The translations under genes were made by a program, and so were the position numbers. The notes beneath the pieces are model-generated. The model ran no database searches, was not told the origin of the DNA, and worked only from the letters and a program-made list of their open reading frames with translations. From Candidatus Rickettsiella isopodorum (lineage in GTDB: Bacteria; Pseudomonadota; Gammaproteobacteria; Diplorickettsiales; Diplorickettsiaceae), in the NCBI RefSeq assembly GCF_001881495.1, contig NZ_LUKY01000032.1, positions 248,001 through 312,000 on the forward strand: 64,000 bases of DNA, given 5' to 3'. Numbering within the stretch: the stretch's first letter is position 1; every line of letters begins with the position of its first letter. Positions 1-64,000 of the stretch are shown in pieces.

Positions 1-46
1 CATTGTCGGCGCACAGAATGTAATTGGATAAACTATATAAAACCTG

Positions 47-688
47 CTATTTTGCATCGTGACTACTGATAAGATTATCATAGGGAACTAAGTGTTTTTT
101 ATAAAGTTTGGTTAACCCCTCTCCATTATCCCGCCAATCACGTTGTAATTCAGCCGAGAGCGCAAACCAACCCATAGGAATAGCTCCAGCGTGTATCATA
201 CGGCTAAGCGCCGCATCACGTATCGACTTATTCAATGTTCCTGAAGCATCTACCACGATATAAACGTTATATCCTTCACTTAATGCGGCTAATGCGGGAA
301 ATGCTACACAAACATCCGTTACGATGCCTGCGATAATCAGTTTTTTTCGACCCGTTGCTTTGACCGCTTTTACAAAATCTTCATTATCCCAAGCATTGAT
401 TTGCCCAGGTCTAGGAATAAAAGGAGCATTCGGAAATTCCTTTTTTAATTCAGGTAAGAGTGGTCCATTAGGACCTTTTTCAAAACTCGTTGTTAATACA
501 ACTGGTAAATTATATAACTTACCGATAGCCGCTAAAGCTAAAATATTATTTTTGAATTCATCATATTGATAATCTCTAGCTATCTGCATCAAGCCAGTTT
601 GATGATCGATCATTAATAATGCTGCGTTTTCTTTAGACAAGCGATTATCACCTACTTGTCTTTTGGCACACATATTTGCATTGTTCAT
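47..688 (-). CDS. Isochorismatase-family cysteine hydrolase (YcaC-like)
   Basis: A 213-residue protein with the isochorismatase/nicotinamidase fold. It shows the catalytic Asp in LLMIDHQTG (near residue 28) and the nucleophile Cys in AGIVTDVCV (near residue 127), with the GIVTD cis-peptide region before it. The sequence between (TTSFEKGPNGP, NAWDNEDF) resembles the YcaC group, whose substrate is unknown, more than nicotinamidase or true isochorismatase. The start is supported by a strong Shine-Dalgarno GGAGG just upstream of the ATG. It stands alone on the minus strand ahead of era, so context does not help with function. Family assignment is firm; the substrate is unknown. Confidence 0.85.
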   Translation of the reverse strand: MNNANMCAKRQVGDNRLSKENAALLMIDHQTGLMQIARDYQYDEFKNNILALAAIGKLYNLPVVLTTSFEKGPNGPLLPELKKEFPNAPFIPRPGQINAWDNEDFVKAVKATGRKKLIIAGIVTDVCVAFPALAALSEGYNVYIVVDASGTLNKSIRDAALSRMIHAGAIPMGWFALSAELQRDWRDNGEGLTKLYKKHLVPYDNLISSHDAK

Positions 689-756
689 TTAATCCTCCAT
701 GATTAAGATAGTTTATTATAAGCATTAATTAGGTAAATAACTATCCTATATAAAGC

Positions 757-1632
757 TTATAAACTTCCCTCTTCTTCCGACCATCCCGCTTTCACCTTGA
801 CCCAAAGCTCTAAATAAACTTTTTTACCAAAACACGTTTCCATATCCATTCTAGCTTCGGTGCCAATTTTTTTAAGCAACTCGCCATTTTTACCGATAAT
901 AATAGCTTTCTGACTGGATCGCTCTGTCCAAATAATCGCAGAAATTTTAATGATTTTTTTTTGTTCAACAAATTGTTCGATACTAACTGTTAACCAATAA
1001 GGTAATTCTTCGTATAAACTACGCATTAATTTTTCGCGAATAAATTCTGCGGCTAAAAAACGCTGGCTACGATCCGTATATTGATCCGGCGGATAAATAA
1101 ATTCAGCGATCGGTAATGCTTCGGCGATCACTTTTTCTAATTCCTCAATATTTTTTCCTTTTTGCGCTGAAACAGGAACAACGGCTAAAAAAGGCATTTT
1201 TTCATAACAGGATTGCAAAAAAGGAAGTAAACGACTCTTATCTTTTATTTTATCTATTTTATTAACAATTAATATCACCGGCTGTTCTTGTTGCTTTAAG
1301 CGTTCTAAAATTGCATCCTCTTCTGCAGTCCAACGATTGGCTTCGACAACAAAGCCAATGATATCAACATCGATTAAAGCATTTATCGCTGATCGGACCA
1401 TTGCTCGACTTAATCGACGTTGCGTGTTTTGATGGATACCCGGCGTATCGATATAAATGGACTGTGTCTGTGTGTCGGTTTTAATCCCTAAAATTTGATG
1501 GCGAGTCGTTTGTGGTTTAGATGAAGTAATCGTTAATTTTTCACCTAGAATTTTATTCAGCAAAGTAGATTTACCGACATTGGGACGCCCAATAATGGCG
1601 ACGCTACCACAATGACTTGCTAGATTTTTCAT
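757..1632 (-). CDS. era: GTPase Era, ribosome assembly factor
   Basis: Era binds the 3' end of 16S rRNA and assists 30S maturation. The G1 motif GRPNVGKSTLLNK lies near residues 16-28, G3 is DTPG near 63, and G4 is NKID near 124. The C-terminal third carries the KH RNA-binding domain, with IIGKNGELLKKIG near 245-257. At 291 residues it has full family length. It follows rnc on the same strand, as in many proteobacteria. Here, however, the rnc-era junction is filled by a palindromic repeat (1636-1770) instead of the usual tight or overlapping junction. The only purine-rich stretch ahead of the ATG, GAAGAG, lies within the end of that repeat. Confidence 0.97.
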   Translation of the reverse strand: MKNLASHCGSVAIIGRPNVGKSTLLNKILGEKLTITSSKPQTTRHQILGIKTDTQTQSIYIDTPGIHQNTQRRLSRAMVRSAINALIDVDIIGFVVEANRWTAEEDAILERLKQQEQPVILIVNKIDKIKDKSRLLPFLQSCYEKMPFLAVVPVSAQKGKNIEELEKVIAEALPIAEFIYPPDQYTDRSQRFLAAEFIREKLMRSLYEELPYWLTVSIEQFVEQKKIIKISAIIWTERSSQKAIIIGKNGELLKKIGTEARMDMETCFGKKVYLELWVKVKAGWSEEEGSL

Positions 1633-1635
1633 AGT

Positions 1636-1770
1636 TATACACTCTTCGCATTTGAATTTTTGTCTGTGTTACCGTTCAACTCGCCAATCCTCATGGTGAT
1701 TGTAGACACGTCGATGGCGGCATAGTCGCGGCACTTTGCCAAAATTCCAATGACTGGGAGTCTGCGTAGT
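1636..1770 (-). repeat. Dispersed palindromic element, copy A (rnc-era junction)
   Basis: First of three related copies in this window (others at 5158-5283 and 17230-17353). Read on the minus strand it starts near ACTCCCAGTCATTGG and has TTTTGGCAAAGTGCCGC in its left arm. It ends with TTGAACGG, AACACAGACAAAAATTC and GCGAAGAGTGTATA. The left arm (TTGGCA, GCCG) can partly pair with the right arm. The middle of the element is not conserved with the other copies. It occupies almost all of the rnc-era gap: it begins about 4 nt after the rnc stop and ends 3 nt before the era start, so it is transcribed with both genes. Confidence 0.8.
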
Positions 1771-1774
1771 TATT

Positions 1775-2464
1775 TCAAGCTTTATAAATTGATTCTAATT
1801 CCTCTAAAATTTTTTCTGCCGCTTTTTGTTCAGCACGGCGCCGACTACTTCCTATGCCTATCGCTTTATTAGGTAACCCATGTAGATGACATTCTACTTT
1901 AAAGGATTGTTGATGAGCGGGCCCTTCTAAAGCGAGTATGGTGTACACGGGTAACGCTAATTTTTTTGCTTGTAAATATTCTTGTAAACGAGTTTTAGGA
2001 TCTTTAAGATCAGGAATAGTTTCGACGTTTTCCAAACGATTTTCATACCAACGCAGAATGCAGGTCTCACAGGCCTGAAAACCACCATCGAGATAAATAG
2101 CACCCACGACGGCTTCCATGCCATCAGCTAAAATAGATTTACGTTGCGCGCCACCGGTTTTTAATTCTCCCGCACCTAGGCGTAAATATTTTCCTAATTC
2201 GAATTCTTGTGCAAGATCGGTGAGAGTTTCACCGCGCACCAAATTAGCACGCAAGCGACTTAACTCGCCTTCGCGCGCTTTAATATTTTGACGAAATAAA
2301 GCCGCGGCTATAACAAAATTAAGTACTGCGTCTCCTAAATATTCTAATCGTTCATTATTTTTATTGCCGAGAAAACTACGGTGGCTCAGTGCATCTTCCA
2401 ATAGCTCAGAATTTTTAAATCGATAATTTAACTTTTCACATAAGATTTCTATTTCTGCTCTCAC
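1775..2464 (-). CDS. rnc: Ribonuclease III
   Basis: Double-strand-specific endoribonuclease for rRNA processing and RNA turnover. The RNase III signature NERLEYLGDAVLNF lies near residues 37-50, and the second acidic metal-binding site is in DGMEAVVGAIYLDGG near 114-128. A C-terminal dsRNA-binding domain follows (DPKTRLQEYLQ, ending RRRAEQKAAEKIL). Length of 229 residues matches the family. The start codon is GTG, preceded at suitable spacing by AGAGG. It sits between lepB and era on the same strand, the conserved lepA-lepB-rnc-era order. The recO, pdxJ and acpS genes that often follow era in enterobacteria are absent here. Confidence 0.97.
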   Translation of the reverse strand: MRAEIEILCEKLNYRFKNSELLEDALSHRSFLGNKNNERLEYLGDAVLNFVIAAALFRQNIKAREGELSRLRANLVRGETLTDLAQEFELGKYLRLGAGELKTGGAQRKSILADGMEAVVGAIYLDGGFQACETCILRWYENRLENVETIPDLKDPKTRLQEYLQAKKLALPVYTILALEGPAHQQSFKVECHLHGLPNKAIGIGSSRRRAEQKAAEKILEELESIYKA

Positions 2465-2492
2465 TATTGCCTCTTAAAATAAAAAATCTTAT

Positions 2493-3272
2493 TTAATGGA
2501 TACGCATACCCAAGCGATCCCAACGAACTCGGTGTTGTTCGTTATCCCAACTAAAAAATACCCACATGGCCTTTCCTATGAGATTTTTTTCAGGAACAAA
2601 ACCCCAATAACGGCTGTCTAAACTATTATCTCGGTTATCACCCATAACAAAATAATTACCGGGTGGCACATGAACTGAAAAATCTGTTGATGATTGATCA
2701 GGACGTAGATAAATATCATGTTGAACACCTAATAAATTTTCCCGTTTCAACAATACCGGCCATTTTTCATTCAAGCCATCTCGATCCGTTTTCTCTCCCA
2801 ATAAAGTTTGTGGAGCAAGCTGGCCATTAATGGTTAATACTTTATCCTTATAGGTAATAACGTCACCCGGTAAACCGATTACGCGTTTGATGAAATAAAT
2901 TGATGGATCTTTCGGCCATAAAAAAACCACAATATCGCCCCGTTTAGGTTCACCGATGGGAATAATTTTTTTATGAAGTACCGGTAAGCGTATGCCATAA
3001 CTAAATTTATTTGCAACAATAAAATCACCGATCAATAAATCAGGTTTTTCAGAACCGGAAGGAATGCGGAACGGTTCAGCCAAGAAAGATCGTAATAATA
3101 AAACTAAGAGTAAAATAGGAAAAAAAGAACGTGCATATTCAATTAACATCGAAGGATGAGCAATTTTTTTTCGCTGTCGAATAGGCGCAAAAATCAGTCT
3201 ATCTATTAAAGCAATGGCACCCGAAATGATGACCGCCATCGTTAAAAAAAATTCAAAATTAAAACTCATCAT
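2493..3272 (-). CDS. lepB: Signal peptidase I
   Basis: Inner-membrane peptidase that removes signal peptides from exported proteins. Two N-terminal membrane segments are visible (about residues 3-25 and 50-68). Box B, FRIPSGSEKPDLLIGD, contains the catalytic Ser, and YFIKRVIGLPGD contains the catalytic Lys. The C-terminal box GDNRDNSLDSRYWGFVP is intact. The residues after the catalytic Ser (SGSEKP) differ from the common SGSMxP, a small oddity. I prefer the ATG at 3272 (MMSF) over a GTG two codons upstream because GAGTG sits just before it. It is followed by rnc about 28 nt downstream and preceded by lepA at 17 nt, so it is clearly an operon member. Confidence 0.96.
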   Translation of the reverse strand: MMSFNFEFFLTMAVIISGAIALIDRLIFAPIRQRKKIAHPSMLIEYARSFFPILLLVLLLRSFLAEPFRIPSGSEKPDLLIGDFIVANKFSYGIRLPVLHKKIIPIGEPKRGDIVVFLWPKDPSIYFIKRVIGLPGDVITYKDKVLTINGQLAPQTLLGEKTDRDGLNEKWPVLLKRENLLGVQHDIYLRPDQSSTDFSVHVPPGNYFVMGDNRDNSLDSRYWGFVPEKNLIGKAMWVFFSWDNEQHRVRWDRLGMRIH

Positions 3273-3289
3273 AGTCACTCTATATAGGA

Positions 3290-5083
3290 TTATTTCTTCT
3301 CTAATTGCAAGACAGCTAAAAAGGCCTGTTGCGGTATCTCTACGCGACCAACTTGCTTCATGCGCTTTTTACCCGCTTTTTGTTTTTCTAATAATTTTTT
3401 CTTACGTGAAACATCTCCTCCATAACATTTAGCGATGACATTTTTACGTAACGCCTTAACCGTTTCTCGTGCAATAATATGGCCACCTATCGCGGCTTGT
3501 AGTGCCACCTCAAACATCTGGCGCGGAATAAGCTCTCTAAGCCTAGCTACCAATTGACGGCCCCGATATTGCGATTGACTACGGTGTACCACTAAAGCAA
3601 GGGCATCGACTTTATCACCATTAATTAGAATATCCAACTTGACTAAATCCGCTTCTTGAAAACGGATAAACTGATAATCCAGTGAAGCATAACCCCGGCT
3701 TAAAGATTTTAAACGGTCGAAAAAGTCTAAAACCACTTCACTCATCGGCAATTCATAAGCGATAGAAACCTGTTTGCCTGTATAAAGTAACTTGGTTTGT
3801 ATGCCACGACGCTCGTTACAAAGTGTGATCACTGCCCCTAAATAGGTTTGTGGCACGAGTATATTCGCCAAAACGATGGGTTCACGCATCACAGCCATTA
3901 AATTGGCAACCGGTAAATCAGCCGGATTATCCACATGTAGCGTTTCTCCCCGCGTGGTTACTATCTCATAAACAACGGTAGGGGCGGTAGTAATTAAATC
4001 GAGATCGTATTCTCGTTCTAAGCGCTCTTGGACTACCTCCATATGCAACAAACCAAGAAAACCACAACGAAAACCAAATCCTAATGCTTCGGAAGTTTCA
4101 GGTTCATAAAATAGTGATGAATCGTTTAAACTGAGTTTTTCCAACGCTTCGCGAAAATCGGTAAACTCTTCGGTATTGACTGGAAATAAGCCCGCGAATA
4201 CCTGAGGATGGACCCGTTTAAAACCGGGTAAAGGTGCGCCGGCTGGCTTCGAGGTATGAGTTAAGGTATCGCCGACCGGTGCACCATGGATATCTTTAAC
4301 ACCTGCAATAACAAAACCGACTTCACCGGCACTGAGTGTCTCCATTTCTTGTCGTTTAGGCGTAAAAATCCCACATTTATCAATAAGGTAACTGCGTCCC
4401 GTGGACATCACTTGGATCTTGTCTCCTACTTTAAGCCTGCCATTTTTTATGCGTACTAAAGAAACGATGCCTAAATAGGTATCAAACCAAGAATCGATAA
4501 TCAAGGCTTGTAAGGGTTGCTGTAAATCACCTACGGGTGGAGGAATAACGTGTATGAGCCTTTCTAGGAGTTCTAAAATACCTATCCCTTGTTTTGCACT
4601 TACTCTAACCGCCTCTTGAGCCGGTATGCCAATGATCTCTTCAATTTCTTGGATGACGTTTTCTGGATCGGCTTGTGGTAAATCAATTTTATTTAATACC
4701 GGTAAAACTTCTAAGCCTTGTTCAACCGCCGTATAACAAACCGCAACGGTTTGTGCTTCGACACCTTGAGCGGCATCGACGACTAACAACGCTCCTTCAC
4801 AAGCCGCTAAAGAACGTGATACCTCATAAGAAAAATCCACATGTCCTGGCGTATCAATAAAATTTAACTGATAGCGTTGGCCGTCCCGAGCGGTATAATA
4901 CAAGGTAACGCTTTGCGCTTTGATAGTGATGCCACGTTCGCGTTCTAGATCCATAGAGTCCAGTACTTGTTCGGACATTTCTCTCGCCGACAACCCTCCG
5001 CAAACTTGTATTAACCTATCGGCCAAAGTCGATTTTCCATGATCAATATGGGCAATAATAGAAAAGTTACGAATATTCTGCAT
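3290..5083 (-). CDS. lepA: Elongation factor 4 (LepA)
   Basis: Ribosome-dependent GTPase of the EF-G-like family, at the usual length of about 600 residues. The GTP-binding motifs are intact: [13 protein letters not shown] (near 11-23), RGITIKAQ (switch I), DTPGHVDF (near 77) and NKIDLP (near 131). Elongation-factor domains II and V follow, with the LepA-specific C-terminal domain ending in the Lys-rich [20 protein letters not shown]. It heads the lepA-lepB-rnc-era block on the minus strand. The upstream gap (5084-5286) holds repeat copy B and probably the operon promoter, but I cannot point to a convincing one. Confidence 0.97.
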
Positions 5084-5157
5084 GATAATATTGTATCGCC
5101 TTAAACTATTTAAAATGTCGTTTTTTTACTGGATAAAGCGAAAGAGTATAACGGATT

Positions 5158-5283
5158 TATACTCACAGCAATTGGATTTTTGGCAAGGCGCCGAGAAAAT
5201 GAGCAACCGGAGTATATTAATAGATACATGAGGATTGCGAATTGAACGGCAACACAGTCAAAAATTCAAGTGCGAAGAGTCTA
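5158..5283 (+). repeat. Dispersed palindromic element, copy B (lepA-esterase gap)
   Basis: Second copy of the element found at 1636-1770 and 17230-17353, here in plus orientation. It begins TATACTCACAGCAATTGG, continues TTTTTGGCAAGGCGCCG, and has ATGAGGATTGCGAATTGAAC and CAACACAGTCAAAAATTC in its right half. It ends GCGAAGAGTCTA. Outer TATACTC pairs with GAGT(c)TA, and TTTTGGC pairs loosely with the right-arm GTCAAAA; the central part differs between copies. It ends 3 nt before the stop codon of the minus-strand esterase gene and lies upstream of lepA. It therefore hugs a gene end, as copy A does. Confidence 0.8.
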
Positions 5284-5286
5284 TCT

Positions 5287-5958
5287 TTATTTTTGTAAAC
5301 GTTGTTGTAACCATTGTGTTATATCCATAATTTCTTGTGGACAAACGCTATGACCTATTGGGTAACGATTAAACTGTACAGGATAAGCTAATTTTTTTAA
5401 ACACTCGTAAGAAAATTCGCCTAATGCTGGTGCGACCACGTTATCTTCATCACCATGAGCCATAAAAATAGGAGTTGTTTTATTCGCGTCACTCGCTTCT
5501 TTTTCTAAAAAATGATGTAAGGGTAAGTAGGTCGATAAGGCCAAAACCCCCGCCAAAGCATGTGGATAACGTAAAGCCGTGTACAAAGCCATTGCGCCAC
5601 CTTGAGAAAAACCTGCTAAAACAATCCGATTGGCAGGAATACCTCGCGCCATTTCTTTTTGCATCAACTCAAATAAGCTTTGCGCAGCAGCACGAATACC
5701 CGCCTCATCTTCAGGCGAGCCAAATGTTAGGCCATGGATATCATACCAAGCTGGCATTTTCACTCCACCATTTAAACTAATTGGTCTCACCGGCGCATGC
5801 GGAAAAACAAAACGAAAGCCTGTGCTTAAGGCCACTGCTCTAGCCATATTGGCTGAATCGTGACCACTGGCTCCGAGTCCATGTAAACAAATGATGCTAG
5901 CTGAAGGAGATTGGATCGGATTAAACTCTAAATAATCTAATGGCCTTGGGTTTTCCAT
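5287..5958 (-). CDS. Alpha/beta-hydrolase carboxylesterase (phospholipase/acyl-protein thioesterase family)
   Basis: A serine hydrolase of the carboxylesterase/phospholipase family (Pfam Abhydrolase_2). The oxyanion region is LHGLGASGHD (near residue 25) and the nucleophile elbow is GFSQGGAMALY (Ser near 117). The Asp is in MAHGDEDNVV and the His in IGHSVCPQE near the C terminus. Length of about 223 residues fits the family. The start at 5958 (MENP) is preferred over the ATG four codons upstream because the Shine-Dalgarno TGAGGT overlaps that upstream ATG. Such enzymes hydrolyse short acyl esters or thioesters; the natural substrate is unknown. The gene stands alone, divergent from lptM-lysA-dapF. 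Confidence 0.88.
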   Translation of the reverse strand: MENPRPLDYLEFNPIQSPSASIICLHGLGASGHDSANMARAVALSTGFRFVFPHAPVRPISLNGGVKMPAWYDIHGLTFGSPEDEAGIRAAAQSLFELMQKEMARGIPANRIVLAGFSQGGAMALYTALRYPHALAGVLALSTYLPLHHFLEKEASDANKTTPIFMAHGDEDNVVAPALGEFSYECLKKLAYPVQFNRYPIGHSVCPQEIMDITQWLQQRLQK

Positions 5959-5970
5959 TGTGAACCTCAT

Positions 5971-6355
5971 AAAAATTAAGACTGTTTTTTACTATATTGC
6001 TTCCGAATTGCTTCCGAAGAAAAATCACTTATATTTTCAGTATATACCGCTCCCTAATATTTTTAAATTTTCCCCTTTGTGTTAAAAACGAGCAATTTTA
6101 CTTAAAATTTTTGGCGTCAACTCCACCTAGGCAGGATTGTAAAATCTTAGCACAATAGAATTGATGGATTATTTTTAACCGCTCGCAATTTCAATTGCGA
6201 ATACTATATACTAGGAGTTTCAAGGTTTCACAATAGCGCTTTATGAAGTTTTCATTAATCCTTGGCTGGCTCTTATACTTTAGGGTAAAAAAATTTTTTA
6301 GATGCTATTCGGCTGATAATAAATTAAATTTCTAGACCCATTAACTTTTAACTTT
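5971..6355. other. Intergenic region upstream of lptM-lysA-dapF
   Basis: About 390 bases with no gene that I can support. It holds an 11-bp direct tandem repeat, TTGCTTCCGAA twice (5997-6018), and an 18-bp palindrome with arms TCGCAATT and AATTGCGA (6183-6200). A candidate plus-strand promoter is TTCATT (6251-6256), 17 nt, TATACT (6274-6279), placed about 75 nt before lptM. The -35 match is weak, so the promoter is tentative. No tRNA-like fold or clear terminator was seen. Confidence 0.4.
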
Positions 6356-6496
6356 ATGCGAACAAAACACTGCTGGTACACTCTTTATTTAAGTATTGTA
6401 GTTTTAGCCGGGTGTGGACAAATGGGTCCTTTATATTTACCCGATCAAAAACCACCCGTTTATATCCCTCATCATTTTGCTAAGCCTGCACCCTAA
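6356..6496 (+). CDS. lptM: LptM (YifL) small outer-membrane lipoprotein
   Basis: A 46-residue lipoprotein. It has a hydrophobic signal (YTLYLSIVVLAGC) with an LAGC lipobox, followed directly by the family's hallmark GQMGPLYLP. LptM stabilises assembly of the LptD/LptE lipopolysaccharide translocon in enterobacteria. The gene sits immediately before lysA, with its stop overlapping the lysA ATG by one base (TAATG), which is the conserved lptM-lysA-dapF arrangement of gammaproteobacteria. The protein is shorter than the E. coli version, the difference being a reduced C-terminal tail. Confidence 0.9.
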   Translation: MRTKHCWYTLYLSIVVLAGCGQMGPLYLPDQKPPVYIPHHFAKPAP

Positions 6497-7752
6497 TGTC
6501 TTTTCATTATTCAAATCAGGTTTTACATGCAGAAGCGATCCCTATCACACACTTATTAGCTAAATATGGTACGCCTTGTTATATCTACTCGAAAGCTAGC
6601 TTACATCGCCAATGGTGTAGGTTTAAACAGTTATTCCAAAACCCGCAGCAAATCTGTTATGCCGTAAAGGCTAATTCTAATCTTTCTATTTTAGCTATTT
6701 TAGCCAAATGGGGGGCCGGCTTTGACATTGTGTCTGGCGGAGAACTTGCTCGTGTCCTGCTAGCAGGAGGAAACGCAAAACAAACTGTATTTTCTGGTGT
6801 CGGTAAAACCAGCGAGGAAATCAAGACTGCTTTACGAGCAAATATTGGCTGCCTCAACGTTGAATCACCCTCTGAATTACTCAGAATCGAAGCGCTTGCA
6901 AAAAATTTGCGTCTACTGGCTCCGATTGCCTTGCGTATCAATCCCAATATAGATGCTAAAACCCACCCTTATATAACAACCGGTTTAAAAGGTACTAAGT
7001 TTGGTCTAAGCGAAGAAGATGCCTTATCACTCTATCGCTTAGCCGCACAATCTCAACATTTAAAGATTCAGGGTATTAGCTGTCACTTAGGTTCACAACT
7101 CACAACACTCGATCCTTTTTTACAAGCAATGGAGCAATTGTTAAATCTTGCCGAACAATTAGAGAAAGAAAATATCCTATTAAAAACTATTAATTTAGGC
7201 GGTGGCTTAGGTGTTGCGTATCAATCAGAAAATGTTCCCAGCCCTGAAGAATATTGCCAGAAAATTTTAGCTTTACTGAAAAAAAGAAACTCTAAACTTC
7301 ATTTAATCATCGAGCCCGGCCGCGTAATTACCGCACAAGCAGGTATACTTGTCACCAAGGTTGAATACCTTAAATCGAATAGGGATAAAAACTTTGCTAT
7401 AGTCGATGCAGGCATGAATGATCTCATCCGGCCTGCTCTTTATCATGCGGAACAAAACATATTACCCATCATGCAACATAGCGATAGGCCCAAAAAAAAT
7501 TATGATATCGTCGGTCCTATTTGTGAAAGTAGTGACTTTCTCGGTAAAAACCGTCGACTGGCACTACAAGCTGATGATTATTTAGCAATTATGGATAGTG
7601 GTGCCTATGGTTTTTCTATGAGTTCCAACTATAATTCTAGACCGAGAGCCACCGAGATTATGGTTGATAAAGATCAAGTCTTTTTAATTCGCTCACGCGA
7701 AACCTTAGAGCAATTATGGGCAAATGAAACGATAATCTCCGCATCCAATTAA
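6496..7752 (+). CDS. lysA: Diaminopimelate decarboxylase
   Basis: PLP enzyme that decarboxylates meso-diaminopimelate to L-lysine, the last step of lysine synthesis. The PLP-binding Lys is in CYAVKANSNL (near residue 58), with the HLGSQ motif near 199. The glycine-rich phosphate-binding loop is NLGGGLGV, and the active-site Cys is in GPICESSDFLG near 345. At 418 residues it has normal length. It is coupled by a one-base overlap to lptM and lies 18 nt before dapF, whose product supplies its substrate. Confidence 0.97.
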   Translation: MSFHYSNQVLHAEAIPITHLLAKYGTPCYIYSKASLHRQWCRFKQLFQNPQQICYAVKANSNLSILAILAKWGAGFDIVSGGELARVLLAGGNAKQTVFSGVGKTSEEIKTALRANIGCLNVESPSELLRIEALAKNLRLLAPIALRINPNIDAKTHPYITTGLKGTKFGLSEEDALSLYRLAAQSQHLKIQGISCHLGSQLTTLDPFLQAMEQLLNLAEQLEKENILLKTINLGGGLGVAYQSENVPSPEEYCQKILALLKKRNSKLHLIIEPGRVITAQAGILVTKVEYLKSNRDKNFAIVDAGMNDLIRPALYHAEQNILPIMQHSDRPKKNYDIVGPICESSDFLGKNRRLALQADDYLAIMDSGAYGFSMSSNYNSRPRATEIMVDKDQVFLIRSRETLEQLWANETIISASN

Positions 7753-7770
7753 AAACCTAAAGCAAATCCA

Positions 7771-8604
7771 ATGAAAACTGAATTTACTAAGATGCATTTA
7801 TTAGGGAATGACTTTGTTGTTGTCGATGCCCTACAACAAAATTTTAAGCCCAATGGTAAATTGATAAGGCTCTGGGCCAATCGACACCGTGGTATTGGTT
7901 TTGATCAGCTATTGTTAATCGAAAAGCCTCGATCCAAATCCAAGCATTTTTATTATCGCATCTTTAATTCCGACGGCAATGAAGTCGCTCAATGTGGTAA
8001 TGGCGCTTTATGTGTTGCAAAGTTTTTATTAGAAAAAAAACTTTGTATGGAAAATCCCATCCATCTGATGACCATGAATAATCCCTTGGAACTCAACATG
8101 GAAGCAAGTGGTAAAGTCACTGCCAATTTAGGTCTCCCGATTTTTAATCCAGAAAAAATTCCTTTTATCAGCCTGTCTGCACCACCCATTCATCCTATCG
8201 AAACACCTTTTGGGCGCTTTGATTGTTGTGTTTTATCTTTAGGCAATCCACACTGTGTGATTCAAGTCAATTGTTTAGATAAAGCACCGCTAGAAGACTT
8301 AGGCACCTATCTTAATCAGCATCCCTACCCTTATTTTCCGCAAGGGTGTAACGTCGAGTTTATGAAAATTCGGGATCCAAAACAAATCGATCTCCGTATT
8401 TATGAACGTGGTGCTGGAGAAACTCAAGCCTGTGGCAGTGGTGCCTGTGCTGCAGTCATTGCTGGACGTTTATTAAATCGGCTCACTAAAAAAGTTAATG
8501 TCAATTTACCGGGCGGCCTTCTCACAGTAAGGTGGGAAGGTGAAAATTCTCCTGTCTTTTTACGCGGAACCCCTGTCAAAATATTTAGTGGTGTTATCGA
8601 TTAA
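7771..8604 (+). CDS. dapF: Diaminopimelate epimerase
   Basis: Cofactor-independent epimerase converting LL- to meso-diaminopimelate for lysine and peptidoglycan. Both catalytic cysteines are present: [12 protein letters not shown] (near residue 74) and [12 protein letters not shown] (near 220). The N-terminal [13 protein letters not shown] signature is intact. Length of 277 residues is typical. It is the last gene of the lptM-lysA-dapF operon. Its 3' end overlaps the converging fumC stop by 4 bases, leaving no room for an intergenic terminator. Confidence 0.97.
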
Positions 8605-10010
8605 CCCACATTGGGTCCCAGCATTTTTTTAGGGTCAACCGCTTTATCGAATTCTTCCCCTTTGAGATAACCCAAAGACAAACAGGCTGCACGTAAACTC
8701 GTTTCTTCATGTAGCGCTTTATGCGCAATTTTAGCGGCTTTATCATAACCAATAATAGGATTTAAAGCTGTCACTAACATCAGTGAATTTTCTAGAAAAT
8801 GCTTAATTTTAGCTTGGTTGGCTTTTAAGCCTTTAACACAGTAGTTAGTAAAGGATTGGCACGCACTACTCAATAAATCGACCGATTGTAAAAAATTATA
8901 AATCATCACAGGCTTATAGACATTTAATTCGAAATTACCTTGACTACCTGCTAAGGTGATCGCCGTATCATTGGCCATCACTTGTACGCATATCATGGTC
9001 ATGGCTTCACATTGGGTAGGATTCACTTTACCCGGCATAATCGAAGAACCCGGTTCGTTTTCAGGTAAAATGAGTTCACCTAAACCCGAACGCGGACCCG
9101 AACCTAACCAACGAATATCATTGGCTATTTTCATTAAAGCACAAGCTAAGGTTTTGAGCGCTCCGCTAGCAAAGACTAACGCGTCATGAGCAGCCAATGC
9201 CGAAAATTTATTTTTCGCTGAAACGAAAGGTAATTTAGTTTCTTCAGCAATGATTTTTGCAGTTAATTCGGCAAATTTTGGATGTGTATTCAAGCCTGTA
9301 CCCACTGCTGTACCGCCAATTGCCAACTGATAAAGCCCTGGTAAGGTTTGTTCGATATTCGCTAATATCGATTCCAATTGATCGACATACGCTGAAAACT
9401 CTTGGCCTAAGGTTAAGGGTACCGCATCTTGTAAGTGCGTACGTCCAATTTTAATAATATCCTTAAATTCATGAACTTTTTCAATCAATGCTGCATATAA
9501 TGTCTGCACAGCTGGAATTAATTGTCTAACAATAGCCAGTACAGCAGCGATATACATCGCGGTAGGAAAGGTATCGTTAGAGGACTGGGATTTATTAACA
9601 TGGTCGTTAGGGTGAACCGGATTTTTACTGCCACGCTCTCCCCCGGCTAATTCTATGGCACGATTGGCAATTACTTCATTCACATTCATATTCGTTTGTG
9701 TGCCACTACCCGTTTGCCAAACGCGTAAAGGAAATTCAGCATCAAGCTGTCCAGACTTTACTTCTTCGGCCACTTGGATAATTAAATCAGCTTTGTCCTT
9801 TGTTAATAAACCTAATTCCAAATTGGCTTTAGCAGTCGCTTTTTTCAAAATGCCAAACGCATGAATGACCGCCAACGGCATCGCTTCGTGACCTATGGCG
9901 AAGTGATGCAAACTCCGTTGTGTTTGAGAACCCCAATAGTGATGCGCTGGAACTTCAATCGGCCCCATACTATCGGTTTCAATACGCGTATTTTTTGTAT
10001 TTTCTGACAT
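8601..10010 (-). CDS. fumC: Fumarate hydratase class II
   Basis: Iron-independent fumarase of the TCA cycle. The superfamily signature [15 protein letters not shown] is at about residue 316, with the catalytic Ser in the SS loop. [13 protein letters not shown] (near 100) and the [20 protein letters not shown] region (near 132) form the substrate site. Length of 469 residues is typical for class II. The start is supported by GGGGTGG just upstream. It is monocistronic on the minus strand and converges with dapF. Aspartase shares this fold, but the sequence around the active site favours fumarase. Confidence 0.94.
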
Positions 10011-10133
10011 ACCACCCCTATAAACAAATTAGTTCAGCAAATTTAAAGTGAGTTTGCCAACAAAGTATAAAGACTCTATTTACCATTGGCTAGTTTTAAG
10101 CTAAGCCACCCAAACTTAATGAGCAACACTAGT

Positions 10134-11114
10134 CTAAATCACTGGCAATTTAGAGGTTGCGCCCGCTTGTTCATACACACATTTCGGCACTAAATAACCG
10201 GGTAACCTCTCGCGCAATGCAGTCATGAGCTGTTTAGCTTTTGTTCGAGACACCTCAAAATGTGCAGCCCCCTGCACTTTATCTAATAAATGCAAATAAT
10301 AAGGGAGAATCCCACAGACAAATAAACGTTGACTCAAATTAACTAAAGCTTCAACATTATCGTTGATACCTTTTAATAACACGGTTTGATTTAATACCGT
10401 AATTTTTTGTTGACGTAATTTGCTCATCGCATGTTGCACCGAATCATCTAATTCATTAGCATGATTACTATGCGTAACCAATACCGGTTGCAAACGTGTT
10501 GCAGTAAACCCATTTAAAAACTCAGGGGTAATACGCTCGGGTAAGACAATCGGTAAACGAGAATGGATGCGTAAAATCTTTACATGCGTTATATTCGCCA
10601 GATCATTGGCACATTGTTTCAAATAGTGATCATTAGCCAATAAAGGATCGCCGCCACTGAAAATAACTTCACTGATTGAAGTATCCGCTTGGATATACGC
10701 TAAAATAGCCTGCCATGCCTTGCCACCCGGAATATTCTCTGTGTAAGGAAAATGACGGCGAAAACAATATCGACAATTTATTGCGCAGGCCCCTGTCATC
10801 GTTAGCAGCACTCTGCCATGATACTTATGTAATAACCCAGGCAATGGATTAATGGCATGCTCGTGCAAAGGATCACGACTAAATCCTTCCGCCGTTATTT
10901 CCTCTGCAGCTAAAGGAAGTACTTGTTGTAAAAGCGGATCAGCTGGATTGCCTTTTTCCATCCTTGCCACAAAATTTTCCGGAACGCGTAAAGGAAATAA
11001 TTTTGCTGCTCGCTGTGCGTCGGATAACAAGCTAGAATTTAATTCTAATTTGTCAAGCAATTCTGCCGGATCGGTAATTACTGCTTTAAGTAAGCATTGC
11101 CAATTTTTTTGCAT
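10134..11114 (-). CDS. epmB: EF-P beta-lysylation protein EpmB (KamA-family lysine 2,3-aminomutase)
   Basis: Radical-SAM, PLP-dependent aminomutase that makes (R)-beta-lysine for modification of elongation factor P. The 4Fe-4S cluster motif CAINCRYC (CxxxCxxC) lies near residue 110, followed by the family-typical FRRHFPY. The SGGDPLL motif is near 154 and the HSRLPIVLPERI segment near 182. Its length of 326 residues is that of EpmB, shorter than clostridial lysine 2,3-aminomutase. Neither efp nor epmA is in the window. It lies alone on the minus strand downstream of the surface-protein gene. Confidence 0.93.
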   Translation of the reverse strand: MQKNWQCLLKAVITDPAELLDKLELNSSLLSDAQRAAKLFPLRVPENFVARMEKGNPADPLLQQVLPLAAEEITAEGFSRDPLHEHAINPLPGLLHKYHGRVLLTMTGACAINCRYCFRRHFPYTENIPGGKAWQAILAYIQADTSISEVIFSGGDPLLANDHYLKQCANDLANITHVKILRIHSRLPIVLPERITPEFLNGFTATRLQPVLVTHSNHANELDDSVQHAMSKLRQQKITVLNQTVLLKGINDNVEALVNLSQRLFVCGILPYYLHLLDKVQGAAHFEVSRTKAKQLMTALRERLPGYLVPKCVYEQAGATSKLPVI

Positions 11115-11178
11115 AAGAAATTTTTATTTAGATTAGAAACACTTCATCCTATCAAGCAGTAATAACGCTTTTTAGTTT

Positions 11179-12972
11179 TTATGGGCACACAACCATGGTC
11201 CCATTTAATATGCAAACGACATTGCTTAAATTAATATTGGGACCGGATGCCAATGTAGTGCTCATCCCACCTGATACAGATAGCGTACCACTATTCATAG
11301 TTATACTGCCGCCACCTGTAGTCAATAAACCCTCTGTTGTTGAAGCGGGGTCATTGTTTCTTACATCAAGATTACTACGATTCATTGTCACAGAACCACT
11401 CTGGGATAGAACTCCTATAGTAACAATATTACCCACTAATCCAACCACATTTATCTGGCTATCATTAACCTGCGCATTAGAATTTGTTGCATCAATTCCA
11501 GCAGGAGCAGTAGCGCTATTAACATTAATAACACTTGATTGCATTAGTAAGGAAGCATTATTAAGTTCAATAGCAAACTCACTGGAATTAATAATTGAAT
11601 TTTCCAGTGTTACACTGCCACCGCTCGCAATACTCATTCCGGTTTCATAAGTAGTATTAGCACCACCAATGACACTATTGCTTATCAATACATTGTTCGC
11701 CCCAGAAACATTAATGCCTATATCGGATACCGCTGTATTGACTAAAATAACACCATCTAAAGTATTATTACCTAACAGATTAAAAGCCCCATTAAAAGTA
11801 GAACGTGCTGCACCCGTTGCAGGGGCTGAATAGTTGGCTGTTCTGGAAAAAACACTTTGACCATTATTTAACGTTAGAGCCGTATTTACACCCGCTGCGG
11901 CCGGATAAGCTCCTCCATTAAAATAAAAGTCAGTATTTGGCAATAAAATATTTAATGTATTAACGCCGGTTTGACTAAAGTCCGTCGGCCCGCAAGGATT
12001 TTCAAAGGTACAGTTAGCTAAGGTTAATCCTACTCCACCCCCATTCGGCGTTCCCGTTTGACTAAAGAAAGCAATACTATCACTGACCAATACACGACTA
12101 CTACCGCCACCTATTCCATATAATAACGTTTTACTCGGTATCCCAGCAGAACCATGACCTAAATTGGCTAAATAGCGTTCCACCGGATCCGTTAAACGTT
12201 CGGATAGACCTGGATCCGTCCAATGTTTTCTTACTCCTCCAAAACTAATTCCTACACCACCCACTACGTGATTATGTTGATAATTATCGTAACTATAATT
12301 CGCAAATACTCGGATATTGTCATTAACCCAATATTCCATGCCCGCCGCACCACCACACACATTATCGGCATTGGCTATGCCAAAAAAATAAGCTCCCAAA
12401 TAACCCTTTAAGGGCACAGTACGAAAGAGTTGATAACCCACTCTTGCATCCATACCATTACCCACTTGTTGAATGGCATTCGCATCGTTAAACACGCTAT
12501 TTCTTATCTCCGTATGACCTGTAAAAACTGTGTTCACGACATTGAATCTTCTTATGCCTAATTCATTACTACGTCCTGCCACAGGAATATACGCATTAAT
12601 CCGTGCATCCCAACGACTTCCCATCACTTCTAAACCTGGATTCGTTATCCAAAATCCACTGCTATTTTCAGCACATGTATGCCCTGCAAAAAGATACCAG
12701 CCTAATATCGCCGACTCATTTTTAATCCAGCGATAACCTAAACCCACATCACCATACCATTGCTGATCACTGCCGTACGCGCCTTGTGGATTCACATACA
12801 AATTATGTTGTCGATCTCCATCCAAAGAAATCATCAAATCCGCCTGACCTACCGTATACACACCCGTAGATGCATTCGCTGAAAATCGTGGCGGTAAGAG
12901 TTCTCGTGCTTGAACATTCGATATAAAAAAAATAGAGAAAAGTATAAAATAAAAAGCATGACTCTTTAACAT
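11179..12972 (-). CDS. Surface protein: inverse-autotransporter-like beta-barrel plus beta-helix passenger
   Basis: About 597 residues with an N-terminal signal peptide (FYFILFSIFFISNVQA). Residues of roughly 30-255 form an amphipathic, aromatic-rich segment (YGDVGLGYRWIKNESAILG, NPGLEVMGSRWDARINAYIP). This resembles the beta-domain of inverse autotransporters of the intimin/invasin type. From about residue 280 onward the sequence is Asn/Gly/Ser-rich with periodic hydrophobic positions, typical of a right-handed parallel beta-helix. The start at the ATG (MLKS) is preferred over a TTG seven codons upstream because AAGGAAAGGG lies just before it. The role is unknown; an adhesin or other surface-exposed function is an inference. 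It sits directly downstream of ftsI, where murE would be expected. Confidence 0.75.
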   Translation of the reverse strand: MLKSHAFYFILFSIFFISNVQARELLPPRFSANASTGVYTVGQADLMISLDGDRQHNLYVNPQGAYGSDQQWYGDVGLGYRWIKNESAILGWYLFAGHTCAENSSGFWITNPGLEVMGSRWDARINAYIPVAGRSNELGIRRFNVVNTVFTGHTEIRNSVFNDANAIQQVGNGMDARVGYQLFRTVPLKGYLGAYFFGIANADNVCGGAAGMEYWVNDNIRVFANYSYDNYQHNHVVGGVGISFGGVRKHWTDPGLSERLTDPVERYLANLGHGSAGIPSKTLLYGIGGGSSRVLVSDSIAFFSQTGTPNGGGVGLTLANCTFENPCGPTDFSQTGVNTLNILLPNTDFYFNGGAYPAAAGVNTALTLNNGQSVFSRTANYSAPATGAARSTFNGAFNLLGNNTLDGVILVNTAVSDIGINVSGANNVLISNSVIGGANTTYETGMSIASGGSVTLENSIINSSEFAIELNNASLLMQSSVINVNSATAPAGIDATNSNAQVNDSQINVVGLVGNIVTIGVLSQSGSVTMNRSNLDVRNNDPASTTEGLLTTGGGSITMNSGTLSVSGGMSTTLASGPNINLSNVVCILNGTMVVCP

Positions 12973-13169
12973 CAATCCCTTTCCTTGTCCCAAATATTCT
13001 TAATAAAAATCGAACTTATGACAATGCGTTACTTTGAGGAATTTATTTTTAATACTTAAATGGGTGTAATTCGCTAAACTCTATTAGACAAAAAAATTAA
13101 TATAATTATTTAGGCTTTCCATACGGGTATCAAATTATACCTTACTAAAGATAGTATGCACTAAAACGA

Positions 13170-14924
13170 CTAATCTTGCATACCTTGTGAAGGAAGCATT
13201 ACGTGAGGAAGTGGTTGATTAAGACTCGCTAAATCGTCAGGGGGAATATTAAGCAAGTGTAATGCATTATTCATCACATGGGAAAAAATAGGTCCTGCCG
13301 TATAACCGCCATAATATAAGCGACCTTTTGGATCATGCAACACAACTGCAACGACAAGACGTGGGTGGCTCGCAGGAGCAATGCCAATAAAAATACTATT
13401 ATAACGATGTTTTTCATAACCATGCACACCGACTATACGCACAGTACCGGTTTTACCGGTCACTCTATAGCCTGGAACGCGTGCTAAGGGTGCTGTTCCA
13501 CCTTTAGTCAGTACGGACTCTAACATATCCAACACTTCTCTACTAATAGTCTTATCTAGCACCCGTTGTCCCGATGGAGCATCACCTTGAATTTTAAGAA
13601 AAGTCACCGGAACTTTAACACCCCCATCCGCTAACACGGCATAAGCTTGTGCCAACTGCAAAGCAGTCACTGAAATTCCATAACCAAACGACAAGGTCGC
13701 TAATACAAAAGGATTCCATACTTTAAAATTGGGTAAACTACCGGTTCGCTCACCCGGGAAACCACTTTGCGTAATTTGACCAAAACCCACTGTATTTAAA
13801 GTATTCCATAAATTTTCCGCGGGTAGTGAAAGAATTAATTTTGACATACCCATGTTGCTAGAAATCTGTAATATCTTGGTTAAATCCATGACACCATTAT
13901 TACGTTCATCCATAATACGTTTACCGGCAACGATCATCCAACCAGGCGATGTATCGATTTGACTACTAGGAGTAAATCGACTACTGGCTAACACGCTCGC
14001 CATACTAAAGCTTTTAATGGTAGATCCCGGCTCAAACAAATCGGTTAATGCACGATTACGCGTATGGCCGTCCTGTGTTGTAAGCCTGTCATTAGGATTA
14101 TAAGAGGGCCAGTTTGCCATTGCTAAAATTTCACCCGTTTTAACATCAAGTACAACGACCGATCCAGAATCCGCTTGATATCGTTCGATTCCTGTCTTAA
14201 GCTCTCTAAAAGCCGCATATTGGATGCGTTTATCTATACTTAATTGTAATTGATGTCCTGGTCTGGGTTGACGGATTGATCGTATATCCGCTACAACATG
14301 CCCTAATCGATCTTTAATCACTTTCTTTAAACCGGATTGACCTTCTAGCCAATTATTATAAGCGAGTTCTAAACCTTCTTGCCCTTTATCATCCACATTC
14401 GTTAAACCCACCACATGTGCCATCACCGGTCCTTCTGGATAATAACGATGATATTCATTTTGTAAAAAAAGGCCGGGTATTTTTAGATCCTTGATTTGCT
14501 TGGCTAAACTGGGATTTAAACCACGCTTTAAATAAACAAATTCTTTAAATTGACCATGTAACCCTATTTCATGAATAGTTTGAGGATTGATGTGTAAAAA
14601 ATGACTGAGTAAAGAAAGTTGTTGTCTATTCGGCTTAAAATAAGCAGGATCTATCCAAATAGCATCTACCGGAGTACTGATCGCTAAAGGTTCACCACGG
14701 CGATCCAAAATCATACCGCGATGTGCAGGAATAGTTAACGTACGCACTGTTCTTGCATTCCCTTGGTTACGTAAGAATTGGCGATTAACAATCGTTAAAT
14801 TGATAAGTCGTCCAATTAAACCTAAGGCGACGATCAACAATATAAAAACCACTATCATCAAACGCCATTGGTAGGTCGAAGCAATAGGAGTACGTTTGTT
14901 TTTTTTGACGCGACGACGCTGCAT
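13170..14924 (-). CDS. ftsI: Peptidoglycan D,D-transpeptidase FtsI (PBP3)
   Basis: Septal peptidoglycan transpeptidase. It has one N-terminal membrane anchor (about residues 21-43), a pedestal domain beginning RTLTIPAHRGMILDRRGEPLA, and the three penicillin-binding motifs. These are EPGSTIKSFS (SxxK, near 303), SSNMG (SxN, near 357) and VTGKTGT (KTG, near 490). At 584 residues it has the usual length. It follows ftsL on the same strand but is separated by about 155 bases with no feature I can identify, unusual for a dcw cluster. The next gene downstream is not murE but an unrelated surface protein. Confidence 0.95.
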   Translation of the reverse strand: MQRRRVKKNKRTPIASTYQWRLMIVVFILLIVALGLIGRLINLTIVNRQFLRNQGNARTVRTLTIPAHRGMILDRRGEPLAISTPVDAIWIDPAYFKPNRQQLSLLSHFLHINPQTIHEIGLHGQFKEFVYLKRGLNPSLAKQIKDLKIPGLFLQNEYHRYYPEGPVMAHVVGLTNVDDKGQEGLELAYNNWLEGQSGLKKVIKDRLGHVVADIRSIRQPRPGHQLQLSIDKRIQYAAFRELKTGIERYQADSGSVVVLDVKTGEILAMANWPSYNPNDRLTTQDGHTRNRALTDLFEPGSTIKSFSMASVLASSRFTPSSQIDTSPGWMIVAGKRIMDERNNGVMDLTKILQISSNMGMSKLILSLPAENLWNTLNTVGFGQITQSGFPGERTGSLPNFKVWNPFVLATLSFGYGISVTALQLAQAYAVLADGGVKVPVTFLKIQGDAPSGQRVLDKTISREVLDMLESVLTKGGTAPLARVPGYRVTGKTGTVRIVGVHGYEKHRYNSIFIGIAPASHPRLVVAVVLHDPKGRLYYGGYTAGPIFSHVMNNALHLLNIPPDDLASLNQPLPHVMLPSQGMQD

Positions 14925-15079
14925 GAAAACTAAACCTCTTGCTAAACCAAATTAAGAGCTTGAGTCCGAGGCAAGCAAGTCAAAAACCAAAATTATCTTG
15001 AGAAATAAATATTCTAAATTCTTTTCACAGAATAAAATCAAGTCGACAAGACCCTTTATAAAAAGATCGAATAGCATTT

Positions 15080-15421
15080 TTAAACAGACTTCGTTAATAA
15101 AACCGTGTTTTTCATTTCAGGAATTCGCATTCCTAATTCTTGTTGCGCTAAAGTTTGTATTCTCACTGGCGCCACCCAAGTATTTTCTTCGAGTAATAAT
15201 TGGCTCCATTCTGTTTTTAAATGATCGTAATCTTGCTGACTTGCTTGTAACTGACTATATAAATTACGCTGTACGGTTTTTATATAAATCACTGAGAGTG
15301 CTGAAGACAATACGGCAAGTATTAATAAAATGAGTCCTAACATCTTTAAGGAAATGACCCAACTTTGCCCTCGCTCCCAAGTTAAAGAACTTTGTGTTAA
15401 AGCACGTGCTGCCATATTCAT
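15080..15421 (-). CDS. ftsL: Cell division protein FtsL
   Basis: A small bitopic divisome protein of 113 residues. It has a short cytoplasmic tail, one membrane segment (about residues 22-48, MLGLILLILAVLSSALSVIY) and a periplasmic coiled-coil stretch (QLQASQQDYDHLKTEWSQLL). The ending RIQTLAQQELGMRIPE is typical of FtsL. Its ATG overlaps the rsmH stop (ATGA), and it is flanked by rsmH and ftsI in the standard mraZ-rsmH-ftsL-ftsI order. That context makes the assignment secure despite low sequence conservation in this family. Confidence 0.92.
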   Translation of the reverse strand: MNMAARALTQSSLTWERGQSWVISLKMLGLILLILAVLSSALSVIYIKTVQRNLYSQLQASQQDYDHLKTEWSQLLLEENTWVAPVRIQTLAQQELGMRIPEMKNTVLLTKSV

Positions 15422-16353
15422 GATATTTTCTCCGCAATTCGTAACACAGCGCTACGCGATCGTGGATTCGCTTTAATCGCATACGCATCCGGTTTAATCC
15501 TGCGACCTAAATTTTTTAATTTAGGCTCCCATTTAGCTGGCATGAAAGGTAGCTTTTTTAACTCCACCGCTTCATGAGTATGCTGGCGAATAAACCGTTT
15601 TACGATTCGATCTTCTAACGAATGGAAGCTAATAACCAATAAACGTCCACCTATCTTCAACACTTCCAAACTTTGTTCTAAGCAGACTTTTAAATCTTCC
15701 AACTCATTATTAATTCGAATGCGTATTGCTTGAAAGGTTTGTGTAGCAGGATGTTTATGCCTCTCCCAACGAGGGTGAGCTAATTTCACTACATTCGCTA
15801 AATGAACCGTCGTTGCGATAGGTCTTAATTTCCGTTCTTCTCCTATTGCTCGAGCAATACGTTTTGCATAACGTTCTTCGCCATAATCCTTTAATACTTG
15901 TGCAATTTCCTTCTCTTGTGCACAGGCTAGCCATTCTGCTGCGCTGATTCCTGTTTTTGGATCCATGCGCATATCTAATGGCCCATCTCGTAAAAAACTA
16001 AATCCTCTATCCGCTTGATCTAATTGAGGGGAAGAAACCCCTAAATCTAATAAGATTCCAGCGACCTGACGCATAATACCTTCGATTTCTGCTATGGCTT
16101 TTAGACGCTTAAATGAACCCTGATACACTTTAAAGCGCTCATCATGACCCCATTGCTGGTGTGCATAAGCCACGGCTTCAGGGTCCTTATCAATAGCAAT
16201 TAATCTTCCTTTAGGTCCTAAATTCTGTAAAATTTGTCCCGCATGCCCACCACGTCCAAACGTGGCATCCATATAAATTCCATCCACATCAATGGCTAAA
16301 TTTTCAACAACCTCTGCCAATAAAACCGGTTGATGCTGCTCTTGTTTTTGCAT
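15418..16353 (-). CDS. rsmH: 16S rRNA m4C1402 methyltransferase RsmH
   Basis: SAM-dependent methyltransferase acting on C1402 of 16S rRNA. The N-terminal HQPVLLAEVVENL and the SAM loop DATFGRGGHAGQIL (near residue 32) are family signatures. Others are GILLDLGVSSPQLDQADRGF (near 101) and the C-terminal ISFHSLEDRIVKRF. I place the start at the ATG of MQKQEQ, with a TTG two codons upstream as an alternative. It is 10 nt from mraZ and overlaps ftsL by 4 bases. Confidence 0.96.
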   Translation of the reverse strand: MQKQEQHQPVLLAEVVENLAIDVDGIYMDATFGRGGHAGQILQNLGPKGRLIAIDKDPEAVAYAHQQWGHDERFKVYQGSFKRLKAIAEIEGIMRQVAGILLDLGVSSPQLDQADRGFSFLRDGPLDMRMDPKTGISAAEWLACAQEKEIAQVLKDYGEERYAKRIARAIGEERKLRPIATTVHLANVVKLAHPRWERHKHPATQTFQAIRIRINNELEDLKVCLEQSLEVLKIGGRLLVISFHSLEDRIVKRFIRQHTHEAVELKKLPFMPAKWEPKLKNLGRRIKPDAYAIKANPRSRSAVLRIAEKIS

Positions 16354-16363
16354 CGACAAACGC

Positions 16364-16819
16364 CTACAACGCTAAATTCTGTAACTCACCAGGTAACTCT
16401 TCCGGTTTAACGGTCTCTGAAATCCATTGAGTACGATAATCGTCCCATTCTCTAGCGCTCCACAATTCAATTTTTCTACCTTGACCTACGACCATAATTT
16501 CTTTTTCTAAATGTGCATAATTTCTTAACAGTGCTGGCAATAAAACTCGGCCATTGGTATCGACATCCAAATCAGTTGCATGACCTATCAGTAATCGTTG
16601 AATACGCCGCACAGCCGGATTAAAACTGGGTAAGGCCTGCAATTTTTCTTCGATGATTTCCCATTCCTGTAAAGGATAAAGCAATAAACAAGGAGACTCG
16701 GTATCGATAGTAAGTACTAGTTGAGGTTCTTTATCTGTAGGTAGTAACTGTCGATAGCGAACCGGTAACTTGATCCGGCCCTTCGCATCGAGCACTACCA
16801 AATTTATACCCCGAAACAT
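16364..16819 (-). CDS. mraZ: Transcriptional regulator MraZ
   Basis: MraZ is an AbrB-like DNA-binding regulator of the division and cell-wall cluster. Two SpoVT/AbrB-like repeats are visible: NLVVLDAKGRIKLPVRYR near residues 6-23 and ATDLDVDTNGRVLLPALLR near 79-97. Length of 151 residues is normal. It is the first gene of mraZ-rsmH-ftsL-ftsI. Directly upstream lie four 10-bp-spaced GTGGG-type boxes and a strong promoter, consistent with the autorepression known for this family. Confidence 0.96.
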   Translation of the reverse strand: MFRGINLVVLDAKGRIKLPVRYRQLLPTDKEPQLVLTIDTESPCLLLYPLQEWEIIEEKLQALPSFNPAVRRIQRLLIGHATDLDVDTNGRVLLPALLRNYAHLEKEIMVVGQGRKIELWSAREWDDYRTQWISETVKPEELPGELQNLAL

Positions 16820-16825
16820 AATTTA

Positions 16826-16861
16826 TCCCATTTTTGCCCACATTTACCCACTTTTTGCCAC
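16826..16861 (-). promoter_or_regulatory. MraZ operator (four tandem boxes)
   Basis: On the minus strand four repeats with exact 10-bp period precede mraZ: GTGGC, GTGGG, GTGGG and ATGGG, separated by A/T-rich 5-mers. Direct repeats of this kind are the known binding sites of MraZ. They lie between the promoter (16870-16899) and the start codon, where bound MraZ would block transcription. Confidence 0.88.
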
Positions 16862-16869
16862 TTAATTAC

Positions 16870-16899
16870 ACTATAGGAATTAGAATTGCTTCTTGTCAA
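16870..16899 (-). promoter_or_regulatory. Sigma-70 promoter of mraZ
   Basis: On the minus strand TTGACA (16899-16894) is followed after 18 nt by TATAGT (16875-16870), a near-consensus vegetative promoter. It directs transcription into the MraZ boxes and mraZ. It is the best-formed promoter I see in the window. Confidence 0.8.
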
Positions 16900-17020
16900 G
16901 CATTAGCTGGGCTTAGATAAAATTGATGGGGAGTTTTGTGTTTAATAAGCACAAAATGAGCCGATACAGAAAAAAATTTAGCGAATTAATTACCTGAATG
17001 GTAATACTTTTTTAGAAAAA

Positions 17021-17490
17021 GAGAGTTAGCCGATAAGCCGGGTTCTGTCGTGGACAGTCATTCATCTAGGATATACGTCACCATACATCTCAAGCGACCT
17101 ACCCGAACCTAGCGTGGGCCACGCCTAAAAGGTTCCTATTTGGTCTTGCTCCAAGTGGGGTTTGCCCTGCCATCACTGTTACCAATGATGCGGTGCGCTT
17201 TTACCACACCTTTTCACCCTTACCCAGTCTATACTCTTCACACTTGAGTTTTTGGCTGTGTTGCCGCTCAACTCGCAATGCTCATGTATTTTGGATATAC
17301 ATGTTGACTGCACGAACGCGGCACTTGCCAAACATCCAATTGCTGTGAGTATATAATTTCACTAAGGCGGTATATTTTCTGTGGCACTTTCCGTAGGCTT
17401 ACACCTCCCAGGCATTACCTGGCACTTTGCCCGATGGAGCCCGGACTTTCCTCTGTAGAAACTACAGCGACTGTCTAGCCAACTCTACTT
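17021..17490 (-). ncRNA. rnpB: RNase P RNA (bacterial class A), enlarged by a repeat in P12
   Basis: Catalytic RNA of RNase P, which trims tRNA 5' leaders. On the minus strand the 5' part contains GAGGAAAGTCCGGGCTCC (17454-17437, conserved region I). The centre has GGTAAGGGTGAAAAGGTG and GAGCAAGACCAAATAGG, and the 3' end has ACAGAACCCGGCTTATCGG. Together these match the E. coli type throughout. The gene is about 470 nt rather than the usual 350-400. The excess is a 124-bp palindromic element (17230-17353) sitting exactly where helix P12 is in E. coli, between ACCGCC and GGTAAGGGTGAAA. All conserved catalytic regions appear intact. End points are estimated from alignment by eye. Confidence 0.95.
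17230..17353 (-). repeat. Dispersed palindromic element, copy C (inside rnpB, helix P12)
   Basis: Third copy of the family (others at 1636-1770 and 5158-5283). On the minus strand it begins TATACTCACAGCAATTGG and ends AAGTGTGAAGAGTATA, so the outer 7 bases pair exactly (TATACTC with GAGTATA). Inside, TTTGGC pairs with GCCAAA and GCCGC with GCGGC. A central ATGTAT/ATACAT hairpin caps the stem. Flanking rnpB bases TTAGT and ACTGG can also pair, so the insert reads as a long extension of P12. This copy has the best-preserved pairing of the three. Confidence 0.85.
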
Positions 17491-17570
17491 CAGCTTAGCG
17501 TACTATTTTTTCCCTATGCTTTGCAATACAATTAAAAAGTTTTATTCTCCTATTTATTAATGATGGTTTA

Positions 17571-18689
17571 ATGAAAAAATTATATATAGGTTTAATGTCA
17601 GGCACGAGTATGGATGCAGTGGATGTTGCATTAGTCGATTTTTCAAATAATCAACCCAAATTACTTGCTACCTATAAATCCCCTTTACCTCATCGGTTAC
17701 GTAAAGAACTCAATAAACTTTACTCTATAGATTCAATTAACATAGTAAAATTTGCTGAACTCGATCAAAAAATCGCATTAATTTCGGTGGAAGCCGTTAA
17801 AAAACTATTAGAAAAAAGTCAATGTTCTGCTAAAGATATTTTAGCGATAGGTAGCCACGGGCAAACTGTTTTTCATTATCCCCATCTTTCAAATTATCCA
17901 TTTACTCTTCAGATTGGCGATCCCAATATCATTGCAGAAAAAACCGGTATTACGACCATTGCGGATTTTCGTCGACGAGATATTGCCGCCGGAGGTCAAG
18001 GAGCGCCCTTAACGCCGGCTTTTCACAACACGATTTTACGCAATAAAAAAGAAGAGACTATCGTATTAAATCTCGGTGGAATTGCCAATATCACTTATTT
18101 ACCTGCTGATCTAAAAGCGACAGTTTTAGGCTTTGATACGGGTCCTGCGAATTGCCTACTCGATCAATGGATACAATATCATTGTAAACGCTGGTTTGAT
18201 GACGAGGGTGCTTGGGCAGCAAGTGCCTCTTTTGACCAAGCCTTATTAAACCAATTTTTATCTGATCCTTATTTTCAACTAAAACCTCCAAAAAGTACTG
18301 GGCCCGAATATTTCAATTTCAAATGGATACAGACACAACTTGCTTTGCTAAATCAACCGCCCGCACCTGCTATAGTGCAAGCAACTCTTTGCGAACTGAT
18401 TGCTGTCAGTATTTCAAAAGCTATATTAAGCTTTAAAAGTACGCATGGCGTGATTTTACTCTGTGGGGGAGGAAGTAAAAATACTTATTTAAGAAAACGC
18501 ATCCAACAACATTGCCGCCACCATCCTATCTTATTAACCGATGATCGAGGAGTACCCAGTGATTGGTTAGAAGCAATGGCATTCGCATGGCTTGCAAAAC
18601 AAACTTTAGAAGGCAAATCCAGTAACCTCCCCGAAGTAACCGGCGCTAAAAACGCAACCATACTCGGTGGAATTTACTTAAAAACTTAA
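17571..18689 (+). CDS. anmK: Anhydro-N-acetylmuramic acid kinase
   Basis: Kinase that opens and phosphorylates 1,6-anhydro-MurNAc for peptidoglycan recycling. The N-terminal ATP-binding signature [16 protein letters not shown] (near residues 7-22) is diagnostic. Others are [32 protein letters not shown] (near 131) and [13 protein letters not shown]. Length of 372 residues is typical. It is transcribed divergently from rnpB, and its end overlaps the converging erpA gene by 4 bases. Confidence 0.96.
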
Positions 18690-19105
18690 GCAGCAAAAGA
18701 AGAACCGCAACCGCACGTGGTTTTAGCATTCGGATTACGGATAATAAACTGTTCCCCCGTTAAATCCGATTTATAATCTATTTCTGCACCGACTAGATAA
18801 GCGAGGCTCATAGGATCAACGAGTAGCTGAATGTTGATAGGACAATGATCTCCAGCATCTTCTTTAACGATAGTTTTGGTTATCACCGTATCATCGTCAT
18901 TGATAGTCTCATCGAAACTAAATCCGTATTGAAAACCAGAACAACCACCACCCGTAATAAATACACGTAGTTTTAACTGAAAATTCCCTTCTTCAGTAAT
19001 CAGCTCCCCTATTTTGTTGGCTGCATTTTCAGTCATAACAATCGGCTGCATTTCAAACAGAGACGTCTCTGGAGGCAAATTTTGTGTCGATGTTATTTCT
19101 GACAT
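18686..19105 (-). CDS. erpA: Iron-sulfur cluster insertion protein ErpA
   Basis: A-type Fe-S carrier of 139 residues. The three cluster-binding cysteines are in [11 protein letters not shown] and the C-terminal TTCGCGSSF. The N terminus carries about 20 extra residues compared with E. coli ErpA. The pattern [20 protein letters not shown] and the CGCGSSF ending favour ErpA over IscA or SufA. It stands alone, not in an isc or suf operon, as is usual for erpA. Confidence 0.9.
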
Positions 19106-19222
19106 AAAGACCTACTCGTATGGGAATTGGGTAAAAATTATACATCATTTTGGGAGCTAGGCCTATCCTAAGCCTATCTATTCGTAGAAATAGCTGAGCC
19201 TTGAGAACATCCCTTTAAGCAT

Positions 19223-19648
19223 TTAACTAACGCTCTGTAATTGTCTTCTCAACTGCTTAAAATCCTTAAGATTTAAACTATCCGGCAATAAAACTAAAGA
19301 AATTTTAGTTTTTTTCTTATTTAAAGCAACAAAATTTAATAGCACAAAATAGCGGGTACAAATGCTATCATCCGCCAAATGTTGCATACTCACTTCACCA
19401 AGATTATTCCTTAACTGCCAACAACCGATGCTTTGTTGCCAAAATTCAATGACAGAATGAGGATTATTTAATAAGACATGTTGGCAAAAAAGCGTCACAA
19501 AACTCATCAAACAAGCCAAACTTAACAGTAATTTAGTCCACCAGGGCCAGGGCAAAAAGCACAAGCAAGCGATAGCGCCACCATGAACCACCAGGAGTAA
19601 AATAGCTAAATAATAAGAAGATTTTAAACGATAAAAATTAGCCGCCAC
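19223..19648 (-). CDS. cptA: Inner-membrane protein CptA (YgfX family)
   Basis: A 141-residue protein with two closely spaced membrane segments near residues 13-31 and 36-54. A cytoplasmic domain containing FWQQSIGCWQLRNNLG and CTRYFVLLNFVAL follows, then a basic C terminus. This layout, and its 11-base overlap with the preceding sdhE, match YgfX/CptA. In E. coli that protein was described as the toxin partner of SdhE/CptB, acting on the cytoskeleton. Its real role is debated. Assignment rests on layout and the gene pair more than on strongly conserved motifs. Confidence 0.8.
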   Translation of the reverse strand: MAANFYRLKSSYYLAILLLVVHGGAIACLCFLPWPWWTKLLLSLACLMSFVTLFCQHVLLNNPHSVIEFWQQSIGCWQLRNNLGEVSMQHLADDSICTRYFVLLNFVALNKKKTKISLVLLPDSLNLKDFKQLRRQLQSVS

Positions 19649-19886
19649 AACTTATCCGTTCCATTAAAGCTTGCATCGCTCTATCTGTCATGGGCTGACG
19701 CTTAATTAAATAAGAATAAAGTTCTTGATCAGAATAAGTTAACAATTGTTCAAATAGATCTTGATCATTAGGCACTAAAGTTAGATAGTTTTTATCAAAA
19801 AAAGCTTGTAAAATAAGATCTAATTCTAGCATTCCGCGCCGACATTGCCAACGTAAACGTTGTCGTTTTTCTTGCAAATTCTTCAT
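19638..19886 (-). CDS. sdhE: FAD assembly factor SdhE (CptB)
   Basis: An 82-residue helical protein that promotes covalent FAD attachment to succinate dehydrogenase. The family signature RRGMLELDLIL (the RGxxE motif) is at residues 16-26, and LIKRQPMTD is typical of the C-terminal half. It overlaps cptA by 11 bases, the pairing common in gammaproteobacteria. The sdh genes themselves are not in the window. Confidence 0.92.
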   Translation of the reverse strand: MKNLQEKRQRLRWQCRRGMLELDLILQAFFDKNYLTLVPNDQDLFEQLLTYSDQELYSYLIKRQPMTDRAMQALMERISCGG

Positions 19887-19921
19887 AACGAGAAGTAATA
19901 ATCTCTACCAAAAATCAAAAG

Positions 19922-20464
19922 TTAGTTGACTAGAATATCACGAATTTGCCGCTGACTACTATCGCCCATAATAGCATAGCCTGCGGCATGAGGAAGTTTA
20001 TCCTGATAGATTTTGGAAAAATTGCTGAGATACTCAGGATTAAAAAAAATACTTTTCACACCTAAGCTAGATAAAGTCACATAATTAGCACGTAACCCTA
20101 AAGGCGTTTTTTTCAAAAAAAGTAATTCTAATTCTGGGTAAAGAGAATCCGTGTCTTGTATCGTATTTTTGTTAGTTTTTTCAACCAAAGCAAAAATATC
20201 ACGGGTTTCAAGAATATCATCCCGATGATCTTCTGCAGATTGGGTCGGATGAACCACTAAAAATCCAGAATTTTCAGGCAAAAAGCTAGGATAATCTTTA
20301 TTTTTAATACTGAGATCCAACACTAAGGCTCGAGTTAATGGTCGAAATCCCATAAAAAAAATTTCTTCGCTGGGAAAAAATCGAGTCAATAAAATATACG
20401 CTAAACTGGCTATCGCCACTAACAAAACCGCTATCAGTATTTTTAAGCTAGTCATTTTGGTCAT
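19922..20464 (-). CDS. Unrecognised membrane-anchored protein
   Basis: I do not recognise this 180-residue protein. It has a single N-terminal membrane segment (about residues 7-26, ILIAVLLVAIASLAYILL) followed by a presumably periplasmic domain without cysteines or obvious catalytic motifs. The domain includes FFMGFRPLTRALVLDLS and a C-terminal part ending AAGYAIMGDSSQRQIRDIL. The first ATG is favoured because AGGGA lies about 8 nt upstream. It lies between ccmE and sdhE on the same strand, so it may be co-transcribed with either. Confidence 0.7.
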   Translation of the reverse strand: MTKMTSLKILIAVLLVAIASLAYILLTRFFPSEEIFFMGFRPLTRALVLDLSIKNKDYPSFLPENSGFLVVHPTQSAEDHRDDILETRDIFALVEKTNKNTIQDTDSLYPELELLFLKKTPLGLRANYVTLSSLGVKSIFFNPEYLSNFSKIYQDKLPHAAGYAIMGDSSQRQIRDILVN

Positions 20465-20548
20465 TTTATTTCCCTATCATTTCGACAAAAAAGATAAAAA
20501 TTAATCTAGTATACTGTTCGTATCTTGATGACTACGCGTGCAATAAGT

Positions 20549-20947
20549 TTATTTGGCAGGCCGATATCGTTCATCATGTTTTGCCAGTACTTGTTTGGCT
20601 TGCATAATACCCCCCGGATCCAAACTCCCTTCAACCACCACTGACTGTCCTTCACGGAACAAATCCGGTAGCACCCCTTGATATTCCACTAGCACATTAT
20701 GCGACGCATCACTCACTACAAAAGAAACTAACAATTGTTGCTCATTTTGTTTCACGGTGCCTTTTTTAACTTGACCCCCTAAACGAAAAAGTCGACCTGG
20801 GGTTACGTGTCGTTCAGCGAGTTGGGTAGGTGTATAAAACAAATTAATGTTTTGTTTTAACGCATAGAGAGATAAACCAATAACGAATGCAGCCACCATT
20901 ATCATGAACAAAACGAAATTTAAACGTTTTTTTTGGAGCACATTCAT
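20549..20947 (-). CDS. ccmE: Cytochrome c maturation haem chaperone CcmE
   Basis: A 132-residue protein with one N-terminal membrane segment (residues 10-30). The beta-barrel domain shows YTPTQLAE, GRLFRLGGQVKKGTV and VEYQGVLPDLFREGQSVVVEG, all typical of CcmE. The haem-binding His is present in AKHDERY (His124, with Tyr128). It ends shortly after, lacking the acidic tail found in longer CcmE proteins. No other ccm gene is near. CcmE works with CcmABCD and CcmFH, so these must be elsewhere, or the gene is a remnant. Confidence 0.92.
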   Translation of the reverse strand: MNVLQKKRLNFVLFMIMVAAFVIGLSLYALKQNINLFYTPTQLAERHVTPGRLFRLGGQVKKGTVKQNEQQLLVSFVVSDASHNVLVEYQGVLPDLFREGQSVVVEGSLDPGGIMQAKQVLAKHDERYRPAK

Positions 20948-21002
20948 TGCATTTTTTTGTCCGTAGTCCTAAAAGAAATAGCGACTCTATTTCAGAGAAC
21001 AA

Positions 21003-22067
21003 CTAAGTATTAGTAATCCGTTCATTGACTTGTAACGCTGCAAAAACTTCATTGAATTGTTGAGTAACACGCAAAAAAGTGGTGCGTTTAGAAAGTTCTT
21101 TCAAACGCTGCGCACCCACATAAGTGCAGGTAGAACGTAATCCGCCTAAAATATCAAGTAGGGTATTTTCGACCTTACCTCGATAAGGAATATTAACTGA
21201 ACGACCCTCACTAGCACGATAGTCATTCATCTTACCATGATGTTTATGCATCGCCTCACTTGAACTCATTCCATAAAATCGCATAAACAATTGGCCATTT
21301 TCCTCTACCTTTTCACCCGCACATTCTTCGTGACCGGCCAGCATACCCCCTAGCATAACAAAGTCTGCTCCTGCAGCAAATGCTTTAGCGACATCCCCCG
21401 GTGAAACGCAGCCACCGTCTGCACACAAATGCCCGCCTAAACCATGTACTGCATCTGCACATTCTATGATAGCGGATAATTGAGGATAGCCTACACCTGT
21501 TTTCAAACGGGTTGTACAAACAGAACCCGGACCGATACCGACTTTAACAATATCAGCTCCTGCTAAAACCAATTCTTCAGCCATTTCAGCCGTCACTACA
21601 TTACCCGCGATTAATGTTTTTTTAGGATATTTTTTTCGTAATGCTCGAATACTATCAACAAAACGTTGCGTATAACCATTAGCAACATCAATGCAAATAA
21701 AAGGACTCGGTGCACTTTTAATAATTTTTGCCAGCATATCGGCATCTTCCGGTTTAATTCCTGTCGTCGGGAAACAATAAGAAGTCAGTTTAGCGTGTTG
21801 AGTAGAAAATTTTTTCCAGTCTTGTAAGCTTGCAAACTTATCAATCGCGGTAAGTAATTTATGATGTGCTAAGCTTTTCGCCATAGCAAAAGTACCCGTA
21901 TGATCCATATTCGAAGCAATAATAGGAATACCTTTCCATGAAAGCCGTGAGTGCTTAAAGGTATAGTCACGAGTTAAATCCACATCGGCACGCGTTTGCA
22001 ACGTGCTGCGTTTCGGCCTAATTAACACGTCTTTAAAATCTAATCTTATTTCGTGCTCAATGCGCAT
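21003..22067 (-). CDS. guaC: GMP reductase
   Basis: NADPH-dependent reductive deamination of GMP to IMP. The 354-residue protein has the IMPDH/GMPR barrel with the catalytic Cys in [21 protein letters not shown] (near residue 186). Also visible are [31 protein letters not shown] and [25 protein letters not shown]. There is no CBS insert, which separates it from IMP dehydrogenase, and length fits the GuaC1 type. It is divergent from polA; its 5' region contains two inverted repeats (22094-22121 and 22141-22167). Confidence 0.95.
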
Positions 22068-22093
22068 AGTGTAACCTCATGACTTATTGACAG

Positions 22094-22167
22094 ACTCGCT
22101 GCATAACGCCACACAGCGAGTTTAATCACTTTTTACCAGGATCTACAAAAATAAACCGCGTGTAGAT
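22094..22167. promoter_or_regulatory. Two inverted repeats in the guaC-polA divergent region
   Basis: Two stems lie in the 286-base divergent region. The first has arms ACTCGCTG (22094-22101) and CAGCGAGT (22114-22121). The second has arms ATCTACA (22141-22147) and TGTAGAT (22161-22167). Both lie just upstream of the guaC start on the minus strand. They could be leader hairpins or operators. I see no known riboswitch. Nothing else is identifiable up to the polA start. Confidence 0.4.
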
Positions 22168-22353
22168 ATAGTAAGCTTTAAAATGGGCTATGTTATCATA
22201 TCATTGAACACGATAACGAAACTGCTAGCTTAAATTCTAAAGCCTAACTTTCAATACGCATCGTTTTGGTTATGAAAATGCTGCTTTCTAAACACTAGAC
22301 TTGCGCGTTTATCCGTACAAGCAACTCTATCAATACTGCTGGAAAGAAGTCTT

Positions 22354-25053
22354 ATGAAAAAACCCCTGGTCCTAGTCGATGGCACTTCCTATCTATACCG
22401 TGCTTTTCATGCACTTCCGCCGTTAAGTAATTCTAGAGGGGAACCCACCGGCGCCGTTTATGGTGTCATTAATATGCTACGCAGATTAATTAAAGACACT
22501 AACCCAGAGTATATGGTAGTGGTTTTTGATGCTAAAGGTAAAACTTTCCGTGAAGAATTATATACGGAGTACAAAGCTCATCGCCCTACGATGCCAGATG
22601 ACTTACAATTCCAAATAGAACCTCTCTATGCCATCGTGCGTGAATTAGGCTTACCACTCATTATCCATTCAGGCGTTGAAGCCGATGATGTGATAGGGAC
22701 TTTAGCCGCTAAAGCAGTACAACAACAGCTACCGGTTTTAATTTCTACCGGTGATAAGGATTTTGCGCAATTAGTTTGCGAACACATTACCTTAGTGAAC
22801 ACCATGACCAACTCTCGATTAGACTATCAAGGTGTCGTTGATAAATTTGGTGTCACTCCAGAACAAATAACCGATTATTTAAGTTTGATTGGTGATACGG
22901 TGGATAATGTCCCTGGAATTCCCAACGTAGGACCAAAAACTGCAGCAAAATGGCTGAATCACTATGGAACTCTGGAATCACTGATAAAAAACGCCCATGA
23001 AATTAAAGGCAAAGTAGGAGAAAATCTTAAAGCGCATCTCGACAAACTCCCCTTATCGCGTCAATTAGTTACGATTAAAACTGATGTCGACCTCGAGTTT
23101 GACTTAGAAAAATTTCGGCCCCAAGCTCCTGATACTTTAGCGTTAATGAATAGCTATAAAAAACTAGAATTCAAAGGATGGATGCGCGAATTAGAAAAAA
23201 ATTTAGATTTAAGCAACCAAGCGAACGATAAAAATCTATCTACACAAACCGCTTATTCATTAATTCTCGACGAAGAAGCTTTTCAAGTACTTTTAAAACA
23301 ATTAATAACAAGTAAACTCTGGGCATTCGATACTGAAACAACGAGTTTAGACGTCATGCAAGCCGAACTGGTCGGTCTATCTTTTGCCATTCAATGTAAA
23401 AAACCTGTGTATATCCCCCTGGCCCATAATTATCCAGAAGCACCCAAACAATTATCTAGAGATTGGGTTTTACAACAATTAAAACCTTTATTTGAAGATC
23501 CTAAACAATTAAAAATAGGTCATAACTTAAAATATGATAGCGGCATACTGGCGAATTATGAGATCCCACTGCAAGGGCTTCACTTTGATACCATGTTAGC
23601 GTCTTATTTACTCGATAGTGCAAGTAATTCACATAGCCTCGATAGTGCGGCAATAAAACATCTGGACCATAAAACCATACGTTTTGAAGAAATCGCTGGT
23701 AAAGGGTCAAAACAAAAAACATTTAATCAAATCGATATCCAGGAAGCCGGTCCTTATGCTGCCGAAGACGCCGATATTGCTTTACGGTTACATGAAATTC
23801 TTAAACCGCAATTAGAGACATTAGCAGGTTTATCTAAAGTTTTTAGCGACATTGAAATGCCGTTAATACCCGTATTATCCCGCATTGAGCGTCACGGGGT
23901 GTTAGTCGATGCACAATTACTAGAAAAACAAAGTCGTTCGATTGCAAAACGTTTATTAAAACTTGAAGAAGAAGCCTATCAATTGGCCGGTAAAACCTTT
24001 AACTTAGGATCTCCAAAACAATTACAAACGGTGTTATTTGCGGAGCAAGGCTTACCTATTTTAGAAAAAACACCCAAAGGCCAAGCTTCAACCTCTGAAA
24101 GTGTTTTGCAAGCACTCGCTATAAAATTTCCGCTAGCTAAAGTCATTTTAAAGCATCGAAGTTTAAGTAAATTAAAATCAACCTATACAGACAAACTTCC
24201 ATTACAGATTAATCCAAAAACCGGTCGTATCCACACCTCTTATCATCAAGCTGCCGTCGTAACAGGACGGCTCTCGTCCTCAGATCCTAATCTACAAAAT
24301 ATTCCAGCACGCACAAAAGAAGGTCGAAAAATCCGACAGGCTTTTATTGCTCCAGCGGGCTATAAAATCCTTGCTGCGGATTATTCTCAGATCGAATTAC
24401 GTATTGTTGCCCACTTTTCACAAGATAAAGGTTTATTGGATGCGTTTGCACGAGGTCTTGATATTCACAAAGCCACTGCAGCAGAGGTTTTAAATATTCC
24501 CTTAGATCAAGTGTCACATGAACAGCGTCGTAGTGCTAAAGCGGTCAATTTTGGCCTCATTTATGGAATGTCTGCCTTTGGCTTAGCCAAACAACTAGGC
24601 ATTTCACGTGAAGAAGCTAAAAATTATATCGATCGCTATTTTGCTCGTTACCCTGGCGTAAAAGACTATATGGAGCGAACACGGCAACAAGCTCATGAAC
24701 AAGCTTATGTCACGACCTTATTTGGACGTCGTTTGAATTTAGCCTTTATTAATTCCAGTGATCCTTTACAACGTCGAGCCAGTGAACGTGCTGCAATTAA
24801 TGCTCCCTTACAAGGTAGTGCAGCAGATATCATAAAAAAAGCGATGATCACTATTGATCATGCTTTAACTCAGCAAGCTTTTAAAGCACATATGATTATG
24901 CAAGTTCACGACGAACTGGTGTTCGAAGTCGCTGATGAGGATCTTAAGTCAGTAAAACAACTGATTGAAGATTTAATGGTCAATACCACACAGCTGTCCG
25001 TTCCCCTCATGGTCGATACTCAGATAGGATCGAATTGGAGCAAAGCCCTTTAA
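22354..25053 (+). CDS. polA: DNA polymerase I
   Basis: An 899-residue repair and replication polymerase with all three domains. The 5'-3' exonuclease is at residues 1-290 (VDGTSYLYRAFHALP, STGDKDFAQLV, GVPGIPNVGPKTA-type region). The 3'-5' exonuclease is at about 310-500, with an intact catalytic start WAFDTETTSLD, so proofreading is likely. The polymerase is at 520-899 (DYSQIELRIVAHFS motif A, RRSAKAVNFGLIYGMS O-helix, and MQVHDELVFEV motif C). It is preceded by its own intergenic region and followed by a hairpin at 25063-25114. Confidence 0.98.
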   Translation: MKKPLVLVDGTSYLYRAFHALPPLSNSRGEPTGAVYGVINMLRRLIKDTNPEYMVVVFDAKGKTFREELYTEYKAHRPTMPDDLQFQIEPLYAIVRELGLPLIIHSGVEADDVIGTLAAKAVQQQLPVLISTGDKDFAQLVCEHITLVNTMTNSRLDYQGVVDKFGVTPEQITDYLSLIGDTVDNVPGIPNVGPKTAAKWLNHYGTLESLIKNAHEIKGKVGENLKAHLDKLPLSRQLVTIKTDVDLEFDLEKFRPQAPDTLALMNSYKKLEFKGWMRELEKNLDLSNQANDKNLSTQTAYSLILDEEAFQVLLKQLITSKLWAFDTETTSLDVMQAELVGLSFAIQCKKPVYIPLAHNYPEAPKQLSRDWVLQQLKPLFEDPKQLKIGHNLKYDSGILANYEIPLQGLHFDTMLASYLLDSASNSHSLDSAAIKHLDHKTIRFEEIAGKGSKQKTFNQIDIQEAGPYAAEDADIALRLHEILKPQLETLAGLSKVFSDIEMPLIPVLSRIERHGVLVDAQLLEKQSRSIAKRLLKLEEEAYQLAGKTFNLGSPKQLQTVLFAEQGLPILEKTPKGQASTSESVLQALAIKFPLAKVILKHRSLSKLKSTYTDKLPLQINPKTGRIHTSYHQAAVVTGRLSSSDPNLQNIPARTKEGRKIRQAFIAPAGYKILAADYSQIELRIVAHFSQDKGLLDAFARGLDIHKATAAEVLNIPLDQVSHEQRRSAKAVNFGLIYGMSAFGLAKQLGISREEAKNYIDRYFARYPGVKDYMERTRQQAHEQAYVTTLFGRRLNLAFINSSDPLQRRASERAAINAPLQGSAADIIKKAMITIDHALTQQAFKAHMIMQVHDELVFEVADEDLKSVKQLIEDLMVNTTQLSVPLMVDTQIGSNWSKAL

Positions 25054-25374
25054 CTAGAAGAACGTCATTTTATCTTAAATATACCAAAAATTACCTATTA
25101 GGTATAAAATGACGGACCTTAAAAAAATCCGAAATTCATTTTTTATCACTATTTTTATGCGAATATCCTGTTCTGTTGAGCGGATGAACCGATAGACTAC
25201 ACGCTTACATTCTCCCTGACTCCCCTCTGACCGGACAAACTCTTAATGTTCAGGGCTATGCCCTATGCATTTCCCATGCTAAACTTACTGCGCTTGGTTA
25301 TAAGCTAAATAAATTTAAGACCAAGGCTTTTTGAGATTATATTTATATTTAAAATTTGCATGGAGAAGCTAATT
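25054..25374. other. polA-hfq intergenic region with three hairpins
   Basis: About 320 bases without an identifiable gene. The first hairpin has 11-bp arms CGTCATTTTAT (25063-25073) and ATAAAATGACG (25104-25114), shortly followed by an A-run; it may terminate polA transcription on one strand or the other. A small stem AGGGC-TAT-GCCCT lies near 25253-25265. Arms CTTGGT (25293-25298) and ACCAAG (25320-25325) are followed by GCTTTTT, terminator-like but with only 6 bp of stem. The region could carry the hfq promoter or a small RNA; I cannot name one. Confidence 0.4.
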
Positions 25375-25656
25375 ATGTCTAAAGGGCAACTACAAGATCC
25401 TTTTCTAAACGCATTGCGTAAAGATAAAGTTCCTGTTTCGATCTATCTTGTTAACGGGATTAAACTTCAGGGTTTAGTCGAATCATTTGATCAGTTCGTA
25501 GTGTTATTAAAAAACTCAGTTAGCCAAATGGTCTACAAACATGCTATTTCAACAGTCGTTCCAGCAAAGAATGTTAAATTAGCAAGTATTGATGAAAGCA
25601 ATGATCTACAAAATTGTAATGTGACTGACGAGGAACTAGAAATCAGTAATGCTTGA
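25375..25656 (+). CDS. hfq: RNA chaperone Hfq
   Basis: A 93-residue Sm-like hexameric RNA chaperone. Sm1 is [21 protein letters not shown] with [19 protein letters not shown] (residues about 8-50), and Sm2 is [16 protein letters not shown] (about 53-68). The key residues Q8, D9, F42 and the YKHAIST motif are conserved. The C-terminal tail is short and acidic. The start is the ATG of MSKGQ, preceded by GGAGAAG; an in-frame ATG five codons earlier lacks a good ribosome-binding site. It overlaps hflX by 8 bases, as in the classical hfq-hflX-hflK-hflC order. Confidence 0.97.
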
Positions 25657-26857
25657 ACGTCCCCAAAGCGGTGAGCTAGCGCTTTTAGTCCATATTTATT
25701 TTAAAAAATATGAACACGAAGAAATAGTAAAAGAATTTCAGGAGCTAGCTCTAGCAGCGGGCGCCCAACCGATGGCTCTCATCACTGGGCGACAACGTCG
25801 GGCTCAAGTAAAATATTTCATTGGCTTAGGTAAGCTTGAAGAAATAGTCACTGCCACCATTGCACACCGATCGCAGTTAATTCTATTTAATCATGATCTC
25901 AGCCCCGCTCAAGAACGAAATTTAGAACAAAAATTACATTGTCGTGTATTAGGGCGCACCGGATTAATCCTCGATATTTTTGCGCGACGTGCACGTACTT
26001 TTGAAGGGAAATTGCAGGTTAAGCTTGCGCAATTAGAACATCTCTCCACTCGGCTGATCCGTGGTTGGACACACTTAGAAAGGCAACGCGGTGGTATTGG
26101 CTTACGCGGTCCTGGTGAAACACAATTAGAAACGGATAAACGTTTAATTCGACAACAAATTAAAGTGATACAAAAACGTTTAGAAAAAGTTCGCTCGCAA
26201 CGTGCGCAAAGTCAGCGTGCAAGAAGAAAATCTCACACACCCTATATCTGCTTAGTCGGTTACACTAATACCGGAAAATCTACATTGTTTAATCGGTTAA
26301 CTAAATCAACCGTCTTCGTTGCCAACCAGCCTTTTGCGACACTAGATCCCAGTATACGTCGTATGCCTCTTAATGACGGACAAATAGCCATTTTGGCCGA
26401 CACGGTGGGTTTCATACGTCACTTGCCTCACCCTCTAGTAGCCGCTTTTCGTGCAACATTAGAAGAAACCCAACAAGCCGATCTATTATTGCATGTAGTC
26501 GATGCCACTAATACAGAAAAGAACGAATGTAACCAAGCGGTTCATGACGTTTTAAAACAAATACACACGGATCACATTACTCAATTAGTCGTCATTAATA
26601 AAATCGATCGACTTGAAAATTACTCGCCCCGCTTAGAACGCAATGCAGCAGGCCTACCGACTAAGGTTTGGATATCTGCTCAATCGGGCATAGGTATCAA
26701 GCTATTAAAACAGGCAATCATCGAATGTCTTGCGTATCAAAGCAGTACCGAAAATTCTTATCGGTTTAATCTCCCGCTAGCAGATCTAGATGCCTCCCTT
26801 AGCCTCACACGACGGGATGAAAAAAACTCAATAATGCCTAAAATGCCGTTTATTTAG
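25649..26857 (+). CDS. hflX: Ribosome-associated GTPase HflX
   Basis: GTPase that binds 50S subunits and splits stalled ribosomes. The HflX N-terminal domain includes [12 protein letters not shown] and [21 protein letters not shown], and the glycine-rich [19 protein letters not shown] is diagnostic. The GTPase domain has [12 protein letters not shown] (near residue 204), DTVGFI and NKID. The protein is 402 residues, a little shorter than E. coli HflX at the C terminus. Its start overlaps the hfq end, which suggests translational coupling. Confidence 0.96.
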
Positions 26858-26909
26858 AGTTTATTCTGTTTTTCTAGCACCAAATTAAACGATAGCTTAA
26901 ATTCCGTCT

Positions 26910-27049
26910 CAGACTTTTAACCACACATTTCTGAATTAATAGTTGCTAGAATGGCTCAGCATGCCTAAAATGCTTCTCTGAGTGGGCGTTATCTACAGTG
27001 TAGGTCAAATCCGTTAGGTTCATTAATTCAGAATCTAACTTAAAATCTG
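26910..27049. repeat. 140-bp imperfect palindrome between hflX and hflK
   Basis: Nested inverted repeats span this gap. The outer arms are CAGACTTTTAA (26910-26920) and TTAAAATCTG (27040-27049). The inner arms are TTCTGAATTAAT (26929-26940) and ATTAATTCAGAA (27022-27033), an exact 12-bp match. A central CTCAG...CTGAG stem containing GCAT/ATGC caps them. It resembles a MITE-like or other palindromic element, different in sequence from the 125-bp family. It would be transcribed as a long hairpin between hflX and hflK. Confidence 0.65.
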
Positions 27050-27140
27050 ATGAAAAGTGAAGCTATTTAACACAGGAACATCGCGATAGAAAAATATAAG
27101 CTTTGGAAAAATCTTAAAAAACTAACAATTGGAGCATACT

Positions 27141-28325
27141 ATGCCCTGGAACGAACCGGGTGATCCCAGCAAGAACAAAGATCCGTGGACAGGACGACCC
27201 AAACAGACTCCTCCTGATCTCGAAGCCTTTTTGCGTGATTTATTTAAAAAAATTATTGCTTTATTCAAGTTAAGAATTTTGAATAATAAATCGGCACTTG
27301 CTCGCCCATTTATTCCCACAAAACTTAATGCAAAGGCAATCGGTCTAATTTCAGTCTTCTGCTTACTCGCATGGCTTGTGCTCGGTTTTTTTAAGGTCAA
27401 TCTGGATGAATCCGCTGTTATTACACGTTTTGGAGTGTATCGCGCTACAGAAGGTTCTGGCTATCATTGGATTTTAAAGCCATTCCAACACGTTACCATA
27501 ATCAATTCCGGGAAAGTCAGTAAACTTTCTACTACGGTTAAGCTGCTAACACACGATGAAAGCAAAATTGCTGTTGATGTCAACATTGATTACTCAATTG
27601 TTAATCCACACAATTATCTTTTTAACAGTGCTCATCCTTTACTCAGTTTACAAGCAATCATACACAGTGCAGTTAATCACACGCTCAGCCAATTTACTTT
27701 AAATCAACTGCTCACCACTTCACCTCTTGCATTGGCCAATAATTTACAAAAACAACTCAATACATCAATGATAAAAGAACAAACCGGCTTAGCTATCAAA
27801 AATATTGAATTAGGATCCATTCAAATTCCAGAACAACTGCACGCTGCTTTTACGGATGCCGCTAATGCTAAACGGGATCAACAGCAACTTGAAAAATTGG
27901 CTAATGTTTATGCGCTTCAAGTAGAACCACATGCTAAAGCAGAAGCGCAACGACTGATAGCGGATGCCAAAACTTACCAACAACAAACTGTTTTAAAAGC
28001 TAAGACAGAAATTATTCGTTTTTTAGCTTTATTACCTCCTTATGAAGCCTCTCCTTCATTGACAAGGAAACGGCTTTATTTAGATGTCTTACAAACGATG
28101 ATGGCACATAGCAATAAACTGGTTGTTGCTAATAGTGCTCATACCAATTTTTCCTTAACACTCGATCAATCCAGTACCCTACCCTCTATAAACACAACTA
28201 AATTAAGCCCTATCAGTGCGGCAGATACTAACGATAAAAAAGAAATTACTGCTAATAAAGAACCTAGTAATAAAAAAAATAATACTATCCCCAGTAGTTA
28301 CAATATTTCCGGAGGATATGAATGA
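27141..28325 (+). CDS. hflK: HflK, FtsH-regulating membrane protein
   Basis: SPFH/prohibitin-family protein that with HflC encloses and modulates the FtsH protease. The N terminus MPWNEPGDPSKNKDPW is the family hallmark. One membrane segment (about residues 60-82) leads into the SPFH domain starting VNLDESAVITRFGVY. A helical stretch follows with repeated KAEAQRLIADAKTYQQQ. The C-terminal tail is Asn/Ser/Lys-rich and poorly conserved. I place the start at the ATG with TTGGAG 8 nt upstream rather than a TTG four codons earlier. It overlaps hflC by 4 bases (ATGA). Confidence 0.95.
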   Translation: MPWNEPGDPSKNKDPWTGRPKQTPPDLEAFLRDLFKKIIALFKLRILNNKSALARPFIPTKLNAKAIGLISVFCLLAWLVLGFFKVNLDESAVITRFGVYRATEGSGYHWILKPFQHVTIINSGKVSKLSTTVKLLTHDESKIAVDVNIDYSIVNPHNYLFNSAHPLLSLQAIIHSAVNHTLSQFTLNQLLTTSPLALANNLQKQLNTSMIKEQTGLAIKNIELGSIQIPEQLHAAFTDAANAKRDQQQLEKLANVYALQVEPHAKAEAQRLIADAKTYQQQTVLKAKTEIIRFLALLPPYEASPSLTRKRLYLDVLQTMMAHSNKLVVANSAHTNFSLTLDQSSTLPSINTTKLSPISAADTNDKKEITANKEPSNKKNNTIPSSYNISGGYE

Positions 28326-29248
28326 TCATTCTAAGAAAAAAAATTCATTTGCTCTTAGGCTTTTTAGTCTGTTTATCTTTTATTCTTTACCAAAGCATCA
28401 CTATCGTACCCGAAGGCCATCGGGCTTTATTAGTGTCTGAAGAAAAATTAATGTCTAATGGACAAGAATCAGATTCGGTTCTTAAACCGGGTTTACACTT
28501 TATAATACCTTTTTTCATGCGACCGATATTGCTCGATAATCGCTTGCAAACACTAATATTTAGTGAAAACAGTGATGAAAAGAACTCGCCAGAAAACCCC
28601 CTTACTATCGACTATTTTGCGAATTGGCACATTAGCGATCCTATACGCTATTATCAACAAACAAAAAATAATTTCCAACAAATTAAATTGTTAATCGGCC
28701 AGCAATTAGCTAGCTTATTCAATAACAAGAATACGCCTATTCCTTTTAGCCAACTTATCTTACAGGGAACAACGACGCAACAAAACTCCGTTTTGTCTGC
28801 AGCAAATAAACAACTCAAAACAGCAGGTATTCAGCTTACACAGATTGGTTTTAAACAGCTCCACTTATCTGCTAACGCCAATACACGATTACTAAACAGT
28901 ATGAGTACTGAGCAGGAAAATAGTGCCATTACCCAACGTGCCGAAGGCAAAGCCCATGCCGAGTTGATTCGTGCCAACGCGGATAATTCAGTGAGCTTAA
29001 TTTTAGCTAAAGCAAAAGAAGAAGCGGCACAAATTCGTGCGCAAGGAGATGCCGAAGCCGCTAAAATATATAATAAAGCCTATAATAAAAATCCAGAATT
29101 TGCTGCTTTTTATCTCAATCTACAAGCCTATCAACAAGGCTTTAATCAAACTCCAGTGAATAATTTTTTATTATTAAACACGAAAGATGAACACTTCAAA
29201 CTAGAAAAAGATCAAATAAATAAAAACAAAATTAAATTAACCAATTAA
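28322..29248 (+). CDS. hflC: HflC, FtsH-regulating membrane protein
   Basis: Partner of HflK in the inner-membrane HflKC complex. One N-terminal membrane segment (residues 8-27) is followed by the SPFH domain (TIVPEGHRALLVSEE, LKPGLHFIIPFFMRPILLDNRLQT). The coiled-coil part contains ITQRAEGKAHAELIRANADNS and KAKEEAAQIRAQGDAEAAKIY. It ends with the typical NPEFAAFYLNLQAYQQGF. Length of 308 residues is typical. Translation is coupled to hflK by the ATGA overlap. Confidence 0.96.
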   Translation: MIILRKKIHLLLGFLVCLSFILYQSITIVPEGHRALLVSEEKLMSNGQESDSVLKPGLHFIIPFFMRPILLDNRLQTLIFSENSDEKNSPENPLTIDYFANWHISDPIRYYQQTKNNFQQIKLLIGQQLASLFNNKNTPIPFSQLILQGTTTQQNSVLSAANKQLKTAGIQLTQIGFKQLHLSANANTRLLNSMSTEQENSAITQRAEGKAHAELIRANADNSVSLILAKAKEEAAQIRAQGDAEAAKIYNKAYNKNPEFAAFYLNLQAYQQGFNQTPVNNFLLLNTKDEHFKLEKDQINKNKIKLTN

Positions 29249-29342
29249 ACTAACCGCATGAAGAAAGTACCGAATTATGCCACTATCTTTTCTCTTTAGT
29301 TTAATTAACGTATCAAAGTATTTCTTATTGGGTGTTTTTTAA

Positions 29343-32500
<3,158 letters not shown>

Positions 32501-32544
32501 AAAAATATTTTTAATAAGTTTTCAATTTAGATAGCTTATGTTTA

Positions 32545-33552
32545 TTAACTTGCTTTTTTTGCTAAATCATTTGCGACTTCAATGATAATATCTTCTTGCC
32601 CTGCTATTATCCTACGTCGTCCGAGTTCAATAAAAATATCTCTAGGATCTACCTCAAACTCTTTTGCAATTCGCAAAACGGGTTTTAGAAATCCAGAAAA
32701 AACGCCAGCAAGTCCACTTATAATACTCAATGATTTTATTGCAGGGATTTCTTTCAAAAGTTCTTTTTCAGCAATATCACTAGCATCCAACATTTTATAA
32801 AAATCAATGCCTGTATGGTATCCTTTTCGATCAAGCACTCCTACTAAAACTTCGAGCTGAGTATTTCCTGCGCCTGCACCAAATCCACGCGCACAACCAT
32901 CTAAAATAGTAGCTCCAGCTTCTACAGCCACTAATGAATTTGCAATAGCAAGCCCTAAATTATTATGCGCATGAAATCCTATAGGAATAGAAAGATGATC
33001 AACTAAAATTTTTACTCTCTCTATCACATCCTCTGGCAAAAAATTGCCCGCTGAGTCCATAAAAACAATACCCTGTGCCCCATAAGCTTCCATCTTAGCA
33101 GCTTGAATAAGCAGTTCTTTGCTACTTATCATATGTGCCATCATTAACACACCATAAACTGTTTTTTCTTGCATCCGAACGAATTGTATATGACGCTCCG
33201 CGATATCAGCCTCAGAACAATGAGCAGCCACACGTACCACATCAACCCCCAATTCAATAGCCGGGCGCAAATCTTTTTTAACTGTTCCGAATCCAGGAAT
33301 AATATGAATCCCTAAACGAGATTTTTTAAGATGGGTTCTCGCTAAGTTAAGTACTTTTTCATCGGTAAGTTTAGCAATTCCAAGTTGCAAAGAAGATGCA
33401 CCTAAACCATTTCCATGACCTACTTCCACAATAGGAATACCTGCAGATTCTGCCGCAATACAATAGTTAGCAATCTGCTCACCATTTAACTGATGTTTTA
33501 GAGCATGATTTCCATCGCGTAAAGTAGGATCACTAATTAAGATGGACCGCAT
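32545..33552 (-). CDS. 4-hydroxy-2-oxovalerate aldolase family protein (BphI/MhpE-like)
   Basis: A 335-residue class II pyruvate aldolase of the DRE-TIM family. The N-terminal SDPTLRDGNHALKHQ contains the catalytic Arg, Asp and His. HAHNNLGLAIANSLVAVEAG (near residue 197) supplies two metal-binding His. The C-terminal half contains the communication domain of these enzymes. It normally cleaves 4-hydroxy-2-oxovalerate to pyruvate and acetaldehyde as part of a channelling complex with the adjacent acylating dehydrogenase, whose gene overlaps it by 16 bases. Location in a sugar locus, rather than an aromatic catabolic operon, is unusual. It could work in the synthetic direction or supply a keto acid to the TPP enzyme. 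Confidence 0.88.
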   Translation of the reverse strand: MRSILISDPTLRDGNHALKHQLNGEQIANYCIAAESAGIPIVEVGHGNGLGASSLQLGIAKLTDEKVLNLARTHLKKSRLGIHIIPGFGTVKKDLRPAIELGVDVVRVAAHCSEADIAERHIQFVRMQEKTVYGVLMMAHMISSKELLIQAAKMEAYGAQGIVFMDSAGNFLPEDVIERVKILVDHLSIPIGFHAHNNLGLAIANSLVAVEAGATILDGCARGFGAGAGNTQLEVLVGVLDRKGYHTGIDFYKMLDASDIAEKELLKEIPAIKSLSIISGLAGVFSGFLKPVLRIAKEFEVDPRDIFIELGRRRIIAGQEDIIIEVANDLAKKAS

Positions 33553-34421
33553 AGAATTTCCTTATTCAATCTACTCATTGCGTATTTTTCCGCTATCGCC
33601 AAAGCTGCACAGTTAATAATATCTAGATTTCCAGCATAATCAGGAAGATAATCACCCTGCCCTTTCACTTGCACTATTACAATAATACGCTTATTTTCCA
33701 TTAAAGGATTTAAAAGTATTTTGTAACCCGGCACGTAGCTCTGAACTTTTTTCTCAACACATTCAGCCATTTTAGTAAATTTTTGCATATCTAAATGTTT
33801 AACTTTAGCAAAAATAGTGGTTTGCATATCAATACAGGGTAATGCAGGATTGAGATTTAAGATAGCCTTAGCTTTTGAAACTCCTGTAAAAAATTTTATA
33901 GCCTGCTCAGTAGTATGAATATATTCATCTAAATTAATTCGCGTAGCAGGTCCTGCGCTGGAAGATGCAATGCTGGAAACCACCTCGATATATTGAATCT
34001 TCGCACCTGAAATACTGAAGGCATGAATAATAGGTAAAGTAGCTTGACCACCGCATGTTATCATATTAATGTTTTTATGTTGTAAAGCACTCTCTAAATT
34101 AATAATCGGTACGCACATTTCTCCTTGTTTCGCCGGTGTGAGATCAATCGTAAATTTATCTAAGCTTCTCAAAATAGGAGCATGTATTGCATGTGCCACT
34201 GCTGAAGTTGCATCGAACACCATTTCACAACAATCAGAGTTTTTTAGAATATACTCAATACCAGACACTGATGTATTCACACCTAATTCACAAGCTTTTT
34301 GAATACCTTTAGATAATACATTTCGACCGATAAATACGCCGCACTCTAAATAAGGTGATCGCAGAATTTTAATTAACAAATCTGTCCCTATGTTGCCACT
34401 TCCTAGGATTGCAACTTTCAT
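33537..34421 (-). CDS. Acylating acetaldehyde dehydrogenase (BphJ/MhpF-like)
   Basis: A 294-residue CoA-dependent aldehyde dehydrogenase. The Rossmann motif is VAILGSGNIGTDLL at the N terminus. The catalytic Cys is in MITCGGQATLPI (near residue 123), and SSSAGPATRINLDEYI is typical. It interconverts acetaldehyde and acetyl-CoA. It overlaps the aldolase gene by 16 bases, the arrangement of the BphI-BphJ/MhpE-MhpF channelling pair. No other meta-cleavage catabolic gene is present, so a function in deoxysugar branching is proposed by context only. Confidence 0.88.
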   Translation of the reverse strand: MKVAILGSGNIGTDLLIKILRSPYLECGVFIGRNVLSKGIQKACELGVNTSVSGIEYILKNSDCCEMVFDATSAVAHAIHAPILRSLDKFTIDLTPAKQGEMCVPIINLESALQHKNINMITCGGQATLPIIHAFSISGAKIQYIEVVSSIASSSAGPATRINLDEYIHTTEQAIKFFTGVSKAKAILNLNPALPCIDMQTTIFAKVKHLDMQKFTKMAECVEKKVQSYVPGYKILLNPLMENKRIIVIVQVKGQGDYLPDYAGNLDIINCAALAIAEKYAMSRLNKEILCGPS

Positions 34422-34444
34422 TTTTTACAGCTGAGAATAAGTTA

Positions 34445-35374
34445 TCAAAAGTTAACCCTTTCTTTTTCTATAACTAAAGGCCGCTTTAAAACCTGATGAT
34501 GAATCGAAGCAATATATTCTCCTAACAAACCGACAAAAAACATTTGCATTGAAAAAAAGAAAAAAGAACCTATTAATATAGGTGCAAATCCCAAGGGAAA
34601 CTTGCTCCAAAAAAACAGCTTAGCAAAAATATAAATAACCGCTATAAGCATACTAATAAAGGCCAAAGAAAATCCGACTAAAGACAGAATTCTAAGCGGT
34701 AGTTTAGAATGAGTGGTAATTCCCAACATGGCCATTTCATAAAGCTGATAGAAAGTGCTTGACGAAAAACCTCGTTTGCGCTTTGGCTGCTTAAACGGAA
34801 TTTCAGCAATATCAAAACCAATTTCCGCAACCATTCCTCGAAGATAAGGATAAGGATCGTTGAACTGACGCATAATATGAATTATAGATCGATCATACAA
34901 ACCAAAACCTGTAAAATTATTAAGTAATTTTAAATCAGCAATCTTATCGGAAAATTTATAATACAATTTTCGAATAAAAAATTTAAAAAAAGATTCTTCA
35001 CTTTGTAGTTTCGTTCCTATCACTATCTTACATCCTTCCTCCCATTTTTTTAAGAAATCGTTAATCAGGTTTGGTGGATCCTGAAAATCAGCTGCCATAT
35101 AAATAATGGCGTCACCTGATGCCTGTAACAAGCCATAAAAAGGGGAGCGAATCCAGCCAAAGTTTCTCGAATTGATGATAAGTTTTACATTAGAATCAAT
35201 ACTTGCTATTTCTTTTAGTAAAAAAATACTGTTATCAGTTGAAGAATTGTCTATAAAAATATGTTCATAACAATACGTGCCAAGTTTAGAAAAAATCTCC
35301 TTTACCGTTAGATAAATATCTTTAATATTGTCTTTTTCATTGAAACAGGGCGTTACCACTGAGATTAATTGCAT
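34445..35374 (-). CDS. GtrB-like polyprenyl-phosphate glycosyltransferase (GT2)
   Basis: A 309-residue inner-membrane enzyme of the bactoprenol-glucosyltransferase/DPM1 group. It has an N-terminal GT-A domain (VVTPCFNEKDNI, HIFIDNSSTDNS, MAADFQDPP as the DxD-like region). QPKRKRGFSSSTFYQLYEMAM precedes two membrane segments (about residues 228-250 and 262-285), all typical of GtrB/ArnC. It probably loads a sugar onto undecaprenyl phosphate on the cytoplasmic face. With GtrA (36571-37014) and the GT-C protein (40170-41990) it forms a three-part side-chain addition system. Base composition is very AT-rich. Confidence 0.87.
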   Translation of the reverse strand: MQLISVVTPCFNEKDNIKDIYLTVKEIFSKLGTYCYEHIFIDNSSTDNSIFLLKEIASIDSNVKLIINSRNFGWIRSPFYGLLQASGDAIIYMAADFQDPPNLINDFLKKWEEGCKIVIGTKLQSEESFFKFFIRKLYYKFSDKIADLKLLNNFTGFGLYDRSIIHIMRQFNDPYPYLRGMVAEIGFDIAEIPFKQPKRKRGFSSSTFYQLYEMAMLGITTHSKLPLRILSLVGFSLAFISMLIAVIYIFAKLFFWSKFPLGFAPILIGSFFFFSMQMFFVGLLGEYIASIHHQVLKRPLVIEKERVNF

Positions 35375-35471
35375 ATTAATTTACCAGGATAGAAGTTAAA
35401 TTTGATCTTGATGCTATGGAAATCACACTTAGCATCCATGTAATCTTCCTTTAATATCTGACCTTGGAAAG

Positions 35472-36539
35472 TTATCCTTGCACATAAACAAGCTCATAAC
35501 AACTCTTAATTGTTCTTAAAAATCCTTCTTCAATAGTAATTTTTGGCGACCATCCTAGCGTTTGAATTTTTTTAATATCCGGTATATTAACTGAGATTTT
35601 ACTCTCTAAATATTCTGATTGAAACGATCTCGACTTTTTAACTACCTTTAACTGCCTATCATTAAATAGATTTTTTAATTTAACCGCTAACTCCATGATA
35701 CTTAAAGAACAATCTAGATTCCCTACATTATAAGCTTCAGCATTTTCTCCTTTTAATAATATAGTAAAAAAGCCTAAAGTCGCGTCGGCTAGATAACAAA
35801 ATGATCGAATTGCTGTACCTTTTCCATGAATAGTGATATCCCGATCATAAAAGATATCAGCAGAAAAATCAGCATACACGCGACCATCGTCTAAACTTAA
35901 TCCAGGTCCATAAATATGAAAAGGCCGTGCAATGTTAACATGCAATTGATATTGATGTGCATAGGAAATACACATATTTTCACCCATACGTTTACTTTCG
36001 GCATAACAAGATCGGATGTGCGTGGGATCAAGATATCCAAAGGTATTTTCCTTGATTGGTACTTGTGTTACATCAACTTCTCCGTACACTTCTCCAGAAC
36101 TGAAATACAAAAAACGTTCTACTTTATGAAGTTTAGCTAATTCTAATAAATGATGCGTACCTAACACATTCGCCGATAAGGTCCCTACAGGATCAATGGC
36201 ATAATATTTAGGACTCGCTTGACTTGCAGCATGGATAATATAATCAATTTTATCCGATATATTAATCGGAAGGCAAACATCTTGAAAAAAAAACTTTAAA
36301 TAATTTCGATTTAAGTAAGTACAAAAACGAGCAAATGTTTTTTCTTTATTTCTAGCAAGAGCAAAAATTTTTATATTATATTTTTTAACATCATTTAAAT
36401 GGCACAATGTTTCTACCATATAGGCTGGTAAAAATCCATTTGCGCCTGTGATTAATATAGTTTTATTTGCAAATTTATCCCAAGCAAGATCATTGCTAAT
36501 GATATTTTCTATATCTTCATCTATAATTTTTCTGTTCAT
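35472..36539 (-). CDS. NAD(P)-dependent sugar epimerase/dehydratase (extended SDR)
   Basis: An extended short-chain dehydrogenase of about 355 residues acting on a nucleotide sugar. The cofactor motif is LITGANGFLPAY, in which the last Gly of GxxGxxG is replaced by Pro. The catalytic site shows FSSGEVYGE and SCYAESKRMGE (Tyr and Lys). RPFHIYGPGLSLDDGRV lies in the substrate domain. The family includes UDP-glucuronate decarboxylases and 4-keto reductases. Placed among CDP-deoxyhexose genes it may reduce the 4-keto or branch ketone, the role YerF plays for yersiniose. I use the ATG at 36539; an upstream TTG is possible. Confidence 0.82.
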   Translation of the reverse strand: MNRKIIDEDIENIISNDLAWDKFANKTILITGANGFLPAYMVETLCHLNDVKKYNIKIFALARNKEKTFARFCTYLNRNYLKFFFQDVCLPINISDKIDYIIHAASQASPKYYAIDPVGTLSANVLGTHHLLELAKLHKVERFLYFSSGEVYGEVDVTQVPIKENTFGYLDPTHIRSCYAESKRMGENMCISYAHQYQLHVNIARPFHIYGPGLSLDDGRVYADFSADIFYDRDITIHGKGTAIRSFCYLADATLGFFTILLKGENAEAYNVGNLDCSLSIMELAVKLKNLFNDRQLKVVKKSRSFQSEYLESKISVNIPDIKKIQTLGWSPKITIEEGFLRTIKSCYELVYVQG

Positions 36540-36570
36540 TAGATTTATAATCAAAAATATTGGTTTCTTT

Positions 36571-37014
36571 TCATAAATTTAGCTTATCTAATTTTTCTTC
36601 AAAAGAATCAATTTTATTTTTTATAGTAAAAATTTTTTTATTGAGATAAAACGATATAAATGTAGTAAGAGCCATAGTTATTAACCCTGAAATATAAAAA
36701 TTATTGATATATATATTAAACATTTTTACTAAAATTATATGCAAAAAATACAATATAGTACTTATTAATATAAATTTATAAAATAAACCAAAGTCTTTAT
36801 TTTCGAATACAATTCTTCCAGTGGTTATAAAATTAAACATTACCCCTAACAATCCGGAAAATAGAAAAGCTAAATAATATCTTATTTGAAAAAAAATAAA
36901 AAAAGCAAAAACTGAGTAGCCAAATATGGTATTAATAGCTCCGACAAAAAGAAACGTAATGAACTGTTTTTTTGTTTCAATATCTAGTTTTTTTTTAAAC
37001 TTGAATATTTGCAT
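36571..37014 (-). CDS. GtrA-family membrane protein (putative flippase)
   Basis: A 147-residue protein with four membrane segments (about residues 18-38, 42-62, 80-100, 107-128). It has the GtrA features FLFVGAINTIFGYSVFAF and FNFITTGRIVFENK. GtrA proteins are thought to flip undecaprenyl-phosphate-linked sugars across the inner membrane. Its start overlaps the end of the 3-dehydratase gene by 20 bases, so it belongs to the CDP-sugar operon. It is strongly AT-rich, with long A/T runs. Confidence 0.88.
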   Translation of the reverse strand: MQIFKFKKKLDIETKKQFITFLFVGAINTIFGYSVFAFFIFFQIRYYLAFLFSGLLGVMFNFITTGRIVFENKDFGLFYKFILISTILYFLHIILVKMFNIYINNFYISGLITMALTTFISFYLNKKIFTIKNKIDSFEEKLDKLNL

Positions 37015-38212
37015 AACAATTCTCGAATTCGTGAAAAGTTTGATAAATATGCTCGATCATGGTTTCGGTCATACCATGATGACTACCGATTAATATACCT
37101 CCACGCATTATTTGATCCGCATGGGGATATCCAAATTCTGTTTCGCGACGTAAAATATTGGTAAATCCAGGTTGTCGCAAAATATTCCCGGTAAATATTG
37201 TTCTCGTCTGTATATTTCTCTGCTCTAAAAATATTTGTAAATCCTTACGTTTAAATGGCGCATCATCTCTCACAATAAAGGGAAAAGCTAGCCAAGCCGT
37301 TTTTGAGCCTTGCAATTGTCTAGGTAAAATAAACCAATCTGTATATTTAGAAAAAAAATCTAAATGTGAAGCAAAAATCTTTTCACGAACGCTAATGATG
37401 TTATCCAACTTGGATAATTGAACTAATCCAAATGCCGCCCCTAATTCTGATGGTTCTAAATTATAACCAATTTCTTCAAAGATAAATTTAGCGTCATAAT
37501 CAATTTCATCAATTTTATTTTGAAAACGATTTTCTATGCTTTCTGACTCTACATATAAAGAGGAACTACGTCCCCAGCTGCGCAGTAATTTCGCTTTCTC
37601 TGCAAGAAACGGATTGTTTACACACAACATACCACCATTTCCAGCACAATTAATAATATGCGATCCATAAAAGCTAGTTGTGCTGATGTCAGAGTAAAAA
37701 CCACTAGCATTTCCATCTAGAGTAGCCCCTAAGGTATCACAGGAATCTTCGATAACGACTAAATTATATTTATCAGCAATTAATCTTATTTTATGCCAAT
37801 CTGGTAAATTTCCCAGTAAATTTGGAATGATTAATGCTTTTGTTTTGTCAGTGATCATGCTTACTATCTGATCGGCATCAATATTGAATGTATCCAGTTC
37901 GACATCGACAAAAACTGGAATTAATTTATTTTTTATTAAGGGCGCTACTGTCGTTGAAAAAGTTAATACTGGGGTTATTACTTCAGAAAATTCTGGTAAT
38001 TTTAATAATTCAATTGCTAGATAGTTGGCTGATGAACCTGAATTAAGCATAACTCCAAATGCTTTATTAAATAATGTCGATATTTTTTTTTCCATGTCGC
38101 GGACAGCTTTACCCATTTGTGTTGAACTACGCAATACAGAAATAACCGCGGCTATCTCTTCTTCTCCATGTACCGATTTTCCATAAGGCACATGAATAAA
38201 TTCCTTAGGCAT
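36995..38212 (-). CDS. CDP/GDP-4-keto-6-deoxyhexose 3-dehydratase (RfbH/ColD-like, DegT fold, lacks Fe-S cysteines)
   Basis: A PLP-fold protein of about 405 residues in the DegT/DnrJ/EryC1 family. Asp156 in VVIEDSCDTLG should bind the PLP nitrogen. At the aminotransferase Lys position it has His185 (SFYGSHIINCAGNGG), the hallmark of sugar 3-dehydratases such as RfbH/E1 and ColD. The Cys cluster that holds [2Fe-2S] in RfbH, just after the WGR motif, is missing: here LRSWGRSSSLYVESES has none. No E3-type reductase gene (ddhD/rfbI) is present, consistent with a ColD-like, Fe-S-free mechanism. I use the ATG at 38212, preceded by AAGGAA. It overlaps rfbG by 8 bases. Confidence 0.85.
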   Translation of the reverse strand: MPKEFIHVPYGKSVHGEEEIAAVISVLRSSTQMGKAVRDMEKKISTLFNKAFGVMLNSGSSANYLAIELLKLPEFSEVITPVLTFSTTVAPLIKNKLIPVFVDVELDTFNIDADQIVSMITDKTKALIIPNLLGNLPDWHKIRLIADKYNLVVIEDSCDTLGATLDGNASGFYSDISTTSFYGSHIINCAGNGGMLCVNNPFLAEKAKLLRSWGRSSSLYVESESIENRFQNKIDEIDYDAKFIFEEIGYNLEPSELGAAFGLVQLSKLDNIISVREKIFASHLDFFSKYTDWFILPRQLQGSKTAWLAFPFIVRDDAPFKRKDLQIFLEQRNIQTRTIFTGNILRQPGFTNILRRETEFGYPHADQIMRGGILIGSHHGMTETMIEHIYQTFHEFENCYANIQV

Positions 38213-39299
38213 TCGATGTTTCCTTAATAAAATTCTTTTCAGCAAAGTCCTGCATTTCATTACTAAATTGGTTAATTTGACTTATTGTCTTATCGTGCAT
38301 ATTTGTTTCTGTTTGATAAGCCTGAAACCAATCTACAGTTTTTTTGAGGCCTGTTTCTAGATTCCATATTGGAACCCATCCCAAAAATTTCTTTGCTTTG
38401 CTACTGTCTAATTGCAAGCTATTTGCTTCATGCAAATGTTTAGTTTCATCCTTGATCCATTTAACGGTGCTATTAGAGATTTTAATAAGGTAATCAGTTA
38501 TCCAGCTTACCGATTTTATATCCTCTATTTCCGGCCCAAAATTCCAACTTTCTGCGAAGATATCAGGCGCAGAATACAATTTTTCGGCTAATATTAAATA
38601 TCCATAGAGCGGTTGTAACACATGTTGCCAGGGACGCAAGGCATCTGGATAGCGCAGTAAAATATTTTCATGCTTCATACAAGCATTAAGCACGTCAGGA
38701 ACCAAGCGATCCTTTGCCCAATCTCCCCCTCCGATAACGTTTCCGGCTCTTACCGTAGCAACGCCTACGCCTCTAGGTTTGAAATATACATCCCGATAAG
38801 TTTGGGTTACCAATTCTGAACAGGCTTTACTATTACTATAGGGATCATGACCACCAAGCCTATCTTCTTCCCGATATTTTTTATTTAAATCAGCATTTTC
38901 ATAGCATTTATCACTGGTTACGTTGACTATAACTTTGACAGACTCTGTTAATCGTGCTGCTTCTAGTAAATTTATCGTGCCCATAATGTTGGTTGTATAG
39001 GTTTCTAAAGGGGCTTGATAAGAATGACGAACCAGTGATTGCGCGGCCATGTGAATAATAATTTCTGGCTGATATTTTTTTATTACAGCATGTAATGCTG
39101 AAAAATCTCTTATATCTGCTAAGTTATTTATCATTCCTGTGCTAAGCTGTGTTATATCAAAGAGATTCGGAAAGGTGGGTGGTTTTAATGAATAACCAAT
39201 CAAATTAACGCCAAGTGATTTTAACCATAAAGACAACCAACTCCCTTTAAAGCCTGCATGGCCAGTTAACAGCACTGTTTTTCCTTGCCAAAACTTCAT
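38205..39299 (-). CDS. rfbG: CDP-glucose 4,6-dehydratase
   Basis: Extended SDR that makes CDP-4-keto-6-deoxyglucose. The N terminus MKFWQGKTVLLTGHAGFKGSWLSLWL is distinctive for RfbG, with the family-typical H(T/A)GFKGSWL. The catalytic region has NVTSDKCYEN and GGHDPYSNSKACSE (Tyr and Lys), followed by VRAGNVIGGGDWAKDRLVPD. Length is about 364 residues. The ATG at 39299 is preferred over a TTG 13 codons earlier by comparison with family N termini. It is flanked by rfbF (16 nt) and the 3-dehydratase gene (8-base overlap). Confidence 0.94.
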   Translation of the reverse strand: MKFWQGKTVLLTGHAGFKGSWLSLWLKSLGVNLIGYSLKPPTFPNLFDITQLSTGMINNLADIRDFSALHAVIKKYQPEIIIHMAAQSLVRHSYQAPLETYTTNIMGTINLLEAARLTESVKVIVNVTSDKCYENADLNKKYREEDRLGGHDPYSNSKACSELVTQTYRDVYFKPRGVGVATVRAGNVIGGGDWAKDRLVPDVLNACMKHENILLRYPDALRPWQHVLQPLYGYLILAEKLYSAPDIFAESWNFGPEIEDIKSVSWITDYLIKISNSTVKWIKDETKHLHEANSLQLDSSKAKKFLGWVPIWNLETGLKKTVDWFQAYQTETNMHDKTISQINQFSNEMQDFAEKNFIKETSNA

Positions 39300-39315
39300 A
39301 TTAACTTTTACTAAA

Positions 39316-40122
39316 CTAGGTACAAATTGAATTTTCAAACTTTAGATCTTTATTAGCCCAAAGTCTCCAAGGAGCTTTACCTGAAGACCACATCTCTTCT
39401 AAAACATTTTTATCACGTAGTGTATCCATAGGATGCCAAAAATCATGATGAAAATAGGCAGACAACTGACCCTGTTGAACTAAAGTCTCTAGTGGTTGCT
39501 TCTCCCATAAAGTATTATCACTATCAATATAATTAAGAACTGACGGAGATAAAACAAAAAAACCTCCATTAATCCAAGCACCATCGCCATGAGGTTTTTC
39601 CTTAAATGCAGTAACTTTTTGGTCAGAAATTCTTAGCGCTCCAAATCTTCCTAGTGCTTGCACTGCTGTTAAAGTAGCCAATGTTTTTTGAAGTTTATGA
39701 TATTCTATTAATTTATAAAGATTAACATTACCCAATCCATCTCCATAAGTAAAACAGAAATCCTCATTATCGAGATAAGGCGCTACTCTTTTTAGACGAC
39801 CGCCCGTCATAGTATGTTCACCTGTTTCTACTAGGGTTATTCGCCAGGGCTCTGCATTATTCTGATGAATTTTCGTCTGATTTTTGGTCATATCAAAAGT
39901 AATATCCGATGTATGTAAGTAATAATTTGAAAAATACTCTTTAATCAGATAGCCTTTATAGCCTAAACAGATAATAAAATCATGAATCCCATAGACTGAA
40001 AATATTTTCATGATATGCCAAATAATAGGCTTACCGCCTATTTCGATCATGGGTTTAGGTCGCAAACTGGTTTCTTCACTGATACGAGTTCCAGCTCCGC
40101 CTGCTAAAATAACCGCTTTCAT
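39316..40122 (-). CDS. rfbF: Glucose-1-phosphate cytidylyltransferase
   Basis: Makes CDP-glucose, the entry step for CDP-3,6-dideoxyhexoses. The nucleotidyltransferase signature KAVILAGGAGTRISEETSLRPKPMIEIGGKPI covers the first 32 residues. FTYGDGLGNVN carries the metal-binding Asp, and RLKRVAPYLDNEDFCFTYGD is typical of this family. Length of 268 residues fits. It heads the CDP-sugar block, 48 nt after the GT-C gene, and is followed directly by rfbG. Confidence 0.95.
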   Translation of the reverse strand: MKAVILAGGAGTRISEETSLRPKPMIEIGGKPIIWHIMKIFSVYGIHDFIICLGYKGYLIKEYFSNYYLHTSDITFDMTKNQTKIHQNNAEPWRITLVETGEHTMTGGRLKRVAPYLDNEDFCFTYGDGLGNVNLYKLIEYHKLQKTLATLTAVQALGRFGALRISDQKVTAFKEKPHGDGAWINGGFFVLSPSVLNYIDSDNTLWEKQPLETLVQQGQLSAYFHHDFWHPMDTLRDKNVLEEMWSSGKAPWRLWANKDLKFENSICT

Positions 40123-40169
40123 AAAACAATCCTTTTTCTACTAAAAAATCAATTGCTAGTAGCCTAATT

Positions 40170-41990
40170 TTAAATTCTTGAAAATTTTAATTTAAACGTA
40201 AAATCAGCTTCTTTCTGTTTTCCATCAACAATAGCCACACCATTCTTATAACATTTTGTAGCCGAAGCCCACCAAGAGATAGCATTACCACTAAAACTAT
40301 TTGGAGAGGTTAATCGTAGTAAATAAGTATTCCCCTTTTGCATTTTAATATTTGGGAGCTTAAAAGATTCCCAAGCATTATCTTTTATAAATAGTGCAGA
40401 TCGCTTATCTATGTACAGCTGTTTATGATTTTTGGTAAGCACTTCTAACTGAATAACCGTATTATTTTCTCTGCGGTATGTAGCTAGAAATAAATCTATT
40501 TGTTTAAGTTCTGAACCTTTCGCTTTAAAGCTTTGTTCAAACACTCTGCTAGCAGTTAACTCTCCAAATACTTTTTCTCTAATAGGATTTATAATATATC
40601 TATTAGAGTTCATATAATTTAGTATAAACACAATAATGGCCGGAATAATAAAAATAAGTATTCCTATATAGTACCTTTGTCGAACTTTAGTATATAAATA
40701 ATTCCTTAATTCAAATGTTGTGTCTGTAAACAAAAATTTATATTTAAGAATTAGATTCAAAGTTAAATATCCCCAAAAAAGAGAAAGATAGACATTGACA
40801 CTAAAACTTTTAAATAACCCAAACAACATACTCATACTTTGCACTTGTTGAAAAGTTATGTGAAATAATTTTGCCTGAAACATATTTAAATCAACGTTAT
40901 CTTGAAACGATAAAACCGTATAAGCAATAAAAAAAAACATCCCGAACAAGTCAAAAAGCAAAAATTTTGAAATTTTATTTTTTTTAGCCAAAGCTGTGGT
41001 TAATGCCATAGCGGGCGTTACAAATATTAACCATTGCGGATGCCAAGAAATAAATAAGAATGGAAATATGCTTGCAAAAAGAAAGATAAATGCAGCTACT
41101 TTTTTATAATTCTTGTAGAGATCTAAATAATAAGTTATCCCGGATAATATTAGAAATATAGCAAAAATGTAATATACTTTCTGACCATTATAGGTTAAAC
41201 CTGCCGAAAAAACACGCGCAATAGGTGAAAATCCTAGTACACCCGTAATATACGCTGGTGAATGTATATATAATATTTGAGTAATAACAGTTGGTATTGA
41301 AAAAATTAAACCACATACCATTATTTTTATAATTTTTTTTTCAAAGAATAATAGTAAAGGTATAAAAACAAACAAGGGAAAATATTTAAAAGTAATTGCT
41401 AGCCCAAATAAAATCGAACCTATATAAGGCTTCTTTTTTAAAAAAATGAAAAACCCGAATAAAGTGAAAAAAACATAAAAAATATCATATTGGGAAAAAA
41501 TAAACTGAGAAAAAATCGCTAATGGAGAAACAAACCAAATCCAGGTAGAGTAAATGCCCCATTCTCGGTTTTTTTGGTAAATTTGAGTCACGCGATAAAA
41601 TACTAATCCCGTAGCAATATACACCAAAGTAGTCAATACTTTTAACCAATAGACCAAATAAAGAGGAAAATAAAGTGGCGTTTTGATTATGCCTAAAAGT
41701 TTAAGGGGGTATAACCATAATGCAAAAATTAAAAATATCGATGGTGGATAGCTAGCTGGCTCAAAAATACCTTTACCTTGTATTTTTTTACAATTTTGGT
41801 AAAAATCAAGTGGATTTCCATACAAGTAATTTAAAGAATTCCATCCTGTAGCAAATATATCATAGTGGAAAAAAGCAAAATAACAGAATAAAAACAGTAA
41901 TCCTCCAAGAAGGTAATCTACTGTACTTAATCGAAAGGGAGAGAATATAGTTTTTTGATTCAATTGCCAAAGTTCCATTTTGTTAAACAT
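40170..41990 (-). CDS. Multi-spanning GT-C-type membrane glycosyltransferase
   Basis: A 606-residue membrane protein with about 10-12 hydrophobic segments between residues 25 and 455. A soluble, beta-rich C-terminal domain follows (about 460-606, ending in SFSGNAISWWASATKCY and FTFKLKFSRI). The layout fits polyprenyl-phosphate-sugar-dependent GT-C transferases (PMT/GT87-like). The acidic loop after the first segment (LYGNPLDFYQNCKKIQ) may hold the catalytic Asp. With GtrA and GtrB in the same operon it is a good candidate for the periplasmic transferase. No family-specific motif is certain, so the function is inferred. Confidence 0.72.
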   Translation of the reverse strand: MFNKMELWQLNQKTIFSPFRLSTVDYLLGGLLFLFCYFAFFHYDIFATGWNSLNYLYGNPLDFYQNCKKIQGKGIFEPASYPPSIFLIFALWLYPLKLLGIIKTPLYFPLYLVYWLKVLTTLVYIATGLVFYRVTQIYQKNREWGIYSTWIWFVSPLAIFSQFIFSQYDIFYVFFTLFGFFIFLKKKPYIGSILFGLAITFKYFPLFVFIPLLLFFEKKIIKIMVCGLIFSIPTVITQILYIHSPAYITGVLGFSPIARVFSAGLTYNGQKVYYIFAIFLILSGITYYLDLYKNYKKVAAFIFLFASIFPFLFISWHPQWLIFVTPAMALTTALAKKNKISKFLLFDLFGMFFFIAYTVLSFQDNVDLNMFQAKLFHITFQQVQSMSMLFGLFKSFSVNVYLSLFWGYLTLNLILKYKFLFTDTTFELRNYLYTKVRQRYYIGILIFIIPAIIVFILNYMNSNRYIINPIREKVFGELTASRVFEQSFKAKGSELKQIDLFLATYRRENNTVIQLEVLTKNHKQLYIDKRSALFIKDNAWESFKLPNIKMQKGNTYLLRLTSPNSFSGNAISWWASATKCYKNGVAIVDGKQKEADFTFKLKFSRI

Positions 41991-42087
41991 TCACTGGCCT
42001 TAACATAGGTCAAGCCTTTTTAGGGTATATGTTACAACGCTTAAGTATTGGGTACAATAACCTCTTTAAGAAATTTATACAGATATT

Positions 42088-43098
42088 TTATTTTATTTGT
42101 GAATATGCCATTAAGGTTTTTAAAATGCCTGTTGAAAACGTCTCTTTAGGTTGCCAATTTAACTCTTTACTAATTTTTTCCGCATTGATTGCATAACGCA
42201 AGTCATGCCCAGGCCGATCCTTTATAAAAGTTATTAAATCTAAATATTTATAACTAACAGGCCTAACGTTGCTTAAAATTTCACAGATAACCTCTATAAC
42301 TTCCAAATTAGTTAATTCAGTATTTCCACCAACATTATAGCTTTCACCTAATTTTCCGTTTCGAATTACTCTATCTATTCCACTACAATGATCTTCTACA
42401 AAAAGCCAATCCCGAATGTTAGAGCCATCACCATAGACCGGAATAGGTTTTTGTCGTAAGCAACTATCAATAATGGTAGGAATAAGCTTTTCATTATGTT
42501 GATAGGGTCCATAATTATTTGAGCAATTGGTAATAGTAATAGGAAGTCCATAAGTATTATAATAAGCACGTACCAGATAATCTGAAGACGCTTTACTGGC
42601 TGAGTAAGGAGAATTAGGTCGGTATGGCATTAGTTCAGTAAACGCTGGGTCATCCTTCTGTAAGCTGCCATACACTTCATCGGTAGAGATATGGTGAAAT
42701 CGACAAGCAAATTTGCTTAAACCCTGTTCTTCCAACCAGTATTTTCGACATGAATCTAATAAAACAAACGTTCCTGATATATTGGTTCGTATAAATTCTT
42801 CGGGTGTATTAATCGAACGATCAACATGTGTTTCGGCCGCAAAATGAACAACCGTATCCACTTTAAATTCTCTCAATAAATTTAATACTAAATAACTATT
42901 CAGTATATCTCCCTGAACAAAACGATGTTGCGCTGGCAAGTCTAAATTTTTTAAATTATTTAGTGATCCCGCATAAGTAAGCTTGTCGAGGTTAACTATA
43001 AAGATTTCTGGATAATACACTTGGGAATATTTCACAAAATGACTTGCAATAAAACCTGCACCACCAGTGACTAAAACATTTTTAGGTGTATACATCAT
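42088..43098 (-). CDS. rmlB: dTDP-glucose 4,6-dehydratase
   Basis: Second step of dTDP-L-rhamnose synthesis. The cofactor motif is NVLVTGGAGFIASHFV, with FAAETHVDRSI, HISTDEVYGSL and YSASKASSDYLVRAY (catalytic Tyr and Lys). NCSNNYGPYQHNEKLIPT and GDGSNIRDWLFVEDH are diagnostic for RmlB. Length is about 336 residues. I place the start at 43098, where ATGA overlaps the rmlD stop; a longer in-frame extension into rmlD is unlikely. It is the last gene of the minus-strand group with rmlD and two GT2 genes. Confidence 0.96.
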   Translation of the reverse strand: MMYTPKNVLVTGGAGFIASHFVKYSQVYYPEIFIVNLDKLTYAGSLNNLKNLDLPAQHRFVQGDILNSYLVLNLLREFKVDTVVHFAAETHVDRSINTPEEFIRTNISGTFVLLDSCRKYWLEEQGLSKFACRFHHISTDEVYGSLQKDDPAFTELMPYRPNSPYSASKASSDYLVRAYYNTYGLPITITNCSNNYGPYQHNEKLIPTIIDSCLRQKPIPVYGDGSNIRDWLFVEDHCSGIDRVIRNGKLGESYNVGGNTELTNLEVIEVICEILSNVRPVSYKYLDLITFIKDRPGHDLRYAINAEKISKELNWQPKETFSTGILKTLMAYSQIK

Positions 43099-43979
43099 AA
43101 TAAAATATTCACTACCTTTTTTAAACCATCGAACCAATCATTAGGTTTAATATGAAATACTTGCACAATTTTGTTACAAGACAGTTCTGAATTAAAGGGT
43201 CTCTGTGCAATACTGGGATATTCTAATGCTGAAATAGGTATAACTTTTTTTAAGATTAACTTCTGCCGTTGCTTTGCTTCATCTACTATTTTCTTGGCAA
43301 ATTCATACCAACTTAGCGTGGGTGTTCCTGTATAATGGTAGGTACCCCAATCGGTCTGACCCTTATATAGGCACCCTATTAATTTTAGCAGCGTCTGAGC
43401 AATATCTACCGCATAAGTCGGAGAGCCCCTCTGGTCAGCAATAATTCTTAATTCATTTTTTTCGTTAGCTAACCGAATAATATTTTTCACAAAATTATTA
43501 CCGTAAACTCCAAATACCCAACTGACTCGTAAAATGATATGTTTATACCAAGTTTCTCTGAGTAAATTTTCGCCGCTTAATTTACTTTGGCCATAAATAG
43601 ACAACGGTTGGGCTTGATCTTCTTCGGTATACGCTAATTTTTTTTGGCCATCAAAAATATAGTCCGTTGAAATATGCAGCAAGGGTATATCGTATTTCTT
43701 AGCGATTTGTGCCAAGTAGGCTATGCCCGTCGCATTAACTAAAAAAACATTTTCTCTTTCCAATTCTGCTTTATCAACTGCCGTATAAGCTGCAGCATTA
43801 ATAATATAATTTGGTTTAATTGTCGCTAATACATACTCAATTTGTTCGAGATTTGTAATATTAAGTTGCGTGCGTGTAAAAGAATATAATTTTAAGTTAC
43901 GATTTTTTGCTAAATTGACAATTTCATTACCTACTTGTCCATTTGCACCTGTTAATAATATTTTTCCAGAAAAAGACAT
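43095..43979 (-). CDS. rmlD: dTDP-4-dehydrorhamnose reductase
   Basis: Final step of dTDP-L-rhamnose synthesis. The N-terminal LLTGANGQVGNEIV binds NADPH. Also present are NAAAYTAVDKAELE, HISTDYIFDG and PLSIYGQSKLSGE with the catalytic Tyr and Lys; RVSWVFGVYGNNFVKN is typical. Length is about 294 residues. The ATG at 43979 is preferred over the preceding TTG. It overlaps rmlB by 4 bases and lies 17 nt after the GT2 gene upstream in the operon. Confidence 0.95.
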   Translation of the reverse strand: MSFSGKILLTGANGQVGNEIVNLAKNRNLKLYSFTRTQLNITNLEQIEYVLATIKPNYIINAAAYTAVDKAELERENVFLVNATGIAYLAQIAKKYDIPLLHISTDYIFDGQKKLAYTEEDQAQPLSIYGQSKLSGENLLRETWYKHIILRVSWVFGVYGNNFVKNIIRLANEKNELRIIADQRGSPTYAVDIAQTLLKLIGCLYKGQTDWGTYHYTGTPTLSWYEFAKKIVDEAKQRQKLILKKVIPISALEYPSIAQRPFNSELSCNKIVQVFHIKPNDWFDGLKKVVNILL

Positions 43980-43996
43980 CAAAATAATCTCACTAG

Positions 43997-44938
43997 TTAA
44001 TTTATCTCGCTAGATTTTTTATAAATACCATCTTTTATACCTCTGATAGCAGCTAATAAACTTTTTTTAGGTTCAGGAACAAAGGGTATTTTTTTAATTT
44101 CCAATATGTTCCGAATCAATATAAAAAAACGAAAATCAAACGGATATTGTTTCTCTCTAAAAAGAAAAAAGCTATTCCGTATTGTATAATAATACCGCAT
44201 GGGGTTTTGATAAAGCATAAAGCTATTTTTGTTTGTTTTAATTTCACCAATAGTATGTTGAGTCTGAATTTTTTTTAACCTTTCAACATGATAATCTTTA
44301 GAAAGTGCACGCAAACACCACTCTAAATCAACTAAATCAATAAAATACTCTTTTTTAGGATAGCCAATATTCTTTAAAGACTTCACTAAAACTAACATCC
44401 CAGAACTAATAATAACATTATTTACCCTATATATATTATCTATTTTGCTTGTAATTTTAAATCTTTTATTCAATGCTTTTTTCACAAATTTCACAAATTT
44501 CACAAATTTCACAAATTTCTTAAATTTCTTAAATTTCTTTTGATACCAATCATAAACTCTAGGATCTTTCCATGAAGGCCCAATGGCTACCAAACGAGAA
44601 TGTATTTTTTGTAATTGATAAAATTCTAATATCATACTATTAACAAAATATTCGGGAAGTTGAGTATCTTGATCTAAAAAAAGCACAAAATCAAAATTCT
44701 CTGATTCAGCCATTTCACAAGCATAATAATGTGCGCCCGCGATTCCTACATTTTTAGTACTCTTATATAAAATAACTTTTTCAGAATCAATGTAATTCAA
44801 GCTATGCTTATCAGATGCATTGTCAAATAATAAAATCTTTACCTGCTCATAATCCAAACAAATACGAATAAGCTCTAATATTTTATTTTTATCTGAATTA
44901 TAAAGTACAATATTAATTAATATGCGGGGTTCAGACAT
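43997..44938 (-). CDS. GT2 glycosyltransferase (rhamnosyltransferase-like) with internal KF repeat
   Basis: A 313-residue GT-A glycosyltransferase of the RfbN/rhamnosyltransferase type. The N-terminal RILINIVLYNSDKNK, FLDQDTQLPEYF (DxD region) and YFIDLVDLEWCLRAL are characteristic. Residues of about 135-157 are a low-complexity run of KKF and VKF units encoded by a 9-bp tandem repeat (44480-44539). That run lies between the DxD region and the acceptor part and is absent from its neighbour at 44971-45840, to which it is clearly paralogous. The acceptor is unknown; adjacency to rmlB and rmlD suggests L-rhamnose as donor. Confidence 0.85.
   Translation of the reverse strand: MSEPRILINIVLYNSDKNKILELIRICLDYEQVKILLFDNASDKHSLNYIDSEKVILYKSTKNVGIAGAHYYACEMAESENFDFVLFLDQDTQLPEYFVNSMILEFYQLQKIHSRLVAIGPSWKDPRVYDWYQKKFKKFKKFVKFVKFVKFVKKALNKRFKITSKIDNIYRVNNVIISSGMLVLVKSLKNIGYPKKEYFIDLVDLEWCLRALSKDYHVERLKKIQTQHTIGEIKTNKNSFMLYQNPMRYYYTIRNSFFLFREKQYPFDFRFFILIRNILEIKKIPFVPEPKKSLLAAIRGIKDGIYKKSSEIN
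44480..44539 (-). repeat. 9-bp tandem repeat inside a glycosyltransferase gene
   Basis: On the plus strand four exact TTTCACAAA units (44480-44515) are followed by two TTTCTTAAA units and a partial one. On the coding strand they give repeated VKF then KKF tripeptides. The unit is a multiple of three, so changes in copy number would alter protein length but not the reading frame. Confidence 0.92.
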
Positions 44939-44970
44939 GCAATTTTTTCCATGGGATAATATTTAACTAT

Positions 44971-45840
44971 TTAGCTGATATTTTTTTTAATAAAAAATCC
45001 ATCCTTAATACCTCGATAAGCTGCAATAAAACTTTTTATAGGTGCTGGTGAAAAAATTATTTTTCTTAATTTAAATAAATTTCCTAGTAAAATTAAAATT
45101 TTGTAGGAGAGCAGGATATTTTTTTCATGAAATAACAAGAAACTATTACGTAGTGAATAATAATAACGAATAGGTTCTTCATATTGAACAACTAATTTAC
45201 TCCATTTTTTGATTTCACCTATTCTATGCAACATCTGTACATCAGGTAACATAAATATCTGGTAACTTTTGTATAAAGCCCGTAAACACCATTCGGTATC
45301 CACTAAATCGATAAAATATTCTTTTTTTGGATAGCCAATATATTTTAAAGTAGGTACCCAAATTAACATTCCTGAACTAATTAATACCTGCTTTAAATTC
45401 GGTGCTTTTAAGAACGTTCTTAGCTTATCTTTTAATACTCTAGTTTTTGACTTTCCAAGCTCAGGATCATTCCATGTTGGTCCAATAGCACACAAACGAG
45501 GATAGATTTTTTGTAATCGATAAAATCCTGAAAGCATGTCATTTAAAAATCCCGAGGATAACTGACTGTCCTGGTCTAAAAATAGCAAAAAATCAAACTT
45601 TTCTTCTTCCGCCATTTTGCAAGCGGTATAATGCGCCCCTCCTACACCGACATTTTTGGGGCTTTTAAATAAGATAATATTCTTATTATCACTGATCTCA
45701 AAAGATTGTGAATCTTCACTATTATCAAATAGTAAAATTTTCATTTCTTCATATTGAGAACAAACACCAATGAGATCTAATATTTTGTTCTTATCGGCGT
45801 GATAAAGGACGATATTAATTAATACCGAAGGTTTAGACAT
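44971..45840 (-). CDS. GT2 glycosyltransferase (rhamnosyltransferase-like)
   Basis: A GT-A enzyme of about 289 residues, paralogous to the next gene downstream. It shares SVLINIVLYHADKNKIL, FLLFLDQDSQLSSGF (DxD region), LISSGMLIW and YFIDLVDTEWCLRAL. The C terminus ends with the shared pattern RGIKDG. The start at 45840 (MSKPS) is chosen because it aligns with the start of the paralogue (MSEPR); upstream in-frame starts add three residues. It is first in the minus-strand operon and divergent from rmlA. A role in rhamnan or O-antigen chain assembly is inferred from the neighbouring rml genes. Confidence 0.85.
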   Translation of the reverse strand: MSKPSVLINIVLYHADKNKILDLIGVCSQYEEMKILLFDNSEDSQSFEISDNKNIILFKSPKNVGVGGAHYTACKMAEEEKFDFLLFLDQDSQLSSGFLNDMLSGFYRLQKIYPRLCAIGPTWNDPELGKSKTRVLKDKLRTFLKAPNLKQVLISSGMLIWVPTLKYIGYPKKEYFIDLVDTEWCLRALYKSYQIFMLPDVQMLHRIGEIKKWSKLVVQYEEPIRYYYSLRNSFLLFHEKNILLSYKILILLGNLFKLRKIIFSPAPIKSFIAAYRGIKDGFFIKKNIS

Positions 45841-45948
45841 CATAGTCATAAGCTATTTTAATAAAGTTCAATATACCTTACACTAGAAAACATTTAAAGC
45901 TCACGTTAAAATTTTGATTTAAGCAGAAATTAACAAGGAAAATTATCC

Positions 45949-46821
45949 ATGAAAGGTATCATATTATCAGGCGGTTCCGGTACCCGTCTACATCCCATAA
46001 CCAAAGGGATTAGTAAGCAATTGCTACCGGTTTACGATAAGCCCATGATCTATTATCCGCTTAGTGCTCTCATGTTGGCAGGGATTCAAGAAATTTTAAT
46101 CATTACTACTGTTGAAGCGTTGTCCCAATATCAGAGTTTGCTTGGAACAGGTGAACAATGGGGGATCGATCTCCGTTATTTAACCCAAGACAACCCTGAC
46201 GGTTTAGCCCAGGCTTTCATTATAGGTGAAAAATTTATTGGCAAAGATTCAGTAGCGCTTATTTTAGGTGATAATCTATTCTATGGAGAGAAACTTTCCG
46301 AGATCTTAAAATCTGCCGCCGGACAACAAAAGGGAGCTAAGATTTTCTGTTATTTTGTCAATGATCCCGAACGTTATGGTGTCGCGGTATTTGACAAATA
46401 CCATCGCTTAATTGATATTGAAGAAAAACCCAAGCTTCCTAAGTCCAATTGGGCGGTTACGGGTCTTTATTTTTATGATAATCAAGTCATTGATATTGCG
46501 AAAAATATTAAGCCTTCTAAACGTGGCGAATTAGAGATTACCGATGTAAATCGTCACTATTTAATACAAGATCAACTTTCACACCAACTGATTCGCCGTG
46601 GCAGCACCTGGTTAGACACCGGAACGCATGATGCCTTGTTGGAAGCTTCCCATTTCGTGCAAGTAGTCGAAAAACGGCAAGGCTTAAAGATAGCTTGTTT
46701 AGAAGAAATCGCCTGGCGCAAGGGGTTTATCAGTGATGAAATCTTAGAAATTTCTGCACATAAATTACTCAATAGTAGTTACGGTAATTATTTACTCGAC
46801 ATCCTTAAAAAAGAATTATGA
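45949..46821 (+). CDS. rmlA: Glucose-1-phosphate thymidylyltransferase
   Basis: First step of dTDP-L-rhamnose synthesis. [32 protein letters not shown] is the nucleotide-binding start. [10 protein letters not shown] carries the catalytic Asp, with [20 protein letters not shown] and [18 protein letters not shown] also present. Length of 290 residues is normal. It starts a plus-strand rmlA-rmlC pair, overlapping rmlC by 4 bases (ATGA), and is divergent from the rmlD/rmlB operon. Confidence 0.97.
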
Positions 46822-47366
46822 AAATTATTCCGACCTCGATCCAAGATTTAATTTTAATCGATCCTAAATCGTATCCAGATGAACGAGGCTTTTTTTTAGA
46901 AACTTTTCAGAAAGAACGTTATCAACGTTTACTAAAAAAAGATATTTATTTTGTTCAAGATAATCTATCTCGTTCAAGGAAAAATGTATTGCGTGGTCTA
47001 CATTATCAGATTAAACAACCGCAAGACAAATTAATCACAGTCATCCGTGGAAGCGTATTTGATGTTGCTGTGGATATCCGAACTCAATCGGCTACTTTCG
47101 GGCAATGGTTTGGTGTGATTTTAAATGATGAAAACCATTACCAGTTTTTTATACCCAAAGGGTTCGCTCATGGATTTTGTGTACTGAGTGACATAGTCGA
47201 TTTTCATTATAAATGTAGTGATTACTATAATCCTGACGCTGAACAAGGCATACTTTGGTCTGATCCTAATATAGCAATTGATTGGCCTTCGCAAGCACCA
47301 ATAATATCCCCAAAAGATAAAAATTATACTTATTTAAAAAACTTACCGTCTACTTTATTATTTTAA
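46818..47366 (+). CDS. rmlC: dTDP-4-dehydrorhamnose 3,5-epimerase
   Basis: Third step of dTDP-L-rhamnose synthesis. It is a cupin fold of 182 residues with [11 protein letters not shown] at the start. [18 protein letters not shown] contains the active-site His, [15 protein letters not shown] follows, and the ending [14 protein letters not shown] is diagnostic. It is translationally coupled to rmlA. Its 3' end overlaps the converging GT2 gene by 9 bases. Confidence 0.96.
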
Positions 47367-48164
47367 CAACCATTTCCAGGAGTAATATAAAGCTGATTTA
47401 CTTGCAACCCATGCCATCTGTTTATCTTGATAAGCCGCTCTTTGCCAGACATGTTTAATTCTAACGCTTGGTGAATAAGCTATTTGGGAAATACTTGCCA
47501 TACGTCGACCCAAATCGGAATCATCATAATACATAAAAAATTTCTCATCAAAACCTCCTAAACGTTTGAGCAGATCCAATCGACAAAACATAAAACAACC
47601 GGTAGGATTACTTAACTTAAACATCACTTCGTTATAATTTTTATCTTGCATTTCAAAGTGATTTAACTGTTTATGAAATATTTTTTTAAAAAAATTCGGT
47701 GCAAAACGACGCAAAAAACTTATCCAAAGACTAGGGTTATGTCGACAAAGGTGCACTCTTTTCTCATTCATATCATAAACATCTGGAACTAACATACCAA
47801 CGTACGGATGTCGTTGCATAAAATCAAATGCGTTTTTCAGTGAATCCGGCATTAAATAAACATCATTATTAAGAATAAGGTGATATTCAGCATCACTTTT
47901 AAATATAGCTTGGTTATGACCATAGCCATAACCGCCATTTTTAGAGGATACAATATAATCAATAGGTAAATTTACAAAAAAATTTTTAATGTTTATCGCC
48001 AAAGCATTATTTTTTTGTAATTCTAAAGCGCCATTATCTACTAGGGTAATTTCATAAGAAATAGCTTGTGGTATTGCACTCAGTAGGCTTAAAAGACAAT
48101 CTTTAATTTGTAAAAAGCTTTCTCCATACACAACAATGCTGATTGAAAGTTTGATTCGATACAT
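47358..48164 (-). CDS. GT2 glycosyltransferase (WbbL-like)
   Basis: A 268-residue GT-A glycosyltransferase. SISIVVYGESFLQIKDCLLSL starts the fold, HLILNNDVYLMPDSL is the DxD-type region, and SNPTGCFMFCRLDLLKRLGGFDE is the acceptor-side signature. FFMYYDDSDLGRRM follows. The pattern matches the WbbL rhamnosyltransferase group, which adds rhamnose to GlcNAc-PP-undecaprenol. With wecA, the rml genes and wzm/wzt present this role is plausible, but it is inferred. It lies 72 nt downstream of wzt on the same strand. Confidence 0.83.
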   Translation of the reverse strand: MYRIKLSISIVVYGESFLQIKDCLLSLLSAIPQAISYEITLVDNGALELQKNNALAINIKNFFVNLPIDYIVSSKNGGYGYGHNQAIFKSDAEYHLILNNDVYLMPDSLKNAFDFMQRHPYVGMLVPDVYDMNEKRVHLCRHNPSLWISFLRRFAPNFFKKIFHKQLNHFEMQDKNYNEVMFKLSNPTGCFMFCRLDLLKRLGGFDEKFFMYYDDSDLGRRMASISQIAYSPSVRIKHVWQRAAYQDKQMAWVASKSALYYSWKWLLK

Positions 48165-48236
48165 TAATTTATATATCTTCCTATTGTTTAGCCACTATGG
48201 TCGCAATAGAGGTTCTTGTTGAAACAAAGTCTAAGC

Positions 48237-48980
48237 TTAGTTAACTTGAGAATAAAACTTTAAGCCTTCTTCTAGGCCACCCACGTATTTAAGCTTTCCC
48301 TTTTCTAACAACACGACTTTATTACAAAGCCTTTGAATCGTTTCGTTAGAATGTGAAGCTAAAACCATAATACTGGATTGTTCAATAAACTCTGCTAAAC
48401 GTGCTTCTGCTTTTATCTTGAACGCCGCATCTCCAGCCTCTATCATCTCATCCATCAATAGAATATCTGGCTTTATACAAGTTGCCACTGCAAAAGCTAA
48501 ACGCAGTTGCATTCCTGCAGAATAAGTACGTATAGGTACTGACAAATATTCGCCTAATTCCGTAAAATCTGCAATTTCCTGCATTTTCGCTTTAATCTCT
48601 TTTTGCCCAAGACCTAACAAAAGTCCGCGCACTAAAATATTTTCGTAACCTGTTGATTCTTGGTTAATCCCTAACATGACATTCAAAAGAGGAGATACGC
48701 TACCCTGTATATGGATACTTCCTTGCGTCGGCTCATATATCTTAGCAAGTACACGTAGTAAAGTACTTTTTCCTGCGCCATTATGCCCAATCAAACCCAC
48801 CCGATCTCCATGCTCTAAAGTAAAGCTGATATTATCTAAGGCTTTAACAACGACGGTATGCGCTGTCTCCTTACGTAAAGCACCGCCCGTTAGACGCAAA
48901 AAACGTTTTCTAATTGAACGTGCATTTAGATGGTAGATAGGAAAATCAACTGTTAAGGAATTAAGTTGTATTAATGCCAT
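48237..48980 (-). CDS. wzt: O-antigen/polysaccharide ABC exporter, ATP-binding subunit (Wzt, short type)
   Basis: A 247-residue ATPase of the polysaccharide-export ABC family. Walker A is IGHNGAGKSTLLRVLAK (near residue 61), the signature region is RTYSAGMQLRLAFAVA, and Walker B is PDILLMDEMIEAGD. It ends at about 247 residues, so it lacks the C-terminal carbohydrate-binding domain that recognises capped chains in E. coli O8/O9a Wzt. It resembles the KpsT or Klebsiella O2 type. Its start is separated from wzm by a 13-bp tandem repeat. Two in-frame starts are not seen, so the N terminus is well defined. Confidence 0.92.
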   Translation of the reverse strand: MALIQLNSLTVDFPIYHLNARSIRKRFLRLTGGALRKETAHTVVVKALDNISFTLEHGDRVGLIGHNGAGKSTLLRVLAKIYEPTQGSIHIQGSVSPLLNVMLGINQESTGYENILVRGLLLGLGQKEIKAKMQEIADFTELGEYLSVPIRTYSAGMQLRLAFAVATCIKPDILLMDEMIEAGDAAFKIKAEARLAEFIEQSSIMVLASHSNETIQRLCNKVVLLEKGKLKYVGGLEEGLKFYSQVN

Positions 48981-49010
48981 TACAAATACTCATTACAAAT
49001 ACTCATTACA
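48980..49010 (-). repeat. 13-bp tandem repeat at the wzm-wzt junction
   Basis: TTACAAATACTCA occurs twice in tandem on the plus strand (48980-48992, 48993-49005) with a partial third unit to 49010. It spans the wzm stop codon and reaches the wzt start codon, so it sets the spacing between the two genes and covers the wzt ribosome-binding region. Confidence 0.85.
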
Positions 49011-49815
49011 ACCAATAGGCAATTCTAGCACGATAGCGGCTGAAAATTATAAATGCAGAAAAAATACCTAATATAGTCAAACTTAAAGTTGTGATTAACG
49101 TATAGTTTGAAGGTAATGCACCTAATAAAGGGCTTCTAAATAATTCCATAAATTGTGCAAAAGGATTTAAGTCAATAACGTAATGATAACGTGCGGGTAA
49201 AATACTCGGAGACCATAAAATAGGGGTTAAGAAAAAAACAACTTGTATTAAACTGGCTACTAATATCGGTATATCGCGAAACCGTGTCCCCAAAAGAGCC
49301 AGTATAGTGCTATAAGAAACTGCGTTGATCCAGAGTATCAATAAACTGATAAATATAAATAGTGTACTGAAATTAATTTTAAGATAAAAAAATAATATCA
49401 AGGGAAGTAATACTAAGCTATTATGAAAAAATATAATAAAGTTTCGCGTAACCGACTGAAACAGAAAAAATGAATACGGCTGTTTCATTTGTTTTATGAA
49501 TTGATCAGCACTGACAAACGTCATCGTTCCATCATTAACGATCAATGAAATTAAATTCCAACCCAAAATTCCTGTTGCAAGAAAAGGGTAATAGACGGCT
49601 AAATCCATTTTGAATAGATGACCATAGAGTATGCCCATGGTGTAGATAGTAATCGCCATACTGATGGTGATCCAAAATGGTCCTAATGTCGAACGGCGAT
49701 AACGGAGTTTTACCTCATGCCAAGCAAGTAATAACCAAATTCGCCAGGATTTCAAGCCCTCTGCAATATCATTCCAAGCAAGATAATATTTTTTATACAA
49801 TGCGGGTTTAACCAT
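49006..49815 (-). CDS. wzm: O-antigen/polysaccharide ABC exporter, permease (Wzm)
   Basis: A 269-residue inner-membrane protein of the ABC-2 polysaccharide exporter family with six membrane segments (first about residues 37-58, last about 240-258). The cytoplasmic N-terminal part has LLAWHEVKLRYRRSTLGPFW, the characteristic motif of Wzm/TagG permeases. LIQVVFFLTPILWSPSILP and LNPFAQFMELFRSPLLG in the second half are also typical. It is followed directly by wzt. It should export lipid-linked O chains to the periplasm. Confidence 0.94.
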   Translation of the reverse strand: MVKPALYKKYYLAWNDIAEGLKSWRIWLLLAWHEVKLRYRRSTLGPFWITISMAITIYTMGILYGHLFKMDLAVYYPFLATGILGWNLISLIVNDGTMTFVSADQFIKQMKQPYSFFLFQSVTRNFIIFFHNSLVLLPLILFFYLKINFSTLFIFISLLILWINAVSYSTILALLGTRFRDIPILVASLIQVVFFLTPILWSPSILPARYHYVIDLNPFAQFMELFRSPLLGALPSNYTLITTLSLTILGIFSAFIIFSRYRARIAYWL

Positions 49816-49877
49816 AATTCTACTATTGTGTTATTTTAACTACATAAAATCTATGCATGAATATAGAATCTATTAAA

Positions 49878-51548
<1,671 letters not shown>

Positions 51549-52331
51549 TTAAGAGAGTTGAACCTCCGAAAATAAATGATTATTTAGCCAATTTGCTAAC
51601 AAATTAGCGACAAAACTAGCCGCTTGGGACTCGCTCATAAAGCCTTTATCATAAACTGCTTCACAAACATCTGCAAAACAAAAACCTTGTTGTAATAGAT
51701 ACAAAACTAATGCTTCCGCCTCAGTTAAAGCTATTGCGTAAGACTGTAATCCTTTACGCCAAACTACGCAATGATTCTTAATCATCCGTACTTCTGGTAC
51801 GGGTTTTTCTTGAACTAAGGCTTGCCATATCGCATAGCTATTATAATTAAAGCTAAAATATTGTACTGAAGGATGAAATTTAAAACATAAAGAGGGCCAG
51901 TTTTGTTCAGCAATATTTGCTAATACTTCAAAATTCAAACAAGGCGCATCAGCTGCTTCTAAACTCGTAATTAAGCCCTTAATTAATTGCGTTAATTCAC
52001 TCAAATAGAGTTGTTCAGAATAAGGTGCTTGTTCGGTTAGAAATTGTACTAATGGCTCACTAAACTTTGCTATCGAATAAAATTGCGATGGATAGGTATC
52101 AATAAAGACTTCTGCCAGCACGGTAAAGGCTTCATCGCCTAATAGCTTAGCTAACAACCCATACTCTTGATGTAAAGCATCAATTAAACGCCAATCATAG
52201 GCATTACGATAGACGGCTAAGCGTTCGTGTACCGTCCCTCTTACTGGCAACACTAGCTGGTTTAAAATTTGCTTATCTTCTCCCATTAAATGGGTTTGCA
52301 ATCTATGTTGCAAATTAGCTAATGCAGACAT
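51549..52331 (-). CDS. DUF2063 partner protein of a MNIO enzyme (BufC/HvfC-like)
   Basis: A 260-residue protein whose N-terminal half has the DUF2063 features [22 protein letters not shown] and [20 protein letters not shown]. The second half contains [20 protein letters not shown] and a winged-helix-like C terminus. Such proteins pair with DUF692 enzymes in bufferin-type RiPP clusters, where they are thought to present the precursor peptide to the enzyme. It overlaps the DUF692 gene by 17 bases and abuts pyrG with zero spacing. The family is often annotated as putative DNA-binding; here the partner role is far more likely. Confidence 0.87.
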
Positions 52332-53151
52332 TTTCCTTCCAAATATTTTTTGCTATCTTTTTAGCCTGTTGCAACTCAGCAAATAAAACTGGAAACTCAG
52401 GTATCTCGTCATCACGTTCTATCATGGTCGCAACTCTCCCAAATCGTTTTACTGCTTGCGCATAAAGAGACCAAACTCCATCGATAATAGGTGCATCATG
52501 TGTATCTATAATATAATCCCCACAATTTTTATGTCCTGCTAAGTGAAACTGTCGTACTCGATGGATAGGGATCGCGTTTAAATAGTGTAATGGATCAAAA
52601 TAATGATTTACAGAACTCACATAAATATTGTTAATATCAAGTAAGATTAAGCAGTCCGCTTGTTCAGCGATAGCCGTTAGAAATTCCCATTCCGTTACCT
52701 TGGAATCACGATATTCGATGTAACTTGAAACATTTTCTAACAAGATCTGGCGACCTAAAAAATCTTGTACTTGTTTAACGCGATCAACCACGTGTTTCAA
52801 AGCTTCTTCAGTATAAGGTAATGGCAATAAATCATGCGTATTTAAGCCATCAACTCCTGTCCAACATAAATGATCGGAAATCCAAACAGGTTGTATTTTA
52901 TCAGCCAACGCTTTTACTTTTTTTAAATATTCCCTATTCAGGGGATCACAACTTCCTATCGACAAAGAAACGCCGTGCATCACCAACGGATAGTGCTCGC
53001 GTATACGATTAAGATAATGTAGTGGTTTACCACCGGGCACTAAATAATCTTCAGTAATTGCTTCAAACCAATCTATTTCAGGCCGATGTTCTAAAATGTA
53101 AGAATAATGTTGGGTTCGCAAACCAAGACCAAAACCTAGAAAAGCATCCAT
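52315..53151 (-). CDS. DUF692 multinuclear non-haem iron peptide-modifying enzyme (MNIO, BufB-like)
   Basis: A 278-residue TIM-barrel metalloenzyme. Likely iron ligands and active-site residues are visible: His59 ([10 protein letters not shown]), Asp93-His94 (ISDHLCW), Glu139 (ILLENVSSY) and Asp172 ([11 protein letters not shown]). Others are His183, His203/His207 (FHLAGHK), Asp216/His218 (DTHDAP) and Glu245 ([10 protein letters not shown]). MNIO enzymes oxidatively modify Cys in precursor peptides, for example to oxazolone/thioamide in methanobactin or thiooxazole in bufferins. The Cys-rich peptide gene immediately upstream is the obvious substrate. It overlaps the DUF2063 gene. Chemistry on this particular peptide is unknown. 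Confidence 0.92.
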
Positions 53152-53189
53152 TGTCAGGAACTAACCTATAAAAAAATCTTTTAATAAGA

Positions 53190-53218
53190 AAAGCCGCGTA
53201 TCAATACGCGGCTTTATT
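53190..53218 (-). terminator. Intrinsic terminator between peptide gene and enzyme genes
   Basis: Perfect 8-bp GC-rich stem GCCGCGTA/TACGCGGC (53193-53212) with a 4-base loop, flanked by A and T runs. On the minus strand the stem is followed by TTTTCTTATT. It lies between the Cys-rich peptide gene and the DUF692 gene. It should give more message for the peptide than for the enzymes, with partial read-through. The symmetry means it could also act on the plus strand. Confidence 0.85.
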
Positions 53219-53269
53219 GTACATAGTCACATGGCTAATGAACAGCCATAAATCACTGAAAACTAATTA

Positions 53270-53539
53270 TTATCCATTCATTTGACTGGTTGTATTTTCA
53301 GCGGTTCTGCAATGACGACGGTGGTGATGTCTTTTTGGAGGACACGTTCTACATCTATTCATTTGCTTGCATCGGCTCATACATTTACATGTATTACATG
53401 GAGGCACGCAAGGTGTTGCACAAGGTGTTTCACAGATTGGTGTATTTTCTGGAATGTTGCGCGCACCTGTTGCACAACCAGATAAAAATATAGCAGCTGC
53501 AGCAGCAGCGATAACTAAACCTGACTTTTTCATGATCAT
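53270..53539 (-). CDS. Cys/His-rich precursor peptide with lipoprotein signal (putative MNIO substrate)
   Basis: An 89-residue peptide. A signal region (KKSGLVIAAAAAAIFLSGC) ends in a good lipobox LSGC (Cys22), with Ala following. The mature part carries ten more Cys: 36, 40, 44, 48, 51, 53, 57, 63, 66 and 77. The first four are spaced exactly every four residues (CETP-CATP-CVPP-C). A basic His cluster KRHHHRRHC follows. This resembles the design of bufferins (exported, Cys-rich, MNIO-modified, copper-sequestering) but does not look like the DUF2282 type. The start at 53539 fits AGGGG 9 nt upstream; 53533 is possible. Assignment as substrate rests on adjacency to the DUF692 and DUF2063 genes. 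Confidence 0.8.
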   Translation of the reverse strand: MIMKKSGLVIAAAAAAIFLSGCATGARNIPENTPICETPCATPCVPPCNTCKCMSRCKQMNRCRTCPPKRHHHRRHCRTAENTTSQMNG

Positions 53540-53582
53540 GATCACTATCCCCTGTAATAAAAATGGATAAGAAAAATTTTTC

Positions 53583-53634
53583 TGTCACTAATACCCACTG
53601 CTTATAGCATTACACTATAGAACAGCTAGTGACA
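53583..53634. promoter_or_regulatory. Imperfect 52-bp palindrome upstream of the Cys-rich peptide gene
   Basis: Outer arms TGTCACTA (53583-53590) and TAGTGACA (53627-53634) match exactly. Inner CTG...ATAG and CTAT...CAG continue the symmetry. It lies about 45-95 nt before the peptide start on the minus strand and contains TATAGT- and TATAAG-like hexamers. It could be an operator for a metal-responsive regulator overlapping the promoter, or a leader hairpin. Confidence 0.55.
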
Positions 53635-53709
53635 CTTAGTTTTTATACATAATTGTAAAAGAATGCAAGTATTTTTTAAATTTCATTAAATAAACGCACA
53701 AAAAATAAA

Positions 53710-54756
53710 CTATTTTGAATTTTTTACTAACAAATTGCGACAATAATTGACAACAAAAAAATAAAAAATAAAAAATAGTAAAAAACTCATAAACATTACA
53801 CTTTCATTAAATCGATAATAAAAAGCGCACAAGCCAACTAAACCTAATACAAAATTTGCACTCCCGAAAAGAATATTAATTTGTAAAGGAGAAAAATTTA
53901 AAGCTAATAATAAATGGTGTCCATGTTGTCTGTCTGAAAAAATAACCGATTGACCTTTTATTAACCGATAAAGCATCACGGCAGTCGCATCAAATAACGG
54001 GACCGACATAATCCACAACATCGTCACGGGCGTTATCGGCCGAAAGTTGCTTTGTGAAAGCTCAATTAAAAACCAAACTAAAGAAAAACCTAACAACATA
54101 CTCCCCGCGTCACCCATAAATAGTTGCGCATAGGCACGACCTGGAAAAGGAAAGTTAAAGCAAAGAAAACCTAACACACTGGCTGCCAATAACAATAATA
54201 GAGTAGCCACTGGAAAATGCTGTGTCGTCATCGCGCAATAAATTAATAAGATTAATTCCACTAAAACTAAAGTTCCCGCTAAACCATCCACTCCGTCTAT
54301 CATATTGATGGTATTAATAATTCCCAATCCGGCAATTAACGTCACTATTAAACTGGTGTAATGCCCTAAATAAATAGCTTTTAAAAAAAATAGATTACCG
54401 AGATAGGTAATATAAACATTCCCCCAAAAAATCATTAACAATACCGCAATAATTTGTGCAAGAAAACGACTTTTCGCTGATAACTCTCGAAAATCATCTA
54501 ACATACCCACAAAAACTAATAAAGCCGATCCCGCAATAAAACTACGATAATTTTGCAGGGAAATGGGCAACGTTAACAAGCCGACTAAAAAACCCATCAG
54601 CATTGCTAAACCACCAATCAAAGGAATATTTCCTTGATGTTGTTTTCGAATATCCGGTGTATCAATTAAATTTAATCGCAAAGCGAGTGGACACAATAAA
54701 ACAACACAAAAAATAGTAACAAAAAAAGTTATTATTACAGAAAAAAAAATCATCAT
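53710..54756 (-). CDS. wecA: Undecaprenyl-phosphate GlcNAc-1-phosphate transferase (WecA-like)
   Basis: A 348-residue polytopic membrane protein with about 11 segments, of the MraY/WecA family. It has KQHQGNIPLIGGLAM, GMLDDFRELSAKSRF (DD motif, near residue 85), NTINMIDGVDGLAG (near 146) and FMGDAGSMLLG (near 213). The cytoplasmic HGHHLLLAL His motif that binds the nucleotide sugar is near 276. The enzyme starts lipid-linked O-chain synthesis on undecaprenyl phosphate. UDP-GlcNAc as substrate is inferred from family similarity. The start may be the second ATG at 54753. Confidence 0.9.
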   Translation of the reverse strand: MMIFFSVIITFFVTIFCVVLLCPLALRLNLIDTPDIRKQHQGNIPLIGGLAMLMGFLVGLLTLPISLQNYRSFIAGSALLVFVGMLDDFRELSAKSRFLAQIIAVLLMIFWGNVYITYLGNLFFLKAIYLGHYTSLIVTLIAGLGIINTINMIDGVDGLAGTLVLVELILLIYCAMTTQHFPVATLLLLLAASVLGFLCFNFPFPGRAYAQLFMGDAGSMLLGFSLVWFLIELSQSNFRPITPVTMLWIMSVPLFDATAVMLYRLIKGQSVIFSDRQHGHHLLLALNFSPLQINILFGSANFVLGLVGLCAFYYRFNESVMFMSFLLFFIFYFFVVNYCRNLLVKNSK

Positions 54757-54916
54757 ATAATTGCCTACCTATTATAGGACTAGATCTCATTATATTTTAA
54801 AAATTAGTTGGGGATTATGGTGGATTTATATATCACAGAGTTATTTTTCCATAGGTAGCTAAATAGAATTTAGAAAAATTTTATGGTAATAATTTCTAAT
54901 CCATTTTTTAAACTTA

Positions 54917-56665
54917 TTAATCTCTAAACTGCATACTATAAAGTTTGGCGTAATAACCATTTTTTGCGAGTAATTCTTGGTGTGTTCCTCTTTCTACGAT
55001 ACGACCCGCATCTAAAACTAAAATCTGCTTTGCTCTTTCTACCGTTGAAAGTCGATGGGCAATAACCAACGTAGTGCGATTATGCATAAGTTCTTCTAAT
55101 GCCGCTTGAATGTGGCGCTCAGCTTCGGTATCTAATGCAGAGGTTGCTTCATCTAAAATTAAAAAGGGAGAATTTTTAAGTAAAGCGCGTGCAATTGCAA
55201 TCCTTTGTCGTTGACCGCCGGATAGTAACACACCATTTTCACCAATTAAAGTATTAAGGCCTTGAGGTAATTGTTCGATAAACTCCATGGCATGGGCTGC
55301 CCTAGCTGCACGTACTATCATTGACTCACTCACATCACTTAATTGTCCATAAGCAATATTATGTGCAATGGTGTCATTAAATAATGTAACGTGCTGGGAT
55401 ACTAAAGCAAATTGACTACGTAAATCTTTAAGTTTTAGTTCACGGATATCAACCCCGTCGATTAAAATTTTTCCTAAATAATTATCATAGAAACGTGGCA
55501 ATAAATTCACCAACGTAGATTTTCCACTCCCTGAACGCCCAACCAAGGCAATCGTTTCGCCGGGATTTATTTTAAAACTGATATCCTCTAAAATAGGTTG
55601 TTGAGATAAATAGGCAAAACTTACCTTTCGATATTCTAAACAACCTTTAAGTACGTTAAGTGTGTGTGTGCCTGCATCTAATTCATTTTTTTCATCTAAT
55701 AAATTAAAAATGCTGCCCGCTGCAGCAATCCCACGCTGTATGATGCTATTCACCGCCGCTAAATTACGCATGGGTTTTAGTAATAATAACATGGCCCCTA
55801 CCATGGAAGTAAATCCACCCGCAGTAATATGTGTTAAATGTGAAATGGCTAAGTAAATAGTCACTACGGCAATGGCACCGGCAATAAGTTGCACACCGGA
55901 ACTAGCAAGAGAATTCGTCACAACCACCTTTAATTCACGAAAACGATTCCTAGCTAATAAATTTTTAAATTTTTTAATTTCATATTCTTCGCCACCAAAC
56001 GTTCTTATCACTTTATAACCATCGATAACCTCTTCTGCCACTTGCGTCATTTCACTCATTGATTCCTGAACGGCACTATTTAAGCTACGCATACGTCGAC
56101 TAGAATAGCGCGCTATCCAAATCATGGTTGGAACCGTAATAAAAAACAATAGGCTCAACTGCCAACTCGCCATTAACATGACAACAATTAATCCCAGCAC
56201 AAAAAAACTTTCTTGTACTAATGTAATTAACGCATCGGTACTCGCATTGGCCACTTGATCCACATTATAAATAATGGTAGAAAGTAATTGGCCCGATGTT
56301 GTATTGTCGTAAAATTTAGCGGGTAAACGTAATAATTTAACCAATATGTCTTGTCGTATATTCATCACGACACTTCTTGCAACCCGTGCTAAGCAATAAC
56401 TAGATGAAAAATTCGCTAAGCCGCGAATTAAAAAAGCAAAAATTAAAATAAAAGGAAGATAATGTATAAAATGTTCATCTTTATCGACAAAACCTTTATT
56501 CAGCAAGGGTTTTAAAAACCAAATAAGCCCGGCATCCGTGCTGGCTAATAAAATAGTCCCAATGATACCTAATAAAAACCAACTCCAATAATGGCGAAGG
56601 TAATACAATAAACGTCGATAACTATAAAAACCCGTATGATATTGCGATGTCTGTTGTTCTGTCAT
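54917..56665 (-). CDS. msbA: Lipid A export ABC transporter MsbA
   Basis: A 582-residue half-transporter with six N-terminal membrane segments (about residues 15-310) and a C-terminal nucleotide-binding domain. Walker A is ALVGRSGSGKSTLVNLLPRF (near 372), the signature is LLSGGQRQRIAIARAL, and Walker B is SPFLILDEATSALD. It flips lipid A-core across the inner membrane, where the O chain is then ligated. It lies 12 nt downstream of tldD on the same strand. LpxK, often paired with MsbA, is not here. Lipid A specificity is inferred from overall resemblance and length. Confidence 0.92.
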   Translation of the reverse strand: MTEQQTSQYHTGFYSYRRLLYYLRHYWSWFLLGIIGTILLASTDAGLIWFLKPLLNKGFVDKDEHFIHYLPFILIFAFLIRGLANFSSSYCLARVARSVVMNIRQDILVKLLRLPAKFYDNTTSGQLLSTIIYNVDQVANASTDALITLVQESFFVLGLIVVMLMASWQLSLLFFITVPTMIWIARYSSRRMRSLNSAVQESMSEMTQVAEEVIDGYKVIRTFGGEEYEIKKFKNLLARNRFRELKVVVTNSLASSGVQLIAGAIAVVTIYLAISHLTHITAGGFTSMVGAMLLLLKPMRNLAAVNSIIQRGIAAAGSIFNLLDEKNELDAGTHTLNVLKGCLEYRKVSFAYLSQQPILEDISFKINPGETIALVGRSGSGKSTLVNLLPRFYDNYLGKILIDGVDIRELKLKDLRSQFALVSQHVTLFNDTIAHNIAYGQLSDVSESMIVRAARAAHAMEFIEQLPQGLNTLIGENGVLLSGGQRQRIAIARALLKNSPFLILDEATSALDTEAERHIQAALEELMHNRTTLVIAHRLSTVERAKQILVLDAGRIVERGTHQELLAKNGYYAKLYSMQFRD

Positions 56666-56677
56666 ATCTTTTCTTAA

Positions 56678-58126
56678 TTAAATGGCAGTACCACCCACGG
56701 TTAACGCATCAATTTTTAATGTAGGTTGTCCGACACCGACAGGAACGCTCTGACCTTCTTTACCGCAACTGCCAATGCCATTATCTAATTTAAGATCATT
56801 ACCAATCATAGAAACTTGCGTTAACACATCAGGTCCATTGCCAATCAAGGTCGCTCCTTTAACAGGTCGCGTCACTTGACCATTCTCAATTAAGTAAGCT
56901 TCACAAGCAGAGAATACAAATTTTCCTGAGGTTATATCCACTTGCCCTCCAGAAAAATTCACCGCATAAATCCCTTTTTTTACTGTCGCTATAATTTCTT
57001 CTGGAACATAAGGACCGGGCAGCATATAAGTATTCGTCATACGCGGCATCGGTAAATACGCAAACGATTCGCGACGACCATTTCCTGTCGATTGCGATCC
57101 CATCAATCGCGCATTTAATTTATCCATCATATACGCTTTCAAAATACCCTTCTCAATTAAAACGGTACGTTGAGTAGGTGTACCTTCATCATCAATAGTC
57201 AGCGATCCGCGCCGATTAGGCATCGTTCCGTCGTCCACTACCGTACATCCCGCTGAAGCAACACGTTCACCCATTCGACCTGAAAATGCAGAGCTCCCTT
57301 TACGATTGAAGTCTCCTTCTAAACCATGGCCTACGGCTTCATGCAATAAAACACCTGGCCAACCAGGCCCTAACACGACCGGCAGCGTACCTGCAGGAGC
57401 TTTCACTGCCTCTAAATTCAATAGTGCTAGACGGACTGCTTCTTTTGCTAAGTCAGTGGCCACCTGATCCGTAATAAAATAGCTATAACCGGTTCTACCA
57501 CCCCCCCCAGCAAAACCTTGCTCACGCAGCCCTTTATCTTCTGCAATCACACTAATATTTAACCGAACTAAAGGACGAATATCAGCCGCCATACCACCCT
57601 CACTATTAATCACTAGGATCACTTCTTGTGCCCCTACTAAACTGACATTAACGTGTTTAATACGCGGATCACAAGCACGTGCCACTTCATCTACTTGACG
57701 GAGTAAGCTTAATTTTTCCTGTTCTGTCCAGGAAGAAATAGGGTTAATCGGTTGATATAATGACTTTAAAAGCGGATTTTTTTGCCAAGCGTGAATTTGG
57801 CCATGCTGTCCAACTTTAGTAATACTCGCAGCCATGGTGGCGGCAGACTCTAAAGCGGGTAATACAATATCATCGGAATAGGCAAAACCGGTCTTATCAC
57901 CGCTGATGGCACGTACGCCAACACCACGTTCAATATTAAAGCTTCCATTTTTAACGATACTATCTTCTAATACCCAGCTCTCTAATTGACTGGCTTGGAA
58001 ATACAGATCAGCCATATCCACTTTAGGCGTTAATAAGCGGCCTAAAATTACTTGCAATTGATTTTCAGTCAGTCCAGCGGGATCTAATAAGGTTTCACAG
58101 GCTAAAGTTAGATTATTTTTCATCAT
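56678..58126 (-). CDS. tldD: Metalloprotease TldD
   Basis: A 482-residue member of the TldD/PmbA family of Zn-dependent proteases, which process modified peptides such as microcins. The metal site [16 protein letters not shown] (HExxxH) is near residue 262. [21 protein letters not shown] and the C-terminal SSCGKEGQ-type region ([18 protein letters not shown]) are typical. The start at 58126 is supported by AGGA 8 nt upstream; the ATG three codons earlier overlaps that site. It is followed 12 nt later by msbA. Its partner tldE/pmbA is not in the window. Confidence 0.94.
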
Positions 58127-58201
58127 ACTCGCCATCCTAACTTAGCTGAAGTCAGGATGCAATTTTACTCATCTCAACAAATTTAATAGCGATTACTCCC
58201 T

Positions 58202-58987
58202 CTATCTATAAGTAGATCGAGGAAATAAAATACTAGATTCAGATGGATTGAAGTTATTAATCTCTGGATAAATAAAAAAACCTCCTGTTTGGGTGTATGC
58301 AACTAATTCCAACCGATCGGTTTGTTTATCTGATTGTGTTTTTATTCTTTTAATGGGATTAATGAATTGTCTTTCATAATTTAAATATCTGAAACTACGC
58401 AAACCTATATCAATCGTTTCATTCTTTTTTACAAAGTCATTAATTTTCAATAATAAAGCTTGTTTAAAAATGGTAGGACTTTCTTTAATACACCCTTCTA
58501 ATCGATCATAACCAATAACTTCTGTGACAAAAATCTCTGGGATACTAAAAAAATCGAAAGTTGCAAATAAGTAGTCCAAAATTACAGTAGCTGTTATTGA
58601 TTTTTTTTCTATTAATGTTGAGAATACGTGTAGTAAGTGAGGAAAATACCATTTATCGCCGTCATGACCAAATTCAGTTCTATTGAAATATCGCTTTAGC
58701 TCTGCATTTTTTAATTTTTCTAAAAGACTATCAGGGGATTTTTCTAACCAAATCGAAAAAAATTCGACTGCATCAGAAAAACTTCGATTCACATTAATAC
58801 ATTTCTTTAAAATAAATTTAAGATAGAATTCAAATTCAAGGTTAGAAATTTTTTTCAATTCAGTAAGCAAAAGATTAATTAATCCTTCACCTGCAGCACA
58901 ATCTAGATAAAAAAAGAAACTATGCTTTTTTAGGTTTACGTTTCTATTTGGAAATAAAGAAATTTTTTTTTGTGCTCTTACTGGCAT
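58202..58987 (-). CDS. Unrecognised protein preceded by a perfect inverted repeat
   Basis: I do not recognise this 261-residue protein. It has no signal peptide or membrane segment and is rich in Phe, Lys, Leu, Ile and Asn. It appears largely helical in the middle (NLEFEFYLKFILKKCINVN, SLLEKLKNAELKRYF) with a Ser/Asn-rich C terminus ending SESSILFPRSTYR. Upstream, AGAGGT gives a good ribosome-binding site, and a 16-bp perfect inverted repeat (58996-59030) sits right before it. It lies between yhdP and tldD. A secreted effector is possible in a host-associated organism but nothing in the sequence proves it. Confidence 0.7.
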   Translation of the reverse strand: MPVRAQKKISLFPNRNVNLKKHSFFFYLDCAAGEGLINLLLTELKKISNLEFEFYLKFILKKCINVNRSFSDAVEFFSIWLEKSPDSLLEKLKNAELKRYFNRTEFGHDGDKWYFPHLLHVFSTLIEKKSITATVILDYLFATFDFFSIPEIFVTEVIGYDRLEGCIKESPTIFKQALLLKINDFVKKNETIDIGLRSFRYLNYERQFINPIKRIKTQSDKQTDRLELVAYTQTGGFFIYPEINNFNPSESSILFPRSTYR

Positions 58988-58995
58988 AATACCTC

Positions 58996-59030
58996 TTGTT
59001 GCACTTATTTTATAAAAATAAGTGCAACAA
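58996..59030. promoter_or_regulatory. Perfect 16-bp inverted repeat upstream of an unknown gene
   Basis: Arms TTGTTGCACTTATTTT (58996-59011) and AAAATAAGTGCAACAA (59015-59030) match exactly around a 3-base loop. It lies 9 bases upstream of the start codon at 58987, its near arm touching the Shine-Dalgarno AGAGGT. There is no U-run after it, so it is not a standard terminator. It may be an operator, or an RNA hairpin affecting translation. Confidence 0.75.
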
Positions 59031-59086
59031 TCTATCGTAATATATTGTTGAGGTAAACTCTATGTTGGTTTTTTTATTTGATAGGT

Positions 59087-62000
59087 TTAAGCAGAAGTTT
59101 TAACTACATCCGGCTTACTCCAAGATCCAGTAATATGATAGGACGTCTCAGCAATTTTTTGTACGGTAGAACCTAATACCGCATTGGCTAACCAGGTTAC
59201 AACACCGGCAACCGGACCACCTGCCAATCCAACAATCACCGGTAAACTGGATGTAAAATGCGGTACCACTTTAACCACTAAATCATAGTCCTTATTTAAC
59301 ATTCCAATTCGTCCAGCAATACTTATTGAAGCAACTGGACCTTCGATAGTCACATCACGAGTGATAGCATTACCATTTCTTAAAGTAAAATTACCTTGTA
59401 AATTAGTAAAATCAAAACCTTTAGTTTTTAAATCACTAAAATCCAACTGCAAGCGTTTAGTTAAGCTTTGTATGCTTAAAAAAGTAAGTAATCGACCAAA
59501 ATTTAATTTAGCTTCGTTACTCGATCCAATATCAACAATCTGACCATTGCTGGCCGTAAAAGAAAAATACCCCTTAAGTTTAGTAAAGCTCACCTGATAG
59601 GGGGCACCCTGCCAATTCAAATTAAATCGCATATGGCCTTGTTCCGCGATGATACTGGCTGGCAAACCCCAGCTTCGTAAAAAATTGCTTAAATTAGCGC
59701 TATCTAATTGTCCTCTCAATTCGGTGAAATGACCCGCATGCCATGCACCACTTGCTATAAGATGATAATTGGCATCCCCTGCATTTAATTCTCTAACTAA
59801 CACGCCTCCAAGCATGGGACTTAATTTTAACTGCACTGCTCCAAAGCTCATCTCTTTATAACGCACTTCTCTAGCGTTTAAATAGATCTTAGGTAATTGT
59901 TTAAAATTCCACGTGTTGATTCCTTTAGACTCAATCGATGAATCTAAATTGATAATATCAAAATTGGCTACGATCGGTTGTAAACTACTTTTAGGTATCA
60001 AAACCGTGCCTTTAGCCGTTTGATTATCAATACTGAAACGCCAGCCATTTTGTTCAGGTTTTAAATGCGTCAAGAGATCATCATAATGAATCGTTATTTG
60101 CAAATTTGGTACGGAATGAATAGCCAATTCTATGGGCTTTTTCCATAATATTCCCGTCAATTTTTCGGCAGATATGCCATCCTGGTTAAAGGTGAAAGGT
60201 CCTATTAATTGTTCTAATTGAATATCATGCTTTGGAATTTTTAACTGAGCATTTTCAATCTGAGCTAGACCCAGTAATTTTAATTTTTGTTTTCCTGATT
60301 CGAGAGGAATAGCTATTTGCATACTAAGCTGCAAAGGGCCTGTTAATATTAAATTTTTTAATTGACTTAAAACTCCTTGAGCCAAAGGTGTTGCCAGCAA
60401 AAAGGCTTGGCCTTTTTCTAAACGAGTATCAATTTGACCACTAGCAATATGTAATATAGCTTGGACGTTTTTCTTAATTATCGGTATATTGGCCTTTATA
60501 TTCTTCAATGCCGTATCTTGCAACTCGGCAGAATTCACTAAGACTTGCATTTGCCGACCAGAAAAAATAAGTTCGCCATTAATTTTTTTCAAAATAGGCC
60601 AAGCTCGCTCGTAGTTTAAAGTAACCTCATTTATTTGTGTATCAATTAAAAAAGTTCCCTTATGTTGATCAAAAGGAAATTGATTCACTGGCCCCTGTAA
60701 TACTAAACTTCCTAAGCCTGATCCTTGACTAATAGCGGTACTAAGCCAATGATTGAGCTCTGGACCTAATAAAGTTTGCGGTAAATAATAGCTAATATGC
60801 GTTGAATGATTTATTTTCACATGAGCTAATAAACTAATCTGGGACTGAATGGCATGTTTAGGAATTAATAACGAAAACTGTGAGTTAACCGAAATATCCT
60901 GATTAGCGGCTTCAAATTTAGGGACTTCGATTAGCCATGCATTATCTTTTTGCTGCCAATTCAATTGACTCGATAAACTATCCAAATGTATCGGAGCTTT
61001 AAATAGTTTATTAAAATCTAGGCTGAAATTGTTAGAATGCGCAATAAGATTTCCCCTGTGCGGTGTCATATGCAAATAAGCATCTAATCCTTGGATTCCT
61101 GGAGTTTTTTTCCCCGCTTGCACACCGAAATGATGAACCATCGCCCCTATACTCCAGCTATTCTGGCTAGTAACTTGCCAAAGTATATTCATGAAAAAAG
61201 GAGAAAAGGAAAGCGTGGGTTGTTTATCAATTTTTACCGATGCTGCCTGTAAGTTAGTGATCAACGCTTGAAATTGCGTAAAATGATCCCATTGCCACGT
61301 GGCCCATAGTTTAAAATTTGCTCTCGCATTTTGTAGCTGCAAGCTGGGTTTCCACTGATTAAACCATCGATCCAGAAAAATATTTTGGCCGTGTATATAA
61401 ATAGGTCCGCTAAGATGGTTTTGAGAAGATGATAGGAGGGAACCACTCAGATCGACTTTAAAATTTAATTCAGAAAATTTTTCTTGTAAAAAACTCAATC
61501 GCCCACTTAATTGATGTCGATCACTGCTATTTTTTAATAGTAAATTTATGTGCATTGTCGGCCATACAGGACCCGATTTTGGATAAAATTTTAAATCCGC
61601 ATTTTCTAAACTTAACTGCGGTTCAGCTAAAAACCATCCTATTAATTCATTCACGGCATTCGAATTAGGCGCAGAAGTTTGATCGAATAATGTGTTAATT
61701 CCATTAAAAATTAATTGATTATCTTTAGTTTGGTGAGCAACCAACTGAATACCATTCACACTAACCGCACCTAATTTAATACCTCCACTCAGTAAACTAT
61801 TGAAAATATCAATACCTATATTAAGCTGATTAACACTTAATAGAGGATGGGTTCGAGCGTCATTCCAAATAATAACTTCAGAACTATGAAAAATAGGTGT
61901 TAAGCCCTGCCATGCCACAGAAAATTGCTTAATTTGCACGGGTTTATGCAATATTTTAGCAGCTAAGTTTGAAACCGATTGTGCTTGTTTGTTTAAATAG

Positions 62001-62104
62001 GGTGTTAAAATTCGTCCTGCAATGACTATCAATGCAAAAAAAACGATACTACTCGTTAAAAACACGATGAGTAAGCGTAATATTGAATACAGTAATTGTT
62101 TCAT
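59087..62104 (-). CDS. yhdP: YhdP-family AsmA-like envelope lipid-transport protein
   Basis: A 1005-residue protein with one N-terminal membrane anchor (residues 7-30) and a long periplasmic beta-rich body. The start ILTPYLNKQAQSVSNLAAKILHKPVQIKQ, the DUF3971 central region and the AsmA-like C-terminal part fit YhdP. In that C-terminal part are LQLDFSDLKTKGFDFTNLQGNFTLRNG, VASISIAGRIGMLNKDYD and VGLAGGPVAGVVTWLAN. YhdP, with TamB and YdbH, moves phospholipids to the outer membrane in E. coli. It is shorter than E. coli YhdP (about 1266 residues). It stands alone on the minus strand. Confidence 0.87.
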   Translation of the reverse strand: MKQLLYSILRLLIVFLTSSIVFFALIVIAGRILTPYLNKQAQSVSNLAAKILHKPVQIKQFSVAWQGLTPIFHSSEVIIWNDARTHPLLSVNQLNIGIDIFNSLLSGGIKLGAVSVNGIQLVAHQTKDNQLIFNGINTLFDQTSAPNSNAVNELIGWFLAEPQLSLENADLKFYPKSGPVWPTMHINLLLKNSSDRHQLSGRLSFLQEKFSELNFKVDLSGSLLSSSQNHLSGPIYIHGQNIFLDRWFNQWKPSLQLQNARANFKLWATWQWDHFTQFQALITNLQAASVKIDKQPTLSFSPFFMNILWQVTSQNSWSIGAMVHHFGVQAGKKTPGIQGLDAYLHMTPHRGNLIAHSNNFSLDFNKLFKAPIHLDSLSSQLNWQQKDNAWLIEVPKFEAANQDISVNSQFSLLIPKHAIQSQISLLAHVKINHSTHISYYLPQTLLGPELNHWLSTAISQGSGLGSLVLQGPVNQFPFDQHKGTFLIDTQINEVTLNYERAWPILKKINGELIFSGRQMQVLVNSAELQDTALKNIKANIPIIKKNVQAILHIASGQIDTRLEKGQAFLLATPLAQGVLSQLKNLILTGPLQLSMQIAIPLESGKQKLKLLGLAQIENAQLKIPKHDIQLEQLIGPFTFNQDGISAEKLTGILWKKPIELAIHSVPNLQITIHYDDLLTHLKPEQNGWRFSIDNQTAKGTVLIPKSSLQPIVANFDIINLDSSIESKGINTWNFKQLPKIYLNAREVRYKEMSFGAVQLKLSPMLGGVLVRELNAGDANYHLIASGAWHAGHFTELRGQLDSANLSNFLRSWGLPASIIAEQGHMRFNLNWQGAPYQVSFTKLKGYFSFTASNGQIVDIGSSNEAKLNFGRLLTFLSIQSLTKRLQLDFSDLKTKGFDFTNLQGNFTLRNGNAITRDVTIEGPVASISIAGRIGMLNKDYDLVVKVVPHFTSSLPVIVGLAGGPVAGVVTWLANAVLGSTVQKIAETSYHITGSWSKPDVVKTSA

Positions 62105-62258
62105 TCGATGGATGCCAAATAAAATGAAAATCGAACGTTAGCTGGTCTATAAAATATCCAAATTCAAATTGTTAAAAACAAACTTAATATAGATGTTTTC
62201 TATTAATTAAATAACGTCTCATAAGCTTGTGATTAAATATATACTCATTATACTCATT

Positions 62259-62292
62259 GCACCTCAAGATGCGAGTTTACATCTTCAAGTGC
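62259..62292. repeat. Imperfect inverted repeat upstream of a GT2 gene
   Basis: Arms GCACCTCAAGATG (62259-62271) and CATCTTCAAGTGC (62280-62292) pair with two mismatches around an 8-base loop. Short ATATA-rich flanks lie on both sides. It is about 70-100 bases before the GT2 start. It may be a leader hairpin or a remnant palindromic element; part of the right arm (TTCAAGTGCG) resembles the end of the 125-bp family. Confidence 0.45.
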
Positions 62293-62361
62293 GCGCGATA
62301 TATATTTTATATAGTAAAATTTTTATTTTTTAACGCCAATGATAATCAGCTAGGGTCTATC

Positions 62362-63186
62362 ATGTCATCAAAATTGCCAACTATTTCTGTGATTATAACT
62401 ACCTACAATCGTCCTGATGCCTTGCATTTAGTTTTATCGGCCTTAGCACAACAAACACGGTTACCGAATGAAGTCATTGTGGCTGACGATGGCTCAACCG
62501 ATGAAACTCGATTATTAATTAACCAATTACAAGGTCAACTTAATTATCCCCTCAAACATGTTTGGCAAAAAGATGAAGGTTTTCAAGCGGCTAAAATCCG
62601 GAATAAAGCAGTTCTACGCGCCCATCATAATTATCTTATTTTTCTGGATGGCGACTGCGTCCCCTTCTCCGATTTTATTGAAAATCATCACTTACTAGCC
62701 GAACCTCATTGGTTTCTTTCTGGCCATCGCCTACTACTAGAGAAAAAATTGACGCAAAAAATCCTGCAAGAAGTTTTACCCATTTATAAACACACAACGC
62801 TACAATGGGTATTACACTATTTTCATCGCCAGTCAAATCGTTTATTTCCTTTATTACGAATTCGATTAAATAAATTACGCAAATTACAAGCGAAGCATTG
62901 GCAAGGAGCAAAAAGTTGTAACTTAGGTTTATGGAAAGAAGATTTTTTGACCGTCAATGGTTTTGATGAAAGCTTTACAGGATGGGGATATGAAGATTCG
63001 GACTTAGTCATCCGCTTAATTCGCGCAGGGATTTATCGTAAATCAGGAAAATTCGCGGTTCCCGTTATTCATTTGTGGCATCAACAAACTAATCGCGAAC
63101 AAGAACCAATAAATCTTAATTTGTTAAAAAAAGTAACCGAAAACCAACGAATTCGTGCCAAAATTGGCTTAAATAATGTAAATTAA
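62362..63186 (+). CDS. GT2 glycosyltransferase (galactosyltransferase-like C-terminal domain)
   Basis: A 274-residue GT-A enzyme. It has TISVIITTYNRPDALHLVL and VADDGSTDETRLLI in the nucleotide-binding half, and FLDGDCVPFSDF (DxD) near residue 100. The later part NGFDESFTGWGYEDSDLVIRLIRAG is typical of the glycosyltransferase family-7 C-terminal domain seen in LPS core and capsule enzymes. The start at 62362 follows AGGG; in-frame codons further upstream (from 62257) are non-coding leader. It converges on the WaaL-like gene with a 4-base overlap. The acceptor is unknown; LPS core is a reasonable guess. Confidence 0.87.
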   Translation: MSSKLPTISVIITTYNRPDALHLVLSALAQQTRLPNEVIVADDGSTDETRLLINQLQGQLNYPLKHVWQKDEGFQAAKIRNKAVLRAHHNYLIFLDGDCVPFSDFIENHHLLAEPHWFLSGHRLLLEKKLTQKILQEVLPIYKHTTLQWVLHYFHRQSNRLFPLLRIRLNKLRKLQAKHWQGAKSCNLGLWKEDFLTVNGFDESFTGWGYEDSDLVIRLIRAGIYRKSGKFAVPVIHLWHQQTNREQEPINLNLLKKVTENQRIRAKIGLNNVN

Positions 63187-64000
63187 TTTGATTTGAAAGT
63201 AATTTTCTCAGATTTATAGGATAATCCCGCGAACAACAAAGCGGTGAAAATAACATAAAAACAACCTTGAGTGACATCCATAAGCCAAGAATTAAACAAT
63301 GAACCCACCGCAATAGAGACCAAAACCGCTTGCGCAAAATATTGACGTATACCTTGCAATCGAAAACTTGCCCAGGCATGAACAATAAACAGGCTTAACA
63401 AAATAACCATCCCTAATAAACCAAATTGCACTGCAATATTGAGGTATTCATTATGGGGATTTTGAGTCGCAAATTGTTTATTTTCAGCAACTGCTAAATA
63501 GTCTTGTGCAAAACTTCCTGTACCTGTTCCTATCCAAGGATGTTCTTTAAATAACTTAAAACTATTATGATAAAACTCTAAACGTAAACCTACCGATGTA
63601 GCAAAATTTCCCTGTTTATATTGGGTCACTTCACTCTGTGCTAGATTGAAGCGTTCTTTAAAATTAGCAGGTAAAAACAACAAGCTACCACATAAAAAAA
63701 ATGAGATTAATAATCCCGCCAGGAGACCTTTCCAAGCAAATTGTTGCCAAGCTAATAATAACAACAAACTAACTAACACCACATAACCCGATCGACTTAG
63801 ATTAATAAATAATACGTTATAAGCTGCTACTAAAAACAGCAAAACAAAAAACCAGCGCCAAGTTTTTTTAATTGAGAAAGCTAAAACAGCATAACAATAA
63901 CTGGTAAAAGCTAATAAAAATCCTGTAAAAATATGATCCTTAAAAACACCTGAATCAGCAGTAAAACGATGTACAAAATCCCAGTGTCCAAAAAATTTAA
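63183..64000 (-). CDS. O-antigen ligase/polymerase family protein (WaaL-like), 5' end beyond window
   Basis: The reading frame is open from 63183 to the right edge, giving at least 272 residues and lacking its start. Several membrane segments are visible. The Wzy_C features are KLFKEHPWIGTGTGSFAQDY and NPHNEYLNIAVQFGLLG; the HNEYL-type His is the conserved periplasmic catalytic candidate in O-antigen ligases. Further upstream, GHWDFVHRFTADSGVFKDHIF fits a periplasmic loop of the same family. It would join exported O chains to lipid A-core, fitting Wzm/Wzt and MsbA. Family members also include polymerases, so ligase is inferred from the ABC-export context. Confidence 0.85.
   Translation of the reverse strand, partial: KFFGHWDFVHRFTADSGVFKDHIFTGFLLAFTSYCYAVLAFSIKKTWRWFFVLLFLVAAYNVLFINLSRSGYVVLVSLLLLLAWQQFAWKGLLAGLLISFFLCGSLLFLPANFKERFNLAQSEVTQYKQGNFATSVGLRLEFYHNSFKLFKEHPWIGTGTGSFAQDYLAVAENKQFATQNPHNEYLNIAVQFGLLGMVILLSLFIVHAWASFRLQGIRQYFAQAVLVSIAVGSLFNSWLMDVTQGCFYVIFTALLFAGLSYKSEKITFKSN

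Follow-up and report, generated by a model that had tools for sequence, protein, structure and literature searches.

How does the RNA of RNase P, an essential catalytic RNA encoded here by a single gene, come to carry a palindromic repeat within one of its helices in Candidatus Rickettsiella isopodorum, and what becomes of the RNA that contains it? The earlier note, made from the letters of a 64,000-nucleotide stretch of this genome (the window), had proposed that a 124-bp dispersed element sits in helix P12 of an otherwise conserved rnpB. Searches of the source genome (G000), covering the 33 contigs of an assembly stated to be 100% complete, recover the gene as a full-length match to the RF00010 covariance model (cmscan; 323.3 bits against a gathering score of 100), which places it in class A. 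The match extends over model positions 1-367 and leaves the ribozyme intact apart from P12, consistent with the proposed conservation. It is the sole RF00010 match in the 33 contigs, and no second, uninterrupted rnpB is present among them. The gene is flanked by what we take, from their sequences, to be anmK (17571-18689, plus strand) and mraZ (16364-16819, minus strand), in an order also found in relatives.

The covariance-model alignment places about 124 extra bases between ACCGCC and GGTAAGGGTGAAA, the position of P12, exactly where they had been assigned (Table 1). The insert is bounded by exact 7-bp outer arms (TATACTC/GAGTATA), as described; the nested internal arms that had also been reported do form a hairpin, but an imperfect one, interrupted by internal loops and with a longest unbroken helix of 7 bp. 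Folding of the P12 region with its insert (17219-17373, minus strand) yields a hairpin of -47.8 kcal/mol (z -3.18; none of 200 shuffled sequences folds as low), the base of which is closed by the flanks, in agreement with the suggestion of a long P12 extension with paired flanks. The opposite strand reaches -39.8 kcal/mol (z -1.98).

Table 1. Coordinates of rnpB, its insert and related repeats (positions in the window unless a locus is named).
Feature	Position	Strand	Remarks
rnpB, class A RNase P RNA	17018..17486	-	469 nt including the insert
3′ side of P12 base	17219..17229	-	Base-paired with the 5′ side (minus-strand fold over 17219-17373; Rfam alignment)
TA at one insert end, probable copy of the duplicated target	17230..17231
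Palindromic repeat, family 1, subtype B, in P12	17230..17353	-	RNA strand is the better-folding strand
TA at the other insert end, probable second target copy	17352..17353
5′ side of P12 base and remnant of the old P12 hairpin (GTGAAATTA)	17354..17369	-
Dispersed copy, family 1	5158..5283	+ (strand reading like rnpB RNA)	80% identity, E 9e-24
Dispersed copy, family 1	1638..1761	- (strand reading like rnpB RNA)	75% identity, E 4e-19; profile match 94 bits
Extra insert in G015 rnpB, P3	L076, about 374-520
Extra insert in G015 rnpB, between P16 and P17	L076, about 805-934
Family-2 copies	L247 1964-2073, 2769-2885; L248 1795-1893, 1948-2052; L250 823-933

The insert belongs to a dispersed family of repeats (family 1), of which the window contains the two further copies that the earlier note had pointed out. 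All 124 of its bases align to many other copies, and the best match outside rnpB (C33:280877-281002, 87% identity, blast E 8e-36) rules out chance similarity. At least 43 blast matches were obtained in the source genome, at least 42 of them at E ≤ 1.6e-7 and the rnpB copy included, a count in which some matches are pieces of one copy and which, with 40 of 68 candidates scored, is a lower bound. Among 29 genomes searched, family-1 matches are present in 12 of the 16 that belong to the bacterial family (Rickettsiella and its kin) and in none of the 13 outside it. The ends TATACTC/GAGTATA and a conserved body are common to 46 aligned copies (alignment A2, obtained from A1 by omitting L026, L028 and L030 and turning round L090 and L091), in which two subtypes, A and B, diverge in the segment after the left arm. 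Of 30 loci in the source genome, rnpB included, 25 are free of overlap with open reading frame calls of at least 80 aa and five overlap one; L024 is the only one where such a call reads through the repeat copy. One copy in G005 (L081, G005:C1:1163643-1163766) comes close to a perfect palindrome (-80.6 kcal/mol), other copies being imperfect, and perhaps reflects conversion of one arm by the other. A tandem-repeat origin was rejected, no tandem repeat being detected in 17000-17500 at a score of 30, and the only match of the repeat to a known RNA family is a meaningless one to a miRNA (E 2.1).

Comparison of repeat sites between genomes suggests that the repeat moves or has moved. Twelve joined flank pairs from the source genome were searched in seven relatives, and at many of the sites one relative has the element where another lacks it. 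In 19 pairs compared, a single TA at the empty site corresponds to TA...TA at the filled one in the clean cases (L018 compared with G003, L017 with G005, L013 with G005 and G004), most of the others being too drifted to read. At rnpB, P12 reads GAAATTATAGTTAGG in G005 and GAAATTA-[TATACTC...GAGTATA]-GACTGGG in G000 at the place of the insert, which appears to fit the same rule of TA duplication. Short, non-coding, dispersed, ending in terminal inverted repeats and associated with a TA target duplication in the clean pairs (L018, L017, L013), the repeat has the features of a MITE. Among transposases, the IS630 type (PF13358) was the one family sought: its genes occur in 7 of the 16 family genomes, and a parent transposon of this type within the source genome was rejected, no PF13358 gene being found there. 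Among six IS630-type loci scanned with plain motifs, L240 alone has end-like motifs flanking the gene, at a spacing of 2.3 kb, which makes it a candidate at most; no PF13358 transposase with ends matching the repeat was identified.

The distribution of the insert among relatives bears on how often P12 has been entered. Each of the 16 family genomes has one rnpB match, and the synteny anmK-rnpB-mraZ is maintained in 15 of them, no flanking gene having been found for G013 on its contig. P12 contains the repeat in five (G000, G006, G008, G012 and G015) and lacks it in 11, so that the insert, as had been claimed, matches a dispersed repeat and is no common property of the relatives. In a species tree built from five neighbouring proteins of 15 genomes (G013 was dropped for want of flanking genes), G006, which has the insert, groups with G003 and G007, which do not (bootstrap 97), and G015, which has it, is sister to G011, which does not (bootstrap 100). 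The insert is of subtype B in G000 and G015 and of subtype A in G006, G008 and G012. This scattered presence on the species tree, together with the two subtypes, suggests that the P12 copies arose by repeated insertion. Five hits in rnpB compare with about 0.3-1.6 expected over 12 genomes if there are 290-718 copies and 10-20% of the sequence is non-coding. With copy totals that give rough limits and percentages that are assumptions, enrichment of rnpB as a target is suggestive at best.

All five P12 regions with the insert close at the base and extend into a long arm (z -1.9 to -3.9), and in the predicted folds of G006 and G008 this arm stands beside the old P12 hairpin. The same strand of the repeat is found in the RNA in all five rnpB copies and in a helix of 23S rRNA of two genomes (see below), an agreement of 7/7 with a two-sided probability of 0.016 that is valid if the copies are independent; shared ancestry of the rnpB copies could be another source of it. 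Of the 46 copies, 42 have the better fold on the RNA-like strand and not on its complement (consensus -46.1 versus -34.7 kcal/mol), but this advantage is inherited from the consensus and thus does not constitute independent evidence for each copy. Covariation lends the repeat hairpin almost no support, RNAalifold giving -2.6 kcal/mol and 10 pairs over the 46 copies.

The repeat also enters other stable RNAs. The 23S rRNA gene of the source genome, on contig C20, which breaks off inside the gene, has an intervening sequence at what we take to be helix 25, and this sequence contains a family-1 repeat in sense direction (L247 3533-3654). G007 has the repeat in the corresponding intervening sequence of both of its 23S genes (L260, L269), and its sister G003 has an intervening sequence without it. 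Over 12 copies of helix 25 from eight genomes (L270 was dropped, its anchors not being found), the repeat is present in three copies from two genomes and absent in nine; G003, G001, G004 and G005 are among the genomes that lack it at this spot. The intervening sequence of G015 (L261, reverse strand) encloses a reading frame with a GIY-YIG domain (PF01541, E 1.1e-10), perhaps a relic of homing-endonuclease type. Copies of a second dispersed family (family 2) are located in 16S-23S spacers and in the gaps of a tRNA gene cluster, one of them being antisense and the majority sense. No insert was seen in tmRNA, whose matches span 404-411 nt in 10 genomes of the genus, and 20 further family-1 copies of the source genome overlap no RNA gene and have tRNAs only as neighbours.

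The rnpB of G015 is the most heavily extended. Aligned with that of G011, to which its pieces are 91-98% identical, it has an insert of about 145 nt in P3, another of 92 nt in P12 and a third of 130 nt in P16/17. The P3 insert belongs to family 2, the second dispersed family, with copies of 94% and 89% identity in G011, 88% in G015, 91% in G000 and 86% in G005; the P16/17 insert folds as a long hairpin, and no other copy of it was found in the seven genomes searched. The Rfam match to this gene starts inside the P3 insert, the true 5′ end being upstream, a warning that gene prediction may truncate RNAs of this kind. Four other long rnpB helices were tested for repeats: P12 of G050 and G079, from other families of bacteria, P3 of G014, from the same family, and P3 of G051, from another. 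The first three have no other copy in their own genomes. P3 of G051 (L284) contains a REP-like palindrome of about 40 nt, unrelated to family 1, with 42 further matches in its genome. One more copy of this palindrome lies just outside rnpB. Long rnpB helices are therefore not repeats by rule, yet repeat insertion recurs, with an unrelated repeat, in G051.

Taken together, these observations make it probable that a MITE-like element has inserted into the sole rnpB of this genome and is tolerated as an extension of a dispensable helix. According to the passages on P12 in PMC2858038, the helix has no universally conserved nucleotide and is missing in Mycoplasma fermentans, and it is dispensable in cyanobacteria, for which that paper cites Vioque 1997, a work on short tandem repeats within rnpB. 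A non-autonomous palindrome of about 122 bp, accompanied by a TA duplication, would have entered a TATA on the 3′ strand of P12 and, in the orientation found, would fold back as a long arm on that helix. Tolerance would follow from the peripheral position of P12 and its lack of conserved sequence, and the ribozyme core would remain undisturbed because the palindrome folds upon itself; judging from the predicted structure, the RNA most likely keeps the arm, and the retention in the mature ribozyme that the earlier note had proposed is plausible. Landing places of this kind in the family would comprise P12, P3 and P16/17 of rnpB, the helix-25 spacer of 23S rRNA, and the rRNA and tRNA spacers. 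Peripheral helices and spacers of stable RNAs could serve in this way because they lie in transcribed, non-coding sequence and their structure can accommodate additions; an insert in the opposite orientation, or at another point of the gene, would presumably be purged. The earlier note is borne out on the sequence and for the most part in its interpretation. Its term domesticated is too strong: tolerance is indicated, and a benefit is unsupported.

Other accounts of the long P12 fare less well. Non-repeat long helices such as those of G050, G014 and G079 give some grounds for regarding it as ordinary length variation of RNase P RNA that resembles the repeat by chance, but with every base of the insert aligned to many copies this account is refuted and retains virtually no probability. 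A rather unlikely alternative to repeated insertion is that one ancient insertion in a common ancestor was followed by precise losses in several lineages. This would explain why all five P12 copies have the same orientation and why those of G000, G006 and G008 lie at about one place, on the 3′ side of the old P12 hairpin. The tree of element copies, in which the rnpB copies are scattered, failed as proof of independent insertions, since a single origin was not rejected by AU tests for all five copies (p=0.09), for G000, G006 and G008 (p=0.23) or for G006 and G008 (p=0.51). However, several precise excisions would be needed to leave G006 and G015 with the insert beside sisters that lack it, the two subtypes divide the five copies, P12 of G005, which has no insert, pairs well, and in G012 and G015 the insert fills the end of a short P12, a place different from that in Rickettsiella.

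A further alternative concerns the fate of the RNA: RNase III or another nuclease might cleave the hairpin after transcription, excising or cutting the insert and leaving a two-piece RNase P RNA held together by its fold and its protein. The internal loops and the short unbroken helix of the palindrome speak against this, making it presumably a poor RNase III substrate by the rules usually given. On the other hand, the same repeat in the same orientation occurs in the helix-25 intervening sequences of G000 and G007, and helix-25 spacers of 23S rRNA are cut out in other bacteria, classically in gammaproteobacteria. Transcripts of the Correia element, a MITE of Neisseria, are moreover cut by RNase III, as described in part of PMC10969869. 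Weighing these points, we consider cleavage unlikely and prefer the tolerated, uncut arm. A broader proposal is possible but doubtful. Peripheral rnpB helices in Rickettsiella and its kin may be recurrent, strand-selective landing sites for several palindrome families, and in some species the RNA (in G015, with three inserts, about 690 nt) may work either as a greatly enlarged ribozyme or as a naturally split one cut at the palindromes, which would parallel the fragmentation of 23S rRNA within those cells.

Few cases are documented in bacteria of a mobile repeat lodged in a catalytic RNA that is both essential and encoded by a single gene. Here, species that carry the insert can be set beside sister species that do not, as natural before/after pairs for asking whether RNase P merely copes with a hairpin insert, makes use of it or removes it, and whether such tolerance also explains the repeats in rRNA spacers.

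Several known systems share parts of this arrangement. The rnpB genes of heterocyst-forming cyanobacteria reportedly contain short tandemly repeated repetitive (STRR) sequences, likewise repetitive DNA within an RNase P RNA gene. Unlike those short tandem repeats, the insert described here contains no tandem units: it is a 124-bp palindrome with a TA duplication, scattered among sister species. It also resembles the intervening sequences of 23S helix 25, in being a hairpin insert in a peripheral helix of a stable RNA, and a family-1 repeat lies inside one of these; whereas those spacers are excised, the rnpB insert is the repeat itself and not a separate spacer, and fragmentation of rnpB RNA is not known here.

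Also close in kind are the TA-ended MITEs, namely Correia elements, ERIC and the QMITEs of Coxiella burnetii, which, in the accounts given in parts of PMC10969869 and PMC5896051, are short, have TA terminal inverted repeats, encode no protein, are mostly intergenic and give stem-loop transcripts; the likeness is one of these described features. RNase P receives no mention in the text of either paper. Rickettsia palindromic elements, to which the earlier note had compared the insert, are similar in spirit, since they too are palindromic repeats (100-150 bp) found within genes of intracellular bacteria, but they differ in lying in-frame within protein genes and encoding peptides (PMC10969869). 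Family-1 copies, in contrast, are mostly intergenic or in RNA genes, and a single locus of the 30 in the source genome is read through. A search of the open-licence literature found no earlier report of this arrangement. MITE-like palindromes and repeats in cyanobacterial rnpB are already known, and what is new is their combination: an essential ribozyme interrupted by a mobile palindrome, with up to three helices affected, a presence that varies between sister species of one family, and occurrence of the same repeat in 23S rRNA.

Follow-up and report, generated by a model that had tools for sequence, protein, structure and literature searches.

Organization of the locus

The window (the whole stretch of 64,000 nucleotides that was analyzed) harbors on its minus strand a trio of genes encoding an 89-amino-acid peptide, an MNIO enzyme and a DUF2063 partner, which are arranged in the order precursor, MNIO, DUF2063 protein and pyrG (Table 1). 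The trio is confirmed as it had been given in a preliminary description of this DNA, and its reading as a bufferin-like locus was upheld by matches to PF05114, MNIO_BufB and DUF2063. The ATG of pyrG directly follows the stop codon of bufC (window positions 51548-51549), and bufBC and pyrG may share one transcript across the bacterial family. Neither a metal-responsive regulator nor a DoxX gene was seen at the locus among the neighbors scanned, and the locus contains no second precursor candidate. A single MNIO gene is present in the 1.49 Mb genome.

Table 1. Positions of the genes and sequence features of the bufABC locus in the window.
Feature	Position	Strand	Evidence or remark
pyrG (CTP synthase)	49878..51548	-	adjoins bufC; conserved neighbor, outside the system
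bufC, DUF2063 plus RRE-fold partner (PME-type 1, predicted fold)	51549..52331	-	DUF2063 match; AlphaFold, Foldseek
bufB, MNIO (PF05114) of BufB type; Cys-Lys specificity indicated by D248, which follows the ERD motif	52315..53151	-	HMM matches, motif, tree
Hairpin resembling an intrinsic terminator (11-bp stem), between bufA and bufB	53190..53215	-	z -3.2
bufA-like precursor gene, 89-aa Cys/His-rich prolipoprotein (predicted)	53270..53539	-	kept beside the MNIO in 15/16 family genomes; dN/dS ~0.18
Basic His-rich tail KRHHHRRHCR	53306..53335	-	similar tail, variable in sequence, in relatives
NTCKCMSRCKQ, conserved core containing the Cys-Lys sites C51-K52 and C57-K58	53363..53395	-	alignment of 13 diverse homologues
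CxxxC array C36-C40-C44-C48	53396..53434	-	2-4 Cys among relatives
Signal peptide containing the lipobox LSGC (L19-C22, 53474-53485); Ala at +2	53474..53539	-	match to HMM of Buf2 signal peptides; lipobox Cys invariant
Conserved element GAAAAATTTTTCTTA in leader of precursor gene	53568..53582	-	conserved in family
Promoter-like sequence upstream of precursor gene	53652..53680	-	consensus match only; stretch conserved in congeners

The precursor peptide, MIMKKSGLVIAAAAAAIFLSGC-ATGARNIPENTPICETPCATPCVPPCNTCKCMSRCKQMNRCRTCPPKRHHHRRHCRTAENTTSQMNG, is read from the ATG at position 53539. Alternative starts are the ATG at 53533 and the GTG at 53545; the latter aligns with the first ATG of congeners, and the next ATG codons in the window are those at 53539 and 53533. 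The peptide contains the lipobox LSGC (C22), ten further cysteine residues, the run CETP-CATP-CVPP-C and the cluster KRHHHRRH, so that every element of the earlier account of this peptide (its 89 residues, LSGC, ten further Cys and KRHHHRRH) was recovered. The regular CxxxC array emphasized there is present in the window peptide but is not conserved, as relatives harbor two to four of the cysteines. Unlike this array, the motif N[ST]CKCxSxCK is conserved among relatives. Across 13 diverse homologues the invariant cysteines are that of the lipobox and C57, and C51, K52 and K58 are nearly invariant. The precursor is under purifying selection (dN/dS about 0.18), which is strongest in the signal peptide (0.07). 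This value and the conservation beside the MNIO across the bacterial family led to rejection of a chance open reading frame. An identity as LptM-like small lipoprotein was also rejected, with a match (E 0.068) below the cutoff.

Each of the relatives checked has a comparable hairpin between the precursor and MNIO genes; in the distant ones its stem differs in sequence. The hairpin probably sets the level of the precursor above that of the enzyme. Conservation of the promoter-like stretch was assessed from alignment rows other than four minus-strand loci and by comparison with congeners. The leader element just upstream of the precursor gene holds a palindrome. A regulon behind this element was rejected, as its single other genomic copy falls inside a coding open reading frame. 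An Rfam search gave no match.

Predicted modification enzymes and descent from Buf2

The MNIO scored 377 bits against PF05114 and 390 bits against the NCBIfam model for bufferin maturases, MNIO_BufB (NF050167; cutoff 310), and thus belongs to the BufB type. The residues of its active site, among them the Asp in the ERD motif, are intact, in agreement with the intact metal-binding residues stated previously. MNIOs acting on Cys-Lys contain an Asp next to the catalytic Asp, whereas enzymes acting on Lys-Cys (EGKCG) harbor a Phe at this position (PMC13097082). The window MNIO reads LRT and ERDD, whereas LRR and ERDF were present in all seven EGKCG-clade enzymes examined. Together with the absence of EGKCG from the peptide, this led to rejection of a membership in the EGKCG/oxazolin group. 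The Asp at the specificity site is shared by nearly all Buf2 enzymes and agrees with the Cys-Lys sites of the peptide. However, the site is not strict, because Ala or Glu occurs in some enzymes located beside Cys-Lys precursors. C51 and C57, each followed by Lys, are the probable sites of 5-thiooxazole formation. In a quick tree of 109 MNIOs the clade of the window enzyme (SH-aLRT 98) is nested among enzymes with Buf2-type precursors; close to it are Legionella enzymes whose precursors carry CKGKNG repeats.

BufC exceeded the DUF2063 cutoff of 27.2 bits with a score of 59.7 bits. A sequence search of BufC against the PDB gave no match, and its relationship came from a fold search with the AlphaFold model (pLDDT 93.9), in which Foldseek gave matches to TglI (8hi7) and NGO1945 (3dee) and weaker ones to RRE proteins in complex with leader peptides (5v1u). 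Judged by this model, BufC is a PME-type 1 partner in which DUF2063 is fused to a domain of predicted RRE fold.

The window peptide showed no significant match to any family in Pfam and NCBIfam, including DUF2282 and BufA2 (NF050166), for which the membership threshold is 60 bits and canonical members reach 88-89 bits. The core with six conserved cysteines (CxGxNxCKG...) was not found in the peptide, where only its CKxxxxCK part is left. A DUF2282 bufferin (Buf1), against which the preliminary description had proposed a search, was rejected: the peptide did not match PF10048, for which a control precursor (L022) scored 58.8 bits. DUF2282 bufferins and, by prediction, the window peptide are exported Cys-containing MNIO substrates, but the window peptide has a different core and its enzyme comes from another branch.

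Evidence for a relationship to Buf2 was found in the N-terminus. The peptide has a Buf2-type Sec signal peptide, encoded upstream of the MNIO and DUF2063 genes, which scored 29.8 bits against an HMM of Buf2 signal peptides; the best of 110 control N-termini reached 10.2 bits (L070 was set aside as a precursor). Such conservation would be explained by a role in recognition, since preliminary evidence indicates that the signal peptide forms part of the recognition sequence (PMC12452194). Intermediates are also available. Four precursors (L129, L011, L019 and L024) exceed all of 500 shuffles against an HMM of the Buf2 core, and L024, which is from the same bacterial family and contains CKGASSCKGHSGCK, matched the NCBIfam BufA2 model with 24.3 bits (E 2.7e-5). 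The mature part of the window peptide alone is weakly Buf2-like, with 7 of 500 shuffles reaching its score. Because of the nesting of the enzyme, the specificity site, the Cys-Lys core, the signal peptide and the intermediates, the window peptide has, by sequence comparison, descended from the Buf2 line and diverged so far that it is no longer recognized by tests for Buf2 membership.

With Buf2/BufA2 (Buf_6/12Cys; the 'Cys-Lys' captophorins) the system thus shares the gene order, the BufB enzyme with its Asp, the signal peptide and the Cys-Lys sites, and a lipobox also occurs in some Buf2 precursors. It differs from them by the lack of the 6-Cys core, the CxGxNxCKG motif and an NF050166 match, and by the presence of the CxxxC array and a basic His-rich tail. 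The precursors with CKGKNG repeats in Legionella (e.g. L061 and L066) resemble the window peptide in their related MNIO, similar signal peptide and CKxxxxCK hexads, but they contain many near-perfect repeats and neither a lipobox nor a His-rich tail.

Distribution, lipobox and His-rich tail

Both MNIO and peptide are present in 15 of the 16 genomes of the bacterial family (Rickettsiella type), including that of the window; the remaining genome is 64% complete. The trio is thus kept in relatives, a point the preliminary description had left to be checked. The nearest named loci belong to Rickettsiella, Candidatus Aquirickettsiella and Coxiellaceae records, with MNIO identities of 78-93%. All family loci with enough sequence show the order wecA-like gene, bufA, bufB, bufC and pyrG, which also occurs at L070, a precursor locus of a genome outside this family (G106, family f92).

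In a class-wide profile search, 28 of the 369 genomes proved to contain a member, and for about 24 of these 28 matches an MNIO is encoded within the same short stretch. The matches include canonical 6-Cys Buf2 precursors with a lipobox. A non-canonical group, lacking the 6-Cys core but harboring a basic His-rich tail, comprises the window family, L024, L011/L129, L060, L070/L136, L078, L141/L142 and L144 and spans about seven gammaproteobacterial families. The tail was located in 21 of 28 non-canonical precursors, all 21 with a lipobox, but in none of 64 canonical ones, a contrast between related sequences in which the statistics ignore kinship and the search was enriched for this type. Among the canonical precursors 18 of 64 have a lipobox. 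On the tree at least four changes are required for the tail and nine for the lipobox, with few independent pairs.

The adjacency to the MNIO also bears on the question whether the peptide is a substrate. It could be an unmodified, metallothionein-like lipoprotein that is merely located beside bufBC, with the true substrate encoded elsewhere; standalone bufferin-type precursor genes exist (PMC12452194), and the 6-Cys core is missing from the window peptide. This is very improbable, as the locus offers no other precursor candidate, the genome encodes a single MNIO, the adjacency is maintained throughout the family and in most class-wide matches, selection strongly constrains the Buf2-like signal peptide and the BufB specificity residue fits the Cys-Lys sites of the peptide.

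The lipobox reported earlier was substantiated by the motif, the conserved cysteine and the presence of lspA and lolA genes. Its G-C pair is invariant across the 13 diverse homologues, although the other cysteines come and go. The residue following the lipobox cysteine governs sorting to the outer membrane in E. coli (the +2 rule). In the 13 aligned members this residue is Ala, Leu or Ser but never Asp, which by this rule points to the outer membrane as the predicted destination of the lipidated peptide. Alternatively, the lipobox could be unused and the peptide could be cleaved by signal peptidase I or be soluble in the periplasm like ordinary Buf2. Most Buf2 precursors lack a lipobox, and the call made here is based on motif and conservation, but such a fate is hard to reconcile with the invariant G-C pair, the presence of LspA and LolA, and the acylation of related MNIO lipoproteins in E. 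coli (PMC12636315), and is considered highly unlikely.

Lipidation does not, as the earlier account had supposed, make the peptide new. A lipoprotein signal peptide has been predicted for about 16% of Buf2 bufferins (PMC12452194), and the MNIO-modified lipoproteins DybA and NedA have been produced and their acylation shown (PMC12636315). With these DAG-RiPPs the window peptide has in common an MNIO precursor origin, a lipobox identified by motif and conservation, and an N-terminal cysteine expected to be acylated. They differ in that NedA is an oxazolin of the EGKCG group and DybA is a macrocycle of ChrH type, whereas the window system belongs to the Cys-Lys branch and has a His-rich tail. Published are therefore lipidated bufferins, as predictions, and MNIO-modified lipoproteins, from experiments. 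The subtype that combines a lipobox, a degenerate Cys-Lys core and a basic His tail, and that spans about seven families of Gammaproteobacteria, looks unreported: no description of a His-tailed, core-reduced subtype was found in the main texts of the accessible papers. Table S2 of PMC12452194 lists hundreds of unclassified small Cys precursors.

Proposed function

Based on the gene order, conservation, enzyme and partner families, specificity residue, Cys-Lys core and lipobox, we infer that the locus is likely to make a lipid-anchored, Buf2-derived bufferin (captophorin), which would be modified by BufBC, anchored in the outer membrane and used to buffer copper or a similar soft metal. BufC would hold the precursor through its RRE domain by the conserved signal-peptide leader, and in the cytoplasm BufB would turn the cysteines preceding Lys, namely C57 and probably C51, into 5-thiooxazoles by oxidation. 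After export through Sec, the modified peptide would receive a lipid at C22 and be cleaved by LspA; given the lack of Asp at +2, Lol would then deliver it to the outer membrane. There, the thiooxazole thiols, the remaining cysteines and the His-rich tail could bind and buffer the excess metal. The terminator between bufA and bufBC would keep the precursor in excess of the enzyme.

The thiooxazole chemistry and the copper role are suggested by analogy with characterized relatives (PMC13097082, PMC12452194) and with a Legionella operon. Copper binding is documented for characterized 5-thiooxazole peptides (PMC13097082), and in Legionella pneumophila an operon resembling the GIG operon of Cupriavidus responds to copper and gold (PMC5413113). 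A copper-type P1B ATPase is encoded in the genome. Both the peptides and the operon argue against a different task of the modified and lipidated peptide in the intracellular niche, such as handling of Zn, Ni or Au, a role in oxidative stress, or binding of LPS or peptidoglycan via the basic tail. Such a task is rather unlikely, although the His/Lys/Arg tail is absent from all 64 canonical Buf2 precursors, function is known in other branches only and MerC-bufferin fusions have been reported in mercury loci (PMC12452194).

The copper-buffering system proposed here is not a wholly new kind but a divergent lipid-anchored bufferin offshoot that is conserved across the bacterial family. Three features are truly unusual: the 6-Cys Buf2 core is lost, Cys-Lys sites are what is left of it, and a His/Lys/Arg tail is present. 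There is an even chance that these features define a distinct gammaproteobacterial subclass of lipid-anchored captophorins, in which a single Cys-Lys thiooxazole site or a few of them are left of the 6-Cys Buf2 core, the basic His-rich tail serves as a second module binding metal or the membrane or cell wall, and the peptide is the sole MNIO product in genome-reduced intracellular bacteria. The locus would place a surface-anchored, post-translationally modified metal chelator in obligate intracellular bacteria of arthropods. As these bacteria otherwise lose genes, its presence suggests that it serves against metal stress within the host cell.

The homologues with a 6-Cys core, CKG repeats, two Cys-Lys sites and one Cys-Lys site represent a natural deletion series, which would reveal the minimum of thiooxazoles for a working bufferin and the contribution of the His-rich tail. 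In the extreme form, L070/L136, a single core cysteine, in NSCKK, is followed by KKHHHHH, and the gene occupies the same chromosomal position between the wecA-like gene and pyrG. The leanest member, L070 (L070:3474-3770, plus strand), is a possible one-site substrate for the study of Cys-Lys MNIOs. Another precursor, L078 (L078:3545-3871, plus strand), has no Cys-Lys but Cys-Ser instead, and its MNIO reads ERDG, not ERDD, a single case of possible co-variation between enzyme and substrate.
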